In this document: positions 1-64,000 of the stretch, one piece after another
Layout of the letters: each line of letters starts with the position of its first letter
Position numbering within the stretch: the stretch's first letter is position 1
Origin: Amnibacterium sp. CER49
GTDB lineage: Bacteria; Actinomycetota; Actinomycetes; Actinomycetales; Microbacteriaceae
Direction: 5' to 3'
Assembly: GCF_029846255.1 (NCBI RefSeq)
Contig: NZ_JARVWQ010000001.1
Span: 186,001-250,000, forward strand
Length of the DNA stretch: 64,000 nucleotides
Notes under the pieces: model-generated
What the model saw: the letters and a program-made list of their open reading frames with translations, nothing else
Database searches by the model: none
What the model was told of the DNA's origin: nothing
Made by a program: the position numbers and the translations under genes

Positions 1-1019
1 GTGATCTCGGACGGCGGTCCCAGCTGCTCGGGCGCCCACGAGGCCGCCTCCTGCTGCGGCTCGGCGGGGACGTTGCTCCACGCCGTGGCTGCGGGCGCGC
101 CCCAGCCGGGGATCGCCTGCTGCTCGGGCTCGTCGTCGTACTCGTAGTGGTCCACCTCGCCGCCCTGCGGCTCGAGGAAGGCGGGGCCCTGCTGGGCGAC
201 CTCGAACGGGTGCCGGCCGGGCGTGGCGACGGGCGTCGGGCTCGAGAACGAGAGCGCGTCGTCGCCCTGGGGCTCGACGAAGAACTGCGGCAGGCCGACC
301 GGCGCCGTCATCGGCGCCTGCGCCTCGAGCGCGGCGCGGTCGAGGGCAGGCATCGACATCGCCACGGTCGGCGCGTCGTCGTAGTCCTCGTACTCGACCG
401 AGGCGGGGCCGCCGAACGCGGCGGGCACCTGCGAGGCGGGCGCCGCGTCGCTGAACCAGGCGGCGGGCATGCCGTCCTCGGTGAGCTCCGCGGCCTGCGC
501 GGCGCGGCGGTCGCGCCGGCTGTGCGGCGGCTCGACCGGCTGCTGGACGGGGATGCGCGCGGTCGGCAGCACCTCGGGCTCGCGCTCACGGCGCAGCACG
601 GCGTCGCGGACGCGGTCGAGCAGCTCGCCCGACACCGACGACGGACCCGTCGCCGGCCCGCGACCGAACGACTGCGGCATCGCGGGACGGAAGTCGGCGG
701 GCGGCTGCGGGGCCTCCTGCTGGGGCGCAGGCGCATCGGCGCGCCGCGACAGCGCGGCCCAGATGTCGGCGGTGTTCTGCGCGGAGAAGTCCTGCTCGGG
801 GTCGATGCGGCCCCGCGGGTCGGCGTTGCCGAAGTCGACGACACCGCTCGGGTGCATCCGGCCCTCGGCGAGGGCCTCCGCGGCGCGGCGCTCGGCCTCG
901 CGCGCCTCGCGCCGGCTCATCGGCTGCCTGCCGTCGGCGCGGGGCTCACCAGCCCGGGCGGTGTCCACGCCGGTGCCGCTGCGGCTCCCGCGGAAGGACT
1001 CGTCCTGCCACATGCTCAT
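1..1019 (-). CDS. Hypothetical disordered protein, 3' part beyond window
   Basis: About 339 codons are visible from ATG at 1019, and the gene runs off the left edge, so its stop is not seen. The N-terminus begins [15 protein letters not shown], followed by a highly charged [17 protein letters not shown] helix. The remainder is low-complexity, rich in Pro, Ala, Glu and Gln. No catalytic motif or membrane segment is visible in this part. The ATG overlaps the nadD stop by four bases (ATGA), indicating translational coupling. In Microbacteriaceae a long, poorly conserved protein of unknown function commonly sits between nadD and rsfS. That placement is from memory and the function is unknown. Confidence 0.7.
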
Positions 1020-1579
1020 GGTTCGCTCCTGTACAGCCGGTGCTTGCTGATGTACTGAACCACACCATCCGGAACGAGGTACCAAACGGGTGCGCCGTGT
1101 CGCACACGCGCTCGACAATCCGTCGAGGAGATGGCGAGAGCGGGCACCTCGAGCACGCTCACCCGCTCCGCGGGCAGCCCGGTGACGGTCAGGGCGTGGC
1201 CCGGACGGGTCACCGCGACGAAGTGGGCGAGCTTCCAGAGCTCGTCCATGTCCTTCCACTCGAAGATCTGCGCGATGGCGTCGGCGCCCGAGATGAAGAA
1301 GAGGTCGGCGTCCGGGCGCTGCGCCTGCAGGTCGCGCAGCGTGTCGACCGTGTAGGTCGTGCCGCCGCGATCGATGTCGACGCGCGACACCGTGAACCGC
1401 GGGTTGGAGGCCGTCGCGACGACCGTCATGAGGTAGCGGTGCTCGGCCGGGGTGACCGTGTGCTTGTGCCAGGGCTCACCCGTGGGCACGAAGACGACCT
1501 CGTCGAGGTCGAAGACCCGCTGCACCTCGCTCGCGGCCACGAGGTGGCCGTGGTGCACGGGATCGAAGGTGCCGCCCAT
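1016..1579 (-). CDS. nadD: Nicotinate-nucleotide adenylyltransferase
   Basis: NadD transfers AMP from ATP to nicotinate mononucleotide, giving deamido-NAD in cytoplasmic NAD synthesis. The 187-residue product has the nucleotidyltransferase signature [12 protein letters not shown] at residues 2-13 and the family ISSTDCRAR motif at 150-158, where the usual ISSTxIR isoleucine is Cys. ATG at 1579 is chosen because the frame is open back only to a TAG at about 1645 with no other start codon. The encoded upstream residues RARIGV resemble the usual NadD N-terminus, so an unrecognised start cannot be excluded. It lies downstream of proA and overlaps the next gene by 4 bp. Confidence 0.95.
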
Positions 1580-1642
1580 GACCCCGATCCGGGCGCGGCG
1601 GCCGGGTGTCGGGGCGGGCGTGTCGAGGGAGACGGCTCCCCG

Positions 1643-1837
1643 CTAGTGCGACGGGCCGTGCGGCGGGTTCGAGGAGCCGCCGCGCTTGCCGGCGTGGCGG
1701 TGCGCGACGTCGCGGTACGACCAGGCGACGAAGCCGAGCACGAGGAAGCCCGCGATCGCGATGAGCGGGAACACGGGCGCCGGGAAGATCAGCGGGTGCT
1801 CCGCGGACACGGTCGGCAGAGCGGTCAGCAGCGACAA
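1643..1837 (-). CDS. Small single-pass membrane protein (64 aa)
   Basis: The start is a TTG at 1837 preceded by a strong Shine-Dalgarno GAGGAGG six bases upstream, which decides it. The product has a short N-terminus, one hydrophobic helix at roughly residues 18-40 (FPLIAIAGFLVLGFVAW), and a basic tail rich in His, Lys and Gly ending HGPSH. It lies between proA and nadD, 63 bp before the nadD ATG, and is read in the same direction. Short membrane proteins of this kind are common near nadD in Microbacteriaceae. The function is unknown. Confidence 0.75.
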   Translation of the reverse strand: MSLLTALPTVSAEHPLIFPAPVFPLIAIAGFLVLGFVAWSYRDVAHRHAGKRGGSSNPPHGPSH

Positions 1838-1902
1838 GAGCGGCCTCCTCGGGCGGGGACGGACGGGGATGCGGTCGGGGAACGATCCTAGAGCGCTCGG
1901 GC

Positions 1903-3177
1903 TCAGGACCGGATCTGGCCCGACCCGCGCACGAGCCACTTGGTGCTCGTGAGCTCGGGCAGCCCCATCGGCCCCCGCGCGTGCAGCTTCTGGGTGGAGA
2001 TGCCGACCTCGGCGCCGAAGCCGAACTCGCCGCCGTCGGTGAAGCGCGTCGAGGCGTTCACCATGACGACCGCCGAGTCGACCTCGGCGAGGAACCGGTC
2101 GGCGGCGGCGAGGTCGTTCGTGACGATGGTCTCGGTGTGGTGGGTCGACCAGCGGTCGATGTGCTCGAGCGCGGCGTCGAGGTCGTCGACGACGCCGACC
2201 GCGAGGTCGAGCGAGTAGTACTCGGCCGCCCAGTCCTCGTCGCTGACGGGCTCGAGCCCCGGGACGATCGCCCGGCTGCGCTCGTCGGCGTGCAACGTCA
2301 CCCCCGCGTCGCGGAGCGCGCCGAGCACCGGTGGCAGCAGCCGCTCGGCGGCGTCGCGGTGCACGAGCAGCGTCTCTGCCGCGTTGCAGACGCCGACCCG
2401 CTGCGTCTTCGCGTTCACCACGATCGACGCCGCCATCGCGGGGTCGGCACTCGCATCGAGGTAGACGTGGACGACGCCGGCGCCGGTCTCGATGACGGGC
2501 ACGGTCGACTCGCGGACGACGGTGTCGATGAGCCCGGCGCTGCCGCGCGGCACGAGCACGTCGACGAGCCCGCGCGCCCGCATGAGCTCGGCGGCGCCGT
2601 CGCGGCCGAACTCGTCGATGGTCTGCACCACGTCGGCGGGCAGGCCGGCCGTGGCGACGGCCTCCTGGATGAGCTCGACGAGCACCCGGTTCGTGTGCTC
2701 CGCGGCGGTGCCGCCGCGGAGCACCACCGCGTTGCCGCTCTTCAGCGCGAGTGCCGTGATGTCGACCGTCACGTTCGGCCGCGCCTCGTAGATCGCGCCG
2801 ACCACGCCGAACGGCACCCGCACCTGGCTCAGCTTCAACCCGTTCGGCAGCGTGCTGCCGCGGAGCACCTCGCCCACGGGGTCGGGCAGGGCGACGATCT
2901 GCAGCACCGCGTCCGCGAGCGCGCCGATGCGGCGCTCGTCGAGCGCGAGGCGATCGAGGAGCCCCGCGGACAGCCCGTTCCGGCGCCCGGCCTCGAGGTC
3001 GCGCGCGTTCGCCGGGACGATCCGCTCGACCCCGGCGAGGAGGGCGTGAGCGATCGCCTCGAGCGCCCGGTTCTTCTGCGCCGCCGTCGCGGTCGCGAGC
3101 GGCTTCGACGCCGCCTTCGCCGCCGCGAAGCGGGCCTGCGCGCCAGTGGTCGAGGGCGCCGCGAGGGTGTCCGTCAT
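1903..3177 (-). CDS. proA: Gamma-glutamyl phosphate reductase
   Basis: ProA performs the second step of proline synthesis, NADPH-dependent reduction of gamma-glutamyl phosphate to glutamate semialdehyde. At 424 residues it has normal length. The aldehyde-dehydrogenase fold is visible from VPFGVVGAIYEARPNVTVD (121-139) and the catalytic cysteine is Cys264 in VGVCNAAETLL. It starts at ATG 3177; no good ribosome-binding site is visible just upstream. It lies 101 bp downstream of proB. A 17-bp perfect inverted repeat fills much of that gap and could fold in the mRNA just before the start codon. Confidence 0.96.
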   Translation of the reverse strand: MTDTLAAPSTTGAQARFAAAKAASKPLATATAAQKNRALEAIAHALLAGVERIVPANARDLEAGRRNGLSAGLLDRLALDERRIGALADAVLQIVALPDPVGEVLRGSTLPNGLKLSQVRVPFGVVGAIYEARPNVTVDITALALKSGNAVVLRGGTAAEHTNRVLVELIQEAVATAGLPADVVQTIDEFGRDGAAELMRARGLVDVLVPRGSAGLIDTVVRESTVPVIETGAGVVHVYLDASADPAMAASIVVNAKTQRVGVCNAAETLLVHRDAAERLLPPVLGALRDAGVTLHADERSRAIVPGLEPVSDEDWAAEYYSLDLAVGVVDDLDAALEHIDRWSTHHTETIVTNDLAAADRFLAEVDSAVVMVNASTRFTDGGEFGFGAEVGISTQKLHARGPMGLPELTSTKWLVRGSGQIRS

Positions 3178-3195
3178 GCGCAGGAAGTGTAGAGC

Positions 3196-3278
3196 CTGAC
3201 GGAACGACGGCGCTCCTGCTGTCCCATCGGCCGGACCCGCGTGCGGCGTCCCGGGCGGCGCGATCCGCCGTCGTTCCG

Positions 3279-3282
<4 letters not shown>
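3196..3282 (-). promoter_or_regulatory. 17-bp perfect inverted repeat between proB and proA
   Basis: Arms CTGACGGAACGACGGCG (3196-3212) and its exact complement (3266-3282) are separated by 53 bp. In the minus-strand transcript the first arm contains the proB stop codon and the second ends 18 nt before the proA ATG. The hairpin could couple proA translation to ribosomes leaving proB, or act as an attenuator. The structure is seen directly; its role is inferred. Confidence 0.6.
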
Positions 3283-5648
<2,366 letters not shown>

Positions 5649-5667
5649 GACGAACTGCTTCGCGCGG

Positions 5668-5934
5668 TCAGACCTCGACGGTCTCCGGCACGACGATGTT
5701 GACGACCTTGCGGCCGCCCTTCGCGCCGAACTGCACGGCGCCCGCCTCGAGGGCGAACAGGGTGTCGTCGCCGCCGCGGCCGACGTTCGCGCCCGGGTGG
5801 AAGTGCGTGCCGCGCTGGCGGACGATGATCTCGCCGGCCTTCACGACCTGACCGCCGAAGCGCTTCACGCCGAGTCGCTGCGCGTTGGAGTCGCGACCGT
5901 TGCGGGTCGAGCTCGCGCCCTTCTTGTGTGCCAT
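5668..5934 (-). CDS. rpmA: 50S ribosomal protein L27
   Basis: The product is 88 residues, the usual length. It begins [19 protein letters not shown], the conserved L27 N-terminus that reaches the peptidyl-transferase centre. [15 protein letters not shown] follows at about 40-54. The sequence starts directly at MAHKKG, without the cleaved N-terminal extension of Firmicutes L27. ATG 5934 lies 14 bp downstream of rplU, and both are made from one promoter upstream of rplU. Confidence 0.98.
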
Positions 5935-5948
5935 GTCGGTGTCGCTCC

Positions 5949-6257
5949 TCAGCCGATCGCGGTGATCTTGACGCGGGTGAGCTCCTGGCGGTGGCCCTGG
6001 CGCTTCTTGTACCCGGTCTTGTTCTTGAACTTCTGGATCACGATCTTCGGGCCGCGGGTGTGCTCGAGCACCTCACCCGTGACCGTGACCGCGGCGAGGT
6101 CGGCCAGCTTGCTGGTCACCTTCTCGCCGTCGACGAGCAGCACCGGGGCGAAGCGGACCGTGCCGTCCTCGCCGGGCTTCTGGCGGTCGACGGTGAGGAC
6201 GGTGCCCACCTCGACCTTCTCCTGGCGCCCACCGGCGCGCACGATCGCATAGACCAC
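5949..6257 (-). CDS. rplU: 50S ribosomal protein L21
   Basis: The product is 102 residues, the family length when translation starts at GTG 6257 ([17 protein letters not shown]). That GTG has a GAGG ribosome-binding site six bases upstream. An in-frame ATG at 6275 would add six residues not expected in L21. The C-terminal segment [17 protein letters not shown] carries the conserved basic 23S rRNA-binding signature. It is the first gene of rplU-rpmA. Confidence 0.95.
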
Positions 6258-6379
6258 TTCGAGCCTCAACTCCATGTCACGGGCCTCGGGCGAGCCTGCA
6301 CGGCTGCGAGGACCCAAGTCGGAACCGGTGTCGGGAAGCCCACCTCGGGCGACGGCTTCCGCACCGACCTTCGAGGATA
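6258..6379 (-). promoter_or_regulatory. rplU promoter and ~110-nt 5' leader
   Basis: A -10 hexamer TATCCT reads on the minus strand at 6379-6374, which would start RNA near 6367 and leave a leader of about 110 nt. The leader contains the complementary segments GGAAGCC and GGCTTCC. Ribosomal protein operons often have autoregulatory leaders, but no described L21 leader motif was recognised here. Confidence 0.5.
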
Positions 6380-6446
6380 GCCCATCCCGGACCCCGGTGC
6401 CGACGCCGTCCCGGATCCTCCGGGCACGCGGTGCGACGATGAGCAG

Positions 6447-6722
6447 GTGACCGTGCTCGTCGACGAACCGATGTGGCCGGCGCACGGGCGCCTGTGGGCG
6501 CACCTCGTGAGCGATGCGTCGCTCGACGAGCTGCACGCGTTCGCCGACCGCGCCGGGGTGCCGCGCCGGGGCTTCGACCTCGACCACTACGACGTGCCCG
6601 AGGAGCGGATCCCCGAGCTCGTCGCGCTCGGCGCCGAGCGGGTCACGGCGGGCGAGCTGACGCGCCGCCTCATCGCGAGCGGGCTGCGCGTCCGGGCGCG
6701 GGACCGCGCCCGGACCGGATAG
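6447..6722 (+). CDS. DUF4031 domain protein
   Basis: The 91-residue protein contains the DUF4031 core: [20 protein letters not shown], then [17 protein letters not shown]. This family is widespread in actinobacteria with no assigned reaction; its conserved His and Asp residues suggest a small binding or catalytic pocket. GTG 6447 follows a possible -10 (GACGAT, 6435-6440) by six bases, so the mRNA may be leaderless. It is divergent from rplU and convergent with rne across a hairpin. Confidence 0.75.
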
Positions 6723-6754
6723 CGCAGCGGGCGCGGGACCGCGCCCGAACGCAC

Positions 6755-6809
6755 CTGCTCCGGATCCGTGTCGCTCTCGGTGCGTCTCAGCGACAAGGAT
6801 CCGGAGCAG
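6755..6809. terminator. Convergent terminator hairpin with BamHI-like core
   Basis: CTGCTCCGGATCC (6755-6767) pairs perfectly with 6797-6809. An inner stem TGTCGCT/AGCGACA (6769-6775/6789-6795) continues it. It sits between the DUF4031 gene and rne, which converge, so it can terminate both. The GCTCCGGATCC core recurs at 58914-58964 and, in related form, in the repeats at 39590 and 52612. Confidence 0.75.
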
Positions 6810-6813
6810 GCGG

Positions 6814-9240
6814 TCAGTCGTTCTGACCCGGGGTGAGCGCCGGGGTGCTCACGCGGCGGGATCGGCGACGGCCCTCGCCCGGGCGCTTCGGCGCGGGCAG
6901 CGCGTTCAGCACCGAGTCGAGCAGGCCCGCGGCCTCGTCCTTCGGCAGCTGCGGGGCGGCCTCGTGGTGCTCCACCGGCAGGTCGAGGAGCACCGCGGGA
7001 GCATCGGGCTCGGCCTCGGACGGCGCGGACCGCGCGGTCGCGGGCTCGGGCACGTGCACCGGTTCGGGCGCGTGCTCGCCCCGATCCGGCTCGACCTGCT
7101 TGCCGTTCGCGAGCGTGGCGCCTGCGATCTGGGCGAGCATCGTCTTCGCGCCGTCGGTGATCGCGTGCGTCGCGGACTGCCGCTGCGGCGCCGGCTGCTG
7201 CTGCTGCTGACCGCCGCCGCGACGGCGGCGCTGGTCCTGCTTCGGCGCCTCCGGCTGCGGGGTCGCCTCGCCGAGCGACTCCGCGAGGCCGACGCCGAGC
7301 CGCTTGCGGGTCATCTGCACGAGCCCGAGCGAGGTCACCTCGGCGACCTGGTGCTTCGTGCGGTCGCGCGACAGGCACTCGACGAGGCGGCGCAGCACGA
7401 GGTCGCGGTTGCTCTCGAGCACCATGTCGATGAAGTCGATGACGATGATGCCGCCGATGTCGCGCAGCCGGAGCTGACGGACGATCTCCTCCGCGGCCTC
7501 GAGGTTGTTCTTCGTCACCGTCTCCTCGAGGTTGCCCCCGGAGCCGACGAACTTGCCGGTGTTCACGTCGATGACGGTCATCGCCTCGGTCCGGTCGATG
7601 ACGAGCGAGCCGCCCGACGGCAGCCAGACCTTGCGGTCGAGCGCCTTCTCGATCTGCTCGTGCACGCGGAACTCCGCGAACACGTCGCCGTCGCCGTCCC
7701 AGCGCTCGACGCGCTCGAGCAGGTCGGGCGCGACCTGCGACAGGTACCGCTCGATGACCGCGCGGGCCTCGTCGCCCTGGATCACGAGCTTCGTGAAGTC
7801 CTCGTTGAAGACGTCGCGGACGATCTTCACGAGCAGGTCGGGCTCGCCGTGCAGCAGCGCCGGGGCGCTCGCGGTCTCGACGAGGTGCTGGATCTCGGCC
7901 CACTGGTTCGCGAGGCGCTGCACGTCGACGACGAGCTGCTCCTCGGTGGCCCCCTCGGCGGCCGTGCGCACGATGACGCCGGCGGAGTCGGGCAGCGCGT
8001 CCTTGAGGATGCGCTTGAGCCGGGCGCGCTCGGTGTCGGGCAGCTTGCGCGAGATGCCGTTCATCGAGCCGTTCGGCACGTAGACGAGGTAGCGGCCGGG
8101 CAGCGACACCGAGCTGGTCAGGCGGGCGCCCTTGTGGCCGATCGGGTCCTTCGTGACCTGCACGAGGACCCGGTCGCCCGGCTTCAGCGCGAGCTCGATG
8201 CGCCGGGCCTGCGAGCCCTTCTCGCCGAGCCGGTCGCTCGCGGCCTCCCAGTCGACCTCGCCGGAGTAGAGCACCGCGTTGCGGCCGCGGCCGATGTCGA
8301 CGAAGGCGGCCTCCATGCTCGGCAGCACGTTCTGCACGCGGCCGAGGTAGACGTTGCCGATGAGCGAGACGTTCTGGCTCTTCGCGACGTAGTGCTCGGC
8401 CAGGATCCCGTCCTCGAGCACGCCGATCTCGATGCGGTCGCCGTTGTTGCGCACGATCATGCGGCGGTCGACGGACTCGCGGCGGGCGAGGAACTCGGCC
8501 TCGGTGACCACGGTGCGGCGCCGGCCCGCGTCACGGCCGTCGCGGCGGCGCTGGCGCTTGGCCTCGAGCCGGGTCGAGCCCTTCAGCTTCTGCGGCTCGG
8601 TGATGAGCTCCCTGACGGGCTTCGCCTTCGGCACGACCTCGGTGACGGTGCCCTCGGCGCCCGCCTGGCCGCCGGTGGACCGCTTGCGGGCGCGGCGACG
8701 CGAGCGGCGCGACGGGGTCCCGTCGCCCTCCGCCTCGTCCTGCTCGGGCTCGTCGTCGTCCTGCGGCACCTCGAGCGGACCCGCGGGCTGCTGCGGCAGC
8801 GCGGGCGGCGCCTGGAACAGCACGGCGAGGCTCGGACGCGACGACGGAGCGCCGGCCTCGGCCTCGGCGTCGCCGTCGGGCGAACCCGCGGCGTGGGGGT
8901 CGGCGTCGTCGGTCGTGGACGGCTCCCCCGAGGCGGGCGCGTCGGCCTCGGCGGCGGGTGCGGGCAGCTCCTCGGCGGGCGCCTCGTCGGCGCTGCGCTC
9001 CGGGTGCCCGCCGCCCGCCTGGGCCGGCTCGGTGGACTCGGGGTCCGGCGGCACGATCAGGTCCTGCTCGCCCTGCTCGTCCTCGCCGTTCGCGTCGGGG
9101 ACGAGCGGCTCGCCGACAGCGGGGGCGGTGTTCGCATCGGCCGCGCGGACCGGGGCGCTGCGCCGTCTGCGGCGCGGCGCGGTCCGCTCGATCTCCTCGC
9201 CCTGCTCCTGGCCTGCTCCGTCGTTCTCGTACTCCACCAT
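6814..9240 (-). CDS. rne: Ribonuclease E/G family endoribonuclease lacking Zn-link
   Basis: RNase E/G cleaves single-stranded A/U-rich RNA and drives mRNA decay and rRNA/tRNA processing. The 808-residue product has a long acidic/basic disordered N-terminal region, then the catalytic core: S1 domain ([20 protein letters not shown]), and DNase-like segments VIDVNTGKF and IIVIDFIDM carrying the two catalytic aspartates. After [14 protein letters not shown] the usual Zn-link motif (CPxC or CEHC type) is replaced by [11 protein letters not shown]. Only one Cys is seen in the catalytic region, in VECLSRD. ATG 9240 is preferred because GAGGAG precedes it; a GTG at 9258 is possible. Confidence 0.92.
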
Positions 9241-9489
9241 CGCTGGTGCACTCCTCACGCGGGTGCGGCCGGGCTCGAGACCCTGCCGTCTCCTTGTGCT
9301 CTGCGCCGGCCCGACGGCGGCTCGTGCTGCTGCCTGGCTCGGCGGAATCCATGTGTCGCGCGTCGGGATCGGCGCGCGCGGCGGGACAAGCGCCGCCGGG
9401 TTCCCCCGGATCTCGGCCCGCAGGGTGCGGGCCTGTCGAAGCGTTCGGCCTCCCCGTGCGACGCACGCGGACGACCTGCAGGCATTATC
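9241..9489 (-). promoter_or_regulatory. rne promoter and long 5' untranslated leader
   Basis: An extended -10 (TGC followed by GATAAT, minus strand 9492-9484) would start RNA near 9477. That leaves about 235 nt before the rne ATG. The leader holds an 8-bp perfect hairpin (GGCCCGCA 9415-9422 with 9426-9433) and further G/C stems. Long leaders let RNase E autoregulate its own mRNA in Escherichia coli; whether that applies here is inference. No gene is seen in 9241-9566. Confidence 0.5.
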
Positions 9490-9566
9490 GCACGACCCTC
9501 CGCCGCGCCGCCGTCCCCCACCCGGGCCTCCCGCCGTCGGGACGCCCCGGTGCGATACTGCCGGGC

Positions 9567-10208
9567 GTGATCGTGCAGGAGCCCGCCGTCGCCGAGCCCG
9601 CGACCGGTGTCACGGTGCCCGACGAGCGCGACCGGCCGACCGCCCTCGCGATCCTGCTGATCGTCGGCGGCGTGATCGGCCTCGTCGCCGCGTTCGCCCT
9701 GACCCTCGACAAGTTCCAGGCGCTGACCCACCCGTCGTCGAACCTGTCCTGCGACTTCAACCTGCTCGTGCAGTGCGGCAAGAACCTCGGCTCGCCGCAG
9801 GGCAGCGCCTTCGGCTTCCCGAACCCGCTCATCGGGCTCGTGTGCTTCCCGGCGCCGATCTTCGTCGGCGTGTCGGTGCTCGCGGGGGCCCGCTTCCCGC
9901 GCTGGTTCTGGGCCGTCTTCAACCTCGGGATGCTCTTCGCGATCGGCTTCGTGATCTGGCTGATCGGCGTGAGCGTCTTCCTGCTCGGCACGCTCTGCCC
10001 CTGGTGCATGCTCGTGTGGAGCGTCGTGATCCCGATGTTCGTCGCCACGACGCTCTTCAACCTGAGCCGCGGCAACCTGCCGCTCGGCGCAGGCGTACGT
10101 CGCGTCGCCCGTGCCGCCTACGGGTTCACGCCGCTGATCTGCCTGCTCGCCTACGTGGCGGTCGCGGTGATCGCACAGCTGCGCCTGAACGTGCTCGCGT
10201 ACCTCTGA
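9567..10208 (+). CDS. Vitamin K epoxide reductase (VKOR) family membrane protein
   Basis: Bacterial VKOR homologues re-oxidise a periplasmic DsbA-like protein and pass electrons to quinone, supporting disulfide formation outside the membrane. The 213-residue protein has four to five hydrophobic helices. It has the conserved pair Cys62 and Cys70 (SCDFNLLVQCGKN) and the active-site CPWC at 144-147. GTG 9567 lies seven bases after GATACT (9554-9559), suggesting a leaderless mRNA; a second GTG lies at 9573. No thioredoxin-like domain is fused and no DsbA partner is adjacent. Confidence 0.9.
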   Translation: MIVQEPAVAEPATGVTVPDERDRPTALAILLIVGGVIGLVAAFALTLDKFQALTHPSSNLSCDFNLLVQCGKNLGSPQGSAFGFPNPLIGLVCFPAPIFVGVSVLAGARFPRWFWAVFNLGMLFAIGFVIWLIGVSVFLLGTLCPWCMLVWSVVIPMFVATTLFNLSRGNLPLGAGVRRVARAAYGFTPLICLLAYVAVAVIAQLRLNVLAYL

Positions 10209-10254
10209 CGGTCTCGCGCGGGACCTGTGGCGTCGCGCGCTCCGCATGCCTGCG

Positions 10255-10277
10255 GCGCGGCGCCGTGAACGCCGCGC
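10255..10277. terminator. Convergent hairpin between VKOR and ndk
   Basis: GCGCGGCG (10255-10262) pairs exactly with 10270-10277 across a 7-nt loop. It lies between two converging genes and lacks a U-run. A bidirectional terminator is the simplest reading. Confidence 0.55.
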
Positions 10278-10293
10278 GAGGCCGGAGAAGGCG

Positions 10294-10722
10294 TCAGCGC
10301 CGGGCGAACCAGAGGCCCAGCTCGCGCTCGGCGGACGCCGCCGAGTCGCTGCCGTGCACGAGGTTCTGCTGCACCCGGAGGCCCCAGTCGCGGCCGAGGT
10401 CGCCGCGGATCGTCCCGGGCGCGGCGGTGGTCGGGTCGGTGGTGCCGGCGAGCGAGCGGAAGCCCTCGATGACCCGCTCCCCCGCGATGCGCATCGCGAC
10501 GATCGGGCCGGACTCCATGAACTCCACGAGGGGCTCGAAGAACGGCTTGCCCTGGTGCTCGGCGTAGTGCTGCTCGAGCAGCGACCGGCTCGCCTGGACC
10601 CAGCGGATGTCGGTGAGCGCGTACCCCTTCGCCTCGATGCGGCGAAGGATCTCGCCGGTCAGGTTGCGCGCGACGCCGTCGGGCTTCACGAGCACCAGGG
10701 TCTCCTCGACGGACTCCGCCAC
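10294..10722 (-). CDS. ndk: Nucleoside diphosphate kinase
   Basis: Ndk balances nucleoside triphosphate pools by transferring phosphate through a histidine. The 142-residue protein has LVLVKPDGVARN at 9-20 and the active-site NLVHGSDS with the phosphorylated His near residue 118. GTG 10722 has a GGAGG ribosome-binding site. It is the last gene of ileS-folC-DUF4233-ndk, an order common in actinobacteria. Confidence 0.97.
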   Translation of the reverse strand: MAESVEETLVLVKPDGVARNLTGEILRRIEAKGYALTDIRWVQASRSLLEQHYAEHQGKPFFEPLVEFMESGPIVAMRIAGERVIEGFRSLAGTTDPTTAAPGTIRGDLGRDWGLRVQQNLVHGSDSAASAERELGLWFARR

Positions 10723-10737
10723 GGCTGCCTCCTCGCG

Positions 10738-11106
10738 CTATCGAGCGGCCCGGCGGTCGAGCCGGGCCCCGACAATCATGCAGTAGAGCCAGAAGCCGAG
10801 GAACACGACCCCGACGATGCCGATGGCGAGATCGATGACGGCGGCGGCGACGAGCAGCACCTGCACGACCCAGCCGAGCGCGATGCCCGCCCGGCTGCGC
10901 GAGGTGAGCGCGAGCGCGACCAGGATGAGCGCGAGCACCGCGCCGCCGCCCCCGAACGCGACGAGCGGGCTGATGTCGTGGTGCAGCCCGAACACCACCA
11001 GCGCGGCGAGCGGGACCACCACGAACTCGAGGCCGAGCACGATCGAGGCGAGGCTCGCCTGCGCACCCCGCGGACGGCGAGTCCGCGGTGCGCGGGCGTC
11101 GGTCAC
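10738..11106 (-). CDS. DUF4233 membrane protein
   Basis: The 122-residue protein has four predicted membrane helices after a basic N-terminus (TRRPRGAQASLASIVLGLEF) and ends in a basic tail. DUF4233 proteins are characteristically encoded between folC and ndk in actinobacteria. The function is unknown. GTG 11106 overlaps the folC stop by 4 bp (GTGA), so translation is coupled. Confidence 0.88.
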   Translation of the reverse strand: MTDARAPRTRRPRGAQASLASIVLGLEFVVVPLAALVVFGLHHDISPLVAFGGGGAVLALILVALALTSRSRAGIALGWVVQVLLVAAAVIDLAIGIVGVVFLGFWLYCMIVGARLDRRAAR

Positions 11107-12530
11107 GGAGCCGACCAGTCGTCGTCGCCGGCGAGCTGGAGCACCTTCGCGATGAGCGTGATCGAGCCGAACGCGACGACGCCGCCCGCCCGCCCCTCAT
11201 CCACCGGCGCGTCGACCGCGAGCTCGCGCGCGGTCTCGAGCGCCCGCTCGAGGTCGGGCTCGACGACGACGCGGTCGGCGCCCACGATCCCGACGACGGT
11301 GCGGGCGAGCTCGTCCGGGTCGGTCGTCCGGTCGGACGGCGCGGTCGTGACGACGAAGTCGTCGACGACGCCCTCGACCGCGCGGATGATGCCCGCCGCG
11401 TCCTTGTCGCCGAGCACGGCGAGCACCGCCACGAGGCGGGAGAACGAGAACGACTCGGTGAGCGCCGCGGCGAGCGCCGCCGCGCCGTGCGGGTTGTGGG
11501 CGGCGTCGACGACGAGCGTCGGCGCGCTCGACACGACCTGCATCCGGCCCGGCGAGGTCGCCTGCGCGAGGCCCTCGTCGAGCACCTCGCGGGCGATGGG
11601 CTGCTTCCCGCCGCCGACGAACGTCTCGACGGCGGCGATCGCGACCGCGGTGTTCTCGGCCTGGTGCGCGCCGAGCAGCGGCACGAACAGGCGCTCGTAG
11701 CGGCCCGCACGCCCCTGGACGTCGACGACCTGGCCTGGGCCCCTGGAGGCCGGCACCGACGCGCCGGTTCCGCCCGGCGTGTCGGCCGAGCCGACGGGGA
11801 CGACGGCCGGCGTGCGGCCGAGCACGCGGAAGTCGCGGTCCTCGAGCGTCACGTCGGCCTCGTTCAGCTCGGCGGCGCGCTCGAGCTCGGCGAGCGCCTC
11901 GGGATGCTGGCGGGCGGAGACGACCGAGCGGCCGGGCTTGATGATGCCGCTCTTCGTGCGCGCGATCGCGTCGACCGTGCTGCCGAGTCGCTGCGTGTGG
12001 TCGAGGTCGATCGGCGTGAAGACGGCGACCTGCCCGTCGGCCACGTTCGTCGCGTCCCACTCGCCGCCCATGCCGACCTCGATGACGCCGACGTCGATGG
12101 GCGTGTCCGCGAAGGCGGCGTAGGCGAGCACGGTGAGGGCCTCGAAGAACGTGAGCGACGGCTCCCCCGCGGCCTCGAGCTCGCGGTCCGTCATCTCGAG
12201 GTACGGCGTGATGTCGGCCCACGCCTCGAGCAGCCGCTCGTCGGAGATCGGCTCGCCGTCGACGACGATGCGCTCGTTCAGCCGGCCGAGGTCGGGGCTC
12301 GTGAAGAGGCCGGTGCGCAGGCCGTGCGCGCGGAGCAGGCTCTCGGTGATCCGGCTCGTCGAGGTCTTCCCGTTCGTGCCGGTGAGATGCACGATCGGGT
12401 ACGACCGGTGGGGGTCGCCGAGCAGCTCGAGCGCGCGCCGTGTCGGCGCGAGCCGCGGCTTCGGCGCGACCTCGCCGACGCGACCGTAGATCGCGTCGAG
12501 GAACGCGGTCATCGCCGTGGAGTCAGACAT
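11103..12530 (-). CDS. folC: Folylpolyglutamate/dihydrofolate synthase
   Basis: FolC adds glutamate to dihydropteroate and to folates, making and retaining the cofactor. The 475-residue Mur-ligase-like protein has [15 protein letters not shown] (P-loop, about 46-60), [18 protein letters not shown] with the Mg-binding Glu, and [14 protein letters not shown] 12530 is chosen since it overlaps the ileS stop by 8 bp and gives the normal N-terminus; an upstream start at 12572 would add 14 atypical residues. An insert of about 20 Gly/Pro-rich residues lies after the VGSADTPGG segment. Confidence 0.95.
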
Positions 12531-15500
12531 CGAGCACCATCCGTCCCGCGCGCCGCAGCTCGAAGCGCGCACCCTCGACGGCGCCCCACCCGCCGCGATC
12601 GATCAGCGTGAGCGTGCCGTCGGCCCAGCGCTGCACCCGATCGGTCGTCCCCGCCGAGGCGGGGGCGACGTCGAGCGACTCGGTGAGCGTCTCGGCCCGC
12701 ACGAGGTCGCCGTGCACCTCGAGCATGCGGACGAGGTCGGGGTCGCCCTCGACGGCGAGCTCGATGCGGTCCGTGACCGCGAGGCCCGCGGTCCGACGCG
12801 CCTGCTGCACGTCGCGGATGAAGTCGCGCGCCCGGCCCTCGAGCTCGAGCTCCGGGGTGACCCGGGTGTCGAGCAGGAGGAACCCGCCGCCGGGCAGGAG
12901 CGCGAGCGCGCTGCCCTCGGTGGCACCCGAGCGCTCGAGCACGAGCTCGTACTCGCCGGGCAGCAGCGGCACACCCCCGACCACGAGGTCGTCGCCCTGC
13001 TTCCGCCAGTCGCCCGCCTTCGCGGCCTTGAGCACGTCCTGCACCTGCTTGCCGATGCGGGGGCCGAGCGCCCGGGCCGAGACGGAGAGCCGCTCGGTGA
13101 CGCCGTGCTGCGCGGCGCTGCCGGCGTCCTCCGCCTCGAACAGGACCTGCTTCACGTTCAGCTCGTCGGCGAGGATCGCCTCGCCGAGACCCGCGAGGTC
13201 GGCCGAGTCGGCGGCGACGACGGTGAGCGAGGCGAGGGGCAGCCGCACCCGCAGGCCGGCCTCCTTCCGCAGCGCGAGGGCCGCTGACGTGATCTCGCGG
13301 AGCCGCTCCATCCGGGTCACCAGCGCCGGGTCCGACGGGAACTCGGCGGCGTCCGGCCAGTCGGCGAGGTGCACGCTGCGCCCGCCGGTGAGCCCGCGCC
13401 ACACCTTCTCGGTGACGAGCGGCAGCAGCGGTGCCGCGAGCCGGCAGACCGTCTCGAGCACCGTGAAGAGGGTGTCGAACGCGTCCCGGGACTCCGGCGT
13501 CAGGCCCTCGCTGGAGCGGGTGGCCCAGAACCGCTCGCGGCTGCGCCGCACGTACCAGTTCGTGAGGAGGTCGGCGAAGTCGCGCAGCCGCGCGGTCGCG
13601 CCGCTCGTGTCGAAGCCGTCGAGGTCCGCGGTGATGCCGCGCACGAGGTCGCCGGTGGCGGCGAGCAGGTAGCGGTCGAGCGGGTCCGCCGAGTCGGTGC
13701 GGCGCACCGCGTCGTAGTCCTCCGCGCCCGCGTAGAGCGTGAAGAAGTAGTACGTGCTCCAGAGCGGCAGCAGCACCTGGCGCACGCCCTCGCGGATGCC
13801 CTCCTCGGTGACGATGAGGTTGCCGCCGCGCAGCACCGGGCTCGCGAGCAGGAACCAGCGCATCGCGTCGGAGCCGTCGCGGTCGAACACCTCGGAGACG
13901 TCCGGGTAGTTCCGCAGCGACTTCGACATCTTCTGGCCGTCGTTGCCGAGCACGATGCCGTGGCTCACGACCGTCGAGAACGCCGGCCTGTCGAACAGCG
14001 CGGTCGACAGCGCGTGCAGCAGGTAGAACCAGCCGCGGGTCTGCCCGATGTACTCGACGATGAAGTCGGCCGGTGAGTGCGCCTCGAACCACTCGCTGTT
14101 CTCGAAGGGGTGGTGGACCTGCGCGAACGGCATGGAGCCGGAGTCGAACCAGACGTCGAGCACGTCCTCGATGCGGCGCATCGTGCTGCGCCCGGTCGGG
14201 TCGTCGGGGTTCGGCCGGGTCAGCTCGTCGATGTACGGGCGGTGCAGGTCGACCTCGCCGTCGGGGTTCCGGGGCAGCCGGCCGAAGTCGCGCTCGAGCT
14301 CGGCGAGCGAGCCGTACACGTCGGTGCGCGGGTGCTCGGGGTCGTCGCTCGTCCACACCGGGATCGGCGTGCCCCAGTAGCGGTTGCGGCTGATCGACCA
14401 GTCGCGGGCACCCGCGAGCCACTTGCCGAACTGCCCGTCCTTCACGTTGTCGGGCACCCAGGTGATGCGCTGGTTCAGCTCGACCATGCGGTCGCGGAAG
14501 GCGGTCACCCGCACGAACCAGCTGGTGACCGCCTTGTAGATGAGCGGCCGCCGGCAGCGCCAGCAGTGCGGGTACGGGTGCTCGTACGACTGCTCGCGCA
14601 GCAGCCGGCCCTTCGCCTTCAGCAGGCGGATGAGCGGACGGTTCGCCTCGAACACCTGCAGTCCCGCGACGCCGGCGAGCTCGGTGCCCTCGAACATCGG
14701 CAGGAACCGCGCACCCGCGTCGACCGAGACGACCGTCGGGATGCCGGCGGCGGCGCAGACGAGCTGGTCGTCCTCGCCGTAGGCGGGTGCCTGATGGACG
14801 AGCCCCGTGCCCTCCTCGGTCGAGACGTAGTCGGCGACGACCACGCGCCAGGCGTGCTGCATGCCCCAGCGCTCGTCGGCGTAGACGTCCCACAGGCGGT
14901 CGTAGTGCACGCCGTCGAGGTCGCGGCCGAGCAGCCGCTTCGTGACGCCGGCGGCGGCCTCGTCCGCGGAGCCGTAGCCGAGGTCCTTCGCGTAGTCGCC
15001 GAGCCGGCTCGCGGCCAGGAGGTACTCACCGCCGAGCACCTCGCGCTCGAGACCGGCGGTGTCGCCGGTCGAGTCGGGCGCCTCCGAGTCCGCGGTGCCC
15101 GACGGGCCGCCGGCCACGACGACGTACTCGATGTCGGGGCCGACCGCGAGCGCGGCGTTCGTGGGCAGCGTCCACGGCGTCGTCGTCCACGCGAGCGCCC
15201 GCACGCCGGTGAGCCCGAGCGCCTCGGCCTTCTCGCCGACGAGCGGGAAGGTGACCGTGACCGACGGGTCCTGGCGGCGCTTGTAGACGTCGTCGTCCAT
15301 GCGCAGCTCGTGGTTCGACAGCGGCGTCTCGTCGTTCCAGCAGTACGGCAGCACGCGCACGCCCTCGTAGGCGAGACCCTGGTCGTGCAGGCGCTTGAAC
15401 GCCCACAGCACGCTCTCCATGTACTGCGGGTCGAGGGTCTTGTAGTCGTGGTCGAAGTCGACCCAGCGGGCCTGCCTCGTCACGTAGTCGCGCCACTCGC

Positions 15501-15903
15501 GCGTGTAGCGGAGCACGGAGGCGCGGGCCTCGGCGTTGAAGGCGCCGACGCCCATCGCCTCGATCTCGTCCTTCGTCGTGATCGCGAGCTGGCGCATCGC
15601 CTCGAGCTCTGCGGGCAGGCCGTGCGTGTCCCAGCCGAAGCGGCGGTGCACCTGCCGGCCGCGCATCGTCTGGTACCGCGGGAACGCGTCCTTCGCGTAC
15701 CCGGTGAGCAGGTGGCCGTAGTGGGGCAGCCCGTTCGCGAACGGCGGACCGTCGTAGAACACCCACTCGGGTGCACCGGCGCGCTGGTCGACGGACGCCT
15801 GGAACGTGTCGTCGGCCGCCCAGAAGGCGAGGATCTCACGCTCGACGTCGGGGAAGCGGGGGCTCGGCGACGTCGGCTCGCCGCCGTCCTTCGGATAGGC
15901 CAT
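12523..15903 (-). CDS. ileS: Isoleucyl-tRNA synthetase, long (type 2-like)
   Basis: IleRS charges tRNA-Ile. The 1126-residue length and the sequence [12 protein letters not shown] (near residue 656) fit the eukaryote-like type 2 enzymes frequent in actinobacteria, which are typically mupirocin-tolerant; that phenotype is inferred, not seen. The HIGH motif appears as HYGH at about 61-64. WDTHGLPAE and an HCWRCRRP cysteine pair are present, and the CP1 editing insert is full length. The C-terminal anticodon region is complete. The gene sits behind a T-box leader and heads the operon continuing to folC, DUF4233 and ndk. Confidence 0.97.
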
Positions 15904-16096
15904 TCGGGTCCTCCCGTGCTCGCTCTCGCTGCACGGGGACGCCGTCGCCGACGCGGTACCACCCCGCTTGACGCCGCACGGGGGCGGCGCCCACTCCTTC
16001 TGCTCGGCGGTGACGGGCCGGCCCGTCCGGTTCTACTGACCGATCGCTCGGCGTTCTTCCGGAGACTCCCCGGTGATGGCCGGATCGCAGTCGTTG
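15904..16096 (-). promoter_or_regulatory. ileS T-box riboswitch, translational type
   Basis: In the minus-strand RNA, the specifier triplet AUC (16077-16075, an Ile codon) is followed by a GGGGAGUC...GGAAGAAC stem and the AGUAGAACCGGACGGG segment typical of actinobacterial ileS leaders. The T-box GGGTGGTACCGCGT lies at 15964-15951. Downstream, GTCCCCGTGC (15940-15931) can pair with GCACGGGAGGAC (15919-15908), hiding the ribosome-binding site GGGAGGA. Uncharged tRNA-Ile should stabilise the T-box helix and free that site. Confidence 0.92.
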
Positions 16097-16102
16097 ACCG
16101 GC

Positions 16103-16108
16103 AGTGTA
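16103..16108 (-). promoter_or_regulatory. Predicted -10 of ileS promoter
   Basis: TACACT on the minus strand just upstream of the T-box leader would place the RNA start near 16096. No clear -35 is visible. It begins 13 bp after the end of the UbiA gene, separating ileS from that transcript. Confidence 0.5.
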
Positions 16109-16120
16109 GCCGCCGCGTGC

Positions 16121-17011
16121 TCAGCGCAGCAGCGGTGCGCGCAGCCAGAAGATCGAGAAGAACAGGCCTGCGCCGACGACCGTGTTCACGACGGGGAAGA
16201 TCCGGTAGAGCGCGAACAGCGAGGGGCGCGCCCCGCCCACGGCCCGGAGCGAGGCGACGCCGAGCAGCAGGTAGGCGAGGCCGGCCGCGAGCGCGAAGAC
16301 GGGCAGCGCCGGTACGACGAGCGCGGCGGCGACGAGCCACAGGACGAGGCAGACGACCAGGGTGCCCCGGGCGCCGAGCCGGGTCGCGATCGTCGGGACC
16401 CCGGCGCTGCGATCCGCGTCGATGTCGGGCACGGCCGAGAAGGCGTGCATCGCCGCGCACCAGAGCGCCGCAGCGACGACGAGCGCGGGCGACGGGGTCG
16501 CGGACGTGGCCGTCGTGAAGGCGACCAGCCCCGGCACCGCGTAGAGGAGGTTCGACGCCGAGTCGAGGAACGGCCGGGCCTTGAAGCGCAGCGGGGGCGC
16601 CGAGTAGCCGACGCCGAGCACGAGGAGCACGGCGGCCCAGGCGATCGCGGCGAGCGGGAGGAAGGGCAGCAGCGCGAGGAACGGCAGGTTCGTGGCGAGG
16701 ATCGCCACCACGAGCGTCCGGTCCTCGCTCGGGTCGAGCAGCGCTTCGTACGACCCCTTCTTGCCGTTGATGCGGTCGCTCGGCCGGTCGTAGAGGTCGT
16801 TCACCCCGTAGATCAGCAGGTTCGCCGGCAGGGTGCACCAGAGCCCGAGCACGAGCAGGCGGGGGTCGGGCGGGTCCCCGCTCGCCGCGACGATGCCGAT
16901 CGCCCACGGCCCGAGCAGGTAGACCCAGAACCGCGGCCGGGACAGCGCGAGCAGGCGCCGCAGCGTCGCGGGCCCTCCGCGGGCGATCCGCACCCCGTGC
17001 TCGCCGCTCAC
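16121..17011 (-). CDS. UbiA-family prenyltransferase, CrtEb/lycopene-elongase-like
   Basis: UbiA enzymes transfer prenyl groups within the membrane. The 296-residue protein has eight to nine hydrophobic helices and both Mg-diphosphate motifs: NDLYDRPSD at 71-79 and DIDAD at 196-200. Its neighbours (CrtI-like desaturase, GT2) suggest a lycopene elongase adding C5 units to make a C45/C50 carotenoid. The GTG start at 17011 follows GAAGGA and overlaps the GT2 stop by 4 bp (GTGA). Other UbiA substrates, such as menaquinone precursors or chlorophyll-like prenyl acceptors, cannot be ruled out. Confidence 0.8.
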   Translation of the reverse strand: MSGEHGVRIARGGPATLRRLLALSRPRFWVYLLGPWAIGIVAASGDPPDPRLLVLGLWCTLPANLLIYGVNDLYDRPSDRINGKKGSYEALLDPSEDRTLVVAILATNLPFLALLPFLPLAAIAWAAVLLVLGVGYSAPPLRFKARPFLDSASNLLYAVPGLVAFTTATSATPSPALVVAAALWCAAMHAFSAVPDIDADRSAGVPTIATRLGARGTLVVCLVLWLVAAALVVPALPVFALAAGLAYLLLGVASLRAVGGARPSLFALYRIFPVVNTVVGAGLFFSIFWLRAPLLR

Positions 17012-17790
17012 CGGCGTCCTTCCCCGGCCTCCGCGAAACCCGCTGCCTCGGCCTCGTACGGACCGGAACGGTAGCCGACGCGGTTCGCGGTGCGATGCAG
17101 CCCGAACGCGAACAGCACCCCGAGCAGCAGGTAGGTGCCGATCGTCCGCAAGCGCCCGTCGCGGCGGAACCGACGGTCGGAGAAGTGCACCGGGGTGAGC
17201 ACGACGCGGTACCGCCCGAGCCAGCCGGCGGCCTGCAGGAATCGCATGTCTTCGAACCGGTAGGCGGGATCGAAGCCCCCGACCGCCGCGAAGAGGTCGC
17301 GGCGCACCGCGATCAGGCCCCCGCCGCCCGACGGCACGACGGGCGCCGTGAGCACGAACACGACGTCGAGCAGGGTGAAGAAGACGTGGAGCAGCGGGTC
17401 GCCGGGGTCGGGCCGGAACCACGGGCAGGCGACGTCGAGCCGCCGGCGCTCCATCGACGCGAGCAGCCGCTCGAGCGTGCGGGGCGGCAGCCGCACGTCC
17501 GCGTCGACGAAGACGAGCACGTCGCCGCCCGCGGCGACCGCACCCGCGTTGCGCTGCAGGGCGGCGCCGCGCCGGGCCGAGCGGAGCGTGCGGGCGCCCG
17601 CCGCCTCGGCGATCGCCTCCGTGGCATCGGCGGAGCCGCCGTCGGCGACGATCACCTCGTCGGGCGCCCTCGTCTGCTGCGCGAGGTCCGCGAGCAGCCG
17701 CGGCAGCCACGCGGCCTCGTCGAGGGTTGGGATGATGACGCTGATGGTGCTCCCCCATCGCTGGGGCCGGGTGCGGGCGCCCGTCGTCAC
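17008..17790 (-). CDS. Family 2 glycosyltransferase
   Basis: The 260-residue protein has a GT-A fold: ISVIIPTLDEAAWLP at 16-30, VIVADGGSADAT, the metal-binding VFVDADVRLP, and GGFDPAYRFEDM. A hydrophobic stretch near the C-terminus (IGTYLLLGVLFAFGL) suggests membrane contact. It resembles TIGR04283-type enzymes but here is coupled to a UbiA gene, so it may glycosylate a carotenoid, as CrtX does. GTG 17790 is the only reasonable in-frame start; its ribosome-binding site is weak. Only 15 bp separate it from the divergent desaturase gene. Confidence 0.8.
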   Translation of the reverse strand: MTTGARTRPQRWGSTISVIIPTLDEAAWLPRLLADLAQQTRAPDEVIVADGGSADATEAIAEAAGARTLRSARRGAALQRNAGAVAAGGDVLVFVDADVRLPPRTLERLLASMERRRLDVACPWFRPDPGDPLLHVFFTLLDVVFVLTAPVVPSGGGGLIAVRRDLFAAVGGFDPAYRFEDMRFLQAAGWLGRYRVVLTPVHFSDRRFRRDGRLRTIGTYLLLGVLFAFGLHRTANRVGYRSGPYEAEAAGFAEAGEGRR

Positions 17791-17805
17791 GGAAGGAATC
17801 CTGCG

Positions 17806-19344
17806 GTGGCACCGTCCGACCACGCTGGGAACGAGCGCGTCGTGATCGTCGGCGGCGGCCTCGGCGGGCTGGCGCTCGCGATCCTCCTGCAGAGGACGGG
17901 CCGGCGGGTCGTCGTGCTCGAGAAGAACGAGTCGCTCGGCGGCCGGGCGGCGCGGTTCGAGGCGGAGGGCTTCGTGTTCGACATGGGGCCCTCCTGGTAC
18001 CTCATGCCCGACGTCTTCGCGCGGTTCTTCGACCTCATCGGCGAGCCGGTGGAGCAGCACCTCGACCTGGTGCGGCTCGACCCGAGCTACCGGCTGTTCC
18101 TCGGCGACCGCCGCACGATCGACATCCATTCCGACCTCGAGCGCGACATCCCGGCGCTCGAGCGCCTCGAGCCGGGCGCCGGCCCGCGGCTGCGCGACTA
18201 CCTCGCCCGAGCGAAGACGCAGTACGACGTCGCCGTCACCCGGTTGATGCAGAAGAACTACGGCGGCATCGGGGACCTGTTCGACCCCGAGCTCGCGAAG
18301 GCGGGCCGTGGCCTCGCGGTGCTCTCGAGCATGGACCGCTACGTGAAGCGGTTCTTCCGCACCGCCGACCTGCAGCGGATCATGCAGTACTCGCTCGTGT
18401 TCCTCGGCTCCTCGCCGTACAACACCCCTGCGCTCTACAGCATGATGAGCCACATCGACTTCGAGCTCGGGGTCTACTACCCCCGCGGCGGCATCCACGA
18501 GGTCGTCGAGGCCCTCGTGCGCATCGGCCGCGGTCTGGGCGTCGAGTACCGCACGGACGCGCCCGTGCGCGAGATCCAGGTGCAGGGCGGCCGCGCCCGC
18601 CGCGTCGTGCTCGAGGACGGCGAGCGCGTCGAGGCCGATCTCGTCGTCTCGAACGCGGACATCCACCACACCGAGACCGAGCTGCTGCCGCCCTCGGCCC
18701 GCGGCTTCTCCGAGCGGTGGTGGCGGAACCGGACCCTCGCGCCGTCGGCGCTGCTGCTCTACCTCGGCGTCGAGGGGCGCGTGCCGGAGCTGACGCACCA
18801 CAACCTGCTGCTCTCGCGCGACTGGCGCCACAACGTCGCGCAGGTCTTCGAGCGGACCGAGTGGCCTGACGACCCGTCGCTCTACGTCTGCGCGCCGAGC
18901 GTCACCGACCCGACCGTCGCGCCGCAGGGCATGGAGAACCTCTTCGTCACGGTGCCCGTGCCGCCGCGGCTCGACGTGTCCGAGGCGGACCTCGATCGGC
19001 ACGCCGACGCGATCGTCGCCCTGATGGAGCGCGAGCTCGGCATCCCGGACCTCGCGAGGCGCATCCGGTACCGCCGGGTCTTCGGCGGCCGCGACTTCGC
19101 CGCCCGGTACAACGCCTACGGCGGCTCGGCGCTCGGCCTCGCGCACACGATCACGCAGACGGCCATCTTCCGGCCGGACACCCGCAGCCGGAAGGTGCGG
19201 AACCTCTACTTCGTCGGCGCGAACACGAACCCGGGCATCGGCATGCCGGTCGTGCTGCTCTCGGCGCAGCTCGCCTACAAGCGGATCGTCGGTGACCGCT
19301 CCTCGACACCGCTCGAGCGCCTCCTCTCCCCCGTCGACGCGTGA
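17806..19344 (+). CDS. crtI: Phytoene desaturase (CrtI) family FAD oxidoreductase
   Basis: CrtI enzymes desaturate phytoene stepwise to lycopene. The 512-residue protein starts with the dinucleotide-binding VVIVGGGLGGLALAILLQ (12-29) and GGRAARFEAEGFVFDMGPSWY. It ends with the family's FAD-contacting YFVGANTNPGIGMPVVLLSAQL. GTG 17806 has GGAAGGA eight bases upstream. No phytoene synthase or GGPP synthase gene is nearby, so the assignment to lycopene formation depends on genes elsewhere. Related paralogues act as CrtD- or CrtN-like desaturases, so substrate is uncertain. Confidence 0.85.
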   Translation: MAPSDHAGNERVVIVGGGLGGLALAILLQRTGRRVVVLEKNESLGGRAARFEAEGFVFDMGPSWYLMPDVFARFFDLIGEPVEQHLDLVRLDPSYRLFLGDRRTIDIHSDLERDIPALERLEPGAGPRLRDYLARAKTQYDVAVTRLMQKNYGGIGDLFDPELAKAGRGLAVLSSMDRYVKRFFRTADLQRIMQYSLVFLGSSPYNTPALYSMMSHIDFELGVYYPRGGIHEVVEALVRIGRGLGVEYRTDAPVREIQVQGGRARRVVLEDGERVEADLVVSNADIHHTETELLPPSARGFSERWWRNRTLAPSALLLYLGVEGRVPELTHHNLLLSRDWRHNVAQVFERTEWPDDPSLYVCAPSVTDPTVAPQGMENLFVTVPVPPRLDVSEADLDRHADAIVALMERELGIPDLARRIRYRRVFGGRDFAARYNAYGGSALGLAHTITQTAIFRPDTRSRKVRNLYFVGANTNPGIGMPVVLLSAQLAYKRIVGDRSSTPLERLLSPVDA

Positions 19345-19429
19345 CCTCTGAACGCCGGTTCCTGGGGACCGGACCTGGCGCGCGGCTCCGGCGTGTGCTG
19401 CGATCGGGATGGAGGAGGAGGAGGTCGGC

Positions 19430-19867
19430 ATGGCGGTCTCGAAGGTCGGCAACGTCACCGTGCACGCGGTCGATCCGCAGCGGCTCGCCGCGTTCTGGGC
19501 GGCGGCGCTCGGCTACGCGGAGCGGCGGTTCGAGGGCGAGCTGAAGCAGCAGCTGCTCGCCGGCGGCCTCACCGAGGGCGAGCTCGCGAAGCGCGGGCTC
19601 GCGGAGGATCCGGCGGGTGCAGGACCCCGGCTGCTCTTCCAGCACGCCGACCGGCCGAAGTCGCCGGGCGAGCGCAACCGGATGCACCTCGACGTGTCCG
19701 CGACGCCCGGCCGGCCGCCGAGCCGCGACGAGCTGGACGCGGAGAAGGACCGTCTCGTGGCGCTCGGCGCCGAGGTCGTTCGTCTCGTCGACCAGCGGTG
19801 GGGCCCGTTCGAGGAGCGCTACTACCAGCTGCGCGATCCGGAGGGCAACGAGTTCTGCCTGCAGTGA
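19430..19867 (+). CDS. VOC/glyoxalase-like superfamily protein
   Basis: The 145-residue protein has the beta-alpha-beta pattern of one vicinal-oxygen-chelate module: VGNVTVHAVDPQRLAAFWAA at the start, RMHLDVSAT in the middle and YYQLRDPEGNEFCL at the end, where the metal-binding Glu is found. ATG 19430 is chosen over a start at 19409 because GGAGGAGGAGG ends five bases upstream. The substrate is unknown. It is read with crtI but separated by about 85 bp, and it converges on the MFS gene with a 4-bp gap. Confidence 0.8.
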   Translation: MAVSKVGNVTVHAVDPQRLAAFWAAALGYAERRFEGELKQQLLAGGLTEGELAKRGLAEDPAGAGPRLLFQHADRPKSPGERNRMHLDVSATPGRPPSRDELDAEKDRLVALGAEVVRLVDQRWGPFEERYYQLRDPEGNEFCLQ

Positions 19868-19871
19868 GTGG

Positions 19872-21044
19872 TCAGGCGCGGCGGAGGTTCCGCGCCACGG
19901 GGATCGCGGCGGCGAGCGTGAGCGCCGCGAGCACCACGAGCTGCAGGGCCTCGGGCGCGAGCGGCGCGAGCGCCGCGAGCACCACCGGGAAGACGAACCC
20001 GACGTAGGTGAGGCTGTAGTAGACCGCGGTGACGCCGGCCAGGTCGTCGGGCCGGGCCATCCGCTGCACCTCGGTGAGCCCGGACACGAGGCAGAGCCCG
20101 TACGCGCAGCCGAGCACCGCCGCGACGAGCAGGCCGAACGGCGGGGAGAGCAGCACCGCCTCGAGGGCAGCGAGCAGGGTGCCGAGCACCGCGAGCGCGA
20201 GGCCGAGCAGCAGCTGCCGCCCGCCGGTCCACCGTCCGATGCGGATCGCGACCTGCTGGATGCCCGCCCCGAAGGCGAGTGCGACCACCGCGAGCAGCGT
20301 GGCGTAGACCACCGCGTCGGCGCCCGTCCGCGACGCGACGAGCGCGGGCGTGACGGCGAAGGCGAGCCCCGCGGAGCCGAACACCCAGGGCGCGGCCGGC
20401 GCGACGACGGTGAGGAAGCGTCGGCGCACGTCCCGGGGCACGCCGAGATCGGCGAGCAGCGGCCGCGAGCGGTCGGCGCCGTGCCGCGTCTCGGCCGCGC
20501 GGAGCAGCAGCGGGGTGACCGCGAGGGTGAGCGCCACGTGCACGAGGTACGGCAGCAGCGTCGGCGCGGGACCCCACTGCGCGAGCACCCCGGAGACGGC
20601 GGGCCCGAGTCCGAAGCCGGCGGTGAGGGTCAGCGACGCGCGCCGGGCCGCGACCGGCCCGGGGACGTGGTCGGCGGCGGAGAGCTCCTTGATCCAGCTG
20701 CTGCCGACGACCATCGCGACGGCGACGCTGACGCCCGAGACGAAGCGGCCGACGCCGAGCACCGGCACCGACGCGGCGCCGAACGCGAGCACGAGGCTGC
20801 CGACGCAGCCGAGCGCCACGCCCGCGAGCAGCAGCGGCCGCCGCCCGTAGCGATCGGAGAGCGGCCCGCTGACGAGGAAGCCGGGGACGATGCCGAGCAC
20901 GTAGAGCGCGAAGAGCAGGTCCACCTCGACGGAGGTGTATCCCTCGTGCTGCCGGTAGAGCAGCAGCAGCGGCGTGAAGTGGTTGCCGCCCCAGCCGAGC
21001 ATCGCGATGGCGGGCACGACCCTCCGCCATCCCCCGCCGCGCAC
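19872..21044 (-). CDS. Major facilitator superfamily transporter
   Basis: The protein is about 390 residues with twelve predicted helices. The MFS loop motif GPLSDRYGRRPLL lies after the second helix. An exporter of drugs or metabolites is likely. The start is uncertain: GTG 21044 precedes RGGGWRRVVPAIAML; GTG 21017 and GTG 21143 are alternatives and none has ideal ribosome-binding spacing. It is divergent from valS. Confidence 0.82.
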   Translation of the reverse strand: MRGGGWRRVVPAIAMLGWGGNHFTPLLLLYRQHEGYTSVEVDLLFALYVLGIVPGFLVSGPLSDRYGRRPLLLAGVALGCVGSLVLAFGAASVPVLGVGRFVSGVSVAVAMVVGSSWIKELSAADHVPGPVAARRASLTLTAGFGLGPAVSGVLAQWGPAPTLLPYLVHVALTLAVTPLLLRAAETRHGADRSRPLLADLGVPRDVRRRFLTVVAPAAPWVFGSAGLAFAVTPALVASRTGADAVVYATLLAVVALAFGAGIQQVAIRIGRWTGGRQLLLGLALAVLGTLLAALEAVLLSPPFGLLVAAVLGCAYGLCLVSGLTEVQRMARPDDLAGVTAVYYSLTYVGFVFPVVLAALAPLAPEALQLVVLAALTLAAAIPVARNLRRA

Positions 21045-21199
21045 GTCCTCAACGCTAGGCGCTCGCTCGGCACCTTCCCACGCGGCCGCAGGCGCCCCGT
21101 CCCCTACCCTGGAGGCAGCCCTTCGGGGCCCACAGTCAGGCACCCCCGGCGACGTCCGGGACCGACACGGTGCCGCACATATCGCTCCAGGAGACCGTC

Positions 21200-23809
21200 A
21201 TGACCCTCGCCGCAGACCGACCGACGTCCGCCGCCGTGCCCGACAAGCCGGCCCTCGAGGGCCTCGAGACCAAGTGGTCCGCGGTCTGGGAGCAGGAGGG
21301 CGTCCACCGCTTCCCCGGCGTGGAGGGCGGCCGTGAGGGCGTCTACTCGATCGACACCCCGCCGCCGACCGCGTCGGGCTCGCTGCACATCGGGCACGCC
21401 TTCAGCTACACGCACACCGATCTGATCGCGCGGTTCCAGCGGATGCGCGGCAAGCGCGTGTTCTACCCGATGGGCTGGGACGACAACGGCCTGCCCACCG
21501 AGCGCCGCGTGCAGAACTACTACGGCGTGCGCTGCGATCCGTCGCTGCCCTACGACCCCGAGTTCACGCCACCCGCCGAGGGCGCCGCGAAGAGCGCGAA
21601 GGCGGCCGACCAGCGGCCGATCTCGCGCCGCAACTTCATCGAGCTCTGCGAGCGCCTCACCGTCGACGACGAGCGCAAGTTCGAGGAGGTCTGGCGCACG
21701 CTCGGCTTGAGCGTCGACTGGACGCAGACCTACCGCACCATCGGCGAGGACGCCCGCGCCATCTCGCAGCGCGCGTTCCTCAAGAACCTCGAGCGCGGCC
21801 AGGCGTACCAGGCCGAGGCGCCGAGCCTCTGGGACGTGACGTTCCGCACCGCCGTCGCCCAGGCCGAGCTCGAGGACCGCGACCAGCCGGGGGCGTACCA
21901 CGCGATCGCGTTCGCGGGCCCCGACGGCGACGTGGTGATCGAGTCGACCCGTCCCGAGCTGCTGCCCGCGTGCGTCGCGCTCGTGACCCACCCCGAGGAC
22001 GCGCGGTACCGCGACCTCGTCGGCCGCACCGTGCGCTCGCCGCTGTTCGGCGTCGAGGTGCCGGTCGTGGCGCACCGGCTCGCGCAGCCCGACAAGGGCA
22101 CCGGCATCGCCATGATCTGCACCTTCGGCGACCTGACCGACGTCACCTGGTGGCGCGAGCTCGACCTGCCCACCCGCACGGTGATCGGTTTCGACGGCCG
22201 CTTCATCGCCGAGCCGCCGGCCGCCATCGACAGCGACGCCGGCCGGGCGGCGTACGCGCAGCTCGCCGGCAAGACCGTGTTCTCGGCGCGCGCCGCGGTG
22301 GTCGAGCAGCTGCGCGAGTCCGGCGCGCTGCAGGGCGAGCCGAAGCCGATCACGCACCCCGTGAAGTTCTTCGAGAAGGGCGACCGCCCGCTCGAGATCG
22401 TGTCGACCCGGCAGTGGTACCTCGTGAACGGCGCCCGCGACGAGGCGCTGCGCGAACGGCTGCTCGAGCGCGGCCGCGAGCTCGACTTCGTCCCCGAGTT
22501 CATGCGCGTGCGGTTCGAGAACTGGGTCACGGGCCTGAACGGCGACTGGCTCGTCTCGCGGCAGCGCTTCTTCGGCGTGCCGCTGCCGGTCTGGTACCGG
22601 CTCGACGACGAGGGGGACCCCCGCTACGACGCGGTGCTGACGCCCGAGGCCGAGGCGCTGCCGATCGACCCGTCGAGCGACGTGCCGCCGGGGTTCACCG
22701 AGGAGCAGCGCGGGAAGCCGGGCGGCTTCGTCGGCGAGGTCGACGTGATGGACACCTGGGCGACGTCGTCCCTCACCCCGCAGCTCGCCGGCGGCTGGCT
22801 CCGCGACGAGCGGCTCTGGAACGCGGTGTTCCCGTTCGACCTGCGCCCGCAGGGGCAGGACATCATCCGCACCTGGCTGTTCTCGACCCTGCTGCGCAGC
22901 GAGCTCGAGCACGGCGCGCTGCCGTGGCGCACGGCGACCATCAGCGGCTTCATCGTCGACCCGGACCGGAAGAAGATGTCGAAGTCGAAGGGCAACGTCG
23001 TGACGCCCGCCGACATCCTCGCCCAGCACGGCTCGGACGCCGTGCGCTACTGGGCGGCGTCGAGCCGGCTCGGCACCGACGCGGCGCTCGACGTGACGAA
23101 CCCGACGCAGATGCGCAAGGGGCGGAAGCTCGCGATCAAGGTGCTGAACGCGGCGAAGTTCATCCTCGGGCTCGGCGACCCGACCGCCGAGGTCGGCGCC
23201 GTCACCGAGCCGCTCGACCTCGCCATGCTCGCGGCGCTCGACGTCGTGATCGAGCAGGCCACCGCCGCGTTCGAGGCCGACGACCACGCCCGCGCCCTCG
23301 AGGCGGTCGAGCCGTTCTTCTGGACGTTCTGCGACGACCACATCGAGCTCGTGAAGGACCGCGCGTACGGCGACGACGAGGCGGCCCGCGACTCGGCGAT
23401 CTCGGCGCTGCGCCTCGCCCTCGACACGCTGCTCAAGCTGCTCGCGCCGGTGCTGCCGTTCGCGACGGAGGAGGCGTGGCGCTGGGCGCACGAGGGCTCG
23501 GTGCACGTGTCGGCGTGGCCCGAGCCGCTCCGCGTGGACGGCGATCCGGCCGTGCTCGAGGCCGCGAGCGCGGCCCTGATCGGGATCCGACGCGCCAAGA
23601 CCGATGCCAAGGTGTCGCAGCGCACGCCGGTAGCATCGGCTCGCATCACCGGCCCCGAGGACGCCGTCTCCCGGCTCGCACTCGTGGCCGGCGACGTGGG
23701 GGCGGCAGGGCGCATCTCGGCCCTGTCGTTCGGCGACGGGAGCGGGAGCGTCGCGGTCACCGACGTCGTGTTCGCATCACCCGACACGGAACAGGGGGGC
23801 CGGTCATGA
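21200..23809 (+). CDS. valS: Valyl-tRNA synthetase
   Basis: ValRS charges tRNA-Val and edits threonine. The 869-residue protein has HIGH at 63-66 (SGSLHIGHAF), KKMSKSKGN near residue 590, an intact CP1 editing domain and a C-terminal anticodon-binding region. It has no obvious C-terminal coiled-coil of the longest ValRS forms. ATG 21200 is chosen because AGGAG lies six bases upstream; an in-frame upstream start at 21170 lacks this. No T-box motif was found in its leader, unlike ileS. Its stop overlaps the next gene. Confidence 0.97.
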   Translation: MTLAADRPTSAAVPDKPALEGLETKWSAVWEQEGVHRFPGVEGGREGVYSIDTPPPTASGSLHIGHAFSYTHTDLIARFQRMRGKRVFYPMGWDDNGLPTERRVQNYYGVRCDPSLPYDPEFTPPAEGAAKSAKAADQRPISRRNFIELCERLTVDDERKFEEVWRTLGLSVDWTQTYRTIGEDARAISQRAFLKNLERGQAYQAEAPSLWDVTFRTAVAQAELEDRDQPGAYHAIAFAGPDGDVVIESTRPELLPACVALVTHPEDARYRDLVGRTVRSPLFGVEVPVVAHRLAQPDKGTGIAMICTFGDLTDVTWWRELDLPTRTVIGFDGRFIAEPPAAIDSDAGRAAYAQLAGKTVFSARAAVVEQLRESGALQGEPKPITHPVKFFEKGDRPLEIVSTRQWYLVNGARDEALRERLLERGRELDFVPEFMRVRFENWVTGLNGDWLVSRQRFFGVPLPVWYRLDDEGDPRYDAVLTPEAEALPIDPSSDVPPGFTEEQRGKPGGFVGEVDVMDTWATSSLTPQLAGGWLRDERLWNAVFPFDLRPQGQDIIRTWLFSTLLRSELEHGALPWRTATISGFIVDPDRKKMSKSKGNVVTPADILAQHGSDAVRYWAASSRLGTDAALDVTNPTQMRKGRKLAIKVLNAAKFILGLGDPTAEVGAVTEPLDLAMLAALDVVIEQATAAFEADDHARALEAVEPFFWTFCDDHIELVKDRAYGDDEAARDSAISALRLALDTLLKLLAPVLPFATEEAWRWAHEGSVHVSAWPEPLRVDGDPAVLEAASAALIGIRRAKTDAKVSQRTPVASARITGPEDAVSRLALVAGDVGAAGRISALSFGDGSGSVAVTDVVFASPDTEQGGRS

Positions 23810-24252
23810 CCGTGACCATCAAGCCGCTGACCGAGCGCGACTTCTTCGCCTGGTACGAGCTGCTGCTCGAGTTCGGCGCCGACGCGCACGTCGAGCTCTC
23901 CGACGAGAACGTGATGCGCATCTGGACGCGGCTGCAGACCGACGACGCGCACGGCGTGCTCGCCACCGACGCGCTCGGCAAGGTCGTCGGGCTCGCGCAC
24001 TTCGAGACCGTGACCCGGCTGCTGCAGGGCGACACCGCGACGATGATCGAGGACGTCTACGTCGCGCAGCGCTCGCGCCGGCAGGGCGTCGCGACCGCGC
24101 TCATCGAGCACATCCGCACCCGCAGCGAGGAGGAGCACCGCTCGTCGGTGCGCTGGCTCGCGAAGCCGGAGGACGCGGCCGCGAAGGCGCTCTTCGACAA
24201 GTTCGCCGCCTCGACGGGCGGCTGGGTGCTGCACGACCTGCCGGTCGCCTGA
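23806..24252 (+). CDS. GNAT family N-acetyltransferase
   Basis: The 148-residue protein has the acetyl-CoA-binding RSRRQGVATALIEHI segment (Q/RxxGxG/A type) preceded by MIEDVYVAQ. The acceptor is unknown. ATG 23806 overlaps the valS stop (ATGA), so it is translationally coupled to a synthetase; that placement could hint at aminoacyl or amino-acid detoxification, but this is speculation. Confidence 0.85.
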   Translation: MTVTIKPLTERDFFAWYELLLEFGADAHVELSDENVMRIWTRLQTDDAHGVLATDALGKVVGLAHFETVTRLLQGDTATMIEDVYVAQRSRRQGVATALIEHIRTRSEEEHRSSVRWLAKPEDAAAKALFDKFAASTGGWVLHDLPVA

Positions 24253-24254
24253 TC

Positions 24255-24509
24255 GTGCGGCTCGGCACCCGCTGGGGCGTCGGCCAGGCCGCGCCCGGCA
24301 CGCTGCCCGAGGCCATGCGCGCCTCGATCCGCGCCGTGGAGGAGGAGCTCCGCTCGGCGGGTCAGGACACCCGCGGCTGGGGCTGGACGCTCACCTACCT
24401 CGAGGACCGGCCGCTCGTCGACCTCGACGACGGCACCCGGGTGCGGATGGTGCCCGGCGAGGACGCCGCGCTCATCACGAGCGTCGAGCTCGACACCGCC
24501 GAGGACTGA
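24255..24509 (+). CDS. Hypothetical protein (84 aa)
   Basis: The product has no cysteine, signal or membrane segment. It reads MRLGTRWGVGQ at the start and has an acidic C-terminus. GTG 24255 is two bases after the acetyltransferase stop, and a strong terminator follows its own stop. Codon usage matches the neighbours, which with the tight spacing supports a real gene. Confidence 0.65.
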   Translation: MRLGTRWGVGQAAPGTLPEAMRASIRAVEEELRSAGQDTRGWGWTLTYLEDRPLVDLDDGTRVRMVPGEDAALITSVELDTAED

Positions 24510-24522
24510 GGCTCAGAGACGC

Positions 24523-24562
24523 GGAACGCCCCGTCTCCCTGTCGAGGGAGGCGGGGCGTTCC
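24523..24562. terminator. Strong 18-bp hairpin terminator
   Basis: GGAACGCCCCGTCTCCCT (24523-24540) pairs with 24545-24562 with one G-U wobble and a 4-nt loop. It closes the valS transcript and faces a converging small gene. Confidence 0.85.
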
Positions 24563-24581
24563 TGCTTCGTCGTGCGGTCGG

Positions 24582-24833
24582 TCATCGGACGGGGCCGGCG
24601 GCGACGCGGCGCTCGAGCACCGCGGTGCGCTCGCGGTCGAGCACGTCGGCGGTGCCGGCGAGCCGCGCCTGCTCGCGCCGGTCGGCGACGAGCGCGTGAC
24701 GGCGTCCCCACAGGATGAGGGCGACGCCCGCGCGGAGCGCGAGCCGGTCGACCGCGCTGAGGGGCGGCAGCTCCTGGTCCCGCCACGTCGCGTCGACCTC
24801 CCGCACGCCGGGAGCCACGGATGTCGTGGGCAT
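24582..24833 (-). CDS. Small protein with VDRLALRAGVALI motif (83 aa)
   Basis: ATG 24833 has AGAGGA six bases upstream. The product contains an amphipathic to hydrophobic helix (LSAVDRLALRAGVALILWGRR, about residues 25-45) followed by a charged coiled region. The same VDRxxxxxGxALxLxGxRR pattern appears in the gene at 25149-25373, so the two are paralogues, the other lying next to an ArsR-type regulator. Such short proteins are frequent in Microbacteriaceae and have no known function. Confidence 0.65.
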   Translation of the reverse strand: MPTTSVAPGVREVDATWRDQELPPLSAVDRLALRAGVALILWGRRHALVADRREQARLAGTADVLDRERTAVLERRVAAGPVR

Positions 24834-25014
24834 GATGGTTCCTCTTCTTCGCTGGCTGCGGACCGCAGCCGGGTGTCCGCGCACGGGCGTGGCGGAGCGG
24901 TCGCCCTCGATCGGGCGGGGGGCGCGTCGACGAGCGCGACGCGGGACCGGCGACTCAGAAGGCGCAGCGGTCAGCGGGGAGCGTCCCCGGGCGGGATGCG
25001 ATGCGGCGCTGAGG

Positions 25015-25077
25015 TCAGCGTGCTGCGATCGGGCCGGCGGCGGGGCGGGAGCAGATCCAGAGCTTCTCGATGGTCAT
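25015..25077 (-). CDS. Possible 20-residue leader or small peptide
   Basis: ATG 25077 is preceded by a strong GGAGGCGAGG ribosome-binding site and encodes MTIEKLWICSRPAAG plus five residues before TGA. A possible -10, TACGGT, lies near 25117-25112. The peptide has one Cys and one Trp and no paralogue in the window. It may be a leader peptide, a bioactive peptide or a remnant. The surrounding 24834-25148 stretch otherwise holds no visible gene. Confidence 0.35.
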   Translation of the reverse strand: MTIEKLWICSRPAAGPIAAR

Positions 25078-25148
25078 GTTCCTCGCCTCCTTCCTGATTC
25101 CGGCGAGCGGTCGACCGTAGCGCGTCGGCGCTCGCCGTGACAAGAGGT

Positions 25149-25373
25149 TCAGCAGAACTGACGGAAGATCTCCGCGGTCGGGCGGCCGGCGGTGTCGATG
25201 CGGGCCCGTCCGGCAGGTCGCGGAGCCGCGGCGCGGCGCTCGCCGAGCAGCAGCAGCGCGAGCCCGACCTGCATCAGGGTGCGATCCACGAGCGAGACGC
25301 GCGGCGTATCGAGAGGGCGCCTGTCGACGATCTGCGCGCCGGCGTGGCGCGAGTTCGGTGCGGTCATGGTCAT
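25149..25373 (-). CDS. Small protein paired with ArsR regulator (74 aa)
   Basis: ATG 25373 has GGAAGGAG seven bases upstream and overlaps the regulator stop by 4 bp (ATGA). The product contains [21 protein letters not shown], a single hydrophobic helix matching the gene at 24582-24833, followed by a basic Arg/Pro stretch and FRQFC at the end. It is probably a membrane-associated effector controlled by the regulator. The function is unknown. Confidence 0.7.
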
Positions 25374-25993
25374 GGCTGTGCTCCTTCCGGGGACTCCGGA
25401 TCGGTTCGTGGTTCTTGGGATCGGGACGGACCGGGGTCGACGACCGGGAACGCACGGAAGTGCACGTCGATGCGTCGTCGTCCTCGCCCGTCGTCGGGGC
25501 GGCCGCGGTAGCGGTCGATCAGCAGGTCGAACCGCTCCCCCAGCTCGAGCAGCTCGTCGGCGCTGAGCCGAAGCGTGGCCGAGGAGATCTGGGTGGCGCG
25601 GCGCCATTCCTCGGGCTGCTCGTCGCGGGCACGCAGGTAGTCGGCGAGGCGCTCGTTCTCGACCTTCTGGAACTCGGCCTCGATGAGGGCGCCGGCGGGG
25701 CCTGCGGCCTCGGATGCGCTCTCGAGCTCGATCGGGCCGGGCACGCGCTCCCACCACCGGTCGCGGGCGTTGCCGCGGCTCACGTCCTCGCGGACGAAGC
25801 CGTGCCTCTCGAGCTGGCGCAGGTGGTAGCTCGTCGAACCGCTCGACTCGCCGAGCCGGGCGGCGAGCGCGCTCGCCGTGGCCGGCCCGTAGCTGCTGAG
25901 GGCGCTGAACAGCCGGACGCGCAGCGGGTGCGCGAGCGCTTTGAGGGCCTCGACACCGACCTGTCTCGCCTCGCTGTGCTGCTCACCCGCCAT
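25370..25993 (-). CDS. ArsR/HTH_20-type transcriptional regulator
   Basis: The 207-residue protein has an N-terminal winged helix: [21 protein letters not shown], then [17 protein letters not shown] as recognition helix and wing. A longer C-terminal half [20 protein letters not shown] follows, beyond the roughly 100-residue minimal ArsR. No metal-binding CxC is present, so the signal is probably not a metal. ATG 25993. A palindrome with direct repeats immediately upstream is its likely operator. It is translated just before the small paralogue-family protein. Confidence 0.85.
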
Positions 25994-26010
25994 GATCGCA
26001 ACGCTACCAC

Positions 26011-26042
26011 TGCAAATGGTTCTTTGCACGCGGATCTTTGCA
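26011..26042. promoter_or_regulatory. Operator-like TGCAAA palindrome and direct repeats
   Basis: TGCAAATGGTTCTTTGCA (26011-26028) has 6-bp inverted arms. TCTTTGCA occurs at 26021-26028 and again at 26035-26042, 14 bp apart. The site lies in the 87-bp divergent region between the ArsR-type gene and the M3 peptidase, and it is AT-rich compared with its surroundings. It is likely bound by the adjacent regulator. Confidence 0.6.
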
Positions 26043-26080
26043 ACGAGTTGTTGGTGAAGCCCCTCCGTATGCTCGTGGGG

Positions 26081-28117
26081 GTGACGGACAACCCCTTCCT
26101 CGAGCCGAGCACCCTCCCCGCCGGTCTGCCGCCCTTCACCACGATCCGGCCCGAGCACTACGAGCCCGCGTTCACGCGGGGCATGGCGGACCAGCTCGTC
26201 GCCGTGGCGCGGATCGTGGCGGTCGACGAGCCGGCCTCGTTCGCGAACACCCTCGAGCCGCTCGAGACGAGCGGCGACGTGCTGCGCCGGGTGTCCGCGG
26301 TGTTCTTCACCCTCGCCTCCGCGGACGCGACCCCGTTCATCCGCGAGCTCGAGGCGCTGATCGCGCCGCGGCTCGCCGCCCACGCCGACGCGCTGCGTCT
26401 CAACGGGCGCCTCTACGCCCGCATCGAGGCGGTCTGGGCCGGGCGCGAGGCGCTCGATCCCGAGCAGCGCTACCTCGCCGAACGCATCCGCACCGAGTTC
26501 GTGCTCGCGGGCGCCGGCCTCGAGGCGAGCGCCAAGGACGAGCTGCGGACGCTGAACGAGCGCCTGTCGGAGCTGACGACCCGGTTCGACGCGAACCTCG
26601 TCGCCGACACGAACGACCTCGCCCTGCACCTCACCGAGGAGGCCGAGCTCGCGGGACTCGGCGCCGACCTCGTCTCGGCGGCCGCCGCTGCCGCCCGGGA
26701 GCGCGGGCTGGACGGCTGGCTGCTGACCCTCGTGCTGCCGACGATGCAGCCGGCGCTCGCCTCGCTCGAGCGGGCGGACGTGCGGGAGCGGCTGCTCGCC
26801 GCCTCGCTCGCCCGCGGCGGCCGGGACGGCGAGCACGACAACCGCCCCGTGCTGCTCGAGATCGTGCGGCTGCGCGCGCGTCGGGCACGTCTGCTCGGCT
26901 TCCCCGACCACGCCGCCGTGGTCACGGCCGACGAGACCGCCCGCACGCCCGCCGCCGTCACCGCGATGCTCGAGCGGCTCGTGCCGCCCGCGGTCCGCAA
27001 CGCGCGCGACGAGGTGGGGGCGCTCCAGCGGCGGGCCACCGACGCCGGGCTCCCAGGCGACCCCACCGCGGCCGACCAGGCCTACCTCGCCGAGCGCGAG
27101 CGGCGGGCGCGCTTCGACGTCGACACCGACGCGCTGCGCCCCTACCTCGAGGCCGAGCGGGTGCTCCGCGACGGCGTCTTCCGCGCGGCGCACGAGCTCT
27201 ACGGGCTGACCCTCACGGAGCGGGACGACCTCGCCGGGTACCTGCCGGAGGTGCGGGTCTTCGAGGTGCGCGACGAGGAGCGCGTGCTCGGGCTCTACCT
27301 GCTCGACCTCTACACGCGGCCGACCAAGCGCGGCGGCGCCTGGATGAACTCGCTCGTCGACCGGGTCGGGCTGCTCGGGCAGGACCAGGCCGTCGTCATC
27401 AACAACCTCAACGTGCCGAAGCCGCCGCCGGGCGAGCCGACCCTGCTCACGCTCGACACCACCGAGACGCTCTTCCACGAGTTCGGGCACGCCCTGCACG
27501 GGCTCTTCGCCACCGTGACGTTCCCCACGCTCGCCGGGACGAACGTGCCCCGCGACTTCGTCGAGTTCCCGAGCCAGGTGAACGAGATGTGGGCGCTCTG
27601 GCCGGAGGTGCTCGCTGGCTACGCCCGACACATCGACACCGGGGAGCCGATGCCGGCGGAGCTGGCCGACCGGATCCGCGAAGCACGCCGCTTCGGCGAG
27701 GGCGCCGCCACGACGGAGTACCTCGCGGCGGCGGCGCTCGACCAGGCGTGGCATCGGCTCGACGTCGAGGCCGCCGAGGCGGTGACCGACGTCGCCGCGT
27801 TCGAGCGCGACGCGCTCGCCGCGGCGGGGCTCGACCTGCCCGAGGTGCCGCCCCGCTACTCGTCCACCTACTTCGCCCACGTCTTCTCCGGCGGCTACTC
27901 GGCCGCCTACTACGCGTACATCTGGAGCGAGGTGCTCGACGCCGACACGGTCCGCTGGTTCGAGGAGCACGGCGGCCTGCGGCGGGAGAACGGCGACCGC
28001 TTCCGCTCCGTGGTGCTCGCCGCGGGCGGCTCCCGGGATCCCCTCGAGGCCTTCCGCGAGTTCCGCGGCCGCGACGCCGCGATCGAGCCACTGCTCGAGC
28101 GCCGCGGCCTCGCCTGA
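26081..28117 (+). CDS. M3 family oligopeptidase (Dcp/thimet type)
   Basis: M3 zinc peptidases degrade short peptides in the cytoplasm. The 678-residue protein has HEFGH at 466-470 in [14 protein letters not shown], the downstream zinc Glu in [12 protein letters not shown], and the substrate-binding [16 protein letters not shown] near the end, matching peptidyl-dipeptidase Dcp. GTG 26081 gives the family N-terminus [12 protein letters not shown]; in-frame ATG 26069 is an alternative. TATGCT at 26068-26073 could be a -10 for a leaderless mRNA. Confidence 0.93.
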
Positions 28118-28218
28118 CGCCGCTCCCGCCACCGATCCGGCGGAGCGGCGATCCGGCACGGAACCCGGACCCGAGGGGTCCGCTGCTGCCGACCGGACCG
28201 GTGGTGACGCGGGAACGA

Positions 28219-28253
28219 CGAAGGCGGGCCCCGGAGTCCGGGACCCGCCTTCG
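28219..28253. terminator. Convergent terminator between M3 peptidase and clpX
   Basis: CGAAGGCGGG (28219-28228) pairs with 28244-28253, and the stem extends inward through CCCGG/CCGGG. It sits 13 bp after the clpX stop and about 100 bp past the peptidase stop. Confidence 0.8.
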
Positions 28254-28266
28254 CAGCACCAGCGTC

Positions 28267-29544
28267 TTACGCGCTCTTCTCCTGGCGGAGGCGCTTGCGC
28301 GGCACGATCGTCGGTGCCGCGTTCTCGATGACCGAGTCGCGGGTGATGACGACGCGGGCGACGTCGGTGGACGACGGCACCTCGAACATCACGGGGCCGA
28401 GCACCTCCTCGAGGATCGCCCGGAGGCCGCGCGCGCCGGTCTGGCGCAGCACGGCGAGGTCGGCGATGGCCTCGAGGGCGCCGCGGTCGAACTCGAGGTC
28501 GACCCCGTCGAGCTCGAACATGCGCTGGTACTGCTTGATGAGCGCGTTCTTCGGCTCGGTGAGGATCTCCATGAGGGCGTCGCGGTCGAGCGGCAGCACG
28601 GTGGTCACGACCGGGAGGCGGCCGATGAACTCGGGGATGAGCCCGAACTTGTGCAGGTCCTCGGGCAGCACCTCGCCGAAGAGGATCTTGTCGTCGAGCT
28701 TCGAGTGCAGCTGGGCGCCGAAGCCGATGCCCTTCTTGCCGACCCGCTGCGAGATGATCTGCTCGAGCCCGGCGAACGCGCCCGCCACGATGAACAGCAC
28801 GTTCGTCGTGTCGATCTGGATGAACTCCTGGTGCGGGTGCTTCCGACCGCCCTGCGGCGGCACGCTCGCCGTGGTGCCCTCGAGGATCTTCAGCAGCGCC
28901 TGCTGCACGCCCTCGCCCGAGACGTCGCGCGTGATCGACGGGTTCTCGGCCTTGCGGGCGATCTTGTCGACCTCGTCGATGTAGATGATGCCGGTCTCGG
29001 CCCGCTTGACGTCGTAGTCGGCGGCCTGGATCAGCTTGAGCAGGATGTTCTCGACGTCCTCGCCGACGTAGCCCGCCTCGGTGAGGGCCGTGGCGTCGGC
29101 GACGGCGAAGGGCACGTTGAGCCGCTTCGCGAGGGTCTGCGCGAGGTAGGTCTTGCCGCAGCCGGTGGGGCCGATCAGCAGGATGTTCGACTTCGCGATC
29201 TCGATGTCGTCCTTGATCGCGTCGGCCGGCGCGAGGCTGCCGCGGGCGCGGACGCGCTTGTAGTGGTTGTAGACGGCGACGGACAGGGCGCGCTTCGCCG
29301 CCTCCTGGCCGATGACGTACTCCTCGAGGAAGGAGTAGATCTCCTTGGGCTTCGGCAGGTCGAAGTCGTTGGGGCTGTCGTCGGCGGCCTCGGCGAGGCG
29401 CTCCTCGATGATCTCGTTGCACAGCTCGACGCACTCGTCGCAGATGTACACACCGGGGCCCGCGATCAGCTGCTGAACCTGCTTCTGGCTCTTCCCGCAG
29501 AAGGAGCACTTGAGCAGGTCGGCGCTCTCGCCCATTCGAGCCAT
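28267..29544 (-). CDS. clpX: ATP-dependent Clp protease ATP-binding subunit ClpX
   Basis: ClpX unfolds tagged substrates and feeds ClpP. The 425-residue protein has the N-terminal zinc-binding domain (CSFC at 13-16, CDEC at 35-38), Walker A GPTGCGKT at 125-132, Walker [11 protein letters not shown], sensor residues in the FIGRLP region, and the C-terminal [15 protein letters not shown] 29544 has GGGGGAG upstream. Unlike many genomes it is separated from clpP by about 3.6 kb of accessory genes. Confidence 0.98.
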
Positions 29545-29611
29545 ACGCGTCTCTCCCCCTGGTCCGGTGACGGTGCGTCGACTCTAACCCGCTGCACAGG
29601 AGCCGGGAGCA

Positions 29612-29639
29612 GCGTGTCGCGGCGCGTTTCGCGACACGC
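29612..29639. promoter_or_regulatory. 10-bp palindrome between clpX and oxidase
   Basis: GCGTGTCGCG (29612-29621) and its exact complement (29630-29639) flank 8 bp in the divergent region between clpX and the hydroxy-acid oxidase gene. It may be an operator for either. No known ClgR or HAIR motif is matched. Confidence 0.4.
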
Positions 29640-29721
29640 AGGGCGGATCTCCGACGTCGGCGAGCGGCGCCGCATGCGGACCTGGCGGAGCGTCGTCGGC
29701 GCAGCACGGGAGGATGCGGGG

Positions 29722-30771
29722 ATGGACGTCCTCGATCTCGAGCGGAGGGCCGCGGATCGGCTGCCTCCGCATGTCTACGACTACTTCCGCGCCGGGGCCG
29801 GACCCGACTCGGTCGAGCGGTCGGTCGACGCGTGGGCGAGGTTCCTGCACCGGCCGCGCGTGCTCCGGGGCGCGGGCGGCACCGACACCGCGACCGCCGT
29901 GCTCGGCACGCCGGTGGCGAGCCCGGTGCTGGTCGCACCGATGGCGCAGCAGGTCGCCGCCGATCCCCTGGGCGAGCGGGCGACGGGCCGCGCGACAGCC
30001 GGCTTCGGGTCGCTGCTCGGCGTCTCGACGAACACCGCGGTGCCGTTCGACGACGTATCGGCGACGGGTGCGCCGTGGTGGTTCCAGGTCTACCTGTTCC
30101 GCGACCGCGCGATCCCCGAGCAGCTCGTCGATCGCGCCGTCGCGGCGGGCGCGAGAGCACTGATCCTCACGGTCGACATCACCGGCCTGCACCACCCGTC
30201 CCCTGAGGCGACCTACTCGGTCGACCCCATGGAGTGGCCGCTCTCCCCCGAGGCCGAACGGCTGACGAACCTCGATCCCGACGTCCGCGAGCGGGCGCGG
30301 GGCGAGGGCGGCTGGTTCGACCGGTCCCTGGGTCTCGACGCCATCGGCTGGCTGCGGGAGCGCAGCGGGCTGCCGATCGTCGTGAAGGGCGTCGTCCGGG
30401 GCGACGACGCCCGCCGCGTCGTCGACGCGGGAGCCGACGCGGTGCTCGTCTCGACGCACGGGGCGCGCGCCTTCGCCACCTCCGTGCCGAGCGCGTACGC
30501 GCTGCGCGAGGTCGCCGAGGCGGTCGGCGACGAGGTGGAGGTGTACGTCGACTCGGGCCTGCGAAGCGGCATCGACGTGGCCACGGCGATCGCGCTCGGC
30601 GCCCGGGCGGCGTTCGTCGGCCGCCCGGTGATGTGGGGGCTCGCCACCGGCGGTGAGCGCGGCGTCCGGGCGGTGCTCGACGCCCTCCACGGCGAGCTCG
30701 TCACCGCGATGGACCTGCTCGGCGCCCCGGCCCTCGCCGACCTCACGCCCGACCTCGTCGTGCCGGCGTGA
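29722..30771 (+). CDS. FMN-dependent alpha-hydroxy-acid oxidase/dehydrogenase
   Basis: Members oxidise lactate, glycolate or mandelate to keto acids using FMN. The 349-residue TIM-barrel protein has YDYF at 19-22, Tyr124 in FQVYLF, Lys222 in PIVVKGV, and His246 and Arg249 in the motif STHGAR. The canonical motif is SNHGGRQLD, so the catalytic His/Arg are kept but the following GGRQLD is changed. The FMN phosphate region DSGLRSG is normal. ATG 29722 has GGGAGG upstream. The stop overlaps the methyltransferase start. Confidence 0.87.
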
Positions 30772-31502
30772 GAGGCCCCGACCCGCACTTCGCCGACCCG
30801 CGCCTCGCGGCTCTCTACGACGTCTTCGACGACCGGCGGGACGACCTCGACGCCTATGTGGCGCTGCTCGAGGAGCGCGGCGCGCGCTCGGTGCTCGACG
30901 TCGGTTGCGGCACCGGCGTGCTCGCGCTCCGGCTCGCCGAGCGCGGCATCGAGGTCACCGGCGTCGATCCCGCCGCGGCGTCGCTCGACGTCGCTCGTGC
31001 GAAGCCCGGCGCCGGCCGGGTGCGCTGGCTGCTCGGCGACGCGACGACGCTGCCACCGCTGCTGCAGGTCGAGGCCGCGGTGATGACGGGCAACGTCGCG
31101 CAGGTGTTCCTCACCGACGACGACTGGGCGGCGACGCTCGCCGGCATCGCTCGCGCGCTGCGGCCGGGCGGCACCCTCGTCCTCGAGAGCCGGCGCCCCG
31201 AGGCGCGGGCGTGGCTCGGGTGGACGCCGCAGCACAGCCTGCTGCGCCGGTCGGTCCCGGGCGTGGGCGAGGTGACGACGGAGGGCGAGGTCACGCGCGT
31301 CGAGCTCCCGTTCGTGTCGTTCCGCACCACCTATCGCTTCCCGCGCGAGGGCGAGGCGCTCGTGTCGCACTCGACGCTGCGGTTCCGCACGCAGGAGGAG
31401 CTCGAGACGTCCCTCGCGGCCGCGGGATTCGCCGTCGAAGACGTGCGGGAGGCGCCCGACCGTCCCGGCCTCGAGCTCGTCCTCGTCGCGACCCGCGTCT
31501 GA
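30768..31502 (+). CDS. Class I SAM-dependent methyltransferase
   Basis: The 244-residue protein has motif I VLDVGCGTGVLALRLAERG at about 42-60 and an acidic residue in EVTGVDPA. LRPGGTLVLESRRP follows further on. The substrate is unknown. GTG 30768 overlaps the oxidase stop by 4 bp (GTGA), so the two enzymes are co-translated. Confidence 0.85.
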   Translation: MRGPDPHFADPRLAALYDVFDDRRDDLDAYVALLEERGARSVLDVGCGTGVLALRLAERGIEVTGVDPAAASLDVARAKPGAGRVRWLLGDATTLPPLLQVEAAVMTGNVAQVFLTDDDWAATLAGIARALRPGGTLVLESRRPEARAWLGWTPQHSLLRRSVPGVGEVTTEGEVTRVELPFVSFRTTYRFPREGEALVSHSTLRFRTQEELETSLAAAGFAVEDVREAPDRPGLELVLVATRV

Positions 31503-31523
31503 GCGGCTGCGCCGCGATGACCA

Positions 31524-31589
31524 CGGCGTCCCGGCTTCGCAGTCCGCGGCGGCGTGTCCACTGAACCCGGTGCGGAAGCCGGAACGCCG
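31524..31589. terminator. Long imperfect convergent hairpin
   Basis: CGGCGTCCCGGCTTCGCA (31524-31541) pairs with 31571-31589 apart from one mismatch and one bulge. It lies between the converging methyltransferase and TetR genes. Confidence 0.65.
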
Positions 31590-31616
31590 CGAGTGCCGCA
31601 GGTGGAGGACGGACGG

Positions 31617-32201
31617 CTAGGACCGGGCGAGCGCGGCGACCCCGTCGACGAGCACCGTGAGCAGCGCGTCGAAGCTGCGGTCGACGTCCTCGGGCATGCC
31701 GAAGCCGTGGGCGCGTTCCAGCAGGACGAACCCGTGGACGGCGGAGCGCACCACCCGCACCGCGTCGACGAGCCGCGTCTCGGGCAGAGCGAACCCCCGC
31801 AGCACCGCGGCGACCAGCTCCACGGCATCGAGCGCCGCGGCGGCGAGCTCGGCGCTCGCAGGGTCGTCCGCCTCCGGTGAGACCTGGGCCGCGGAGTAGA
31901 GACCCGGATGCTCCCGCGCGTAGGCACGGATCGCGGTTCCGAGCGCACGGAGGGCATCGGGTCCGGAGCGGCCGACCGTGGCCGCGGCGGACCGCCGGAC
32001 CAGCTCGCGCAGCGCGACCAGCGCGACGGCCCGCCGCAGGTCGGCGAGCGAAGTGATGTGCTTGTAGAGGCTCGGGACCGCGACGCCCGCCTCGGCGGCG
32101 ACGGCCGCGAGCGTCAGCCGGTCGGCGGAGCCGGGCGCCTCGTCGATGAGACGCACGGCGAGATCGACCACCGCGTCGCGCGACAGCCCGGCCCTAGCCA
32201 C
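31617..32201 (-). CDS. TetR/AcrR family regulator with WHG-type C-domain
   Basis: The 194-residue protein has an N-terminal TetR helix-turn-helix (LTLAAVAAEAGVAVPSLYKHI). Its C-terminal half matches WHG-type ligand-binding domains (AYAREHPGLYSAAQ, VHGFVLLERAHGFG). GTG 32201 has GGGAGG eight bases upstream and overlaps the hydrolase stop by 8 bp. It is likely autoregulated through the palindrome upstream of the hydrolase gene. Confidence 0.88.
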   Translation of the reverse strand: MARAGLSRDAVVDLAVRLIDEAPGSADRLTLAAVAAEAGVAVPSLYKHITSLADLRRAVALVALRELVRRSAAATVGRSGPDALRALGTAIRAYAREHPGLYSAAQVSPEADDPASAELAAAALDAVELVAAVLRGFALPETRLVDAVRVVRSAVHGFVLLERAHGFGMPEDVDRSFDALLTVLVDGVAALARS

Positions 32202-33051
32202 GGGCCCAGCCTCCCCCACCGGGCCGTAGCCCGCCGAGGAAGTCGTCGACGGCGGCCAGCACCATGTCCGGCCGCTGCGCGTGGGCGTAGTGCGCGGCCT
32301 CCGGCACGAGCAGCGTCCGGGCGGAGAGCCGCCGCCCCATCCACGCGAGCTCCGCGGCGGGGTCGCGGTAGTCGGGGTCGCGATCACCGACGACGACCAG
32401 CGCCGGGGCGTGGACCCCGTCGAGGTGCGGCTCGACCTCGTGGTGGTCGAGCCGCACAGCCAGCCGCCGGAACGCGGCGAGCCGGCCGGGACGGCGGAGC
32501 GATGCGCGGATCTCGGCGACGTGCTGCGCGAGGCCCTCGGGCGCACGCCCCCGGTTCAGCACGCGGACGTAGTAGGACGCCCAGGCCGCGACGCCCCAGG
32601 GCCGAGCGAACAGCGCACGGTAGAGGAGGCGGTTCAGCCGCATCACCGCGGGCGACGTGGGCTCCCGGAGGAACGGGCTGATCAGCACGAGCGCGGCGAC
32701 GGCATCCGGTCGCTCGGCGGCGGCGATCACCGCGGCGGAACCGGCGAACGAGCTCCCGACGACCACCGCGGGCTCGTCGAGGGCGTCGAGCAGCGCGACG
32801 AGGTCGGAGGCGGTGGCGGAATCGCCCGCATCAGAGAAGGTGGCGTCGCTGTCGCCGTGCCCCCGGACGTCCGCCGCCACGACGCGACAGCCGGCGCCGA
32901 GCAGATGTGCCGCGAGGCCGTCGTGGACGGAACGGAGGTCCCCCATGCCGGGCACGAGGAGCACGAGGGGCCCAGCGCCCTCGTCGGTGTACGCGATGCG
33001 ACCCTCGGGCCGCTGGAGCAGCCGCACGGCGCCCGTCCCGCTCATGTTCAT
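32194..33051 (-). CDS. Alpha/beta hydrolase
   Basis: The 285-residue protein has the oxyanion loop VLLVPGMGDLRSVHDG, nucleophile elbow VVGSSFAGSAA (serine in GSSFAG), acid residue in VVGDRDPDY and catalytic His in EAAHYAHAQRP. The substrate is unknown. ATG 33051 fits a leaderless mRNA: it lies eight bases from the promoter -10, and no ribosome-binding site precedes it. ATG 33045 or 33060 are alternatives. It is cotranscribed with the TetR gene. Confidence 0.85.
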   Translation of the reverse strand: MNMSGTGAVRLLQRPEGRIAYTDEGAGPLVLLVPGMGDLRSVHDGLAAHLLGAGCRVVAADVRGHGDSDATFSDAGDSATASDLVALLDALDEPAVVVGSSFAGSAAVIAAAERPDAVAALVLISPFLREPTSPAVMRLNRLLYRALFARPWGVAAWASYYVRVLNRGRAPEGLAQHVAEIRASLRRPGRLAAFRRLAVRLDHHEVEPHLDGVHAPALVVVGDRDPDYRDPAAELAWMGRRLSARTLLVPEAAHYAHAQRPDMVLAAVDDFLGGLRPGGGGWARG

Positions 33052-33056
33052 AGCAA

Positions 33057-33087
33057 GCATGCTAATAGCATTAGCCCTGCGGAGCAA
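33057..33087 (-). promoter_or_regulatory. Hydrolase-tetR promoter with overlapping TetR operator
   Basis: On the minus strand TTGCTC (33087-33082) and TAGCAT (33064-33059) are 17 bp apart, a good -35/-10 pair. The palindrome ATGCTATTAGCAT (33071-33059) has perfect 6-bp arms covering the -10, and GCTAAT/ATTAGC arms span 33061-33075. TetR binding here would block the promoter. Confidence 0.75.
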
Positions 33088-33114
33088 GGGCACTCAGGCG
33101 GCGCCGGGGAACGA

Positions 33115-33146
33115 CGAAGGGCGGGACCGGATGGTCCCGCCCTTCG
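33115..33146 (-). terminator. Terminator of clpP operon
   Basis: CGAAGGGCGGGACC (33115-33128) pairs perfectly with 33133-33146 across a 4-nt loop, 13 bp past the clpP2 stop. Confidence 0.88.
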
Positions 33147-33159
33147 GAAGGGGTGATGC

Positions 33160-33837
33160 CTACGCCCGTGCGAGCGCCGGGGTGGCCGGTGCCTGCTTGC
33201 GCGTGGTGAGCACCTGGTCGACCAGGCCGTACTCGAGGGCCTCCTGGCCGTTCAGGATCTTGTCGCGCTCGATGTCGCGGTTGACCTGCTCGACGGTGCG
33301 GTTCGAGTGCTTCGACAGCGTCTCCTCGAGCCAGGTGCGCATGCGCAGCACCTCGGCCGCCTGGATCTCGATGTCGCTCGCCTGGCCCCCGCTGCCGCCC
33401 GAGGTGGCCGGCTGGTGGATGAGGATGCGCGCGTTCGGCAGCGCGAGCCGCTTGCCGGGCGCGCCGGCAGCGGTGATGACCGCTGCGGCCGACGCGGCCT
33501 GGCCGAGGACGACGGTCGAGATCTGCGGGCGGATGTACTGCATCGTGTCGTAGATGGCCGTCATCGCCGTGAACGAGCCGCCGGGCGAGTTGATGTACAT
33601 CATGATGTCGCGGTCGGGGTCCTGGCTCTCGAGCACGAGCAGCTGAGCCATGATGTCGTCGGCCGAGGCGTCGTCGATCTGCACACCGAGGAACACGACG
33701 CGGTCCTCGAACAGCTTCGCGTACGGGTCCTGCCGCTTGTAGCCGTAGGCCGTGCGCTCCTCGAAGCTCGGGAGGATGTAGCGGGACGACGGCATCATCG
33801 GCAGCGAGCCGGCCGCCTGGAACGTGGGGGTCTGCAT
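33160..33837 (-). CDS. clpP2: ATP-dependent Clp protease proteolytic subunit (ClpP2)
   Basis: Actinobacteria build a ClpP1P2 double ring. The 225-residue protein has the serine nucleophile in VLGQAASAAAV and the His in ARILIHQPAT. It has an N-terminal extension before FEERTAYGYKRQDPY. The GQAASAA form and this N-terminus match actinobacterial ClpP2. ATG 33837 lies 29 bp downstream of the clpP1 stop. Confidence 0.95.
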   Translation of the reverse strand: MQTPTFQAAGSLPMMPSSRYILPSFEERTAYGYKRQDPYAKLFEDRVVFLGVQIDDASADDIMAQLLVLESQDPDRDIMMYINSPGGSFTAMTAIYDTMQYIRPQISTVVLGQAASAAAVITAAGAPGKRLALPNARILIHQPATSGGSGGQASDIEIQAAEVLRMRTWLEETLSKHSNRTVEQVNRDIERDKILNGQEALEYGLVDQVLTTRKQAPATPALARA

Positions 33838-33866
33838 GAAGGGGTCCTGTCTGTTCGGCTCGGCGG

Positions 33867-34478
33867 TCAGAGGTTCGCGGCGCTGACGGTCTGCGCCTGG
33901 TCGGTGCCGCCACCACCGGTGACGTCGGCGGCCGAGGCGCGGATGTGGTCGACGAAGCCGTAGGCGAGGGCCTCCTCGGCGCTGAACCAGCGGTCGCGGT
34001 CGCCGTCGGCGTTGACCTGCTCGACGGTCTTGCCCGTGGCTTCCGCGGTGATCTGCGCGAGCCGGTTCTTCATGTCGATGATGAGCTGCGCCTGCGTCTG
34101 GATGTCGGACGAGGTGCCGCCGAACCCGCCGTGCGGCTGGTGGAGCAGCACGCGGGCGTTCGGCGTGATGTAGCGCTTGCCCTTCGTGCCCGCGGTGAGC
34201 AGCAGCTGCCCCATCGAGGCGGCCATGCCGATGCCGACCGTGACGATGTCGTTCGGCACGAACTGCATCGTGTCGTAGATCGCCATGCCGGCCGTGATCG
34301 AGCCGCCGGGCGAGTTGATGTAGAGGTAGATGTCGCGCTCGCTGTCCTCCGCGGCGAGCAGCAGCAGCTTGGCCGCGATCTCGTTCGCGTTCTCGTCGCG
34401 CACCTCGCTGCCGAGCCAGATGATGCGATCGCGCAGGAGGCGGTCGAAGACGCTGGGCTGAGGACTCATGTCGGCCAT
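33867..34478 (-). CDS. clpP1: ATP-dependent Clp protease proteolytic subunit (ClpP1)
   Basis: The 203-residue protein has the serine in [14 protein letters not shown] and the His in [10 protein letters not shown], with the acidic residue downstream in [11 protein letters not shown]. It pairs with ClpP2. The tail [18 protein letters not shown] is longer than in minimal ClpP. Its start, ATG 34478, is followed by [18 protein letters not shown]. The promoter region 34479-34595 also holds a 12-bp palindrome GAGCGATCGCTC at 34580-34591. Confidence 0.95.
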
Positions 34479-34595
34479 GTGGTTCGACTTCCATTCGTGT
34501 GGTTCAGGATCGACGACAACGCTAGTGAGCGGTCCCTGCTCGTCCCGCCGTGTTCGCCGCAGGCAGACCCGGAGCCGCTGAGCGATCGCTCGGCA

Positions 34596-35066
34596 TCAGC
34601 CGGACGTCGGCGACCAGGCGAGCAGCAGGTCGGGGGCTCCCTCCTCGTTCGCCTCGCCGTCCGAGCCGCCGATCACGACGAAGCCGTGGCGCTCGTAGAG
34701 CGCGCGGGCGGGCTCGTTGCTCACGAACACCCACAGCCGGAGCCCTTCCGGACGGCGCTCCTTCGCGAGCGCGAGCAGGCCGGTCCCGATGCCCCGGCCC
34801 TGCGCGTCGGGGGTGACGTAGAGCGAGTCGAGCAGATCGTTCTCGAGGACCAGCACCCCGACCACCCGGCTGTCCCGCTCCGCCACCCACGCCTCCGCGA
34901 CCGGCAGCACATCGCGGAGCAGGTGCGGCACGAGCTCGGCGTCGTCGTGGACCGAGGGCGGGAAGCGCTCCCCCGCCGCCCTGCGCGCGTCGAGCATCAC
35001 CCGGGCGATCGCCTCGATGTCGCCTGCGCCGGCTTCACGCACCCGGAGCGGCTGCAGCGTCGTCAC
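34596..35066 (-). CDS. GNAT family N-acetyltransferase
   Basis: The 156-residue protein has the CoA-binding signature DAQGRGIGTGLLALAKERR and the downstream VSNEPARALYERHGFVVIG. GTG 35066. The substrate is unknown. It lies between the trigger factor gene and clpP1, separated from tig by a terminator. Confidence 0.85.
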   Translation of the reverse strand: MTTLQPLRVREAGAGDIEAIARVMLDARRAAGERFPPSVHDDAELVPHLLRDVLPVAEAWVAERDSRVVGVLVLENDLLDSLYVTPDAQGRGIGTGLLALAKERRPEGLRLWVFVSNEPARALYERHGFVVIGGSDGEANEEGAPDLLLAWSPTSG

Positions 35067-35093
35067 GTCCGGAACCGTATAGGGCCGGAACGC

Positions 35094-35130
35094 CGACGGG
35101 GCCCGGCGCAGGCAGCACCGGGCCCCGTCG
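35094..35130 (-). terminator. Terminator of tig
   Basis: CGACGGGGCCCGG (35094-35106) pairs exactly with 35118-35130 across an 11-nt loop, 11 bp past the tig stop. Confidence 0.88.
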
Positions 35131-35141
35131 GGGAAGGCGGG

Positions 35142-36572
35142 TCAGGCCTTCGGGGTCTTCGCGCGCGAGCGCTTGGGCTTCGCCTCGGGCTCCGCGGCGG
35201 CCGCAGCGGGCGCCGCGTCGTCGGCGGGCACCGGGGCCTCGGCGACGACCTCGACGGGCTCGTCGGTCTCCTCGTCGGCGATGTCCTGCGGCGAGTCGGT
35301 GACGACGAAGTCGCTGAGGTCGACGGGCTTGCCGGTGGTGTCCTGCACCTTCACGCGGCCGAGCAGCACGCTGATCGCCTTGCTGCGCGCGACCTCGCTC
35401 ATCATCGACGGCAGCTGGTTGTTCTGCTGCAGCACCTCGACGAACTCCTGCGGCTGCATGCCGTACTGCTGCGCGCTCTGCACGAGGAACTGCGCGAGCT
35501 CGTCCTGCGACACGGTGATGTTCTCGGCCTCGACGATCGTGTCGAACAGCAGCTGCGAGCGGAACGCCTTCTCGCTCGACTCGGCGACCTCGGCGCGGTG
35601 CACGTCGTCCTCGAGACGGCCCTCGGCCTCGAGGTGACGGGTGACCTCGTCGTCGATGAGCTGCTGCGGCACGGGCACCTCGACCTGCGCGAGCAGCGCG
35701 TCGACGACCTTGTCGCGGGCCTCGGACACCTGCCCGAAGGCCTTCTGCCGCTCGACCTGCGAGCGCACGTCGGCGCGGAGCTCGTCGAGGGTGTCGAACT
35801 CGCTCGCCATCTGGGCGAACTCGTCGTCGAGCTCGGGCAGCTCGCGCTCCTTCACGGAGAGGACGGTGACCGTGATCTCGGCCTCCTCGCCCTCGTGGTC
35901 GCCGCCGAGCAGCGTGGAGCGGAAGGTGGTGGTCTCGCCGGCGGTAAGGGTGTCGAGCGCGTCGTCGATGCCCTCGATCAGCTCGCCGGAGCCGATCTCG
36001 TACGAGATGGCGTTCGCCGAGTCGACCTGCTCGTCGCCGATGACGGCGACGAGGTCGATCTGCACGAAGTCGCCCGACTTCGCGGGCCGCTCGACGGTGA
36101 CGAGGGTGCCGAAGCGGCTGCGCAGCTCGTCGACCGCGTTCGCGACGTCCTCGTCGGTCACCTCGACCGGCTCGACCGCGACGGTGACGCCGTCGAGCGC
36201 CGGCAGTTGGATCTCGGGCCGCACGTCGACCTCGACGGTGACCTTGAGGTCGCCCGAGAAGTCCTTCGCGTCCGGCCACTCGGTGATGTCGGCCTCGGGG
36301 CGGCCGAGCGGCCGGAGGTCGTTGGCCTCGACGGCCTCGCGGAAGAAGCGGTCGAGGCCCTCGTTCACCGCGTGCTCGAGCACCGCGCCGCGGCCGACGC
36401 GCTGGTCGATGATGGGCGGCGGCACCTTGCCCTTGCGGAAGCCGGGGATCTGCACCTCTTCGGCGATGTGGCCGTAGGCGTGCGTGATGCTCGGCCGGAG
36501 CTCCTCCGGCGTCACGGAGATGGCGAGCTTCACCCGCGTCGGGCTCAGCTTCTCGACGGTCGTCACGACCAT
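35142..36572 (-). CDS. tig: Trigger factor
   Basis: Trigger factor is the ribosome-bound chaperone and prolyl isomerase. The 476-residue protein has the ribosome-binding signature [12 protein letters not shown] near residue 44, the FKBP-like domain ([15 protein letters not shown] ... [13 protein letters not shown]), and the helical C-terminal domain. It ends in an Ala/Glu/Lys-rich tail typical of actinobacteria. ATG 36572 matches the usual N-terminus; a GTG at 36581 is possible. It lies 62 bp downstream of tRNA-Pro. Confidence 0.97.
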
Positions 36573-36634
36573 GGCGGTCACGTTTCCTTTCGGGATGCGA
36601 CCCTTCGCATCCGTGTGCTTCCTGCTGCCTGAGT

Positions 36635-36708
36635 CGGGGCGACAGGATTCGAACCTGCGGCCTCCCGCTCCCAAAGCGGGCGCTCTACCAAGCTGAGCTA
36701 CGCCCCGC
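36635..36708 (-). tRNA. tRNA-Pro (anticodon TGG)
   Basis: The 74-nt cloverleaf has acceptor stem CGGGGCG/CGCCCCG, D arm GCTCAGCTTGGTAGAGC, anticodon arm CCCGC-TTTGGGA-GCGGG with anticodon UGG, and T arm GCAGG-TTCGAAT-CCTGT. The discriminator is A. CCA is not encoded. A possible -10 TACACT lies upstream near 36797. Confidence 0.97.
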
Positions 36709-36817
36709 GGCCCGCTGACGGCGTACGCGGAGCGTGCCCGCGGCTGCCCGCTCGCACCGCTCCGCCTCGAGGGCGGATCGGCCGCGTCGAGTGTAGCGGG
36801 GTCAGCCGGACGCGGCT

Positions 36818-36850
36818 GAGGGGCGGGGTCCGCTCGGGACCCCGCCCCTC
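36818..36850 (-). terminator. Terminator of dps
   Basis: GAGGGGCGGGGTCC (36818-36831) pairs perfectly with 36837-36850 across a 5-nt loop, just past the dps stop. Confidence 0.88.
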
Positions 36851-36863
36851 GTCGCCCTGCCGC

Positions 36864-37385
36864 TCAGCCCTGGTTGCCCGCGAGGTGCGCGGCGAGGAAC
36901 CAGCGGTCCTCGACCATCCCGCGCTCGATCTCGATGCAGACGTCCTGGCTCGAGAGGTCGCTGTCGTCGAGCCCCCCGATCGCGTCGCGGACGACCTTCA
37001 GCGTGGCGTCGATCTGGCCGACGACCTGGCTGATCATCACGTCGTAGTTGTGGAAGCCGTCCGGTATCTCGGGCAGCGTGCTCTTCGCCGCGACCGTCGC
37101 GAGGCGCGCGTCGACCGGGAGGCCGAGCGCGACGACCCGCTCGGCGGCCGCGTCGGCGTAGGCCTGCGCGTGCTGCACGACCTTGTCGAGCAGCTTGTGC
37201 ACCGCGATGAAGTTGACGCCGCGGACGTGCCAGTGGGCCTGCTTGCCGTCGATGACGAGGGCCTGGCAGTTCACCACGATCGGCGACAGGTACTGGAGGA
37301 CCTTGTTGACGGTCTCCATGTCCATCGATGCCTGCGGCACCGAGACGATGTCGGTGCGGAGCTTCGTGTCCTTCGTGTCGGTCAT
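36864..37385 (-). CDS. dps: Dps-family ferritin-like DNA protection protein
   Basis: Dps dodecamers oxidise and store iron with peroxide and protect DNA. The 173-residue protein has the inter-subunit ferroxidase ligands in AHWHVRGVNFIAVHKLLDKVV (two His and one Asp) and ADAAAERVVALG (Asp, Glu). The N-terminus MTDTKDTKLRTD has few lysines, so DNA binding is uncertain. ATG 37385 has AGGAGGAG upstream. It may be oxidative- or stationary-phase controlled, though no operator was recognised. Confidence 0.93.
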   Translation of the reverse strand: MTDTKDTKLRTDIVSVPQASMDMETVNKVLQYLSPIVVNCQALVIDGKQAHWHVRGVNFIAVHKLLDKVVQHAQAYADAAAERVVALGLPVDARLATVAAKSTLPEIPDGFHNYDVMISQVVGQIDATLKVVRDAIGGLDDSDLSSQDVCIEIERGMVEDRWFLAAHLAGNQG

Positions 37386-37501
37386 GGGCTGTTCTCCTCC
37401 TGTCGGCTCCGCCGGGCTCACGGAGACCGGCGGTGCCTCCCAGTAGAACCAGCGCGGCTGAGGTGCGGGTGGACGCGGCCTGAACGCCGCCGATGGACGC
37501 G

Positions 37502-38080
37502 CTAGATGCCCGCGTCGGCGGACTCGGCGGTCGCGCCCTCGCTCGCGTCGTCGGTCGACTGCGGCGTGCTCGAGCCGCCGTCGCCGCCCTCGGGCGCGCT
37601 GCGACGGCCGGCCTCGATCGCCGCGGCGGAGCCGCCGATGCCGGCGACGAGCGCGAAGAGGCTCCACGGCAGACCCCAGCGGCGGTGCCCGAGCAGCGCG
37701 TCGAACGAGATGTCGCCGGGGCCGTCGTTCGTGAGACCCGCGACCACCGCCATGAGCACGGCGTTGTACTCCCAGCCGCCGCTCGCGTTCCACGGGCCGT
37801 TCGGGGCGTGCACCTTGCGGATCGCCGTGGCCATGGTGCCGATGAGCGCCGCCGAGGCGAACGGCGTGCCGGCCCCGAGCACGATGCCGGCGCCGCCGAG
37901 CGTCTCGCTGAGCGCGGCCGCGAACGCGTTGCGGCGAGCGGGGTGCATGTCGAGCGCCTGCATCATCTGCGTCGTGCCCTCGATGCCGGGCCCGCCGAAC
38001 GAGCCGCGCAGCTTCTGCAGGCCGTGCGCGGTGAAGAATCCGCCGACGACGAGGCGGACGACGAGCTTGCCGAAGTCCAT
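37502..38080 (-). CDS. DoxX family membrane protein
   Basis: The 192-residue protein has four membrane helices and the family N-terminus GKLVVRLVVGGFFTAHGLQKL with the conserved HGxQK. DoxX-like proteins take part in quinone- or thiol-linked redox processes; the precise role is unknown. A 50-residue Ser/Gly/Asp-rich cytoplasmic tail follows. ATG 38080 has GGAAGGAG upstream. It is divergent from the GyrI-like gene. Confidence 0.88.
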   Translation of the reverse strand: MDFGKLVVRLVVGGFFTAHGLQKLRGSFGGPGIEGTTQMMQALDMHPARRNAFAAALSETLGGAGIVLGAGTPFASAALIGTMATAIRKVHAPNGPWNASGGWEYNAVLMAVVAGLTNDGPGDISFDALLGHRRWGLPWSLFALVAGIGGSAAAIEAGRRSAPEGGDGGSSTPQSTDDASEGATAESADAGI

Positions 38081-38174
38081 GAGGGGCTCCTTCCGAATCG
38101 GCTTGCCCCGACGGTATTGACCCCGCCTGATCGATTCCCCGGGAGTCGGCAGGCCCGGCGACCACACTCGCGGC

Positions 38175-38654
38175 ATGGGCGATGCCTTCGAGGTGGCCGT
38201 GGAGAGGGTGCCGGAGCGCACCGTGCTGACGGAGCAGCGCCGGCTGCGCGTCGATGCGCTCGCCGACTTCGTGCGCGGCGCGTTCGAGCGCCAGCGTGCC
38301 GCGGTCGGCTCCGCCGCCGCGATCGCCGGCGCGCCGTTCGCGGTCTTCCACGGGCCGGTGAGCGAGGACGAGGACGGGCCGGTCGAGGCCTGCACCCCCG
38401 TCGACGGCGACGTCTCGCGCGTCGCCGCGGAGCACCGCACGGAGCCTGCGCACGACGAGGCCTTCACCACGATCAGCCGGGCCCAGCTCGAGTACCCCGG
38501 CGTGCTCCGCGCGTACGACGCGGTCGTGGCCTGGATCGAGCAGCGGGGCGGCGAGACGACGGGAGCGCCCCGGGAGGTCTACCTCGGCGACGTGGACGCC
38601 GCCGCTCCGGACGATCGGATCGCGCGCATCGCCTTCCCCTGCCGCCTGCCCTGA
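38175..38654 (+). CDS. GyrI-like small-molecule-binding domain protein
   Basis: The 159-residue protein matches the effector-binding domain found in GyrI/BmrR/Rob: FAVFHGPVSEDEDGPVEACTPV in the middle and REVYLGDVD near the end. No DNA-binding domain is attached. Stand-alone members may bind or sequester ligands. ATG 38175 lies six bases after CACACT (38163-38168), so it may be leaderless. It converges with the LLM gene across 16 bp. Confidence 0.82.
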   Translation: MGDAFEVAVERVPERTVLTEQRRLRVDALADFVRGAFERQRAAVGSAAAIAGAPFAVFHGPVSEDEDGPVEACTPVDGDVSRVAAEHRTEPAHDEAFTTISRAQLEYPGVLRAYDAVVAWIEQRGGETTGAPREVYLGDVDAAAPDDRIARIAFPCRLP

Positions 38655-38670
38655 GCCCCTCGACGGCCGC

Positions 38671-39543
38671 TCACGCGAGCAGGGGCCGGACCTCCTCGCC
38701 GAGGAGGTGGACAAGGCCCTCCGGGTCCGGCTCGTCCGCGGTCGGCTGCAGCACGACGGTGTCGACGCCCGCATCGACCCATCGCGAGAGCCCCTCGGCG
38801 ATCGCGGCCGCGTCGCCCGTCACGCCGACGTCCGCACCCTGCGGGAACCCCCACCGGCCGCGCTCCGCCTCGAGCCGCTCGGCCGCGCCGTCGCCGGTGG
38901 CGACGATCACGTAGCTCACGATCTCGTGCGGGTCGGTGCGGCCCGCGCGCTCGCGGCCGGCGTCGATGCGCTCGCGGGCGAGGCGGACCTGGTCGGGGGT
39001 CGTGCCGCCGGTGAGGATCACGCCGTCGGCCTTCGCACCGACGAGCTCGAGGGTCTTCGGGCCCTCGGCGCCGGCGAGCACCTTGAGCGGCGCGGCCGGC
39101 GGGTGGTCGAGCGCGACGCCGTCGAGCCGCACGTAGCGGCCCTCGGTGGTGACGGTCTCCCCCGCGAGCAGCGCCCGCAGCGCGTCGAGGTACTCGCCGA
39201 GCAGGGTGAGCGGCGAGGCGGCCCGAGCACCGATCTGACCCATCCAGTCGAGCACGCCGTGCCCGACCCCCACGATCGCGCGGCCGGGGAACAGCCGGTC
39301 GAGGGTGGCCGCCTCCATCGCCGTCGTCGCGACGTTGCGCATGGGCACCGGCATGAGGCCGACACCGAGCCGCACCGAGGAGGTCCAGGCCAGGGCGGCG
39401 GCCATGCTCGCGACGGCGCTCTCCTTGAAGCAGTCCTCCCAGAGCCAGAGCTGCTCGAGCCCCGACTCGTCCGCGGCGAGCGCCATCGAGCGCAGGCGCT
39501 CGGGCGGCATCGAGGGCAGGAAGATCGCACCGACGCTGGTCAC
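38671..39543 (-). CDS. LLM class F420-dependent oxidoreductase
   Basis: The 290-residue protein has the luciferase-like TIM-barrel pattern: GAIFLPSMPPERLRSMALAA at the start, LWLWEDCFKESAVASMAAAL, GVGHGVLDWMGQIG, and VLAGAEGPKTLELVGAKADG. Such enzymes use F420H2 or FMNH2; the substrate is unknown. GTG 39543 is preceded by AGGATGGAGG. The ~100-bp palindromic repeat at 39590 lies immediately upstream, possibly carrying its promoter region. Confidence 0.87.
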   Translation of the reverse strand: MTSVGAIFLPSMPPERLRSMALAADESGLEQLWLWEDCFKESAVASMAAALAWTSSVRLGVGLMPVPMRNVATTAMEAATLDRLFPGRAIVGVGHGVLDWMGQIGARAASPLTLLGEYLDALRALLAGETVTTEGRYVRLDGVALDHPPAAPLKVLAGAEGPKTLELVGAKADGVILTGGTTPDQVRLARERIDAGRERAGRTDPHEIVSYVIVATGDGAAERLEAERGRWGFPQGADVGVTGDAAAIAEGLSRWVDAGVDTVVLQPTADEPDPEGLVHLLGEEVRPLLA

Positions 39544-39589
39544 GCCTCCATCCTGGCCTGCTCCGCTGCGCGCTTCGCTGGCCCTGCTC

Positions 39590-39694
39590 GCGGATCCGGA
39601 GTTCCCGGCCGACACGCCGAGGGCACCCCTCGGAGCGCGGCGTGTCGTCGCAGAACTCCGGATCCGCGGGAGAACTCCGGATCCGCGAAGGCGG
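39590..39694. repeat. MITE/REP-like palindromic element, copy 1
   Basis: The termini GCGGATCCGGAGTT (39590-39603) and AACTCCGGATCCGC (39673-39686) are perfect inverted repeats; the right terminus is duplicated at 39654-39667. Inside, CGACACGCCG (39610-39619) pairs with 39638-39647, and CCGAGGG with CCCTCGG at the centre. A second copy with the same order lies at 52612-52718. No coding potential is seen. Confidence 0.8.
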
Positions 39695-39701
39695 GCGCGC
39701 G

Positions 39702-40352
39702 TCAGTGGCGGTGGTCGGCGGCGTGGGCCCCGAGGTGGAGCACCGCCGCCTGCGTGCGGCTCTGCAGCCCGAGCTTCGCGAGCAGGCTGGACACGTAGTT
39801 CTTCACGGTCTTCTCGGTGAGGCCGAGCCGGACCCCGATCTGACGGTTCGTCAGCCCGTCGGCGATGAGCGCGAGCACGTCGCGCTCGCGCGGCCCGAGC
39901 GAGGCGAGCCGCGGGTCCTCGGACTGGTCGCGCAGGCGGCTGCGCACCGCGCGCACGAGCCCCGCGTCGAGCGCGGACCGGCCCGCTGCGACCGTCCGGA
40001 CGGCGTCGATGAGGCCGCTGCCGCGGATGTCCTTCAGCACGTAGCCGGCGGCGTTCGCGATGACCGCCGACACCATCGCCTCGTCGTCGTCGTACGCGGT
40101 GAGCATGATGCAGCGCACCTCGGGCAGAGCGCTCGAGAGGTCGCGGCAGAGGTCGATGCCGCTGCCGTCCGGCAGCCGCACGTCGAGCAGGGCCACGTCG
40201 GGGCGGACCGCGAGGATCCGGCCGCGCGCCTGCTCCACCGTCTCGGCCTCGCCCACGACGCGGATGCCCGGGTCCCCCTCGAGCAGCTCGGCGACGCCAC
40301 GCCGCACGAGCTCGTGGTCGTCGACGAGGAACACGGTCGTGGGGTCCGGCAT
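39702..40352 (-). CDS. NarL/DevR-like response regulator
   Basis: The 216-residue protein has a receiver domain with Asp11/Asp12, the phosphorylation site Asp57 in ALLDVRLPDG and Lys in GYVLKDI. Its C-terminal LuxR helix-turn-helix reads LTNRQIGVRLGLTEKTVKNY, followed by LLAKLGLQSRTQAAV. That helix closely resembles mycobacterial DevR/DosR, the dormancy regulator. ATG 40352. The cognate kinase gene is 86 bp upstream, and DosR-like boxes lie near the kinase and USP genes. Confidence 0.9.
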   Translation of the reverse strand: MPDPTTVFLVDDHELVRRGVAELLEGDPGIRVVGEAETVEQARGRILAVRPDVALLDVRLPDGSGIDLCRDLSSALPEVRCIMLTAYDDDEAMVSAVIANAAGYVLKDIRGSGLIDAVRTVAAGRSALDAGLVRAVRSRLRDQSEDPRLASLGPRERDVLALIADGLTNRQIGVRLGLTEKTVKNYVSSLLAKLGLQSRTQAAVLHLGAHAADHRH

Positions 40353-40438
40353 GCTGCGTCCGTTCTGGGAAGACGGGGCTGGTCGGGATCCTGACGGCCG
40401 CCCCTGCCCCGGTCCAGGGCCTTTCGGCACTGGCGCGC

Positions 40439-42172
40439 TCACGTCGCGGACTCCGGCAGCGGCACGGTCCAGGTGAGCGCGGTCCGTCCTCCGTCGGCGG
40501 CGAGCACCATCGAGCCGCCGCGCCGGCGGGCGCGCTCCTCGAGGTTCGCGAGGCCGCTGCGGCGTCCGTCGGAGGCGGGCGGCGGCCCGTCGTTCGTGAC
40601 GACGACGGTGAGCCCGTCGGCCCCGGCCGACACCGCGACGGAGACGGACGCGGCGTGCGCGTGCTTCACCGCGTTCGTGACCGCCTCGGTGACGACGGCG
40701 AGCAGCTCGTCGCCGAGCGCGGCGTCGACGACGCCGTCGACGGGCCCCGCGAACGACAGCGCGGGCTCGAGCGACAGCGAGGCGCCGAGCTCGCGGAGCA
40801 GGTCGAGCAGCCGCTGCCGCGCGGTCTCCCCGGGGCCGACGTGGTCGGTCGTCGAGAGGGTGAAGATCACCCGGCGGATCTGCGCGATCGCCGCGTCGAG
40901 GCTGCTCACCGCCGCATCGACCCGGTCGGCGCCTCGCCCCGGCGGCATGGTGCCGAGCACGCTCTGCAGCTGCATGCCCGTGGCGAAGAGCTGCTGGATC
41001 ACGCGATCGTGCAGGTCGCGGGCGATCCGGCTGCGCTCCTCGAACAGCAGCATGCGCTCCTGGTCGTTCCGGGCCGCGTGCAGCTCGAGCGCGACGCCCG
41101 CGCGGCCGGCGAAGTCGAGCGCCATCGCGGCGTCGGCCTCGCTGAAGTTGCGCCGGCCGCGGCGCCGGGCCACGACGAGGGTGCCGAGCACGCGTGTCCC
41201 GGTGCTGAGGGGCAGGATCAGGAGCGGCCCGAACTCCTTGAGGTAGGACACGCCGAGCGCGTCCGTCGCTGCTTCGTCGAGCCGGCGCGGCTCGCCGGTG
41301 CGCAGCACCGGCTCCGAGGCGCTTCCCCGCGTGCGGACGGTCCGGCCGAGCCGTCCCGTCGGATCGCTGCCGCGCACCTCGACGATGTTGATGCGCTCGG
41401 GGTCGTCGTCGAGCATCGTGACGAACACGCTGTCGGCGTCGGCGAGCTCGAGCACCCGGTCGGCCACGAGGGTGAGCGGGTTGCCGTCGCCCGGCGCGAG
41501 CAGGTGCGCCGTGACCTCGGCCGACGCCGCCGCCCACTGCTGACGGTGCCGCATGTCGGAGTAGAGCCGGGCGTTCGCGATCGCGAAGCCCGCGGTCGAG
41601 GCGAGCGAGCGGACGAGCTGCTCGTCCTCCTCGGAGAAGGCCCCGCGGGGCTGCCCGGCGAGGTAGAGGCTGCCGAAGAGCACGCCGCGCACGCGGACCG
41701 GGACGCCGAGGAAGTCGTGCACGGGCGGGTGCCCGGGGGGCAGCTCGCCGGCCTGCGGGTGGGTGCGGTAGTCGTCGAGCCGGACCGGGTCGCGGGAGTG
41801 CATCACCGCGCCGAGCAGGCCGGTCCCGACGGGCAGACCGCCGATGGCGGTGACCTCCTCCTCCGTCATCCCCGACTGGACGATCTGGTCGAGCGCACCG
41901 CGGTCGTCGACGAGGCCGAGGGCACCGAAGCGGGCTCCTGTGAGGTCGCGCGCGGCGTCGACGACGCGGTCCAGCACCGCCGCGAGGTCGAGCTCGCTGA
42001 CGATCGCCTGGTTCGCTCGGAGCAGGACCCGCAGCCGCCCCTGCGTGAGCAGCACCTCGTTCGCCGCCTCGACGAGGTCGCTGATCCTGCGATCCAGCTC
42101 GGCGCGCGGTGGATCCGGGAAGGAGATCGGCGGGTCGGGCGGGTCGATGACCACCGGCGACGCTTCGGACAT
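40439..42172 (-). CDS. DevS/DosT-like GAF-domain sensor histidine kinase
   Basis: The 577-residue kinase has two GAF domains (about 60-205 and 228-365), a HisKA_3 domain with phospho-acceptor His388 in IARDLHDRVIQ, and an HATPase domain (EAVTNAVKHAHA, SGLANLEERARRRGG). In the first GAF, His148 (GHPPVHDFLG) and Tyr170 (FGSLYLAG) align from memory with haem ligand His149 and distal Tyr171 of mycobacterial DevS. It should therefore sense oxygen, NO or redox state through haem. ATG 42172 is downstream of a GGGACC box. No transmembrane helix is present. Confidence 0.9.
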   Translation of the reverse strand: MSEASPVVIDPPDPPISFPDPPRAELDRRISDLVEAANEVLLTQGRLRVLLRANQAIVSELDLAAVLDRVVDAARDLTGARFGALGLVDDRGALDQIVQSGMTEEEVTAIGGLPVGTGLLGAVMHSRDPVRLDDYRTHPQAGELPPGHPPVHDFLGVPVRVRGVLFGSLYLAGQPRGAFSEEDEQLVRSLASTAGFAIANARLYSDMRHRQQWAAASAEVTAHLLAPGDGNPLTLVADRVLELADADSVFVTMLDDDPERINIVEVRGSDPTGRLGRTVRTRGSASEPVLRTGEPRRLDEAATDALGVSYLKEFGPLLILPLSTGTRVLGTLVVARRRGRRNFSEADAAMALDFAGRAGVALELHAARNDQERMLLFEERSRIARDLHDRVIQQLFATGMQLQSVLGTMPPGRGADRVDAAVSSLDAAIAQIRRVIFTLSTTDHVGPGETARQRLLDLLRELGASLSLEPALSFAGPVDGVVDAALGDELLAVVTEAVTNAVKHAHAASVSVAVSAGADGLTVVVTNDGPPPASDGRRSGLANLEERARRRGGSMVLAADGGRTALTWTVPLPESAT

Positions 42173-42198
42173 GCGGGCGTCCTAGCGACGAAGGGATG

Positions 42199-42212
42199 GG
42201 GACCTTCGTCAG
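42199..42212. promoter_or_regulatory. DosR-like box upstream of kinase gene
   Basis: GGGACCTTCGTCAG lies 27 bp from the kinase start. It shares GGGACCTTCG exactly with the site at 43162. Mycobacterial DosR recognises a GGGACT-type 20-bp palindrome, so this could be an autoregulatory site. Confidence 0.5.
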
Positions 42213-42268
42213 TGTAGGACGGGCCCCCGCCGGGGGCATGCGGGTTTTCCCGCATCTTCCCGGCGCCC

Positions 42269-43051
42269 TCAGGCGGTCGCGGCGAACGGCAGATCCGTCT
42301 CCTTCACGAAGATCATCGGCGCGCTGATGCGGGTCGCGATCTCGTGCGCGACCGGCTCGCGCCCCGCGCCGCCCTCGCCGCGAGCGAGCACGAGCAGCGC
42401 CGCGTCGCGGGCGGCGACCGCCAGCTCGAGCACCGCGTCGCCGGGCGCTGCCGATCCCGCTCGAGCGCTCCGGTGCAGGAAGCGGCGCACGCTGCTCCGC
42501 TGCTGCTGCAGCATCCGGATCGCCTCCGGCCGGGTGTCGTAGACCGCTCCCCCGTGCCGCACGGCGATCTCGACGAGCGGCGCCCGCAGATCCTCCGCCT
42601 CGCTGGCGGCGACGAGCGCGGCGGCCTCCGAGGCTGCGGTGCCGTCGGACCCGACCACGACGTCGCCGTGCCGGTCCCGCGCGTCGGACGGTACGAGCGC
42701 GACCGGGACTGCCGCGTGCGCCACGAGCCGCGCTGCGAGCCCGTACCGCAGCGGGAAGCGCATCGCGTCGCAGCCCGCGACACCGAGCACGAGCATCGTG
42801 TCCGGCCGATGCCGGGCGAGCTCCGACTCGCGGTCGCCGCGGACGACCTCGGTGCGCACCTCGAGGCCCGGACGCCTGCCGCGCAGGCCGCGGGCGGCCT
42901 CCTCCGCGTCCTGCGCCGTCGGTGCGGGTGCGACGCCGTCGTCGACGTGGAGCAGCACGACGGAGCGGGTCGCCGGCCGGTCCGCGCTCCACTCCGCGGC
43001 GTCCCGGGCTCGCTCCGAGCCGTCCCACGCGACGAGAACCCGCTCGAACAC
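42269..43051 (-). CDS. Tandem-domain universal stress protein
   Basis: The 260-residue protein has two UspA folds: RVLVAWDGSERARDAAEWS at the start and DVVVGSDGTAASEAAALVAA from about 130. The second has a shortened nucleotide-binding signature near ARDAALLVLARGEGG. GTG 43051 has GGAG five bases upstream. DosR regulons of mycobacteria are rich in USPs, and GGGACTTTGGACCC lies about 60 bp upstream here, so it is a likely target of the adjacent two-component system. Confidence 0.85.
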   Translation of the reverse strand: MFERVLVAWDGSERARDAAEWSADRPATRSVVLLHVDDGVAPAPTAQDAEEAARGLRGRRPGLEVRTEVVRGDRESELARHRPDTMLVLGVAGCDAMRFPLRYGLAARLVAHAAVPVALVPSDARDRHGDVVVGSDGTAASEAAALVAASEAEDLRAPLVEIAVRHGGAVYDTRPEAIRMLQQQRSSVRRFLHRSARAGSAAPGDAVLELAVAARDAALLVLARGEGGAGREPVAHEIATRISAPMIFVKETDLPFAATA

Positions 43052-43109
43052 GCCTGCTCCATCCGCTCGGCCCCGCTCGAGCGTCGCCCTCGGTTCGGAG
43101 AGCGCCCAA

Positions 43110-43175
43110 GGGTCCAAAGTCCCGGCCGGCCGGCCAGGCAGCCCGGCGAGCGACCCGCGACGGGACCTTCGACCC
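43110..43175. promoter_or_regulatory. Two DosR-like boxes between USP and BON genes
   Basis: On the minus strand GGGACTTTGGACCC (43123-43110) is close to the DosR consensus GGGACTWWAGTCCC. On the plus strand GGGACCTTCGACCC lies at 43162-43175. They occupy the divergent region between the USP and BON-domain genes and could control both. The sites are seen; binding is inferred. Confidence 0.6.
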
Positions 43176-43228
43176 TTCCTCGGCCGCAGCGCCCGGGTGA
43201 CGGTGGTCGACCCGCACCAGGAGGCCCG

Positions 43229-43474
43229 ATGTCCGTCCTCGCGTTCCCGCACGTCACCCTCGACCCGCCCGACCTCGCCGACGTGGACCTTCGCCGACGC
43301 GTCGAGGCGGTGCTCACGCACCCCGTGCTGCGCCGCGTCGGCCCGGTCTCAGTCGCCGCTCGCGACGGCGTGGTGCGGCTCGGCGGCCTGCCGGACGACG
43401 AGGTCCTCCTGCGCGCGGTCGTCGCGGCGGCGCTCGGGGTGCCCGGCGTGCGGACGGTGGTGCCGTCCCGGTAG
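43229..43474 (+). CDS. BON-domain small protein
   Basis: The 81-residue protein reads DVDLRRRVEAVLTHPVLRR, then VSVAARDGVVRLGGLPDDEV and GVPGVRTVVP, the alpha-beta BON pattern with the conserved glycine. No signal peptide is visible, so it is likely cytoplasmic. ATG 43229 has AGGAGG upstream. BON and USP proteins are often encoded together near DosR-type regulators. The role is unknown. Confidence 0.8.
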   Translation: MSVLAFPHVTLDPPDLADVDLRRRVEAVLTHPVLRRVGPVSVAARDGVVRLGGLPDDEVLLRAVVAAALGVPGVRTVVPSR

Positions 43475-43555
43475 CAGACGTGGCCGGATCCCGGAAGGGG
43501 TGCCGCCGTGGGCGGCCCCCGCGGAGACTCGTCGGGCGACTCCGGTCGTGCTTCC

Positions 43556-43596
43556 GGTGGGTCCGTCCGCGAAGCGGCATCCTGGACGGACCCACC
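43556..43596. terminator. Convergent terminator, BON/aldo-keto reductase
   Basis: GGTGGGTCCGTCC (43556-43568) pairs perfectly with 43584-43596 across a 15-nt loop between two converging genes. Confidence 0.85.
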
Positions 43597-43612
43597 CTCC
43601 CGCTTCCCGTGG

Positions 43613-44542
43613 TCAGGGCAGCAGATGCCCCGCCGCGCTGAACAGCCGGTACCACTCCTCGCGCGTGAGCGGCAGGTCCGAGCCGGCCGCGGACTCCCTG
43701 ACGCGCTGCGCCTTCGTCGTGCCGAGGACGACCTGCATGTTCGCGGGGTGCCGCGTGATCCACGCCACCGCGATCGCGGTCGGCGTGACGTCGTACCGCT
43801 TCGCGATGTCGTCGATGGCGTCGTTCAGCTCGGCGTAGTGCTCGCGGTCGCCGAGGAAGACGCCGTCGAAGAAGCCCTTCTGGAACGGCGACCACGCCTG
43901 CAGCGTGATGTCGTTGAGGCGGCAGTACTCGAGGATCCCGTTGTCGCGGTCGATGGACTGGTCGAGCCCGTTCATGTTCGCCGCGATGCCCTGCGTGAGC
44001 AGGTTCGCGTGGGTGATCGACAGCTGCACCTGGTTGAACAGCAGCGGCTGGCGGACGCTGCGACGCAGCAGCTCGATCTGACCGGGCGTCTGGTTCGAGA
44101 CGCCGAAGTGCCGCACCTTGCCGGCGGTCTGCAGGGCGTCGAACGCGTCGGCGATCTCCTCCGGCTCCATCAGCGTGTCGGGGCGGTGCAGCAGCAGCAC
44201 GTCGAGGTAGTCGGTGCGGAGCGCCTTCAGCGAGCCGTCGACGCTCTCGAGGATGTGCTCCTTCGAGAAGTCCCAGAAGCCGTCGCGGAGGCCGACCTTG
44301 CTCTGGATGATCATCTGCTCGCGGTCCGACGCCTTCAGCTGCAGCGCATCGCCGAAGCGCTGCTCGCAGTCGTGGTCGTGCGCGCCGTAGATGTCGGCGT
44401 GGTCGAAGAAGGTGATGCCCTCGTCGCGGGCGGTGCCGACGAGGGTGCGCACCTCCTCCGCGGAGATCTCGTCGATCCGCATGAGGCCGAGGACCACGTT
44501 CGAGACGGGCAGGTCGAATCCGGGGATGGGGAGGTTCTTCAC
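43613..44542 (-). CDS. Aldo/keto reductase (YdhF-like)
   Basis: The 309-residue TIM-barrel NADPH oxidoreductase has the catalytic tetrad in FFDHADIYG (Asp, Tyr), IIQSKVGL (Lys) and LLLHRPD (His). NADPH-binding VVLGTTKAQRV follows near the C-terminus. The substrate is unknown. ATG 44542 begins MKNLPIPGFDLPVSNVVLGL. Confidence 0.92.
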   Translation of the reverse strand: MKNLPIPGFDLPVSNVVLGLMRIDEISAEEVRTLVGTARDEGITFFDHADIYGAHDHDCEQRFGDALQLKASDREQMIIQSKVGLRDGFWDFSKEHILESVDGSLKALRTDYLDVLLLHRPDTLMEPEEIADAFDALQTAGKVRHFGVSNQTPGQIELLRRSVRQPLLFNQVQLSITHANLLTQGIAANMNGLDQSIDRDNGILEYCRLNDITLQAWSPFQKGFFDGVFLGDREHYAELNDAIDDIAKRYDVTPTAIAVAWITRHPANMQVVLGTTKAQRVRESAAGSDLPLTREEWYRLFSAAGHLLP

Positions 44543-44631
44543 GGTCTTGTCCTACCGTGTGCCGTCTCGGCGCGCGCCGAGACGATCGGTCGCCTCGCGC
44601 GCCGACGACGGTGAGGGATGGGGGCACTCGG

Positions 44632-45150
44632 GTGACGGCGTCGACGCCCCGGCTCGCGACCGGGCTGCCCGTGGAGCGTGCGCGCAGCCGGATCGGCGCC
44701 TACGTGTACGGCGACGTCCTCGTGCTCGGGGCGCTCCTCACCGTCGAGATCGACGCGGAGCGACCCGTGATCGGCGCGCTCGCGGTGGCGCTCACGACGG
44801 TCATCACCTACGTCGCGCACGTCGTGTCCGACGCGATCGGCGACCGCCTCGGCCGGGACTCGAAGGAGCACGCCGCCTCCCTGCCGAGGGAGCTGCGCGA
44901 CGCGCTGCCGATCGCGAGCGCAGGGGTGCTGCCGGCGCTGGTCGTGCTCCTCGGCGCGCTCGGGGTGATGCCGCTGCTCGCGGCGGTGGCGATCGGCGTC
45001 GCCGTGGTCGCGCTGCGGCTCGCGGCCGTCGGCGTCGTGATCGCGCACTGGACCGGCGAGCCGGCCCCGCTCACGGCGATCACCGCGGGCGTCACGGTGG
45101 CGCTCATCGGCGCGGCCGTCGGCCTGCTCGAGGTGCTGGTGGCGCACTAG
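44632..45150 (+). CDS. Hypothetical membrane protein (172 aa)
   Basis: The protein has four hydrophobic helices (YVYGDVLVLGALLTV, ALAVALTTVITYVAHVVSD, GVLPALVVLLGALGVMPLLA and the C-terminal helix). A DRLGRDSKEHAASLPRELRD loop lies after the second. No family is recognised. GTG 44632 is chosen; an in-frame GTG at 44611 is also possible. It is divergent from the aldo/keto reductase and is followed by a small membrane protein after 3 bp. Confidence 0.7.
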   Translation: MTASTPRLATGLPVERARSRIGAYVYGDVLVLGALLTVEIDAERPVIGALAVALTTVITYVAHVVSDAIGDRLGRDSKEHAASLPRELRDALPIASAGVLPALVVLLGALGVMPLLAAVAIGVAVVALRLAAVGVVIAHWTGEPAPLTAITAGVTVALIGAAVGLLEVLVAH

Positions 45151-45153
45151 CCG

Positions 45154-45360
45154 ATGCTCGACGGCTCCGCGGCGCTCTCGCCGCTGCTCGGGTTCCTGCT
45201 CACCGCCGGCTGGCTCAGCGTGATCCTCGTGGTGATCCTGCGGGCGCAGCGGGCTCGACGCGGTCGGGTGCCGGTCTGGATGATCGTGCTGTTCGCGCTG
45301 ATCTGGGCGTTCGTCGCGGTGGTGCTCGTCGTGCTCCTGGTGCGTGGGGCGACCGGCTGA
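45154..45360 (+). CDS. Small two-helix membrane protein (68 aa)
   Basis: Two hydrophobic helices (LLGFLLTAGWLSVILVVIL and VWMIVLFALIWAFVAVVLV) flank a basic AQRARRGR loop. ATG 45154 is 3 bp after the previous stop, so the two membrane genes form an operon. No family is recognised. Confidence 0.65.
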   Translation: MLDGSAALSPLLGFLLTAGWLSVILVVILRAQRARRGRVPVWMIVLFALIWAFVAVVLVVLLVRGATG

Positions 45361-45407
45361 GCGCGCGACCGCGCCGCTCCCCCCGCTGCGCCCATCTCCG
45401 GGCCGGC

Positions 45408-45458
45408 TCCGACAAGGCGGGCGCGAAACGACGTCCGGAATGTCGGAACGCGCCCGCC
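45408..45458. repeat. Two interleaved inverted repeats
   Basis: TCCGACA (45408-45414) pairs with 45441-45447, and GGCGGGCGCG (45416-45425) pairs with 45449-45458. The pairs cross, so they form either a pseudoknot or mutually exclusive hairpins. The site follows the small membrane-protein operon and may be a terminator. Confidence 0.55.
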
Positions 45459-45584
45459 CATCGCTCCGATCGTGCGCCCCACGACGGGCGGGAGGGGCGC
45501 CCGTCCTGGCCGAGGTCGCCCGTGCTCGTGCCGGAACCGCCGCTCCCGACGGGTTCCGGCCGAGCGCCGGGCTAGCGTGCGGTC

Positions 45585-45911
45585 GTGGCCCGCCTGATCC
45601 TGACGGTCGCGAGCCTCGCCGCTCCCCTCCTCCTCGTCGGCTGCGCACCGACCTTCAGCGCCTACGCGCCCTTCAGCCCCGCGGTCGTGCTCGCGGCGGT
45701 CGCGGGACCGCTCGCCGCAGGTGCGGTCGTCGTGCTGATCGGCACCGCGATCGGTCTCGGCGCGCTGCTCCGGCTGGCGCGGCTCACCTCTGCGGCGAGG
45801 CGGACCGCCGTCGTGGGATCCGTGGCGCTGGGCGTCGTCCTGCTGCTCGCGACAGTGCTGCTCCTCGTGTCCATCGCAGCGATCGCCGCGCCCCGCTCGA
45901 CGCTCGCCTGA
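45585..45911 (+). CDS. Hypothetical membrane protein with lipobox-like N-terminus
   Basis: The 108-residue protein starts MARLILTVASLAAPLLLVGC, matching a short lipoprotein signal with Cys20. Two further hydrophobic helices follow. GTG 45585 lies about six bases after TAGCGT (45573-45578), so the mRNA may be leaderless. No family is recognised. The signal could also be a plain first helix. Confidence 0.6.
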   Translation: MARLILTVASLAAPLLLVGCAPTFSAYAPFSPAVVLAAVAGPLAAGAVVVLIGTAIGLGALLRLARLTSAARRTAVVGSVALGVVLLLATVLLLVSIAAIAAPRSTLA

Positions 45912-45921
45912 TCGGCCGCAT

Positions 45922-45947
45922 CGGGGGCGGGTGCCGCCGCGCCCCCG
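45922..45947 (+). terminator. Short hairpin terminator
   Basis: CGGGGGCG (45922-45929) pairs with 45940-45947 across 10 nt, 11 bp past the preceding stop. Confidence 0.55.
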
Positions 45948-45971
45948 GCCCCTGGGCCCGGGCCAGAAGCC

Positions 45972-46001
45972 TTGCTCGTCGAACCGTTCCGGTCCTACTG
46001 T
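45972..46001 (+). promoter_or_regulatory. Promoter of FAD oxidoreductase gene
   Basis: TTGCTC (45972-45977) and TACTGT (45996-46001) are 18 bp apart. The same TTGCTC -35 is seen at the hydrolase promoter. It leaves a leader of about 60 nt. Confidence 0.6.
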
Positions 46002-46067
46002 CGGCCGCGGCGGCGGGGCATCGAGGGGCAGCGACGGGGCTGCCTCCTCCGCGGCCTGGAGGTCTCC

Positions 46068-47459
46068 GTGACTCAGATCCTGAACGATCCGCTCGACGCG
46101 CTCCGGTCCGGCTTCGGCGGCACCGTGATCACCCCGCAGGACGTCGAGTACGACGAGGCGCGCAAGCGGTGGAACGGCTCGATCGATCGCCGACCCGCCG
46201 TGATCACCCGCTGCGCGAGCGCGGAGGATGTCGCCGCGGCCGTCACCTACGCGACGGCGCAGGGGCTCGAGATCGCGGTCCGTGGTGGCGGCCACAGCGT
46301 GTCGGGCTCCTCGACGGTCGACGACGGCCTCGTGATCGATCTCTCGGGCATGCGGACGGTGGCGGTGGACGCGGAGGCGCGGACCGCGCGCGTCGGCGGC
46401 GGCGCCCTGCTCGGCGACCTCGATGCGGCCGCGCAGGCGCACGGCCTCGCCGTGCCGGCGGGCATCGTGAGCCACACCGGCGTCGGCGGCCTGACGCTCG
46501 GCGGCGGCATGGGTCACTTCACCCGGAAGGCGGGCCTCACGATCGACAACCTGCGCTCGGCACAGGTCGTGACGGCCGACGGTCGCATCCGCCATGCCTC
46601 GGAGACCGAGGAGCCCGACCTCTTCTGGGCGATCCGGGGCGGCGGCGGCAACTTCGGCGTCGTCACCGAGTTCGAGTTCCAGCTGCACGAGCTGGGACCG
46701 ATGGTGCAGATGGGAATGCTGTTCTGGTCGCTCGACCAGGGCGACGACGTGCTGCGGCTGGCGCGCGAGCTCATCCCGACGCTCTCGCGGGACCTCAACG
46801 TGCTCATCGTCGCGCTGAACGCGCCGCTCGCCCCGTTCGTGCCGCCGGAGTTCCAGGGCGAGCCGGGCTGGGCGCTCTGGATCGACGGCTTCGGCGACCC
46901 CGACGAGCACGCGTCCCTCATCGAGCGCATCCGCCGCTCGCTGCCGCCGAAGTGGGAGATCGCGACCCCGATGCCGTACACGGCGCTGCAGTCGATGACC
47001 GACGAGGCGAACGCGTGGGGCGGGTACGCCTACGAGCGCGCCGTCTACCTCGACGAGATCACCGACGAGGCGATCGACGTGCTCGTGCGCGAGGTGCCCA
47101 AGAAGTCGTCGCCGCTCTCGATCGTGGCCTTCTACCGCCTCGATGCCGCCTACTCCGACGTGCCGGACGACACCACCGCGTTCAGCGGCAGCCGGAAGCC
47201 GGGCTACGGCGTCTTCACGATCGCGGTCTGCCCCGCACCCGACCTACTCGAGCTCGACCGGCAGTGGGTGCGCGGCCTCACCGACCAGCTGAAGCCGCTC
47301 GCGCGCCCCGGCGCCTACATCAACGGACTCGCCGAGAGCGACTCGGCCCTGCTGCAGGAGTCGTACGGGCCGAAGTGGGACAGGCTGCGGCAGATCAAGG
47401 CCGCGTACGACCCGCAGAACGTCTTCCACCGCAACTTCAACATCCCGCCCGCGGAGTGA
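46068..47459 (+). CDS. FAD-binding PCMH/BBE-type oxidoreductase
   Basis: The 463-residue protein has a VAO-type FAD domain: RPAVITRCASAEDVAAAV, then AVRGGGHSVSGSS, where the His is the usual covalent FAD attachment site, and GVGGLTLGGGMGHFTRKAGL. The cysteine of bicovalent enzymes is replaced by Ser in GIVSHTG, so linkage is probably monocovalent. The C-terminal BBE segment YDPQNVFHRNFNIPP is present. Family members oxidise sugars, alcohols or secondary metabolites; the substrate is unknown. GTG 46068 has GGAGG five bases upstream. Confidence 0.92.
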   Translation: MTQILNDPLDALRSGFGGTVITPQDVEYDEARKRWNGSIDRRPAVITRCASAEDVAAAVTYATAQGLEIAVRGGGHSVSGSSTVDDGLVIDLSGMRTVAVDAEARTARVGGGALLGDLDAAAQAHGLAVPAGIVSHTGVGGLTLGGGMGHFTRKAGLTIDNLRSAQVVTADGRIRHASETEEPDLFWAIRGGGGNFGVVTEFEFQLHELGPMVQMGMLFWSLDQGDDVLRLARELIPTLSRDLNVLIVALNAPLAPFVPPEFQGEPGWALWIDGFGDPDEHASLIERIRRSLPPKWEIATPMPYTALQSMTDEANAWGGYAYERAVYLDEITDEAIDVLVREVPKKSSPLSIVAFYRLDAAYSDVPDDTTAFSGSRKPGYGVFTIAVCPAPDLLELDRQWVRGLTDQLKPLARPGAYINGLAESDSALLQESYGPKWDRLRQIKAAYDPQNVFHRNFNIPPAE

Positions 47460-47463
47460 CGAG

Positions 47464-47493
47464 GGGCGGCGCCTCGGCGAGGAGGCGCCGCCC
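47464..47493 (+). terminator. Terminator of FAD oxidoreductase gene
   Basis: GGGCGGCGCCTC (47464-47475) pairs perfectly with 47482-47493 across a 6-nt loop, 4 bp past the stop. Confidence 0.88.
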
Positions 47494-47635
47494 GCCCGGT
47501 GGCTCGGCGACTGCGCCGCCCTCTGCCCGCACCGCGTCCCGTGCGGCGAGGGCGGCGTACGACGAGGCGATGCATCCGGCCCGGTGAGCGGCTGGTCGGG
47601 CTGCGGTCGCAGGACGACCTGACGGGCGCACCGCA

Positions 47636-47758
47636 TCAGCCGGCTGGGGAGACGGCGCCGCACGCGACGCAGAGCACCGCTTCGGGCGCGTCGTGCTCCG
47701 GCAGCCGCACCTCCACGAGGCGGCTGCCGCCGCACCGGTCGCACGTCGCGCTCGCCAC
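47636..47758 (-). CDS. Predicted 40-residue zinc-ribbon protein
   Basis: The frame encodes two CxxC pairs 20 residues apart, TCDRCGGSRLVEVRLPEHD and AVLCVACGAVSP, the layout of a minimal zinc ribbon. GTG 47758 is the only start in the frame after an upstream stop. No ribosome-binding site is obvious, but the intact four-cysteine pattern in an otherwise empty 370-bp interval supports a real gene. Its promoter would face the divergent acetyltransferase promoter. Confidence 0.5.
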   Translation of the reverse strand: MASATCDRCGGSRLVEVRLPEHDAPEAVLCVACGAVSPAG

Positions 47759-47831
47759 GAGGCAGGTGTACGGGCGCCGTCCGACAACGCCGGGCCGGGA
47801 CGCTCGGATCCCGCGGCCCTACGGTGGCGTC

Positions 47832-48269
47832 ATGGCGGACGCGGTGCGGGTGGAGCAGGTCGAGGCGCTCGACGAGGAGGTCGCCGCGGCCGTGCAGCGA
47901 CTGCTGCCGCAGCTGTCGTCCTCGGCGGTGTTCGACGCCGGCCTCATCGAGCAGGTCGTGACGAACCCGGCGACGTCCCTCTTCGTCGCGCGGGACGGGG
48001 ACGCGGTGATCGGCATGGCGACCCTCGTCATCGTGCCGGCGCCCACCGGGCTGCGCGGGCACATCGAGGACGTCGTGGTCGACGAGGCCGCGCGCGGGCG
48101 GGGCGCGGGCCGGGCGCTGATGGACGCGCTGATCCGGCAGGGCCGGGAGGCGGGGCTGCGGTCCCTCGAGCTCACCTCGCGCCCCTCGCGCACGGCCGCG
48201 ATCGCGCTCTACGAGTCGGTCGGCTTCGCGAAGCGCGAGACGAACGTGCTGCGCTACGCCTTCGACTGA
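47832..48269 (+). CDS. GNAT family N-acetyltransferase
   Basis: The 145-residue protein has IEDVVVDEAARGRGAGRALMDALI, the acetyl-CoA-binding loop, and a C-terminal RTAAIALYESVGFAKRET. The substrate is unknown. ATG 47832 is six bases after TACGGT (47820-47825), so the transcript is probably leaderless. Confidence 0.87.
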   Translation: MADAVRVEQVEALDEEVAAAVQRLLPQLSSSAVFDAGLIEQVVTNPATSLFVARDGDAVIGMATLVIVPAPTGLRGHIEDVVVDEAARGRGAGRALMDALIRQGREAGLRSLELTSRPSRTAAIALYESVGFAKRETNVLRYAFD

Positions 48270-48318
48270 CGATCCGGCATCACTGGGTTGGAGGCGTTCG
48301 TCGCCCGCGGCTGAGCCG

Positions 48319-48798
48319 CTAGAAGGGCTGCACCTCGACAGACTCAGTCGGCTGCGGGTCGCCGCGCTCGTCTGACCACGACACCTTCACCGACGCGTAG
48401 CCCTGGAACCGGTCCACCGCGCACTTGAAGACGGCCTGCTGCGGGAAGAGCTCCCACTGGGCGTCGTCGAGCACCTTGGTGCTGTAGTTGTCGTCGACGC
48501 GCACGTTGCGGGCCACGCCGGAGGCCGTGTTGACGAGCCGCACCTGGTCAGGCCCAGGCCCCTGCGCCGCGATCCACCGCACCGGCTTGAGCGGCGCCGG
48601 TCGATGCGGGCGCACGCGACTCTTGTGCACGAGGCGGAACGACGCCGCCCAAGCTGCGCCGCGGCCGAGCGTGCGGAACAGCACCGCCCACACCCGCCGC
48701 GTCGGCTTCACAGCGCCGGTGATGGCGGCGACGACCAGCGCGCTGACGGTCGGGATGAAGAACGCGGGCGCGGCGACCCAGGCCAACACACCGCTCAC
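48319..48798 (-). CDS. Hypothetical membrane-anchored protein (159 aa)
   Basis: An N-terminal hydrophobic region (VLAWVAAPAFFIPTVSALVVAAITGAV) is followed by a basic stretch, then a beta-rich domain (QVRLVNTASGVARNVRVDDNY, VKVSWSDERGD). It resembles a small extracytoplasmic or cytosolic beta fold tethered to the membrane. No family is recognised. GTG 48798. Its codon choice looks slightly less GC-biased than its neighbours. It lies next to tRNA-Gly, so horizontal gain is possible. Confidence 0.55.
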   Translation of the reverse strand: MSGVLAWVAAPAFFIPTVSALVVAAITGAVKPTRRVWAVLFRTLGRGAAWAASFRLVHKSRVRPHRPAPLKPVRWIAAQGPGPDQVRLVNTASGVARNVRVDDNYSTKVLDDAQWELFPQQAVFKCAVDRFQGYASVKVSWSDERGDPQPTESVEVQPF

Positions 48799-48863
48799 GG
48801 TGCGCCAGCGTAGGGGTGCCGTCGGACACTGGCGGGGTTTCCGCGGGGATCGCGGGCCAGAGA

Positions 48864-48910
48864 CGGTAGAAGCCCCAGCAGGAACAGGTGTCCTGCCAGG
48901 GCTTCTACCG
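48864..48910 (-). terminator. Terminator of tRNA-Gly
   Basis: CGGTAGAAGCCC (48864-48875) pairs perfectly with 48899-48910, with an inner GCAGGA/TCCTGC stem. It begins 2 bp after the tRNA 3' end. Confidence 0.9.
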
Positions 48911-48911
48911 G

Positions 48912-48982
48912 AGGGGATGACGGGAATCGAACCCGCACCACCAGTTTGGAAGACTGGAGCTCTGCCATTGAGCTACATCCCC
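48912..48982 (-). tRNA. tRNA-Gly (anticodon TCC)
   Basis: The 71-nt cloverleaf has acceptor GGGGATG/CATCCCC, D arm GCTCAATGGCAGAGC, anticodon arm CCAGT-CTTCCAA-ACTGG with UCC, and a T arm with TTCGATT. The discriminator is U, as in bacterial tRNA-Gly. CCA is not encoded. Confidence 0.97.
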
Positions 48983-49114
48983 GGCGCCCGCTCGCGCGGG
49001 CCGTGCCAGGGTACCCGGCTCCGCGGCCCCCTTCCGTCCGACGCGGCGAGGACGACCCGTCGCTCCTTGGCGCGCTGCCAGTCGCCGCTACGGAATCGGT
49101 GGGACCGTTGAAGC

Positions 49115-49363
49115 ATGAGCATCGGAACCGGCGTCGCCCTGTTCGTCATCGGCGCGATCCTCGCGTTCGCCGTCCACGTCACCATCGGGGTGATCGACCT
49201 CGCCACGACGGGCTACATCCTGATGATCGCAGGCATCGTCGTCTTCGTCGTCGGGCTCGTGCTGCTGTTCGTCCGGCGCAGCAGCACCTCGACGACCCGG
49301 GTCGACCCGGTGTCGGGTGAGCGGGTCACGCGCCGCGACATCGACGGCGGCCCGCGGTACTAG
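49115..49363 (+). CDS. DUF6458 family small membrane protein
   Basis: The 82-residue protein has two hydrophobic helices (GVALFVIGAILAFAVHVTIG and GYILMIAGIVVFVVGLVLLF) and a polar tail with DPVSGERVTRRDI. Short actinobacterial proteins with MSIGTGVALFVIGAILAFA belong to DUF6458; the function is unknown. ATG 49115 follows GACCGT by six bases, so it may be leaderless. The 164 bp to the converging amidohydrolase hold only a weak ATTCGGA/TCCGAAT repeat (49447-49485). Confidence 0.8.
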   Translation: MSIGTGVALFVIGAILAFAVHVTIGVIDLATTGYILMIAGIVVFVVGLVLLFVRRSSTSTTRVDPVSGERVTRRDIDGGPRY

Positions 49364-49527
49364 CGGAGCTCCAGCCATCGCCCCGGTCTTGGGACGCGCC
49401 CTCGCGCGCTCCTCGATCGCGGGGGCGGTCGAAGCGGTGGCCGCGGATTCGGAACGACGCAGCGGATCGCGCCCCAGGTCCGAATGCATGGCGCGTGGGC
49501 GGCTGAGCCGAATCGGTGGCGGCCGGG

Positions 49528-50958
49528 TCAGAAGCGGCGGTGGGTGAAGCGGCCGGCGACCAGCGTCGCGGCAACGCCTGAGGCGGACATCCGCTCGAGC
49601 GGCTCGTCGAGGAGCACGAGGTCGGCCGCGTCGCCGACGCGGGGCTCGGCGCGGCCGCGGGTCGAGGCCGCGAGCGCCTCCCCCAGCGTGATCCGCTGCT
49701 CGCCGTGCCACGGCGGCTGCTCGTCGCCCGTCCGCTCGACGGCGGCGCGGATCGCGAGCCACGGGTCGAGCGGCGCCACCGGGGTGTCCGAGCCGAGCAC
49801 CAACGTCGCACCCGCGTCGAGGAGGCGCCGGAACGGGTAGGCGCGGCCGGTGCGGCCGGGCCAGTGCTGCTCCGCGACGTCGCGGTCGTCGAGCAGGTGT
49901 CCGGGCTGCACGCTCGCGGTCACGCCGAGCCGCCCGAACCGCGGCAGGTCCGCGTCCGCGACGAGCTGCGCGTGCTCGATGCGGCCGCTCACACCGGTCG
50001 CCTCGAACGCGTCGAGCGCGGACTTCACGGCGGCGTCGCCGATCGCGTGGACGGCCGGGGTGAGCGCCACCTCCCGCGCCCGGGTGAGCAGCGCCCGCAG
50101 CTCGTCGGGGGGCACGGTGAGCAGCCCGCGCGTGCCGTCGGGGTACGGCTCGGCCAGGTAGGCGGTGCGGGTGTTCAGCGCCCCGTCGATGAGCGTCTTC
50201 AGCGGCCCCACGGAGAGCAGGCCGAGGTCGTCGTCGAGGGCGGCGCCCGTGCAGAGGCCCTCGTCGGCCGCGCGGTCGAGGTCGAAGGGGTAGACGGCCG
50301 CCTCGACACGGAGCGCGGCGAAGCCGGCAGCGGCACGCCGGAGCCAGGGGTCCTTGTTCCACGCCATCTCGAAGTCGACGATGCCGACGACCCCGCGCTG
50401 CGCCGCCTGCTCGGCGAGCGCGGCCACAGCGGGATCCGCGGACGCCTCGGACAGCTCCCGCACGTCGCGCGCGACGGCGAACGCGGCGCCCTCGCGGAGC
50501 AGGCCCGAGTCGTCGAGCTCGACGCCGAACCGCCGGCCCGCCGCGCTGCTCAGCCAGACCGCGTGCACGTCGTGACTCGTCAGCACGACGGGCCGCTCCC
50601 CCGCCGCGGCGTCGAGCGCGGCGCGGGTCGGGAGGTCGGGCCAGACGCCGTCGCGGAAGCCGATACCGAGCAGCGGCCAGTCTCCGGGCTGTTCCGCGGC
50701 ACCCCGCCGGACGAGTTCCGTGGCCTCGGCGGCCGAGGTCGCGCCGCCGAGCTGGATCCACGACGCGGCGAGCGCCGCCTGCGTCATGTGGACGTGCTCG
50801 TCCCACAGCCCGCGGAGCAGCCGGCGCCCGTCGGCCTCGACGACCTCGAGGGGCCCGGCGTCGAGCTGCGGGGCGAGCGCCGTGATCCGGCCGTCCTCGA
50901 TACGGACGTCGACGAGCCCCGCGCCGAGGCGGGCGCGGTGCAGCAGCAGGTCCGGCAC
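49528..50958 (-). CDS. YtcJ-like metal-dependent amidohydrolase
   Basis: The 476-residue protein has the amidohydrolase pattern: WDEHVHM with two metal-binding His near residue 56, a conserved Lys/Asp stretch GPLKTLIDGALNTRT, PAVHAIGDAAV, RIEHAQLV with catalytic His, and LGSDTPVAPLDP with the metal Asp. YtcJ-like enzymes hydrolyse N-acyl or cyclic amide compounds; the substrate is unknown. GTG 50958 is 4 bp from the glycosylase stop, so they are cotranscribed. Confidence 0.88.
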   Translation of the reverse strand: MPDLLLHRARLGAGLVDVRIEDGRITALAPQLDAGPLEVVEADGRRLLRGLWDEHVHMTQAALAASWIQLGGATSAAEATELVRRGAAEQPGDWPLLGIGFRDGVWPDLPTRAALDAAAGERPVVLTSHDVHAVWLSSAAGRRFGVELDDSGLLREGAAFAVARDVRELSEASADPAVAALAEQAAQRGVVGIVDFEMAWNKDPWLRRAAAGFAALRVEAAVYPFDLDRAADEGLCTGAALDDDLGLLSVGPLKTLIDGALNTRTAYLAEPYPDGTRGLLTVPPDELRALLTRAREVALTPAVHAIGDAAVKSALDAFEATGVSGRIEHAQLVADADLPRFGRLGVTASVQPGHLLDDRDVAEQHWPGRTGRAYPFRRLLDAGATLVLGSDTPVAPLDPWLAIRAAVERTGDEQPPWHGEQRITLGEALAASTRGRAEPRVGDAADLVLLDEPLERMSASGVAATLVAGRFTHRRF

Positions 50959-50962
50959 CGGG

Positions 50963-52048
50963 TCAGTCCCGCTTCGGGCGGGGCAGCGTCTGCCAGCCCG
51001 GCGCCCAGTAGAGGTTTCGGCCGCCCATCTCCTCCATGACGACCTCGCCGCGCCCGCGGGGGCTCTTCTGCCCGGTGCGCTTGTAGACGAAGTGCCGCTC
51101 GTCCCGGCTCGCGAGCGCGTTGCGGTACTGCTCCTCGGTCTCGAGGTCGTCGCGGGTCATCATCTGCCCGGTCCGCACGCCGATCGCGAGCAGATGCGCC
51201 CAGTCGCGCCAGAGCTTCCGGAGCGCGGGCACGGAGATCTCCTTGCCCGGCGTGTGCGGGTTGAGGCGCGCGCGGAACAGCAGCTCTGCCCGGTAGACGT
51301 TGCCGATGCCGGCGACGACGCTCTGGTCCATGAGCAGCAGGCCGATCGGGCTGCCCGACTTCCGGACGGCCGCGACGAAGCGGTCCTCTGCGGCCTTGCC
51401 CGAGTCGTGCATCGGGTCGGGGCCGAGCTTCGCGATCAGCCGGCGCACCTGGTCGGGGTCGAACACCTCGCAGGCCGTCGGGCCGCGCAGGTCGGCGACC
51501 GCGGTGTCGATGAGCAGGCGCAGGCGGACCTGGCCGATCGGCTCGGGCGGGAACTCGGTGAGCTCGACGTCCTCGCCGCGCTCGCTCTCCGCCATCCGCA
51601 GGCGGGTACGGCGGGGAGCGCCGATCGACCCGAGGCTCGACTCGGGCAGCGCGTCGGCGACCACTCCCCCGTCCGCCGCGGCCTCGAGACCGTCCGGGGT
51701 CTCGGCGGACGGGTCGATCGTGTCGCCCGCGATCTGATCCAGGAACGTGCCCCGCTGGTTCGTCTGCCCCATCCGGCCGTTCGCCGAGGCGAGCGTCGCG
51801 TCGGCGGTGATCTCGCCCGCGAAGTCCCACGCGCCGTAGAGGCCGAGGTGGACGTGGAGGGTGCGCTCGCCCTCGAACTCGAGCAGCAGGTGCTTGCCGA
51901 CGGCGCTCGAGGCGACCATCACCCGGCCGTCGAGGAGCGCCGCGCCCGCGGCGAAGCGGCCCTGGGGGCTCGAGGCGGCGGCACGGTGACCGACGAAGTT
52001 GCGTCGGAACTGCAGCGCGATGCGGTGGAGCGAGTGGCCTTCGGGCAT
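50963..52048 (-). CDS. Fpg/Nei DNA glycosylase with zincless finger
   Basis: Fpg/Nei enzymes excise oxidised bases and cut the abasic site. The 361-residue protein starts MPEGHSLHRIALQFRRN, giving the catalytic Pro2 and Glu3 of the Nei branch. The H2TH region (MDQSVVAGIGNVYRAELLFRA) is intact. The C-terminal finger has lost all four cysteines: SPRG replaces CPRC-like residues and APGWQ replaces CPxCQ, while the RNLYW loop with its Arg is kept. About 80 extra residues lie between the N-terminal and H2TH domains. ATG 52048 is one base from the rpiB stop. Confidence 0.88.
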   Translation of the reverse strand: MPEGHSLHRIALQFRRNFVGHRAAASSPQGRFAAGAALLDGRVMVASSAVGKHLLLEFEGERTLHVHLGLYGAWDFAGEITADATLASANGRMGQTNQRGTFLDQIAGDTIDPSAETPDGLEAAADGGVVADALPESSLGSIGAPRRTRLRMAESERGEDVELTEFPPEPIGQVRLRLLIDTAVADLRGPTACEVFDPDQVRRLIAKLGPDPMHDSGKAAEDRFVAAVRKSGSPIGLLLMDQSVVAGIGNVYRAELLFRARLNPHTPGKEISVPALRKLWRDWAHLLAIGVRTGQMMTRDDLETEEQYRNALASRDERHFVYKRTGQKSPRGRGEVVMEEMGGRNLYWAPGWQTLPRPKRD

Positions 52049-52049
52049 G

Positions 52050-52559
52050 TCAGTCGCCGATGCGCTGCACAGCGGCGTCGATCGGGTGGCCCGCGATCGC
52101 GCCGGTGCGCTCGTACTCGGCGAGCTGCGCGATGCGCCGCGCGTGCCGCTCCTCCTTCGAGAACGGCTCGGCGAGGAACAGGTCGATGAGGTGCAGCGCG
52201 TCCTCGAGGGTGTGCTGGCGGGCACCGATCGCGCAGACGTTCGCGTCGTTGTGCTGCCGGGCGAGCAGCGCGGTCGACTCGTTCCAGATGAGCGCGGCGC
52301 GGATGCCCTCCACCTTGTTCGCGGCGATCTGCTCGCCGTTGCCGGAGCCGCCGAACACCACGCCGAGGGTGTCGACGCCCGCCGCCTGGTCGTTCACGAC
52401 GCCGATCGCGGCGTTGATGCAGAACGACGGGTAGTCGTCGAGCGGGTCGTACTCGGTGGGGCCGTGGTCGACGACCTCGTGGCCGCTCTGCTCGAGGTGG
52501 TCCTTCAGCTGCTGGGCGAACTCGAGCCCGGCGTGGTCGGTCCCGATGTGGACGCGCAT
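52050..52559 (-). CDS. rpiB: Ribose-5-phosphate isomerase B
   Basis: RpiB interconverts ribose-5-phosphate and ribulose-5-phosphate in the pentose phosphate pathway. The 169-residue protein has the N-terminal MRVHIGTDHAGLEF and the phosphate-binding GVVFGGSGNGEQIAANK. NDANVCAIGARQH is also present. The catalytic Cys position before GSGNGE is Gly, as in many actinobacterial RpiB that use Glu instead. ATG 52559. Confidence 0.95.
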   Translation of the reverse strand: MRVHIGTDHAGLEFAQQLKDHLEQSGHEVVDHGPTEYDPLDDYPSFCINAAIGVVNDQAAGVDTLGVVFGGSGNGEQIAANKVEGIRAALIWNESTALLARQHNDANVCAIGARQHTLEDALHLIDLFLAEPFSKEERHARRIAQLAEYERTGAIAGHPIDAAVQRIGD

Positions 52560-52611
52560 GCGCCGAGTCTAGAAGCGGCGCGCCGAGCCCCTCGGCCTCC
52601 ACCTCCTGACC

Positions 52612-52718
52612 GCGGATCCGGAATTCCTCCTCGACACGCCGCGGCCCATCCCCTCCTCCCCCGCGTGTCGCTGCAGAAGTCCGGAACGGCGCGAGAAATC
52701 CGGATCCGCGAAGGTGGG
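52612..52718. repeat. MITE/REP-like palindromic element, copy 2
   Basis: This copy has the same order as 39590-39694: GCGGATCCGGAATTC at the left, CGACACGCCG and CGCGTGTCG as inner arms, a CTGCAGAAGTCCGGA segment, GAAATCCGGATCCGC at the right end, then GAAGGTGGG. The terminal inverted repeats match at 14 of 15 positions. It lies between rpiB and pepN, upstream of both. Confidence 0.8.
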
Positions 52719-52815
52719 GACGGCGGACGCCGGGGGCCGCGCAGGGCCCGGTGACCCCCGGTGGCGTCAGTAGGGTGGTCGGCCGTAACCGGCGGCAGAC
52801 CCACGAGGAGCGCGA

Positions 52816-55359
52816 ATGCCCGGAGAGAACCTCACCCGCGTCGAGGCCCAGGAGCGAGCGGGGCTCGTCTCGCCCACCACCTACGACGTCGAGCTCGACC
52901 TCACGCGCGGCGCGGAGGTGTTCGGCTCGACCACGACGGTGCGGTTCACGGGCACGCCCGGCGCGTCCACGTTCATCGACGCGATCACGAAGACGGTGCA
53001 CTCGGTCACCCTGAACGGCACCGAGCTCGACGCGGCCGCGGTGAGCGACGGCGTGCGCATCCAGCTGCCCGACCTGCAGGAGGAGAACGAGCTGCGGGTC
53101 GTCGCCGACGCGATGTACACGAACACCGGCGAGGGCCTGCACCGCTTCGTCGACCCGGTCGACGACGAGGTGTACCTGTACTCGCAGTTCGAGGTGCCGG
53201 ACTCGCGCCGCATGTTCGCGGTCTTCGAGCAGCCGGACCTCAAGGCCGAGTTCCGCTTCACCGTCACGGCGCCGGCCCGGTGGCAGGTCGTCTCGAACCA
53301 GCCGACGCCCGAGCCCGAGGTGCAGGGCGACACCGCCACGTGGCGCTTCGAGTCGACCCCGCGGATCTCGTCGTACATCACCGCGCTCATCGCCGGCCCG
53401 TACCAGGTGGCGCGCGACGAGCTGACGAGCAGCGACGGCCGCACGATCCCCCTCGGCGCCTTCGCCCGCGCCTCCCTCTTCGCGCACCTCGACGCCGACT
53501 ACGTCTTCGACATCACGAAGAAGGGCTTCGAGTTCTACGAGCGCATCTTCGGTGTGCCGTACCCCTTCGACAAGTACGACCAGCTCTTCGTGCCCGAGTA
53601 CAACGCGGGCGCGATGGAGAACGCGGGCGCCGTCACCTTCGTCGAGTCGTACGTGTTCCGCTCGAAGGTGTCCGACGCCGTGAAGGAGCGCCGCGTCGTC
53701 ACGATCCTCCACGAGCTCGGCCACATGTGGTTCGGCGACCTCGTGACCATGAAGTGGTGGAACGACCTCTGGCTGAACGAGTCGTTCGCCGAGTACATCT
53801 CCACGCTCGCCACCGCCGAGGCGACCGAGTGGGCCGAGGCCTGGACGACCTTCAACATCATGGAGAAGAGCTGGGGCTACACGCAGGACCAGCTGCCCTC
53901 CACGCACCCGATCGTCGCCGAGATCCCGGACCTCGAGGCCGTGCAGGTGAACTTCGACGGCATCACCTACGCGAAGGGCGCGAGCGTGCTGAAGCAGCTC
54001 GTCGCCTACGTCGGCCGCGAGCCGTTCCTCGAGGGCGTCGGCACGTACTTCCAGAAGCACGCGTTCGGCAACACGGAGCTGAAGGACCTGCTCGCCGAGC
54101 TCGAGGCCACGAGCGGCCGCGACCTCACGAGCTGGAGCGCATCCTGGCTCGAGACCGCCGGCGTGAACACGCTGACGCCCGAGATCGACACGGACGCCGA
54201 CGGCCGCATCACCGCGTTCGGCATCCGGCAGACCGCGAGCGAGGAGCAGCCGACGATCCGGCCGCACCGCCTCGCGATCGGGTTCTACGAGCTGCACGGC
54301 GAGAGGCTCGTCCGCACGGAGCGCTTCGAGCTCGACGTCGCGGGCGAGCGCACCGACGTGGCCGAGCTGGTCGGCACGCGCCGCCCCGCGCTCGTGCTGC
54401 TGAACGACGACGACCTCGCCTACGCGAAGATCCGTCTCGACGAGGAGAGCCTCGAGACCGCCATCGCGCACCTCGCGAAGATCGAGTCGCCGCTCGCCCG
54501 CGCCCTCGTCTGGAGCGCGGTGTGGGACGCCACCCGCGACGCGGAGGCCCGCCCGCGCGACTTCGTCCGCCTCGTGCTGAACAACATCGGCGCCGAGACC
54601 GAGTCGACCACCCTCCGCACGGTGCTGCAGCAGGCGGCGCTCGTCGCCGCGAGCTACGTGGCGCCGGAGGTGCGCGAGGAGACCCTCACCGCCCTCGGCG
54701 ACGGCGTGCTCGCGCTGCTGCACCAGGCGGAGGCCGGCTCGGACGCGCAGTTCCAGTTCGCGAAGAACCTCGCCGCGCTCGCCCGCACCGACGAGCAGCT
54801 CGCCGCGGTGCGCCGCCTGCTGTCGGGCAAGGAGCCGCTCGAGGGCCTTCAGGTCGACACCGACCTGCGCTGGGAGCTGCTCATCGCGCTCGTCGCCGGC
54901 GGCCAGGCCGGCGAGGCCGAGATCACCGCGACGCTCGCCGCGGACGACACCGCGACCGGCCGCGAGTCGGCCGCGCACGCCCGCGCCGCGATCCCCACCG
55001 CGGAGGGCAAGCAGGCCGCCTGGGCCTCGGTCGTCGACTCGGCCGCGCTGCCGAACGCGACCGTGCGGGCGACCTGCCTCGGCTTCCGCCGCGCCATCGA
55101 CACCGACCTGCTCGAGCCCTACGTCGAGCAGTACTTCGCCGCCATCGACGAGATCTGGGCGACCCGCAGCTATGCGATCGCCGAGGCGCTCGCCCGCGGC
55201 CTGTACCCGTCGCCGCTCGCCGACCGCCGGCTCGTGTCGGCGTCGCAGCAGTGGCTCGACGCGCACCCGGGGACCACCGCGATGCGTCGCGTCGTCGTCG
55301 AGAACATGGCCGGCGTGCAGCGCGCGCTCGCTGCCCAGGCGCGGGATGCGCGTGACTGA
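52816..55359 (+). CDS. pepN: Aminopeptidase N
   Basis: PepN, an M1 zinc aminopeptidase, trims N-terminal residues from peptides. The 847-residue protein has GAMEN at 265-269 and HELGHMWFGDLVTMKWWND from 299, with the zinc Glu downstream in NESFAEY. The ERAP1-like C-terminal helical domain fills the last 300 residues. ATG 52816 has a GAGGAG-type ribosome-binding site. It heads an overlapping operon with the mscS-like and globin genes. Confidence 0.97.
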   Translation: MPGENLTRVEAQERAGLVSPTTYDVELDLTRGAEVFGSTTTVRFTGTPGASTFIDAITKTVHSVTLNGTELDAAAVSDGVRIQLPDLQEENELRVVADAMYTNTGEGLHRFVDPVDDEVYLYSQFEVPDSRRMFAVFEQPDLKAEFRFTVTAPARWQVVSNQPTPEPEVQGDTATWRFESTPRISSYITALIAGPYQVARDELTSSDGRTIPLGAFARASLFAHLDADYVFDITKKGFEFYERIFGVPYPFDKYDQLFVPEYNAGAMENAGAVTFVESYVFRSKVSDAVKERRVVTILHELGHMWFGDLVTMKWWNDLWLNESFAEYISTLATAEATEWAEAWTTFNIMEKSWGYTQDQLPSTHPIVAEIPDLEAVQVNFDGITYAKGASVLKQLVAYVGREPFLEGVGTYFQKHAFGNTELKDLLAELEATSGRDLTSWSASWLETAGVNTLTPEIDTDADGRITAFGIRQTASEEQPTIRPHRLAIGFYELHGERLVRTERFELDVAGERTDVAELVGTRRPALVLLNDDDLAYAKIRLDEESLETAIAHLAKIESPLARALVWSAVWDATRDAEARPRDFVRLVLNNIGAETESTTLRTVLQQAALVAASYVAPEVREETLTALGDGVLALLHQAEAGSDAQFQFAKNLAALARTDEQLAAVRRLLSGKEPLEGLQVDTDLRWELLIALVAGGQAGEAEITATLAADDTATGRESAAHARAAIPTAEGKQAAWASVVDSAALPNATVRATCLGFRRAIDTDLLEPYVEQYFAAIDEIWATRSYAIAEALARGLYPSPLADRRLVSASQQWLDAHPGTTAMRRVVVENMAGVQRALAAQARDARD

Positions 55360-56551
55360 CGCCGTGCTCGGCCGGCTGCTGCAGGCGGTCTCGGCCACGA
55401 CGGTCCGGACGGACCTCGACCGGTTCTGGGCCTCGGGCCTCGGGCAGGCGCTCTGGATCGTGATCCAGGTCGTCGTGATCATCCTGATCGCGCTCGTGGT
55501 GCGGGCCATCGCGCACCAGCTGATCCGGATGTTCGTCAACCGGGTCGTCACCGGTGTGAAGCGGCGGGGCCGCGCGGACGACACGCAGGCCCTGCTCGCC
55601 TCCCCGGTGAGCGCGGCGCGGGTCGTGCAGCGCACCCGCACACTCGGGTCGGTGCTGAACAACCTCGTCTCGACGATCGTCGCGATCGTGGCGCTGATCA
55701 GCATCGTGGGCGTGATCAACCCGAACATCACCGGCGCGTTCTCCCTGATCACCGCGGCGCTCGGCGCGGGGCTCGGCTTCGGCGCGCAGAGCATCGTCAA
55801 GGACGTGCTCAGCGGACTGTTCATGGTCGCGGACGATCAGCTCGGCGTCGGCGACGTCGTGACGACCGATCTCGCCACCGGGATGGTCGAGGCCGTCGGC
55901 ATCCGGGTCACGCAGGTGCGGGACGTGAACGGGGTGCTCTGGTACGTCCGCAACGGCGAGCTGACGCGCATCGGCAACATGTCGCAGGGCTGGGCGCGCG
56001 CCGTCGTCGACGTCACCGTGCCCAAGGGCATCGACGTCGACGCGGTGCAGCAGCGGCTGCTCGCCGTCGCGACGGCCGTGCTCGACGACCCGCAGTGGCG
56101 GCAGAGCGTCATGGAGAAGCCCGAGCTCTGGGGCCTCGAGTCGGTGACGGCCGAGGGCGTCGTGCTGCGCCTCGTCGTGCGCACCCGCACGAACACGAAG
56201 GACGACGTGGCCTGGTCGCTGCGCACCCACATGCGCGAGGCGCTCGTCGCCGCCGGCGTCGAGCCGACCGCGATCTCGAGCGCCCCGCTGCCCTCCTTCG
56301 AGCAGGCCGGCGCGCTCCGCGGCGTGCGACCCCTCAGCTGGAACCCGCCGGCCACCCGGCGCCCTCGGGCCCGGGCGGCGCGTCCGGCCGCCGAGGACGC
56401 GCCCGTGGCCGCCGAGGCGCTGCCTGGCGCGACCGCCCCGAGCGTGCCTCCCACGAGGCCGCGGGCCGGCGCGCGCGGGGCCTCCGGGCAGCCGGGCGCC
56501 GTCGGGCGGCAGGGCGCCGCGGGACCGGACGAGGTCGACGATGTCCGCTGA
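55346..56551 (+). CDS. MscS-family mechanosensitive channel
   Basis: The 401-residue protein has TM helices around 26-50 and 90-115, the pore-lining helix [21 protein letters not shown] with the Gly/Ala packing pattern, and a cytoplasmic beta domain ([32 protein letters not shown]). A 70-residue Pro/Ala/Arg-rich tail follows. ATG 55346 overlaps pepN by 14 bp; GTG 55352 is an alternative. Its stop overlaps the globin start. Confidence 0.9.
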
Positions 56552-56942
56552 CCCGCCCGCCCCCGGCGGCTCGTTCTACGAGGCGGTCGGTGGCCGCCCG
56601 ACCTTCGAGAAGCTCGTGCAGCGGTTCTACGCGGGCGTCGCGGAGGATCCGCCGCTGCGCGAGCTCTACCCGGAGGAGGACCTCGGGCCCGCCGCCGAGC
56701 GGCTCACCGGGTTCCTCGAGCAGTACTGGGGCGGCCCGACGACGTACAGCGAGCAGCGCGGGCACCCGCGACTGCGGATGCGGCACATGCCGTTCAAGGT
56801 CAACCCGGCGCAGCGCGACCGCTGGCTCACGCACATGCGCGCTGCCGTCGACTCGCTCGAGCTGCCGCCGCTCTACGAGGCGGAGCTGTGGGCGTACCTC
56901 GAGCGGGCCGCCCTCGCGATGGTGAACACCTTCGAGGAGTAG
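56541..56942 (+). CDS. glbO: Group II truncated haemoglobin (GlbO-like)
   Basis: Truncated haemoglobins of group II bind oxygen or scavenge NO and peroxides. The 133-residue protein has [17 protein letters not shown] (Tyr B10), [25 protein letters not shown] region with the proximal His in RHMPFKV, and Trp G8 in RWLTHM. ATG 56541 overlaps the channel stop by 11 bp. No reductase is adjacent. Confidence 0.92.
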
Positions 56943-56958
56943 GCCCGACCCGCGGCGG

Positions 56959-57168
56959 TCACCAGTGCAGCGTGAGGCGCAGCAGCAGGATGCCGCCGAC
57001 CAGCGTCCCGACCGTGCCGAGCACGACGGCGAGCAGCACGACGAGGCCGAGGATCCGCGCCGCGGCGCGGGCGAGGCCGAGCGCTGCGAGCACCGCGACG
57101 ACCGCCGTCAGCGCGGACGTCGCACCCGCGCCCTGCGCGACCTGCGGCAGCGGACGGGTCTCGGTCAC
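56959..57168 (-). CDS. Hypothetical two-helix membrane protein (69 aa)
   Basis: Two hydrophobic helices follow an N-terminal TETRPLPQVAQGAG segment: ALTAVVAVLAALGLARAA and LGLVVLLAVVLGTVGTLVGG. GTG 57168 lies six bases after TAGGCT (57180-57175), suggesting a leaderless mRNA. It converges with glbO across 16 bp. No family is recognised. Confidence 0.6.
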   Translation of the reverse strand: MTETRPLPQVAQGAGATSALTAVVAVLAALGLARAAARILGLVVLLAVVLGTVGTLVGGILLLRLTLHW

Positions 57169-57283
57169 GGCGCGAGCCTAGGCAGCGCGGCTGCGAGCGG
57201 CGACGCCCCAGAGCGAGGGAGGCGCGGCTCCCACGGATCCCGCGGCCTGCGGGAGGCCCCCGGCTCGGGGTCCTCCGGGCGGC

Positions 57284-57955
57284 TCAGCCCTGCAGCGACC
57301 AGGCGCGGCGCTTCACGAGCACGTACCCGCGCTCGGTGCTGAGACGCGTCCACGGGCCGTTGTCGTGGATCGGCACCGGTTCGTAGGGGTCCCCGAGGAA
57401 GCCGAGGCTCTGCGCGGCGAACGCGGCGCCCGCCGGCACGTGGTCGACGCCGTCGATCGTGCGCCCCCACACCTCGCTGCGGATGCGGCGGACGATCGCC
57501 TCGCCCGCGTTGTCGGGCAGGGCGGCGGCGACCTCGACGATGCCGTCGCGGGCGGTCTCGAGCAGGACGCTCGCCTCCACCTGGCCGACGGCGTGCCAGC
57601 CGGTGCGGGGCGGCGCGACGCCCGCCCAGGTGACGGTGTGCACCTCGGCGGGCACGCCGACGCGGAGCGGCTCGCCCTCCTCGGCGCGCGCGCGCTCGAG
57701 GCGGGCGACCAGCGACTCGATGGGGACGACCGCGTCGAGCTCGAGCTCCGGCGGCACCGCGACGGTCCGGAGCCCGAGCACCGTGGGGGTCTCGTCGAGC
57801 AGGCCCGACGGGTAGAGCACGGCGGTGTAGACGGCGAGCACGCCGGCCTCGGCGACGAGCCGGACCGAGGAGCGGTCGATGCGGTCCGCGCGGCCGAGAT
57901 AGGTGCGCAGGTCGGCCAGCGCGGCGGCGTCCGGCAGCTCGAGGGTACGGTCCAT
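57284..57955 (-). CDS. Conserved actinobacterial hypothetical protein (223 aa)
   Basis: The protein is soluble, with no signal or membrane helix. It contains PDAAALADLRTYLGRADRID, then VYTAVLYPSGLLDETPTVLGL and WGRTIDGVDHVPAGAAFAAQ. No named family is recognised; similar proteins with a low-complexity-free alpha-beta fold occur in actinobacteria. ATG 57955. It is divergent from the thioesterase gene over a palindromic promoter. Confidence 0.7.
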   Translation of the reverse strand: MDRTLELPDAAALADLRTYLGRADRIDRSSVRLVAEAGVLAVYTAVLYPSGLLDETPTVLGLRTVAVPPELELDAVVPIESLVARLERARAEEGEPLRVGVPAEVHTVTWAGVAPPRTGWHAVGQVEASVLLETARDGIVEVAAALPDNAGEAIVRRIRSEVWGRTIDGVDHVPAGAAFAAQSLGFLGDPYEPVPIHDNGPWTRLSTERGYVLVKRRAWSLQG

Positions 57956-57961
57956 GGGCGT

Positions 57962-57978
57962 CCCACTACCGTAGTGGG
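57962..57978. promoter_or_regulatory. Palindromic divergent promoter
   Basis: CCCACTA (57962-57968) and TAGTGGG (57972-57978) are exact inverted repeats around CCG. TACCGT and TACGGT on opposite strands look like overlapping -10s. One regulator could control both neighbours. Confidence 0.5.
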
Positions 57979-58022
57979 GCCGCCTCCCCGCGGCCCCGGA
58001 CACCCCGACGCGAGGAGCACGC

Positions 58023-58886
58023 GTGGACCCGCTCGCCACCCTTCTGGCCGCCCTCGACCTCACCGACACCGGGGCGAGGACGAGCGAGGACATCTTCACG
58101 GGACCGGCGCTCTACAACCCCGGCGGCCGGCTGTTCGGCGGGCAGGTGCTCGCGCAGTCCGTCGCGGCCGCGACCCGCACGATCGGGCCCGAGCGCCCGA
58201 TCCACTCGATGCACGGGTACTTCCTGCGGCCGGGCGAGATCGACGTGCCCATCACGTTCGCGGTCGACCGGATCCACGACGGCCGCTCGTTCAGCACGCG
58301 CCGCACGCAGGCGTACCAGCGCGGCGTGCCGATCCTGTCGATGATCGCGTCGTTCCAGACGGAGGACGAGGGCCTCGAGCACCAGGCACCGATGCCCGAC
58401 GACCTGCCGATGCCCGAGGACCTGCCGGACGAGCGGAAGGTGCTCTCCGCCATCGACCACCCGATGGCGCAGTACTGGGCGACGGGCCGCGCGTTCGACA
58501 TGCGGCACGTCGGTTCGCCCGTCTTCCTCGCCGTCGAGGGCGAGCGGGTCGCGCACCAGGCGGTGTGGCTGAAGGCGATCGGCCCGCTGCCCGACGACCC
58601 GGCGCTGCACCGCGCCGCGCTCGCCTACGCGAGCGACTACACGATCCTCGAGCCGACGTTCCGGCGGCACGGCATCCCGTGGGCGCAGCCGGGCCTGAAG
58701 GCGGCGAGCCTCGACCACGCGATGTGGTGGCACCGCCCCGTCCGGGTCGACGAGTGGCTCGTCTACGTGCAGGAGTCGACGAGCGCGAGCGGTGGCCGCG
58801 GGCTCGCGCTCGGCCGGATCTTCACCCGCGACGGCCTGCTCGTCGCGTCGGTGGCGCAGGAGGGCATGGTGCGGGTGCCGCACTGA
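58023..58886 (+). CDS. tesB: Acyl-CoA thioesterase II (TesB type)
   Basis: TesB hydrolyses acyl-CoA. The 287-residue protein has a double hot-dog fold: RLFGGQVLAQSVAAA near residue 36, PIHSMHGYFLRPGE, and the catalytic segment SLDHAMWWHRPVR with Asp. Residues YVQESTSASGGRGL and VASVAQEGMVRV complete the active-site triad region. GTG 58023 follows CGAGGAG. A convergent thioesterase lies beyond a hairpin. Confidence 0.93.
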   Translation: MDPLATLLAALDLTDTGARTSEDIFTGPALYNPGGRLFGGQVLAQSVAAATRTIGPERPIHSMHGYFLRPGEIDVPITFAVDRIHDGRSFSTRRTQAYQRGVPILSMIASFQTEDEGLEHQAPMPDDLPMPEDLPDERKVLSAIDHPMAQYWATGRAFDMRHVGSPVFLAVEGERVAHQAVWLKAIGPLPDDPALHRAALAYASDYTILEPTFRRHGIPWAQPGLKAASLDHAMWWHRPVRVDEWLVYVQESTSASGGRGLALGRIFTRDGLLVASVAQEGMVRVPH

Positions 58887-58913
58887 CGCTTCCCGGCCCT
58901 CCGAGCCGGCTCT

Positions 58914-58964
58914 GCTCCGGATCCTGGTCGGAATCGGACCGGCAGAGCGGCGAGGATCCGGAGC
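58914..58964. terminator. Convergent hairpin with GCTCCGGATCC core
   Basis: GCTCCGGATCC (58914-58924) pairs exactly with 58954-58964 across 29 nt. It is the same core as at 6755 and lies between two converging thioesterase genes. Confidence 0.7.
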
Positions 58965-58975
58965 GGGCTGCGGAC

Positions 58976-59455
58976 TCAGCGGCGTTTGCTGAAGACGACG
59001 GGCTCGTCGACGTAGGGCGCGAGCGCCTCGCGCTCCCGGTCGGTCATACGTCGCGGCTTCGAGTCGGACGCGTTCGCGAGCACGAGCGTGGTCGCCGCCT
59101 TCGTGTAGAGCACCCGCGGCTCGACGCCGGCCGTGCTGTAGATCTCGTAGCCGAGCTCGAGGCTCGCCCCGCCCATCCGCCCGATCCACACCTCGGCGTC
59201 GAGCGGCGTGCGCTGGTACGGGATCGGCCGCAGGTACTCGATCTCCTGCCGCGCGATGAGGCTCAGCGTGTCGGCGCCGGGACTGCCGTCGAGCACGCGC
59301 GGGCCGACCCCGTCGGTCGAGTCGATCGACTCGCCGGTCACCCAGAACGCCTCGATGCGCACCTCCTCGAGGAGACGCAGCATCGCGGCGTTGTTCACGT
59401 GCGCGTAGGCGTCGATGTCGCTCCAGCGGAGCGAGACCGGCACGTGCAGGCGCAC
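58976..59455 (-). CDS. 4HBT-type acyl-CoA thioesterase
   Basis: The 159-residue single hot-dog protein has RWSDIDAYAHVNNAAMLRLLEE, with the catalytic Asp and His-Val-Asn-Asn of the 4HBT family. RQEIEYLRPIPY and LYTKAATTLVLAN follow. GTG 59455 is two bases beyond the ABC-F stop. It is cotranscribed with the ABC-F gene. The acyl chain specificity is unknown. Confidence 0.9.
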   Translation of the reverse strand: MRLHVPVSLRWSDIDAYAHVNNAAMLRLLEEVRIEAFWVTGESIDSTDGVGPRVLDGSPGADTLSLIARQEIEYLRPIPYQRTPLDAEVWIGRMGGASLELGYEIYSTAGVEPRVLYTKAATTLVLANASDSKPRRMTDREREALAPYVDEPVVFSKRR

Positions 59456-59457
59456 GG

Positions 59458-61140
<1,683 letters not shown>

Positions 61141-61151
61141 GGGAGACGAGT

Positions 61152-61697
61152 CTAGAAGGGCGTGGTCAGCCATTCGGCGTCGCTCGCTGCGGGCGTAGCG
61201 GCTGGCGCCTGGACCTCCGGGTCCGACAGCGGCGCGCCCCACTCGCTGCTGCGGTCGGCTCGCGGTGCCGCGGGCTGCTCGGCCTGCGGTGCCCCGCCCG
61301 CCGGTCGCTCCCCCGTCGCAGGTCGCTCATCCGAGGGCTGCGGCCGCTCGCCGCGCACGAACGTGCTCGTGCCGAACGCGAGGTCGTGCCCCAGCGCGAG
61401 CGCGCGGATCTCGACGGAGCGGGCACGCTGGCCGTCCTGCCCGTCCCACTCGTTGACGCTGAGGTCGCCCTGCACGATGACCCGCTGTCCCTTGTGCAGC
61501 GACGTGAGCGCGTTGTGACCGAGCTCGCCCCAGGCGGTGACGCGGTACCAGCTGGTGGGCCCGTCGCCCCAGTTGCCCTGCGCGTCGCGCCGGCGGTCAC
61601 GCGACGCGACCGGGAACGTGACGAGCGAGCCGCGGCTCGTCGCGCGCTCCGCCGGCTCCTGCCCGAGCACTCCGATGACGGTGATGCGGTCGCCCAT
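61152..61697 (-). CDS. ssb: Single-stranded DNA-binding protein
   Basis: The 181-residue protein has an OB fold: MGDRITVIGVLGQEPAERAT, SWYRVTAWGELGHNAL and KGQRVIVQGDLSVNEWDGQDGQ. The disordered tail ends in EWLTTPF. The tail keeps the terminal Pro-Phe and nearby acids, but lacks the usual DDDIPF. Genomes of this type often carry a second SSB, so this may be the paralogue. ATG 61697. Confidence 0.88.
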   Translation of the reverse strand: MGDRITVIGVLGQEPAERATSRGSLVTFPVASRDRRRDAQGNWGDGPTSWYRVTAWGELGHNALTSLHKGQRVIVQGDLSVNEWDGQDGQRARSVEIRALALGHDLAFGTSTFVRGERPQPSDERPATGERPAGGAPQAEQPAAPRADRSSEWGAPLSDPEVQAPAATPAASDAEWLTTPF

Positions 61698-61830
61698 GGT
61701 CCTCCCCTTCCTGCCGCGGCACCCTGCCGCAGATGCGAGGTCGGGATCCGGCGGCGCGTTGCCCGTGCCGATGGATGAGACGCCACCGGATCCCGTGCCG
61801 ACAGCGTGGCCGCCGGACGGGCGGGAACGA

Positions 61831-61867
61831 CCGCGCCGCCCGGTCCGGTGGACAGCGGGCGGCGCGG
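61831..61867 (-). terminator. Terminator of msrA
   Basis: CCGCGCCGCCCG (61831-61842) pairs perfectly with 61856-61867 across a 13-nt loop, 22 bp past the msrA stop. Confidence 0.82.
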
Positions 61868-61889
61868 CAGGGGGCTGGGGAGGAGCGGT

Positions 61890-62417
61890 TTACGCGGCCT
61901 TGACGTACTGCGCGTACGACTTGCGCACCTTGTTCACCTTCGGCAGCGCGACGGCGAGGCAGTAGCCCTGGTTCGGGTTCTTCGCGAAGAAGTCCTGGTG
62001 GTACTCCTCGGCGCGGTAGAACTCGCCGAGCGGGGTCAGCTCGGTGACGATCCTCCCGTCCCAGATGTCGGCGGCGCGCTCGATCGCGGACTCGAACAGC
62101 TCGCGCTGCTCGTCGTTCGCGTAGTACATGGCCGACCGGTACTGGGTGCCGACGTCGTGACCCTGGCGGTTCAGCTGGCGCGGGTCGTGCAGCGTGAAGA
62201 AGACGTCGAGGATCACGTCGCGCGGGATCACGTCGGGGTCGAACGTGACGGCGACGGCCTCCGCGTGACCGGTCATGCCCGTGCAGACGGCCTCGTAGCT
62301 CGGGTTCGCCATGCGGCCGCCGGTGTAGCCGGAGACGACGTCGCTGACGCCGTCGAGCGAGCGGTACACCGCGTCGAGGCACCAGAAGCAGCCACCGGCG
62401 AGCACGAAGGTTTCCAT
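61890..62417 (-). CDS. msrA: Peptide-methionine (S)-S-oxide reductase
   Basis: MsrA repairs oxidised methionine. The 175-residue protein has GCFWC at 9-13 with the catalytic Cys10, VSGYTGG and RQGHDVGTQYRSAMYY. Resolving cysteine may be Cys13 or the one in NQGYCLAV. ATG 62417 has AGGAGAG upstream. It is divergent from the membrane-anchored protein. Confidence 0.96.
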   Translation of the reverse strand: METFVLAGGCFWCLDAVYRSLDGVSDVVSGYTGGRMANPSYEAVCTGMTGHAEAVAVTFDPDVIPRDVILDVFFTLHDPRQLNRQGHDVGTQYRSAMYYANDEQRELFESAIERAADIWDGRIVTELTPLGEFYRAEEYHQDFFAKNPNQGYCLAVALPKVNKVRKSYAQYVKAA

Positions 62418-62547
62418 GTTCCCTCTCCTGAACTCGGCGCCTCCGGGCGCCGCAGTGGAGTGAACCACGGGCGCCGGAGCCGTGTTCCCCGGCCGCAGGG
62501 AGGGAACAGCCATGGGAGCGTCACAGCGGTCCCGTATCCTGCCCGCC

Positions 62548-63816
62548 ATGTGGGAGGGGTTCACCGGCTGGCTGCAGTCGCCCGGAGGCTCGCGGGTGCT
62601 CGACGGGGCGATCGTCCCGGCGATCGCGATCCTCGTCGCGGGCGTCGTCGCGGCACTCATCGCGCGCGCCGCCGTCCGGACGCTGCTGCGCCGGGCCGAC
62701 GGCGAGGCCGCGACCACCGCCGTGGCCGCGCTCGTCGAGAGCGCGCGCATCGCGGCGGCGTGGGACGACGCCGAGCGCAGCGAGCGCAAGCGCTTCTCCC
62801 GCCTCCGGGTGGAGGCCGATGTCCGCACGCGGCTGCTCCCCCGCACGGGCGCGACGCTCGCGGCGCAGTGGGCGTCGCTCCGCATCGACGCGCTGCAGCG
62901 CGCAGCGATCGGCGGTCCGGTGGCGCCCGTCGAGGTCGACGAGGTGCGCGAGCGCCTGCTCGCCTGGCTCGAGAAGCCCGGCCGGGCGAAGCGGTTGTTC
63001 GGTCCGGACGTCGAGCGGATGTCCACCGCGCCGGTCCCCCGCAAGGAACGCCCTGCGGAGCCGCCGAAGGCGGAGCGGTCGAAGAAGCCCGCTGCGGCCG
63101 ACGGCGCCGTGCACCAGCCGAAGGCGGAGCCCGTCCTGCCGCAGCGCGCGCCGGAGACGGCGGTGGAGTCGGTGGCGGAGGCGCCTCCGAGCGACCCGGC
63201 CGCTCCGGCCGTGCCGCAGCCGCCGGACGAGCCGCTCGCCGAGCCCGCGGGCGCTCCTCCGGCTCCGCGCGTGGAGCCCGCGGTGGCGGTCGCCGTCGAG
63301 CGGACCACGGATGAGCCGCCGTCGACGCAGCCGGTCACCGTGCAGCGGCACCGGCTCGAGGCGCGCGACATCGCAGCCGCGGTGCGGCTCGACCGGGCGC
63401 GCCAGTCCCAGTCGCAGGAGGTCGAGCAGCCGATCGCCCCGGTGGAGCCGTCCGCCGCTCCTCACCCGGAGCGTGCGGTCGCCGAGCAGCGGAAGCAGCA
63501 GGAGCCTCCCGCCGACGCGCCTGAGGCCGCGCCGAGAACGCCGGTCCTGCCGCGCAGCGAGTTCCTCGAGACCGCCATGGCCGCGGCGAGCGCCACGAGC
63601 GCCGTGCCGCTGCAGGAGGCGAAGCCACCGAGGCTCCAGCCGCCTGCGGAGAAGCCGGACTGGCTCGACGAGTACGACGACGACGCCGACATCACGCAGC
63701 AGTCGATGAACCTGAAGACCCCGCCGCCGGTCGCGGCGAGCTCGGTGCACGACCGCACGAAGAGCGGCGAGGGCATCGTGCCGCTCGACGACAAGGCCGG
63801 GAGCAGCCGCCGGTAG
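62548..63816 (+). CDS. Membrane-anchored acidic Pro/Ala-rich protein (422 aa)
   Basis: The protein has one N-terminal hydrophobic helix (GAIVPAIAILVAGVVAALIA), a helical segment to about 160, then a 200-residue disordered Pro/Glu/Ala region. It ends with a patterned acidic piece (DWLDEYDDDADITQQSM). No family is recognised; actinobacterial proteins of this layout are widespread and uncharacterised. ATG 62548 lies seven bases after TATCCT (62535-62540) without a ribosome-binding site, pointing to a leaderless mRNA. ATG 62512 is an alternative. Confidence 0.72.
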   Translation: MWEGFTGWLQSPGGSRVLDGAIVPAIAILVAGVVAALIARAAVRTLLRRADGEAATTAVAALVESARIAAAWDDAERSERKRFSRLRVEADVRTRLLPRTGATLAAQWASLRIDALQRAAIGGPVAPVEVDEVRERLLAWLEKPGRAKRLFGPDVERMSTAPVPRKERPAEPPKAERSKKPAAADGAVHQPKAEPVLPQRAPETAVESVAEAPPSDPAAPAVPQPPDEPLAEPAGAPPAPRVEPAVAVAVERTTDEPPSTQPVTVQRHRLEARDIAAAVRLDRARQSQSQEVEQPIAPVEPSAAPHPERAVAEQRKQQEPPADAPEAAPRTPVLPRSEFLETAMAAASATSAVPLQEAKPPRLQPPAEKPDWLDEYDDDADITQQSMNLKTPPPVAASSVHDRTKSGEGIVPLDDKAGSSRR

Positions 63817-63830
63817 GCTCCTGCGTCGTT

Positions 63831-63903
<73 letters not shown>

Positions 63904-64000
63904 CAGAATCCCTGGTCAGGTCCCAACTAAGGTTCCGGCGCAGGAGTCGACCCCGAGGAAACCCCGAACATTCGACCGAGGTGATCGGCTGCGGATGCGC

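Follow-up and report, generated by a model that had tools for sequence, protein, structure and literature searches.

A REP-like hairpin repeat family in Amnibacterium and a candidate partner, the Vsr-like DUF559 nuclease encoded between two of its copies

Two palindromic elements of about 100 bp lie in a 64-kb window of the Amnibacterium sp. CER49 genome (the whole stretch of DNA analysed, 64,000 nucleotides). What are they, and does anything move them? A preliminary description took them for a two-copy MITE or composite REP family mobilised in trans. We followed the elements through this genome and its relatives, and then the gene that recurs between them.

A dispersed hairpin family in Amnibacterium sp. 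CER49

Both elements and their parts were located where the preliminary description had placed them. Copy 1 comprises a left arm CGCGGATCCGGA (39589..39600; TCCGGATCCGCG on the minus strand), a core hairpin CGACACGCCG-N18-CGGCGTGTCG (39610..39647), an inner right arm TCCGGATCCGCG (39657..39668, plus strand) and an outer right arm in direct repeat with a 19-bp period (39676..39687, plus strand). Copy 2 has its left arm at 52611..52622 (minus strand), a core hairpin CGACACGCCG-N19-CCGCGTGTCG (52632..52670), an inner right arm TCCGGAACGGCG (52680..52691, plus strand) resembling the CGCCGTTCCGGAG arm variant, or dialect, of congener G004, and an outer right arm TCCGGATCCGCG (52699..52710, plus strand). 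Copy 1 folds well beyond dinucleotide shuffles (z -4.9 as DNA, -5.0 as RNA; equalled by 0 of 200), copy 2 less so (z -2.3 and -2.0; equalled by 3 and 7 of 200). At Rfam gathering scores, three tRNAs were the sole matches in the window.

The two copies differ in gene context. Copy 2 lies, as first described, upstream of genes on both sides, between the minus-strand rpiB-like isomerase gene (PF02502; 52050..52559) and the divergent, plus-strand M1-family aminopeptidase gene (PF01433; 52816..55359). That description does not hold for copy 1, whose neighbours are both on the minus strand: it is downstream of a response regulator (Response_reg and GerE domains; scanned over 39702..40289, start undefined), whose stop begins 15 bp past the outer arm, and upstream of a luciferase-like monooxygenase gene (PF00296; 38671..39615). 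Because the longest ORF of the latter begins inside copy 1, its real start probably lies deeper in the frame.

These elements belong to a larger family. The genome carries at least 23 copies, the two in the window included, rather than two. The preliminary description had named a genome with just two copies at fixed orthologous places as the outcome that would speak against mobility, and the copy number removes that objection. The family architecture is a core, CGACACGCCG-N17..19-CGGCGTGTCG, inside inverted arms that are often doubled with a 19-bp period; two arm variants occur in this genome. Across the 23 aligned copies conservation stops near GCGGATCCGCGA, so that the trailing GAAGG(C/T)GGG once listed as a shared part is no family feature, and inspection by eye found no GTAG tag at a constant position. 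The loop measures 18 or 19 nt in all 75 exact-core elements of this genome and congeners G001 and G003 (permitted range 15-21), and 17 in one inexact copy here. Inverted conserved blocks at fixed spacing around a spacer of nearly free sequence are the layout of REPINs. The loop itself is hardly a paired stem: pairing is scant in Amnibacterium (largest z 2.6), with some near the core in other genomes (largest z 4.1). A replication-strand bias was also considered and abandoned, as the copies show mixed orientations and the elements are near-symmetric.

A DUF559 gene between two copies

The element repeatedly brackets one kind of gene. In six of seven Amnibacterium genomes a DUF559 gene lies between two copies: at C1:944079-944990 in CER49 and in congeners G003, G001 (C3), G002 (C142), G004 and G005 (C4), with further cases in G001 (C1:472k) and G002 (C348). 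None was found in G006, an assembly 84% complete. Flanked DUF559 genes also occur in Microbacterium and Isoptericola. By eye, the flanking elements of a pair do not share equal loops, which would be a sign of duplication. The flanked gene of A. setariae is intact. That of CER49 contains one in-frame TAG, so the family there may be a relic or may be served by another paralogue. Two more DUF559 genes of the CER49 genome have brackets of another kind, one a GTGTAGGT palindrome, the other CGATTCGG-type repeats.

This association exceeds background. Among 117 loci gathered by the core alone were seven DUF559-like ORFs, all beside a core and five flanked on both sides; when the genes lying no more than 250 bp from those cores were clustered without bias, DUF559 came out as the top family, at just 4 loci because the simple gene caller overlooked others. 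Starting from the gene, we took 29 loci that were best matches to the flanked-protein profile (L291-L320 without the truncated L301; six from Amnibacterium) and 30 of the DUF559 matches listed from ten genomes chosen for carrying the core, one locus being identical between the sets (L351 and L315). Cores stood on both sides of 10/29 and 4/30 of these genes, against 0 of 70 other genes from eight A. setariae stretches; a core adjoins 3 of those 70 genes. Inverted flank similarity exceeded the background 99th percentile at 13/29 and 15/30 loci, against 1/70. The pairing is not universal. In the 30-locus set, a Leifsonia gene had a core on one side only, and no two-sided cores were found in Haematomicrobium, Demequina, Planctomonas deserti, Promicromonospora or genome G044. 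Within Amnibacterium, the element is missing beside most of the 35 DUF559 matches.

The encoded protein combines an AbiEi-like N-terminal domain with a Vsr/homing-type PD-(D/E)XK endonuclease domain. PF04480 scored above its cut-off in three of four proteins, the fourth being the 181-aa piece from CER49, and PADLOC returned AbiEi and homing endonuclease matches (best E 1.8e-7); NCBIfam gave no name to any of five proteins. Profile matches were 3hrl (E 4.6e-8) and 3r3p (E 1.2e-4). The protein model is of middling confidence (mean pLDDT 68), and its Foldseek match to 3r3p has a TM score of 0.83 by target length at E 0.02, with no match below E 0.01. Profile and fold tie the nuclease domain to NGO0050, I-Bth0305I and Vsr (3hrl, 3r3p, 1cw0), and the predicted domain conserves acidic residues and a near-invariant His. 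Vsr-like homing endonucleases such as I-Bth0305I carry the label EDxHD. Unlike them, the protein here comes from a stand-alone gene between two elements, has an AbiEi-like N-terminal part and is accompanied by many dispersed short elements. Caulobacter VsrA, a protein with a DUF559 domain, is linked to cytosine methylation (PMC12907096). The flanked-protein profile matches 225 of 299 genomes of the bacterial family at E <= 1e-20, counted irrespective of flanking.

Dialects, shared sites and constraint

The core is common and the arms are local. Exact cores number 6-44 per genome in all seven Amnibacterium genomes, against 0 for a reversed-pattern control. The core appears again in other Micrococcales, with arms that form genome-specific dialects.

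The dialect flanking the DUF559 gene is the one dispersed through the genome. Flanking and dispersed dialects agreed in all four further genomes, among the ten core-bearing ones, from which a core-flanked gene was retrieved. We ran this as a prediction in G034, from another genus: the arm adjoining its DUF559 gene yielded 77 exact copies there, four of them the flanking ones, but 1 copy in one other genome and 0 in eight others (control 0). G034 holds clustered copies that are nearly identical. A second prediction was matched 16 times in G159, at 12 places, and 4 times in its congener G096, with 0 matches in eight others (control 0). A weak correlation links arm similarity to protein identity (Mantel r 0.26, p 0.002, n 19). 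A partner gene flanked by repeats, with dispersed copies of the same dialect, is among the marks of a REPtron; here DUF559 takes the place of RAYT.

Arms and core are under constraint at shared sites while the loop drifts. In 12 comparisons at 10 orthologous sites, identity was 99-100% for the core, 92-96% for the arms and 64% for the loop (random 59%); elements of G001 and G003 were picked by exact core (in G001 the set covers 33 of 44 such places, in G003 it covers 27 of 40), which conditions the core figure and leaves arms and loops unconditioned.

Occupation of sites is lineage-specific. Against the same 27 compared A. setariae elements, and valid for those alone, A. kyonggiense shares 9 of 13 old-dialect sites and 0 of 20 new-dialect sites; outside that set, the gap in A. 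setariae that corresponds to the new-dialect site L210 holds an old-dialect element, so a site that stays occupied can also switch dialect. At several new-dialect sites of G001, the element is absent from G003. The copy 2 site is occupied likewise in G001, G003 and G004, lacks the element in G002 and G006, and may hold a remnant in G005. Loops seem unrelated among Amnibacterium copies, the newer dialect included, so recent copy-and-paste is not visible there. Neither a target-site duplication nor an exact insertion boundary appeared at the compared sites, where flanks are only about 75-89% alike.

Arm wear may record loss of the partner. Arms of CER49 are more worn than those of G003 (p 1.4e-4). 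G001 has only a remnant at one old DUF559 locus, yet its old-dialect arms show no more wear than its new-dialect arms; compared with those of G003 they give p 0.06. With this value, and two arm variants in CER49, decay after partner loss is no more than suggestive.

Rival readings and a proposed mechanism

The placement of the elements invites a rival account, in which they are sites useful to the host, for example nucleoid sites or, where genes converge, bidirectional terminators or insulators. The DUF559/AbiEi-like protein would then bind them as a regulator rather than a mobiliser, and dialects would shift by cis/trans co-evolution in place. Convergent gaps are indeed enriched (36 of 76 elements versus 13 of 73 gaps of the same loci) and divergent gaps scarce (4 of 76 versus 17 of 73; 7 of 83 elements called within an ORF were excluded), but crude gene calling lies behind these counts and miscalled copy 1 as divergent. 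Elements often nearly fill the stop-to-stop gap, and the constraint on shared arms and core would fit a useful site, as would continued occupation under different dialects, three in four species at the copy 2 site and two in two species at L210. Copy 2, however, sits between divergent genes, the new-dialect sites empty in G003 fit poorly, and a terminator requires no sequence-specific arms or core. On balance we consider this account rather unlikely.

Movement by a familiar enzyme fares worse. An ordinary MITE family, moved by a DDE or other transposase with the DUF559 gene as passenger or frequent insertion target, would share the short length, non-coding character, inverted terminal arms, intergenic spread and lineage-specific sites. 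Its ends, however, should be read by one transposase, and here the reverse of that expectation holds: different genera share the centre, and the ends change from genome to genome. DUF559 flanking moreover recurs in Microbacteriaceae and Isoptericola and predicts the dispersed arms, and the compared sites showed no target-site duplication. We consider a MITE improbable. A known-type REP/REPIN family moved by RAYT or another Y1 transposase would explain the shared layout of two inverted conserved blocks at fixed distance with a freer spacer (PMC3116915). Yet the flanked gene is DUF559, and a search for the RAYT gene, a check proposed at the outset, found 0 PF01797 matches in CER49 (control found in 5 of 14 genomes). 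This is not a standard REP/RAYT family, and we give that reading very little credence.

We favour a REP/RAYT-like system whose trans-acting partner is the Vsr-like DUF559 nuclease encoded between two copies, at a probability of roughly 0.64. The initial idea of a REP-like family mobilised in trans thus survives in part: the dispersed family and a likely trans partner are well supported, the RAYT gene and target-site duplications are not seen, and the DUF559 partner was unforeseen. We infer that this protein would bind and cut the element and thereby move it. Its AbiEi-like N-terminal domain might read the genome-specific arms, while the nuclease domain might work on the conserved core, or close to it, with the DNA in cruciform, hairpin or nicked form. 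Repair of the cut would occasionally copy the element into a new intergenic place, new copies being most tolerable behind convergent genes; selection would hold arms and core and let the loop drift.

Comparison with known systems suggests a repeat-spreading system with an enzyme unlike the known one. REPtrons are built of short palindromes between genes that stand as inverted pairs a fixed distance apart, the spacer being better conserved in length than in sequence; copies flank a partner nuclease gene (RAYT, or TnpA-REP), and the repeats co-evolve with that partner (PMC3116915, PMC3733652, PMC8266576). The family described here shares this layout, the flanked partner gene and the co-evolution of repeats and partner; it differs in lacking a visible GTAG, in its conserved CGACACG core, in arms doubled at 19 bp, in its Micrococcales hosts and above all in its partner, a PD-(D/E)XK Vsr-like DUF559 protein instead of an HUH Y1 enzyme. 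TIRYTs, whose genes (in TIRtrons) are likewise flanked by repeats that in some species are dispersed as well (PMC3733652), are also Y1/HUH enzymes, unlike DUF559. REP-like repeats in the literature covered are tied to Y1/HUH transposases, and titles and abstract openings, with subscription papers mostly outside, yielded no link between DUF559 and dispersed repeats.

The implications may extend beyond Amnibacterium. The odds are about even that DUF559 proteins with an AbiEi-like N-terminus are a large and so far unrecognised class of nucleases that propagate repeats and have converged on the role of RAYTs from a different fold, with several independent nuclease-dialect pairs possible per genome. 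If so, an abundant family of unknown function would gain a role, many DUF559 proteins would acquire a function, and REP-like repeats would have arisen at least twice, a PD-(D/E)XK homing-type partner being an independent solution to the task performed by REP/RAYT. It would also make the origin of repeats and the co-evolution of nuclease and dialect testable in harmless soil and plant bacteria.

Anatomy of the element and its copies

The window carries two copies of one element, at 39589-39687 and 52611-52710, with the parts named in a preliminary description all present. BLAST of copy 1, with every place checked, identified 23 distinct copies in the Amnibacterium sp. CER49 genome (3.36 Mb, two contigs), 15 of them with the exact 9+9 core. 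Each copy begins with one or two arms CGCGGATCCGGA (19 bp apart when doubled), followed by a freer spacer of about 9-10 nt and the core half CGACACGCCG. After 17-19 nt of free sequence come CGGCGTGTCG, a spacer and the inverted arm, again single or double. Arms and core hold the invariant columns in the 23-row alignment of these copies. Compared with shuffled sequences, copy 1 folds far better and copy 2 moderately better.

The window also contains a different palindrome, TCCGGATCC-N29-GGATCCGGA with GCTCCGGATCC ends, at 6759-6805 and 58916-58962. A close version lies near 488 kb of contig C1 (L053:2238-2286), and the palindrome is possibly a second repeat family.

An old core with genome-specific arms

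The core is old, and the arms are genome dialects. Scanning one genome per species across 84,980 species for CGACACGCCG-N16..20-CGGCGTGTCG returned at least 117 matching stretches. Among the matches listed, many fall in Microbacterium and other Microbacteriaceae, and others in Isoptericola, Haematomicrobium and Demequina; some of those listed, in unrelated bacteria, are likely due to chance. Within 60 scanned relatives, exact cores occur in all seven Amnibacterium genomes (6-44 each), in 3 of 30 genomes from the rest of the family (1-3 each) and in 1 of 23 from the rest of the order (with 5), while a reversed-pattern control found none in all 60. Across 398 genomes of the family, 65 hold at least one core and nine hold at least nine: six of the seven Amnibacterium, two from genus g92 and one from g3. 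A single genome has the reversed pattern. Outer arms vary by genome, yet left remains complementary to right, exceeding the 99th percentile of shuffled controls in 86 of 129 elements.

Orthologous sites reveal which parts are constrained. In 12 comparisons at 10 sites, similarity is 99 and 100% for the core halves, 92 and 96% for the inner arms, 69 and 61% for the spacers and 64% for the loops; loops paired at random reach 59%. Arms and core are therefore conserved, and the loop is held mainly in length.

A. kyonggiense carries two dialects, an old and a new one. When both sets of sites were compared with one set of 27 fetched A. setariae elements, 9 of the 13 old-dialect sites proved common to both species and none of the 20 new-dialect sites did (p = 2e-5). 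Direct inspection added one shared site of each kind, the copy-2 site (old) and L210 (new), bringing the counts to 10 of 13 for the old dialect and at least 1 of 20 for the new (p = 3e-5). Seven of the 20 new-dialect sites were inspected against their A. setariae counterparts: four (L204, L208, L212, L213) have neither core nor arm there, L205 has a lone arm-like decamer, and at L207, aligned on one flank only, no element was seen. At L210, one gap bounded by two stops is occupied in both species, with an old-dialect element in A. setariae (L287:14113-14212) and a new-dialect one in A. kyonggiense (L210:1470-1570), so the dialect may have changed at a standing site. The copy-2 site is occupied in CER49, A. 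kyonggiense, A. setariae and G004, lacks an element in G006 and G002, and possibly retains a remnant in G005.

Elements favor convergent gaps, which account for 36 of 76 element gaps versus 13 of 73 comparison gaps by crude gene calls; 7 of the 83 elements fell within an ORF by these calls and are not counted. This preference is compatible both with avoidance of harm and with a role as terminators.

DUF559 genes flanked by elements

Comparison of element loci across genomes revealed that, in CER49 and A. setariae, two elements enclose a fast-evolving gene. It encodes a DUF559 protein whose AbiEi-like N-terminal match is sub-threshold; the CER49 gene (C1:944079-944990, outside the window) has one in-frame TAG. 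Among 30 fetched Amnibacterium DUF559 loci, of 35 matches, four further genes have cores on both sides (in A. kyonggiense, G002, G004 and G005), each in a dialect of its own genome, and at L275 a core lies on one side only. A second element-flanked DUF559 gene occurs in both A. kyonggiense and G002; none was found in the 84% complete G006. All seven DUF559-like ORFs in 117 core-fetched loci adjoin a core, five being flanked on both sides by cores about 1.0-1.3 kb apart. Within the family, 225 of 299 genomes have a match to a profile built from the flanked proteins (E 1e-20). One A. kyonggiense element sits where an old DUF559 gene persists as a C-terminal remnant.

Flanking by cores exceeds background. 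Of the 29 best DUF559 loci, 10 are flanked by cores on both sides, as are 4 of the 30 loci taken from ten core-bearing genomes, versus none of 70 ordinary genes; once Amnibacterium loci and one duplicate are removed, the comparison stands at 8 of 52 against 0 of 70 (p = 0.0008). An inverted-flank score that makes no use of the core passes the background 99th percentile at 13 of the 29 best loci and 15 of the 30 from core-bearing genomes, versus 1 of the 70 ordinary genes. Four species, M. luticocti, M. jejuense, M. algeriense and Isoptericola halotolerans, have the same dialect next to the DUF559 gene as in dispersed elements that were found independently of it. Among fetched loci, Leifsonia has a core on one side only, and no DUF559 gene with cores on both sides was found in Haematomicrobium, Demequina, Planctomonas deserti, Promicromonospora or G044. 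At L347 (M. luticocti), two elements lie on each side of the gene and three of the four loops are nearly equal, a sign of recent local duplication.

DUF559 flanks led to a dispersed repeat in both further genera tried, as counts of the flanking sequences show. In G034 (genus g29), hairpins flank a DUF559 gene, and the core was not detected in them. Exact copies of their arm GGAAATGCAGGA number 36 + 41 in that genome, including the four flanking ones; among nine other genomes, one has a single copy and eight have none, and the control gives none either. Most of the copies are arranged as inverted pairs at a distance of about 80 bp, some of them in clusters that are nearly identical. For genus g89, searching with the pair CGGATCAGGAG...CTCCTGATCCG gave 16 matches spread over 12 places in G159, 4 in G096, and none in eight other genomes or the control. 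At L331-L346 of G034, many GGAAATGCAGGA elements cluster with another repeat, GGTTGAGGAGCGC...CGTCTCGAAACCAC, apparently as recently duplicated composites.

Other DUF559 genes of CER49 adjoin other repeats. One (L265, C1:863777-864637) has a GTGTAGGT palindrome with doubled arms on both sides, and another GTGTAGGT-type palindrome, arms 19 bp apart, adjoins a further DUF559 locus near 827.3 kb of contig C2 (L271). A third gene (L258, C1:828896-829732) lies between CGATTCGG-type repeats in direct order.

Nuclease fold and relation to REP/RAYT

An AlphaFold2 model of the M. lacticum DUF559 protein, run with five others, reached a mean pLDDT of 68 and pTM of 0.62. Foldseek ranked I-Bth0305I, Vsr and NGO0050 within its first five matches for the C-terminal domain and had AbiEi as its seventh, with no match below E 0.01. 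By sequence profile, NGO0050 (E 4.6e-8) and I-Bth0305I (E 1.2e-4) are both recovered.

The element would be mobilised through cutting and repair. The main weakness of this reading is that neither an exact junction nor a recent copying event was found in Amnibacterium. In REP/RAYT systems, a nuclease gene lies between two repeat copies and dispersed copies share their dialect (PMC3116915, PMC3733652, PMC8266576). The putative DUF559 nuclease gene likewise lies between two copies whose dialect dispersed copies share, but its enzyme is of another fold, and a search of the CER49 genome found no PF01797 (RAYT) gene. The element and its DUF559 gene may be seen as REPtron-like in working, and not a REPtron by membership.
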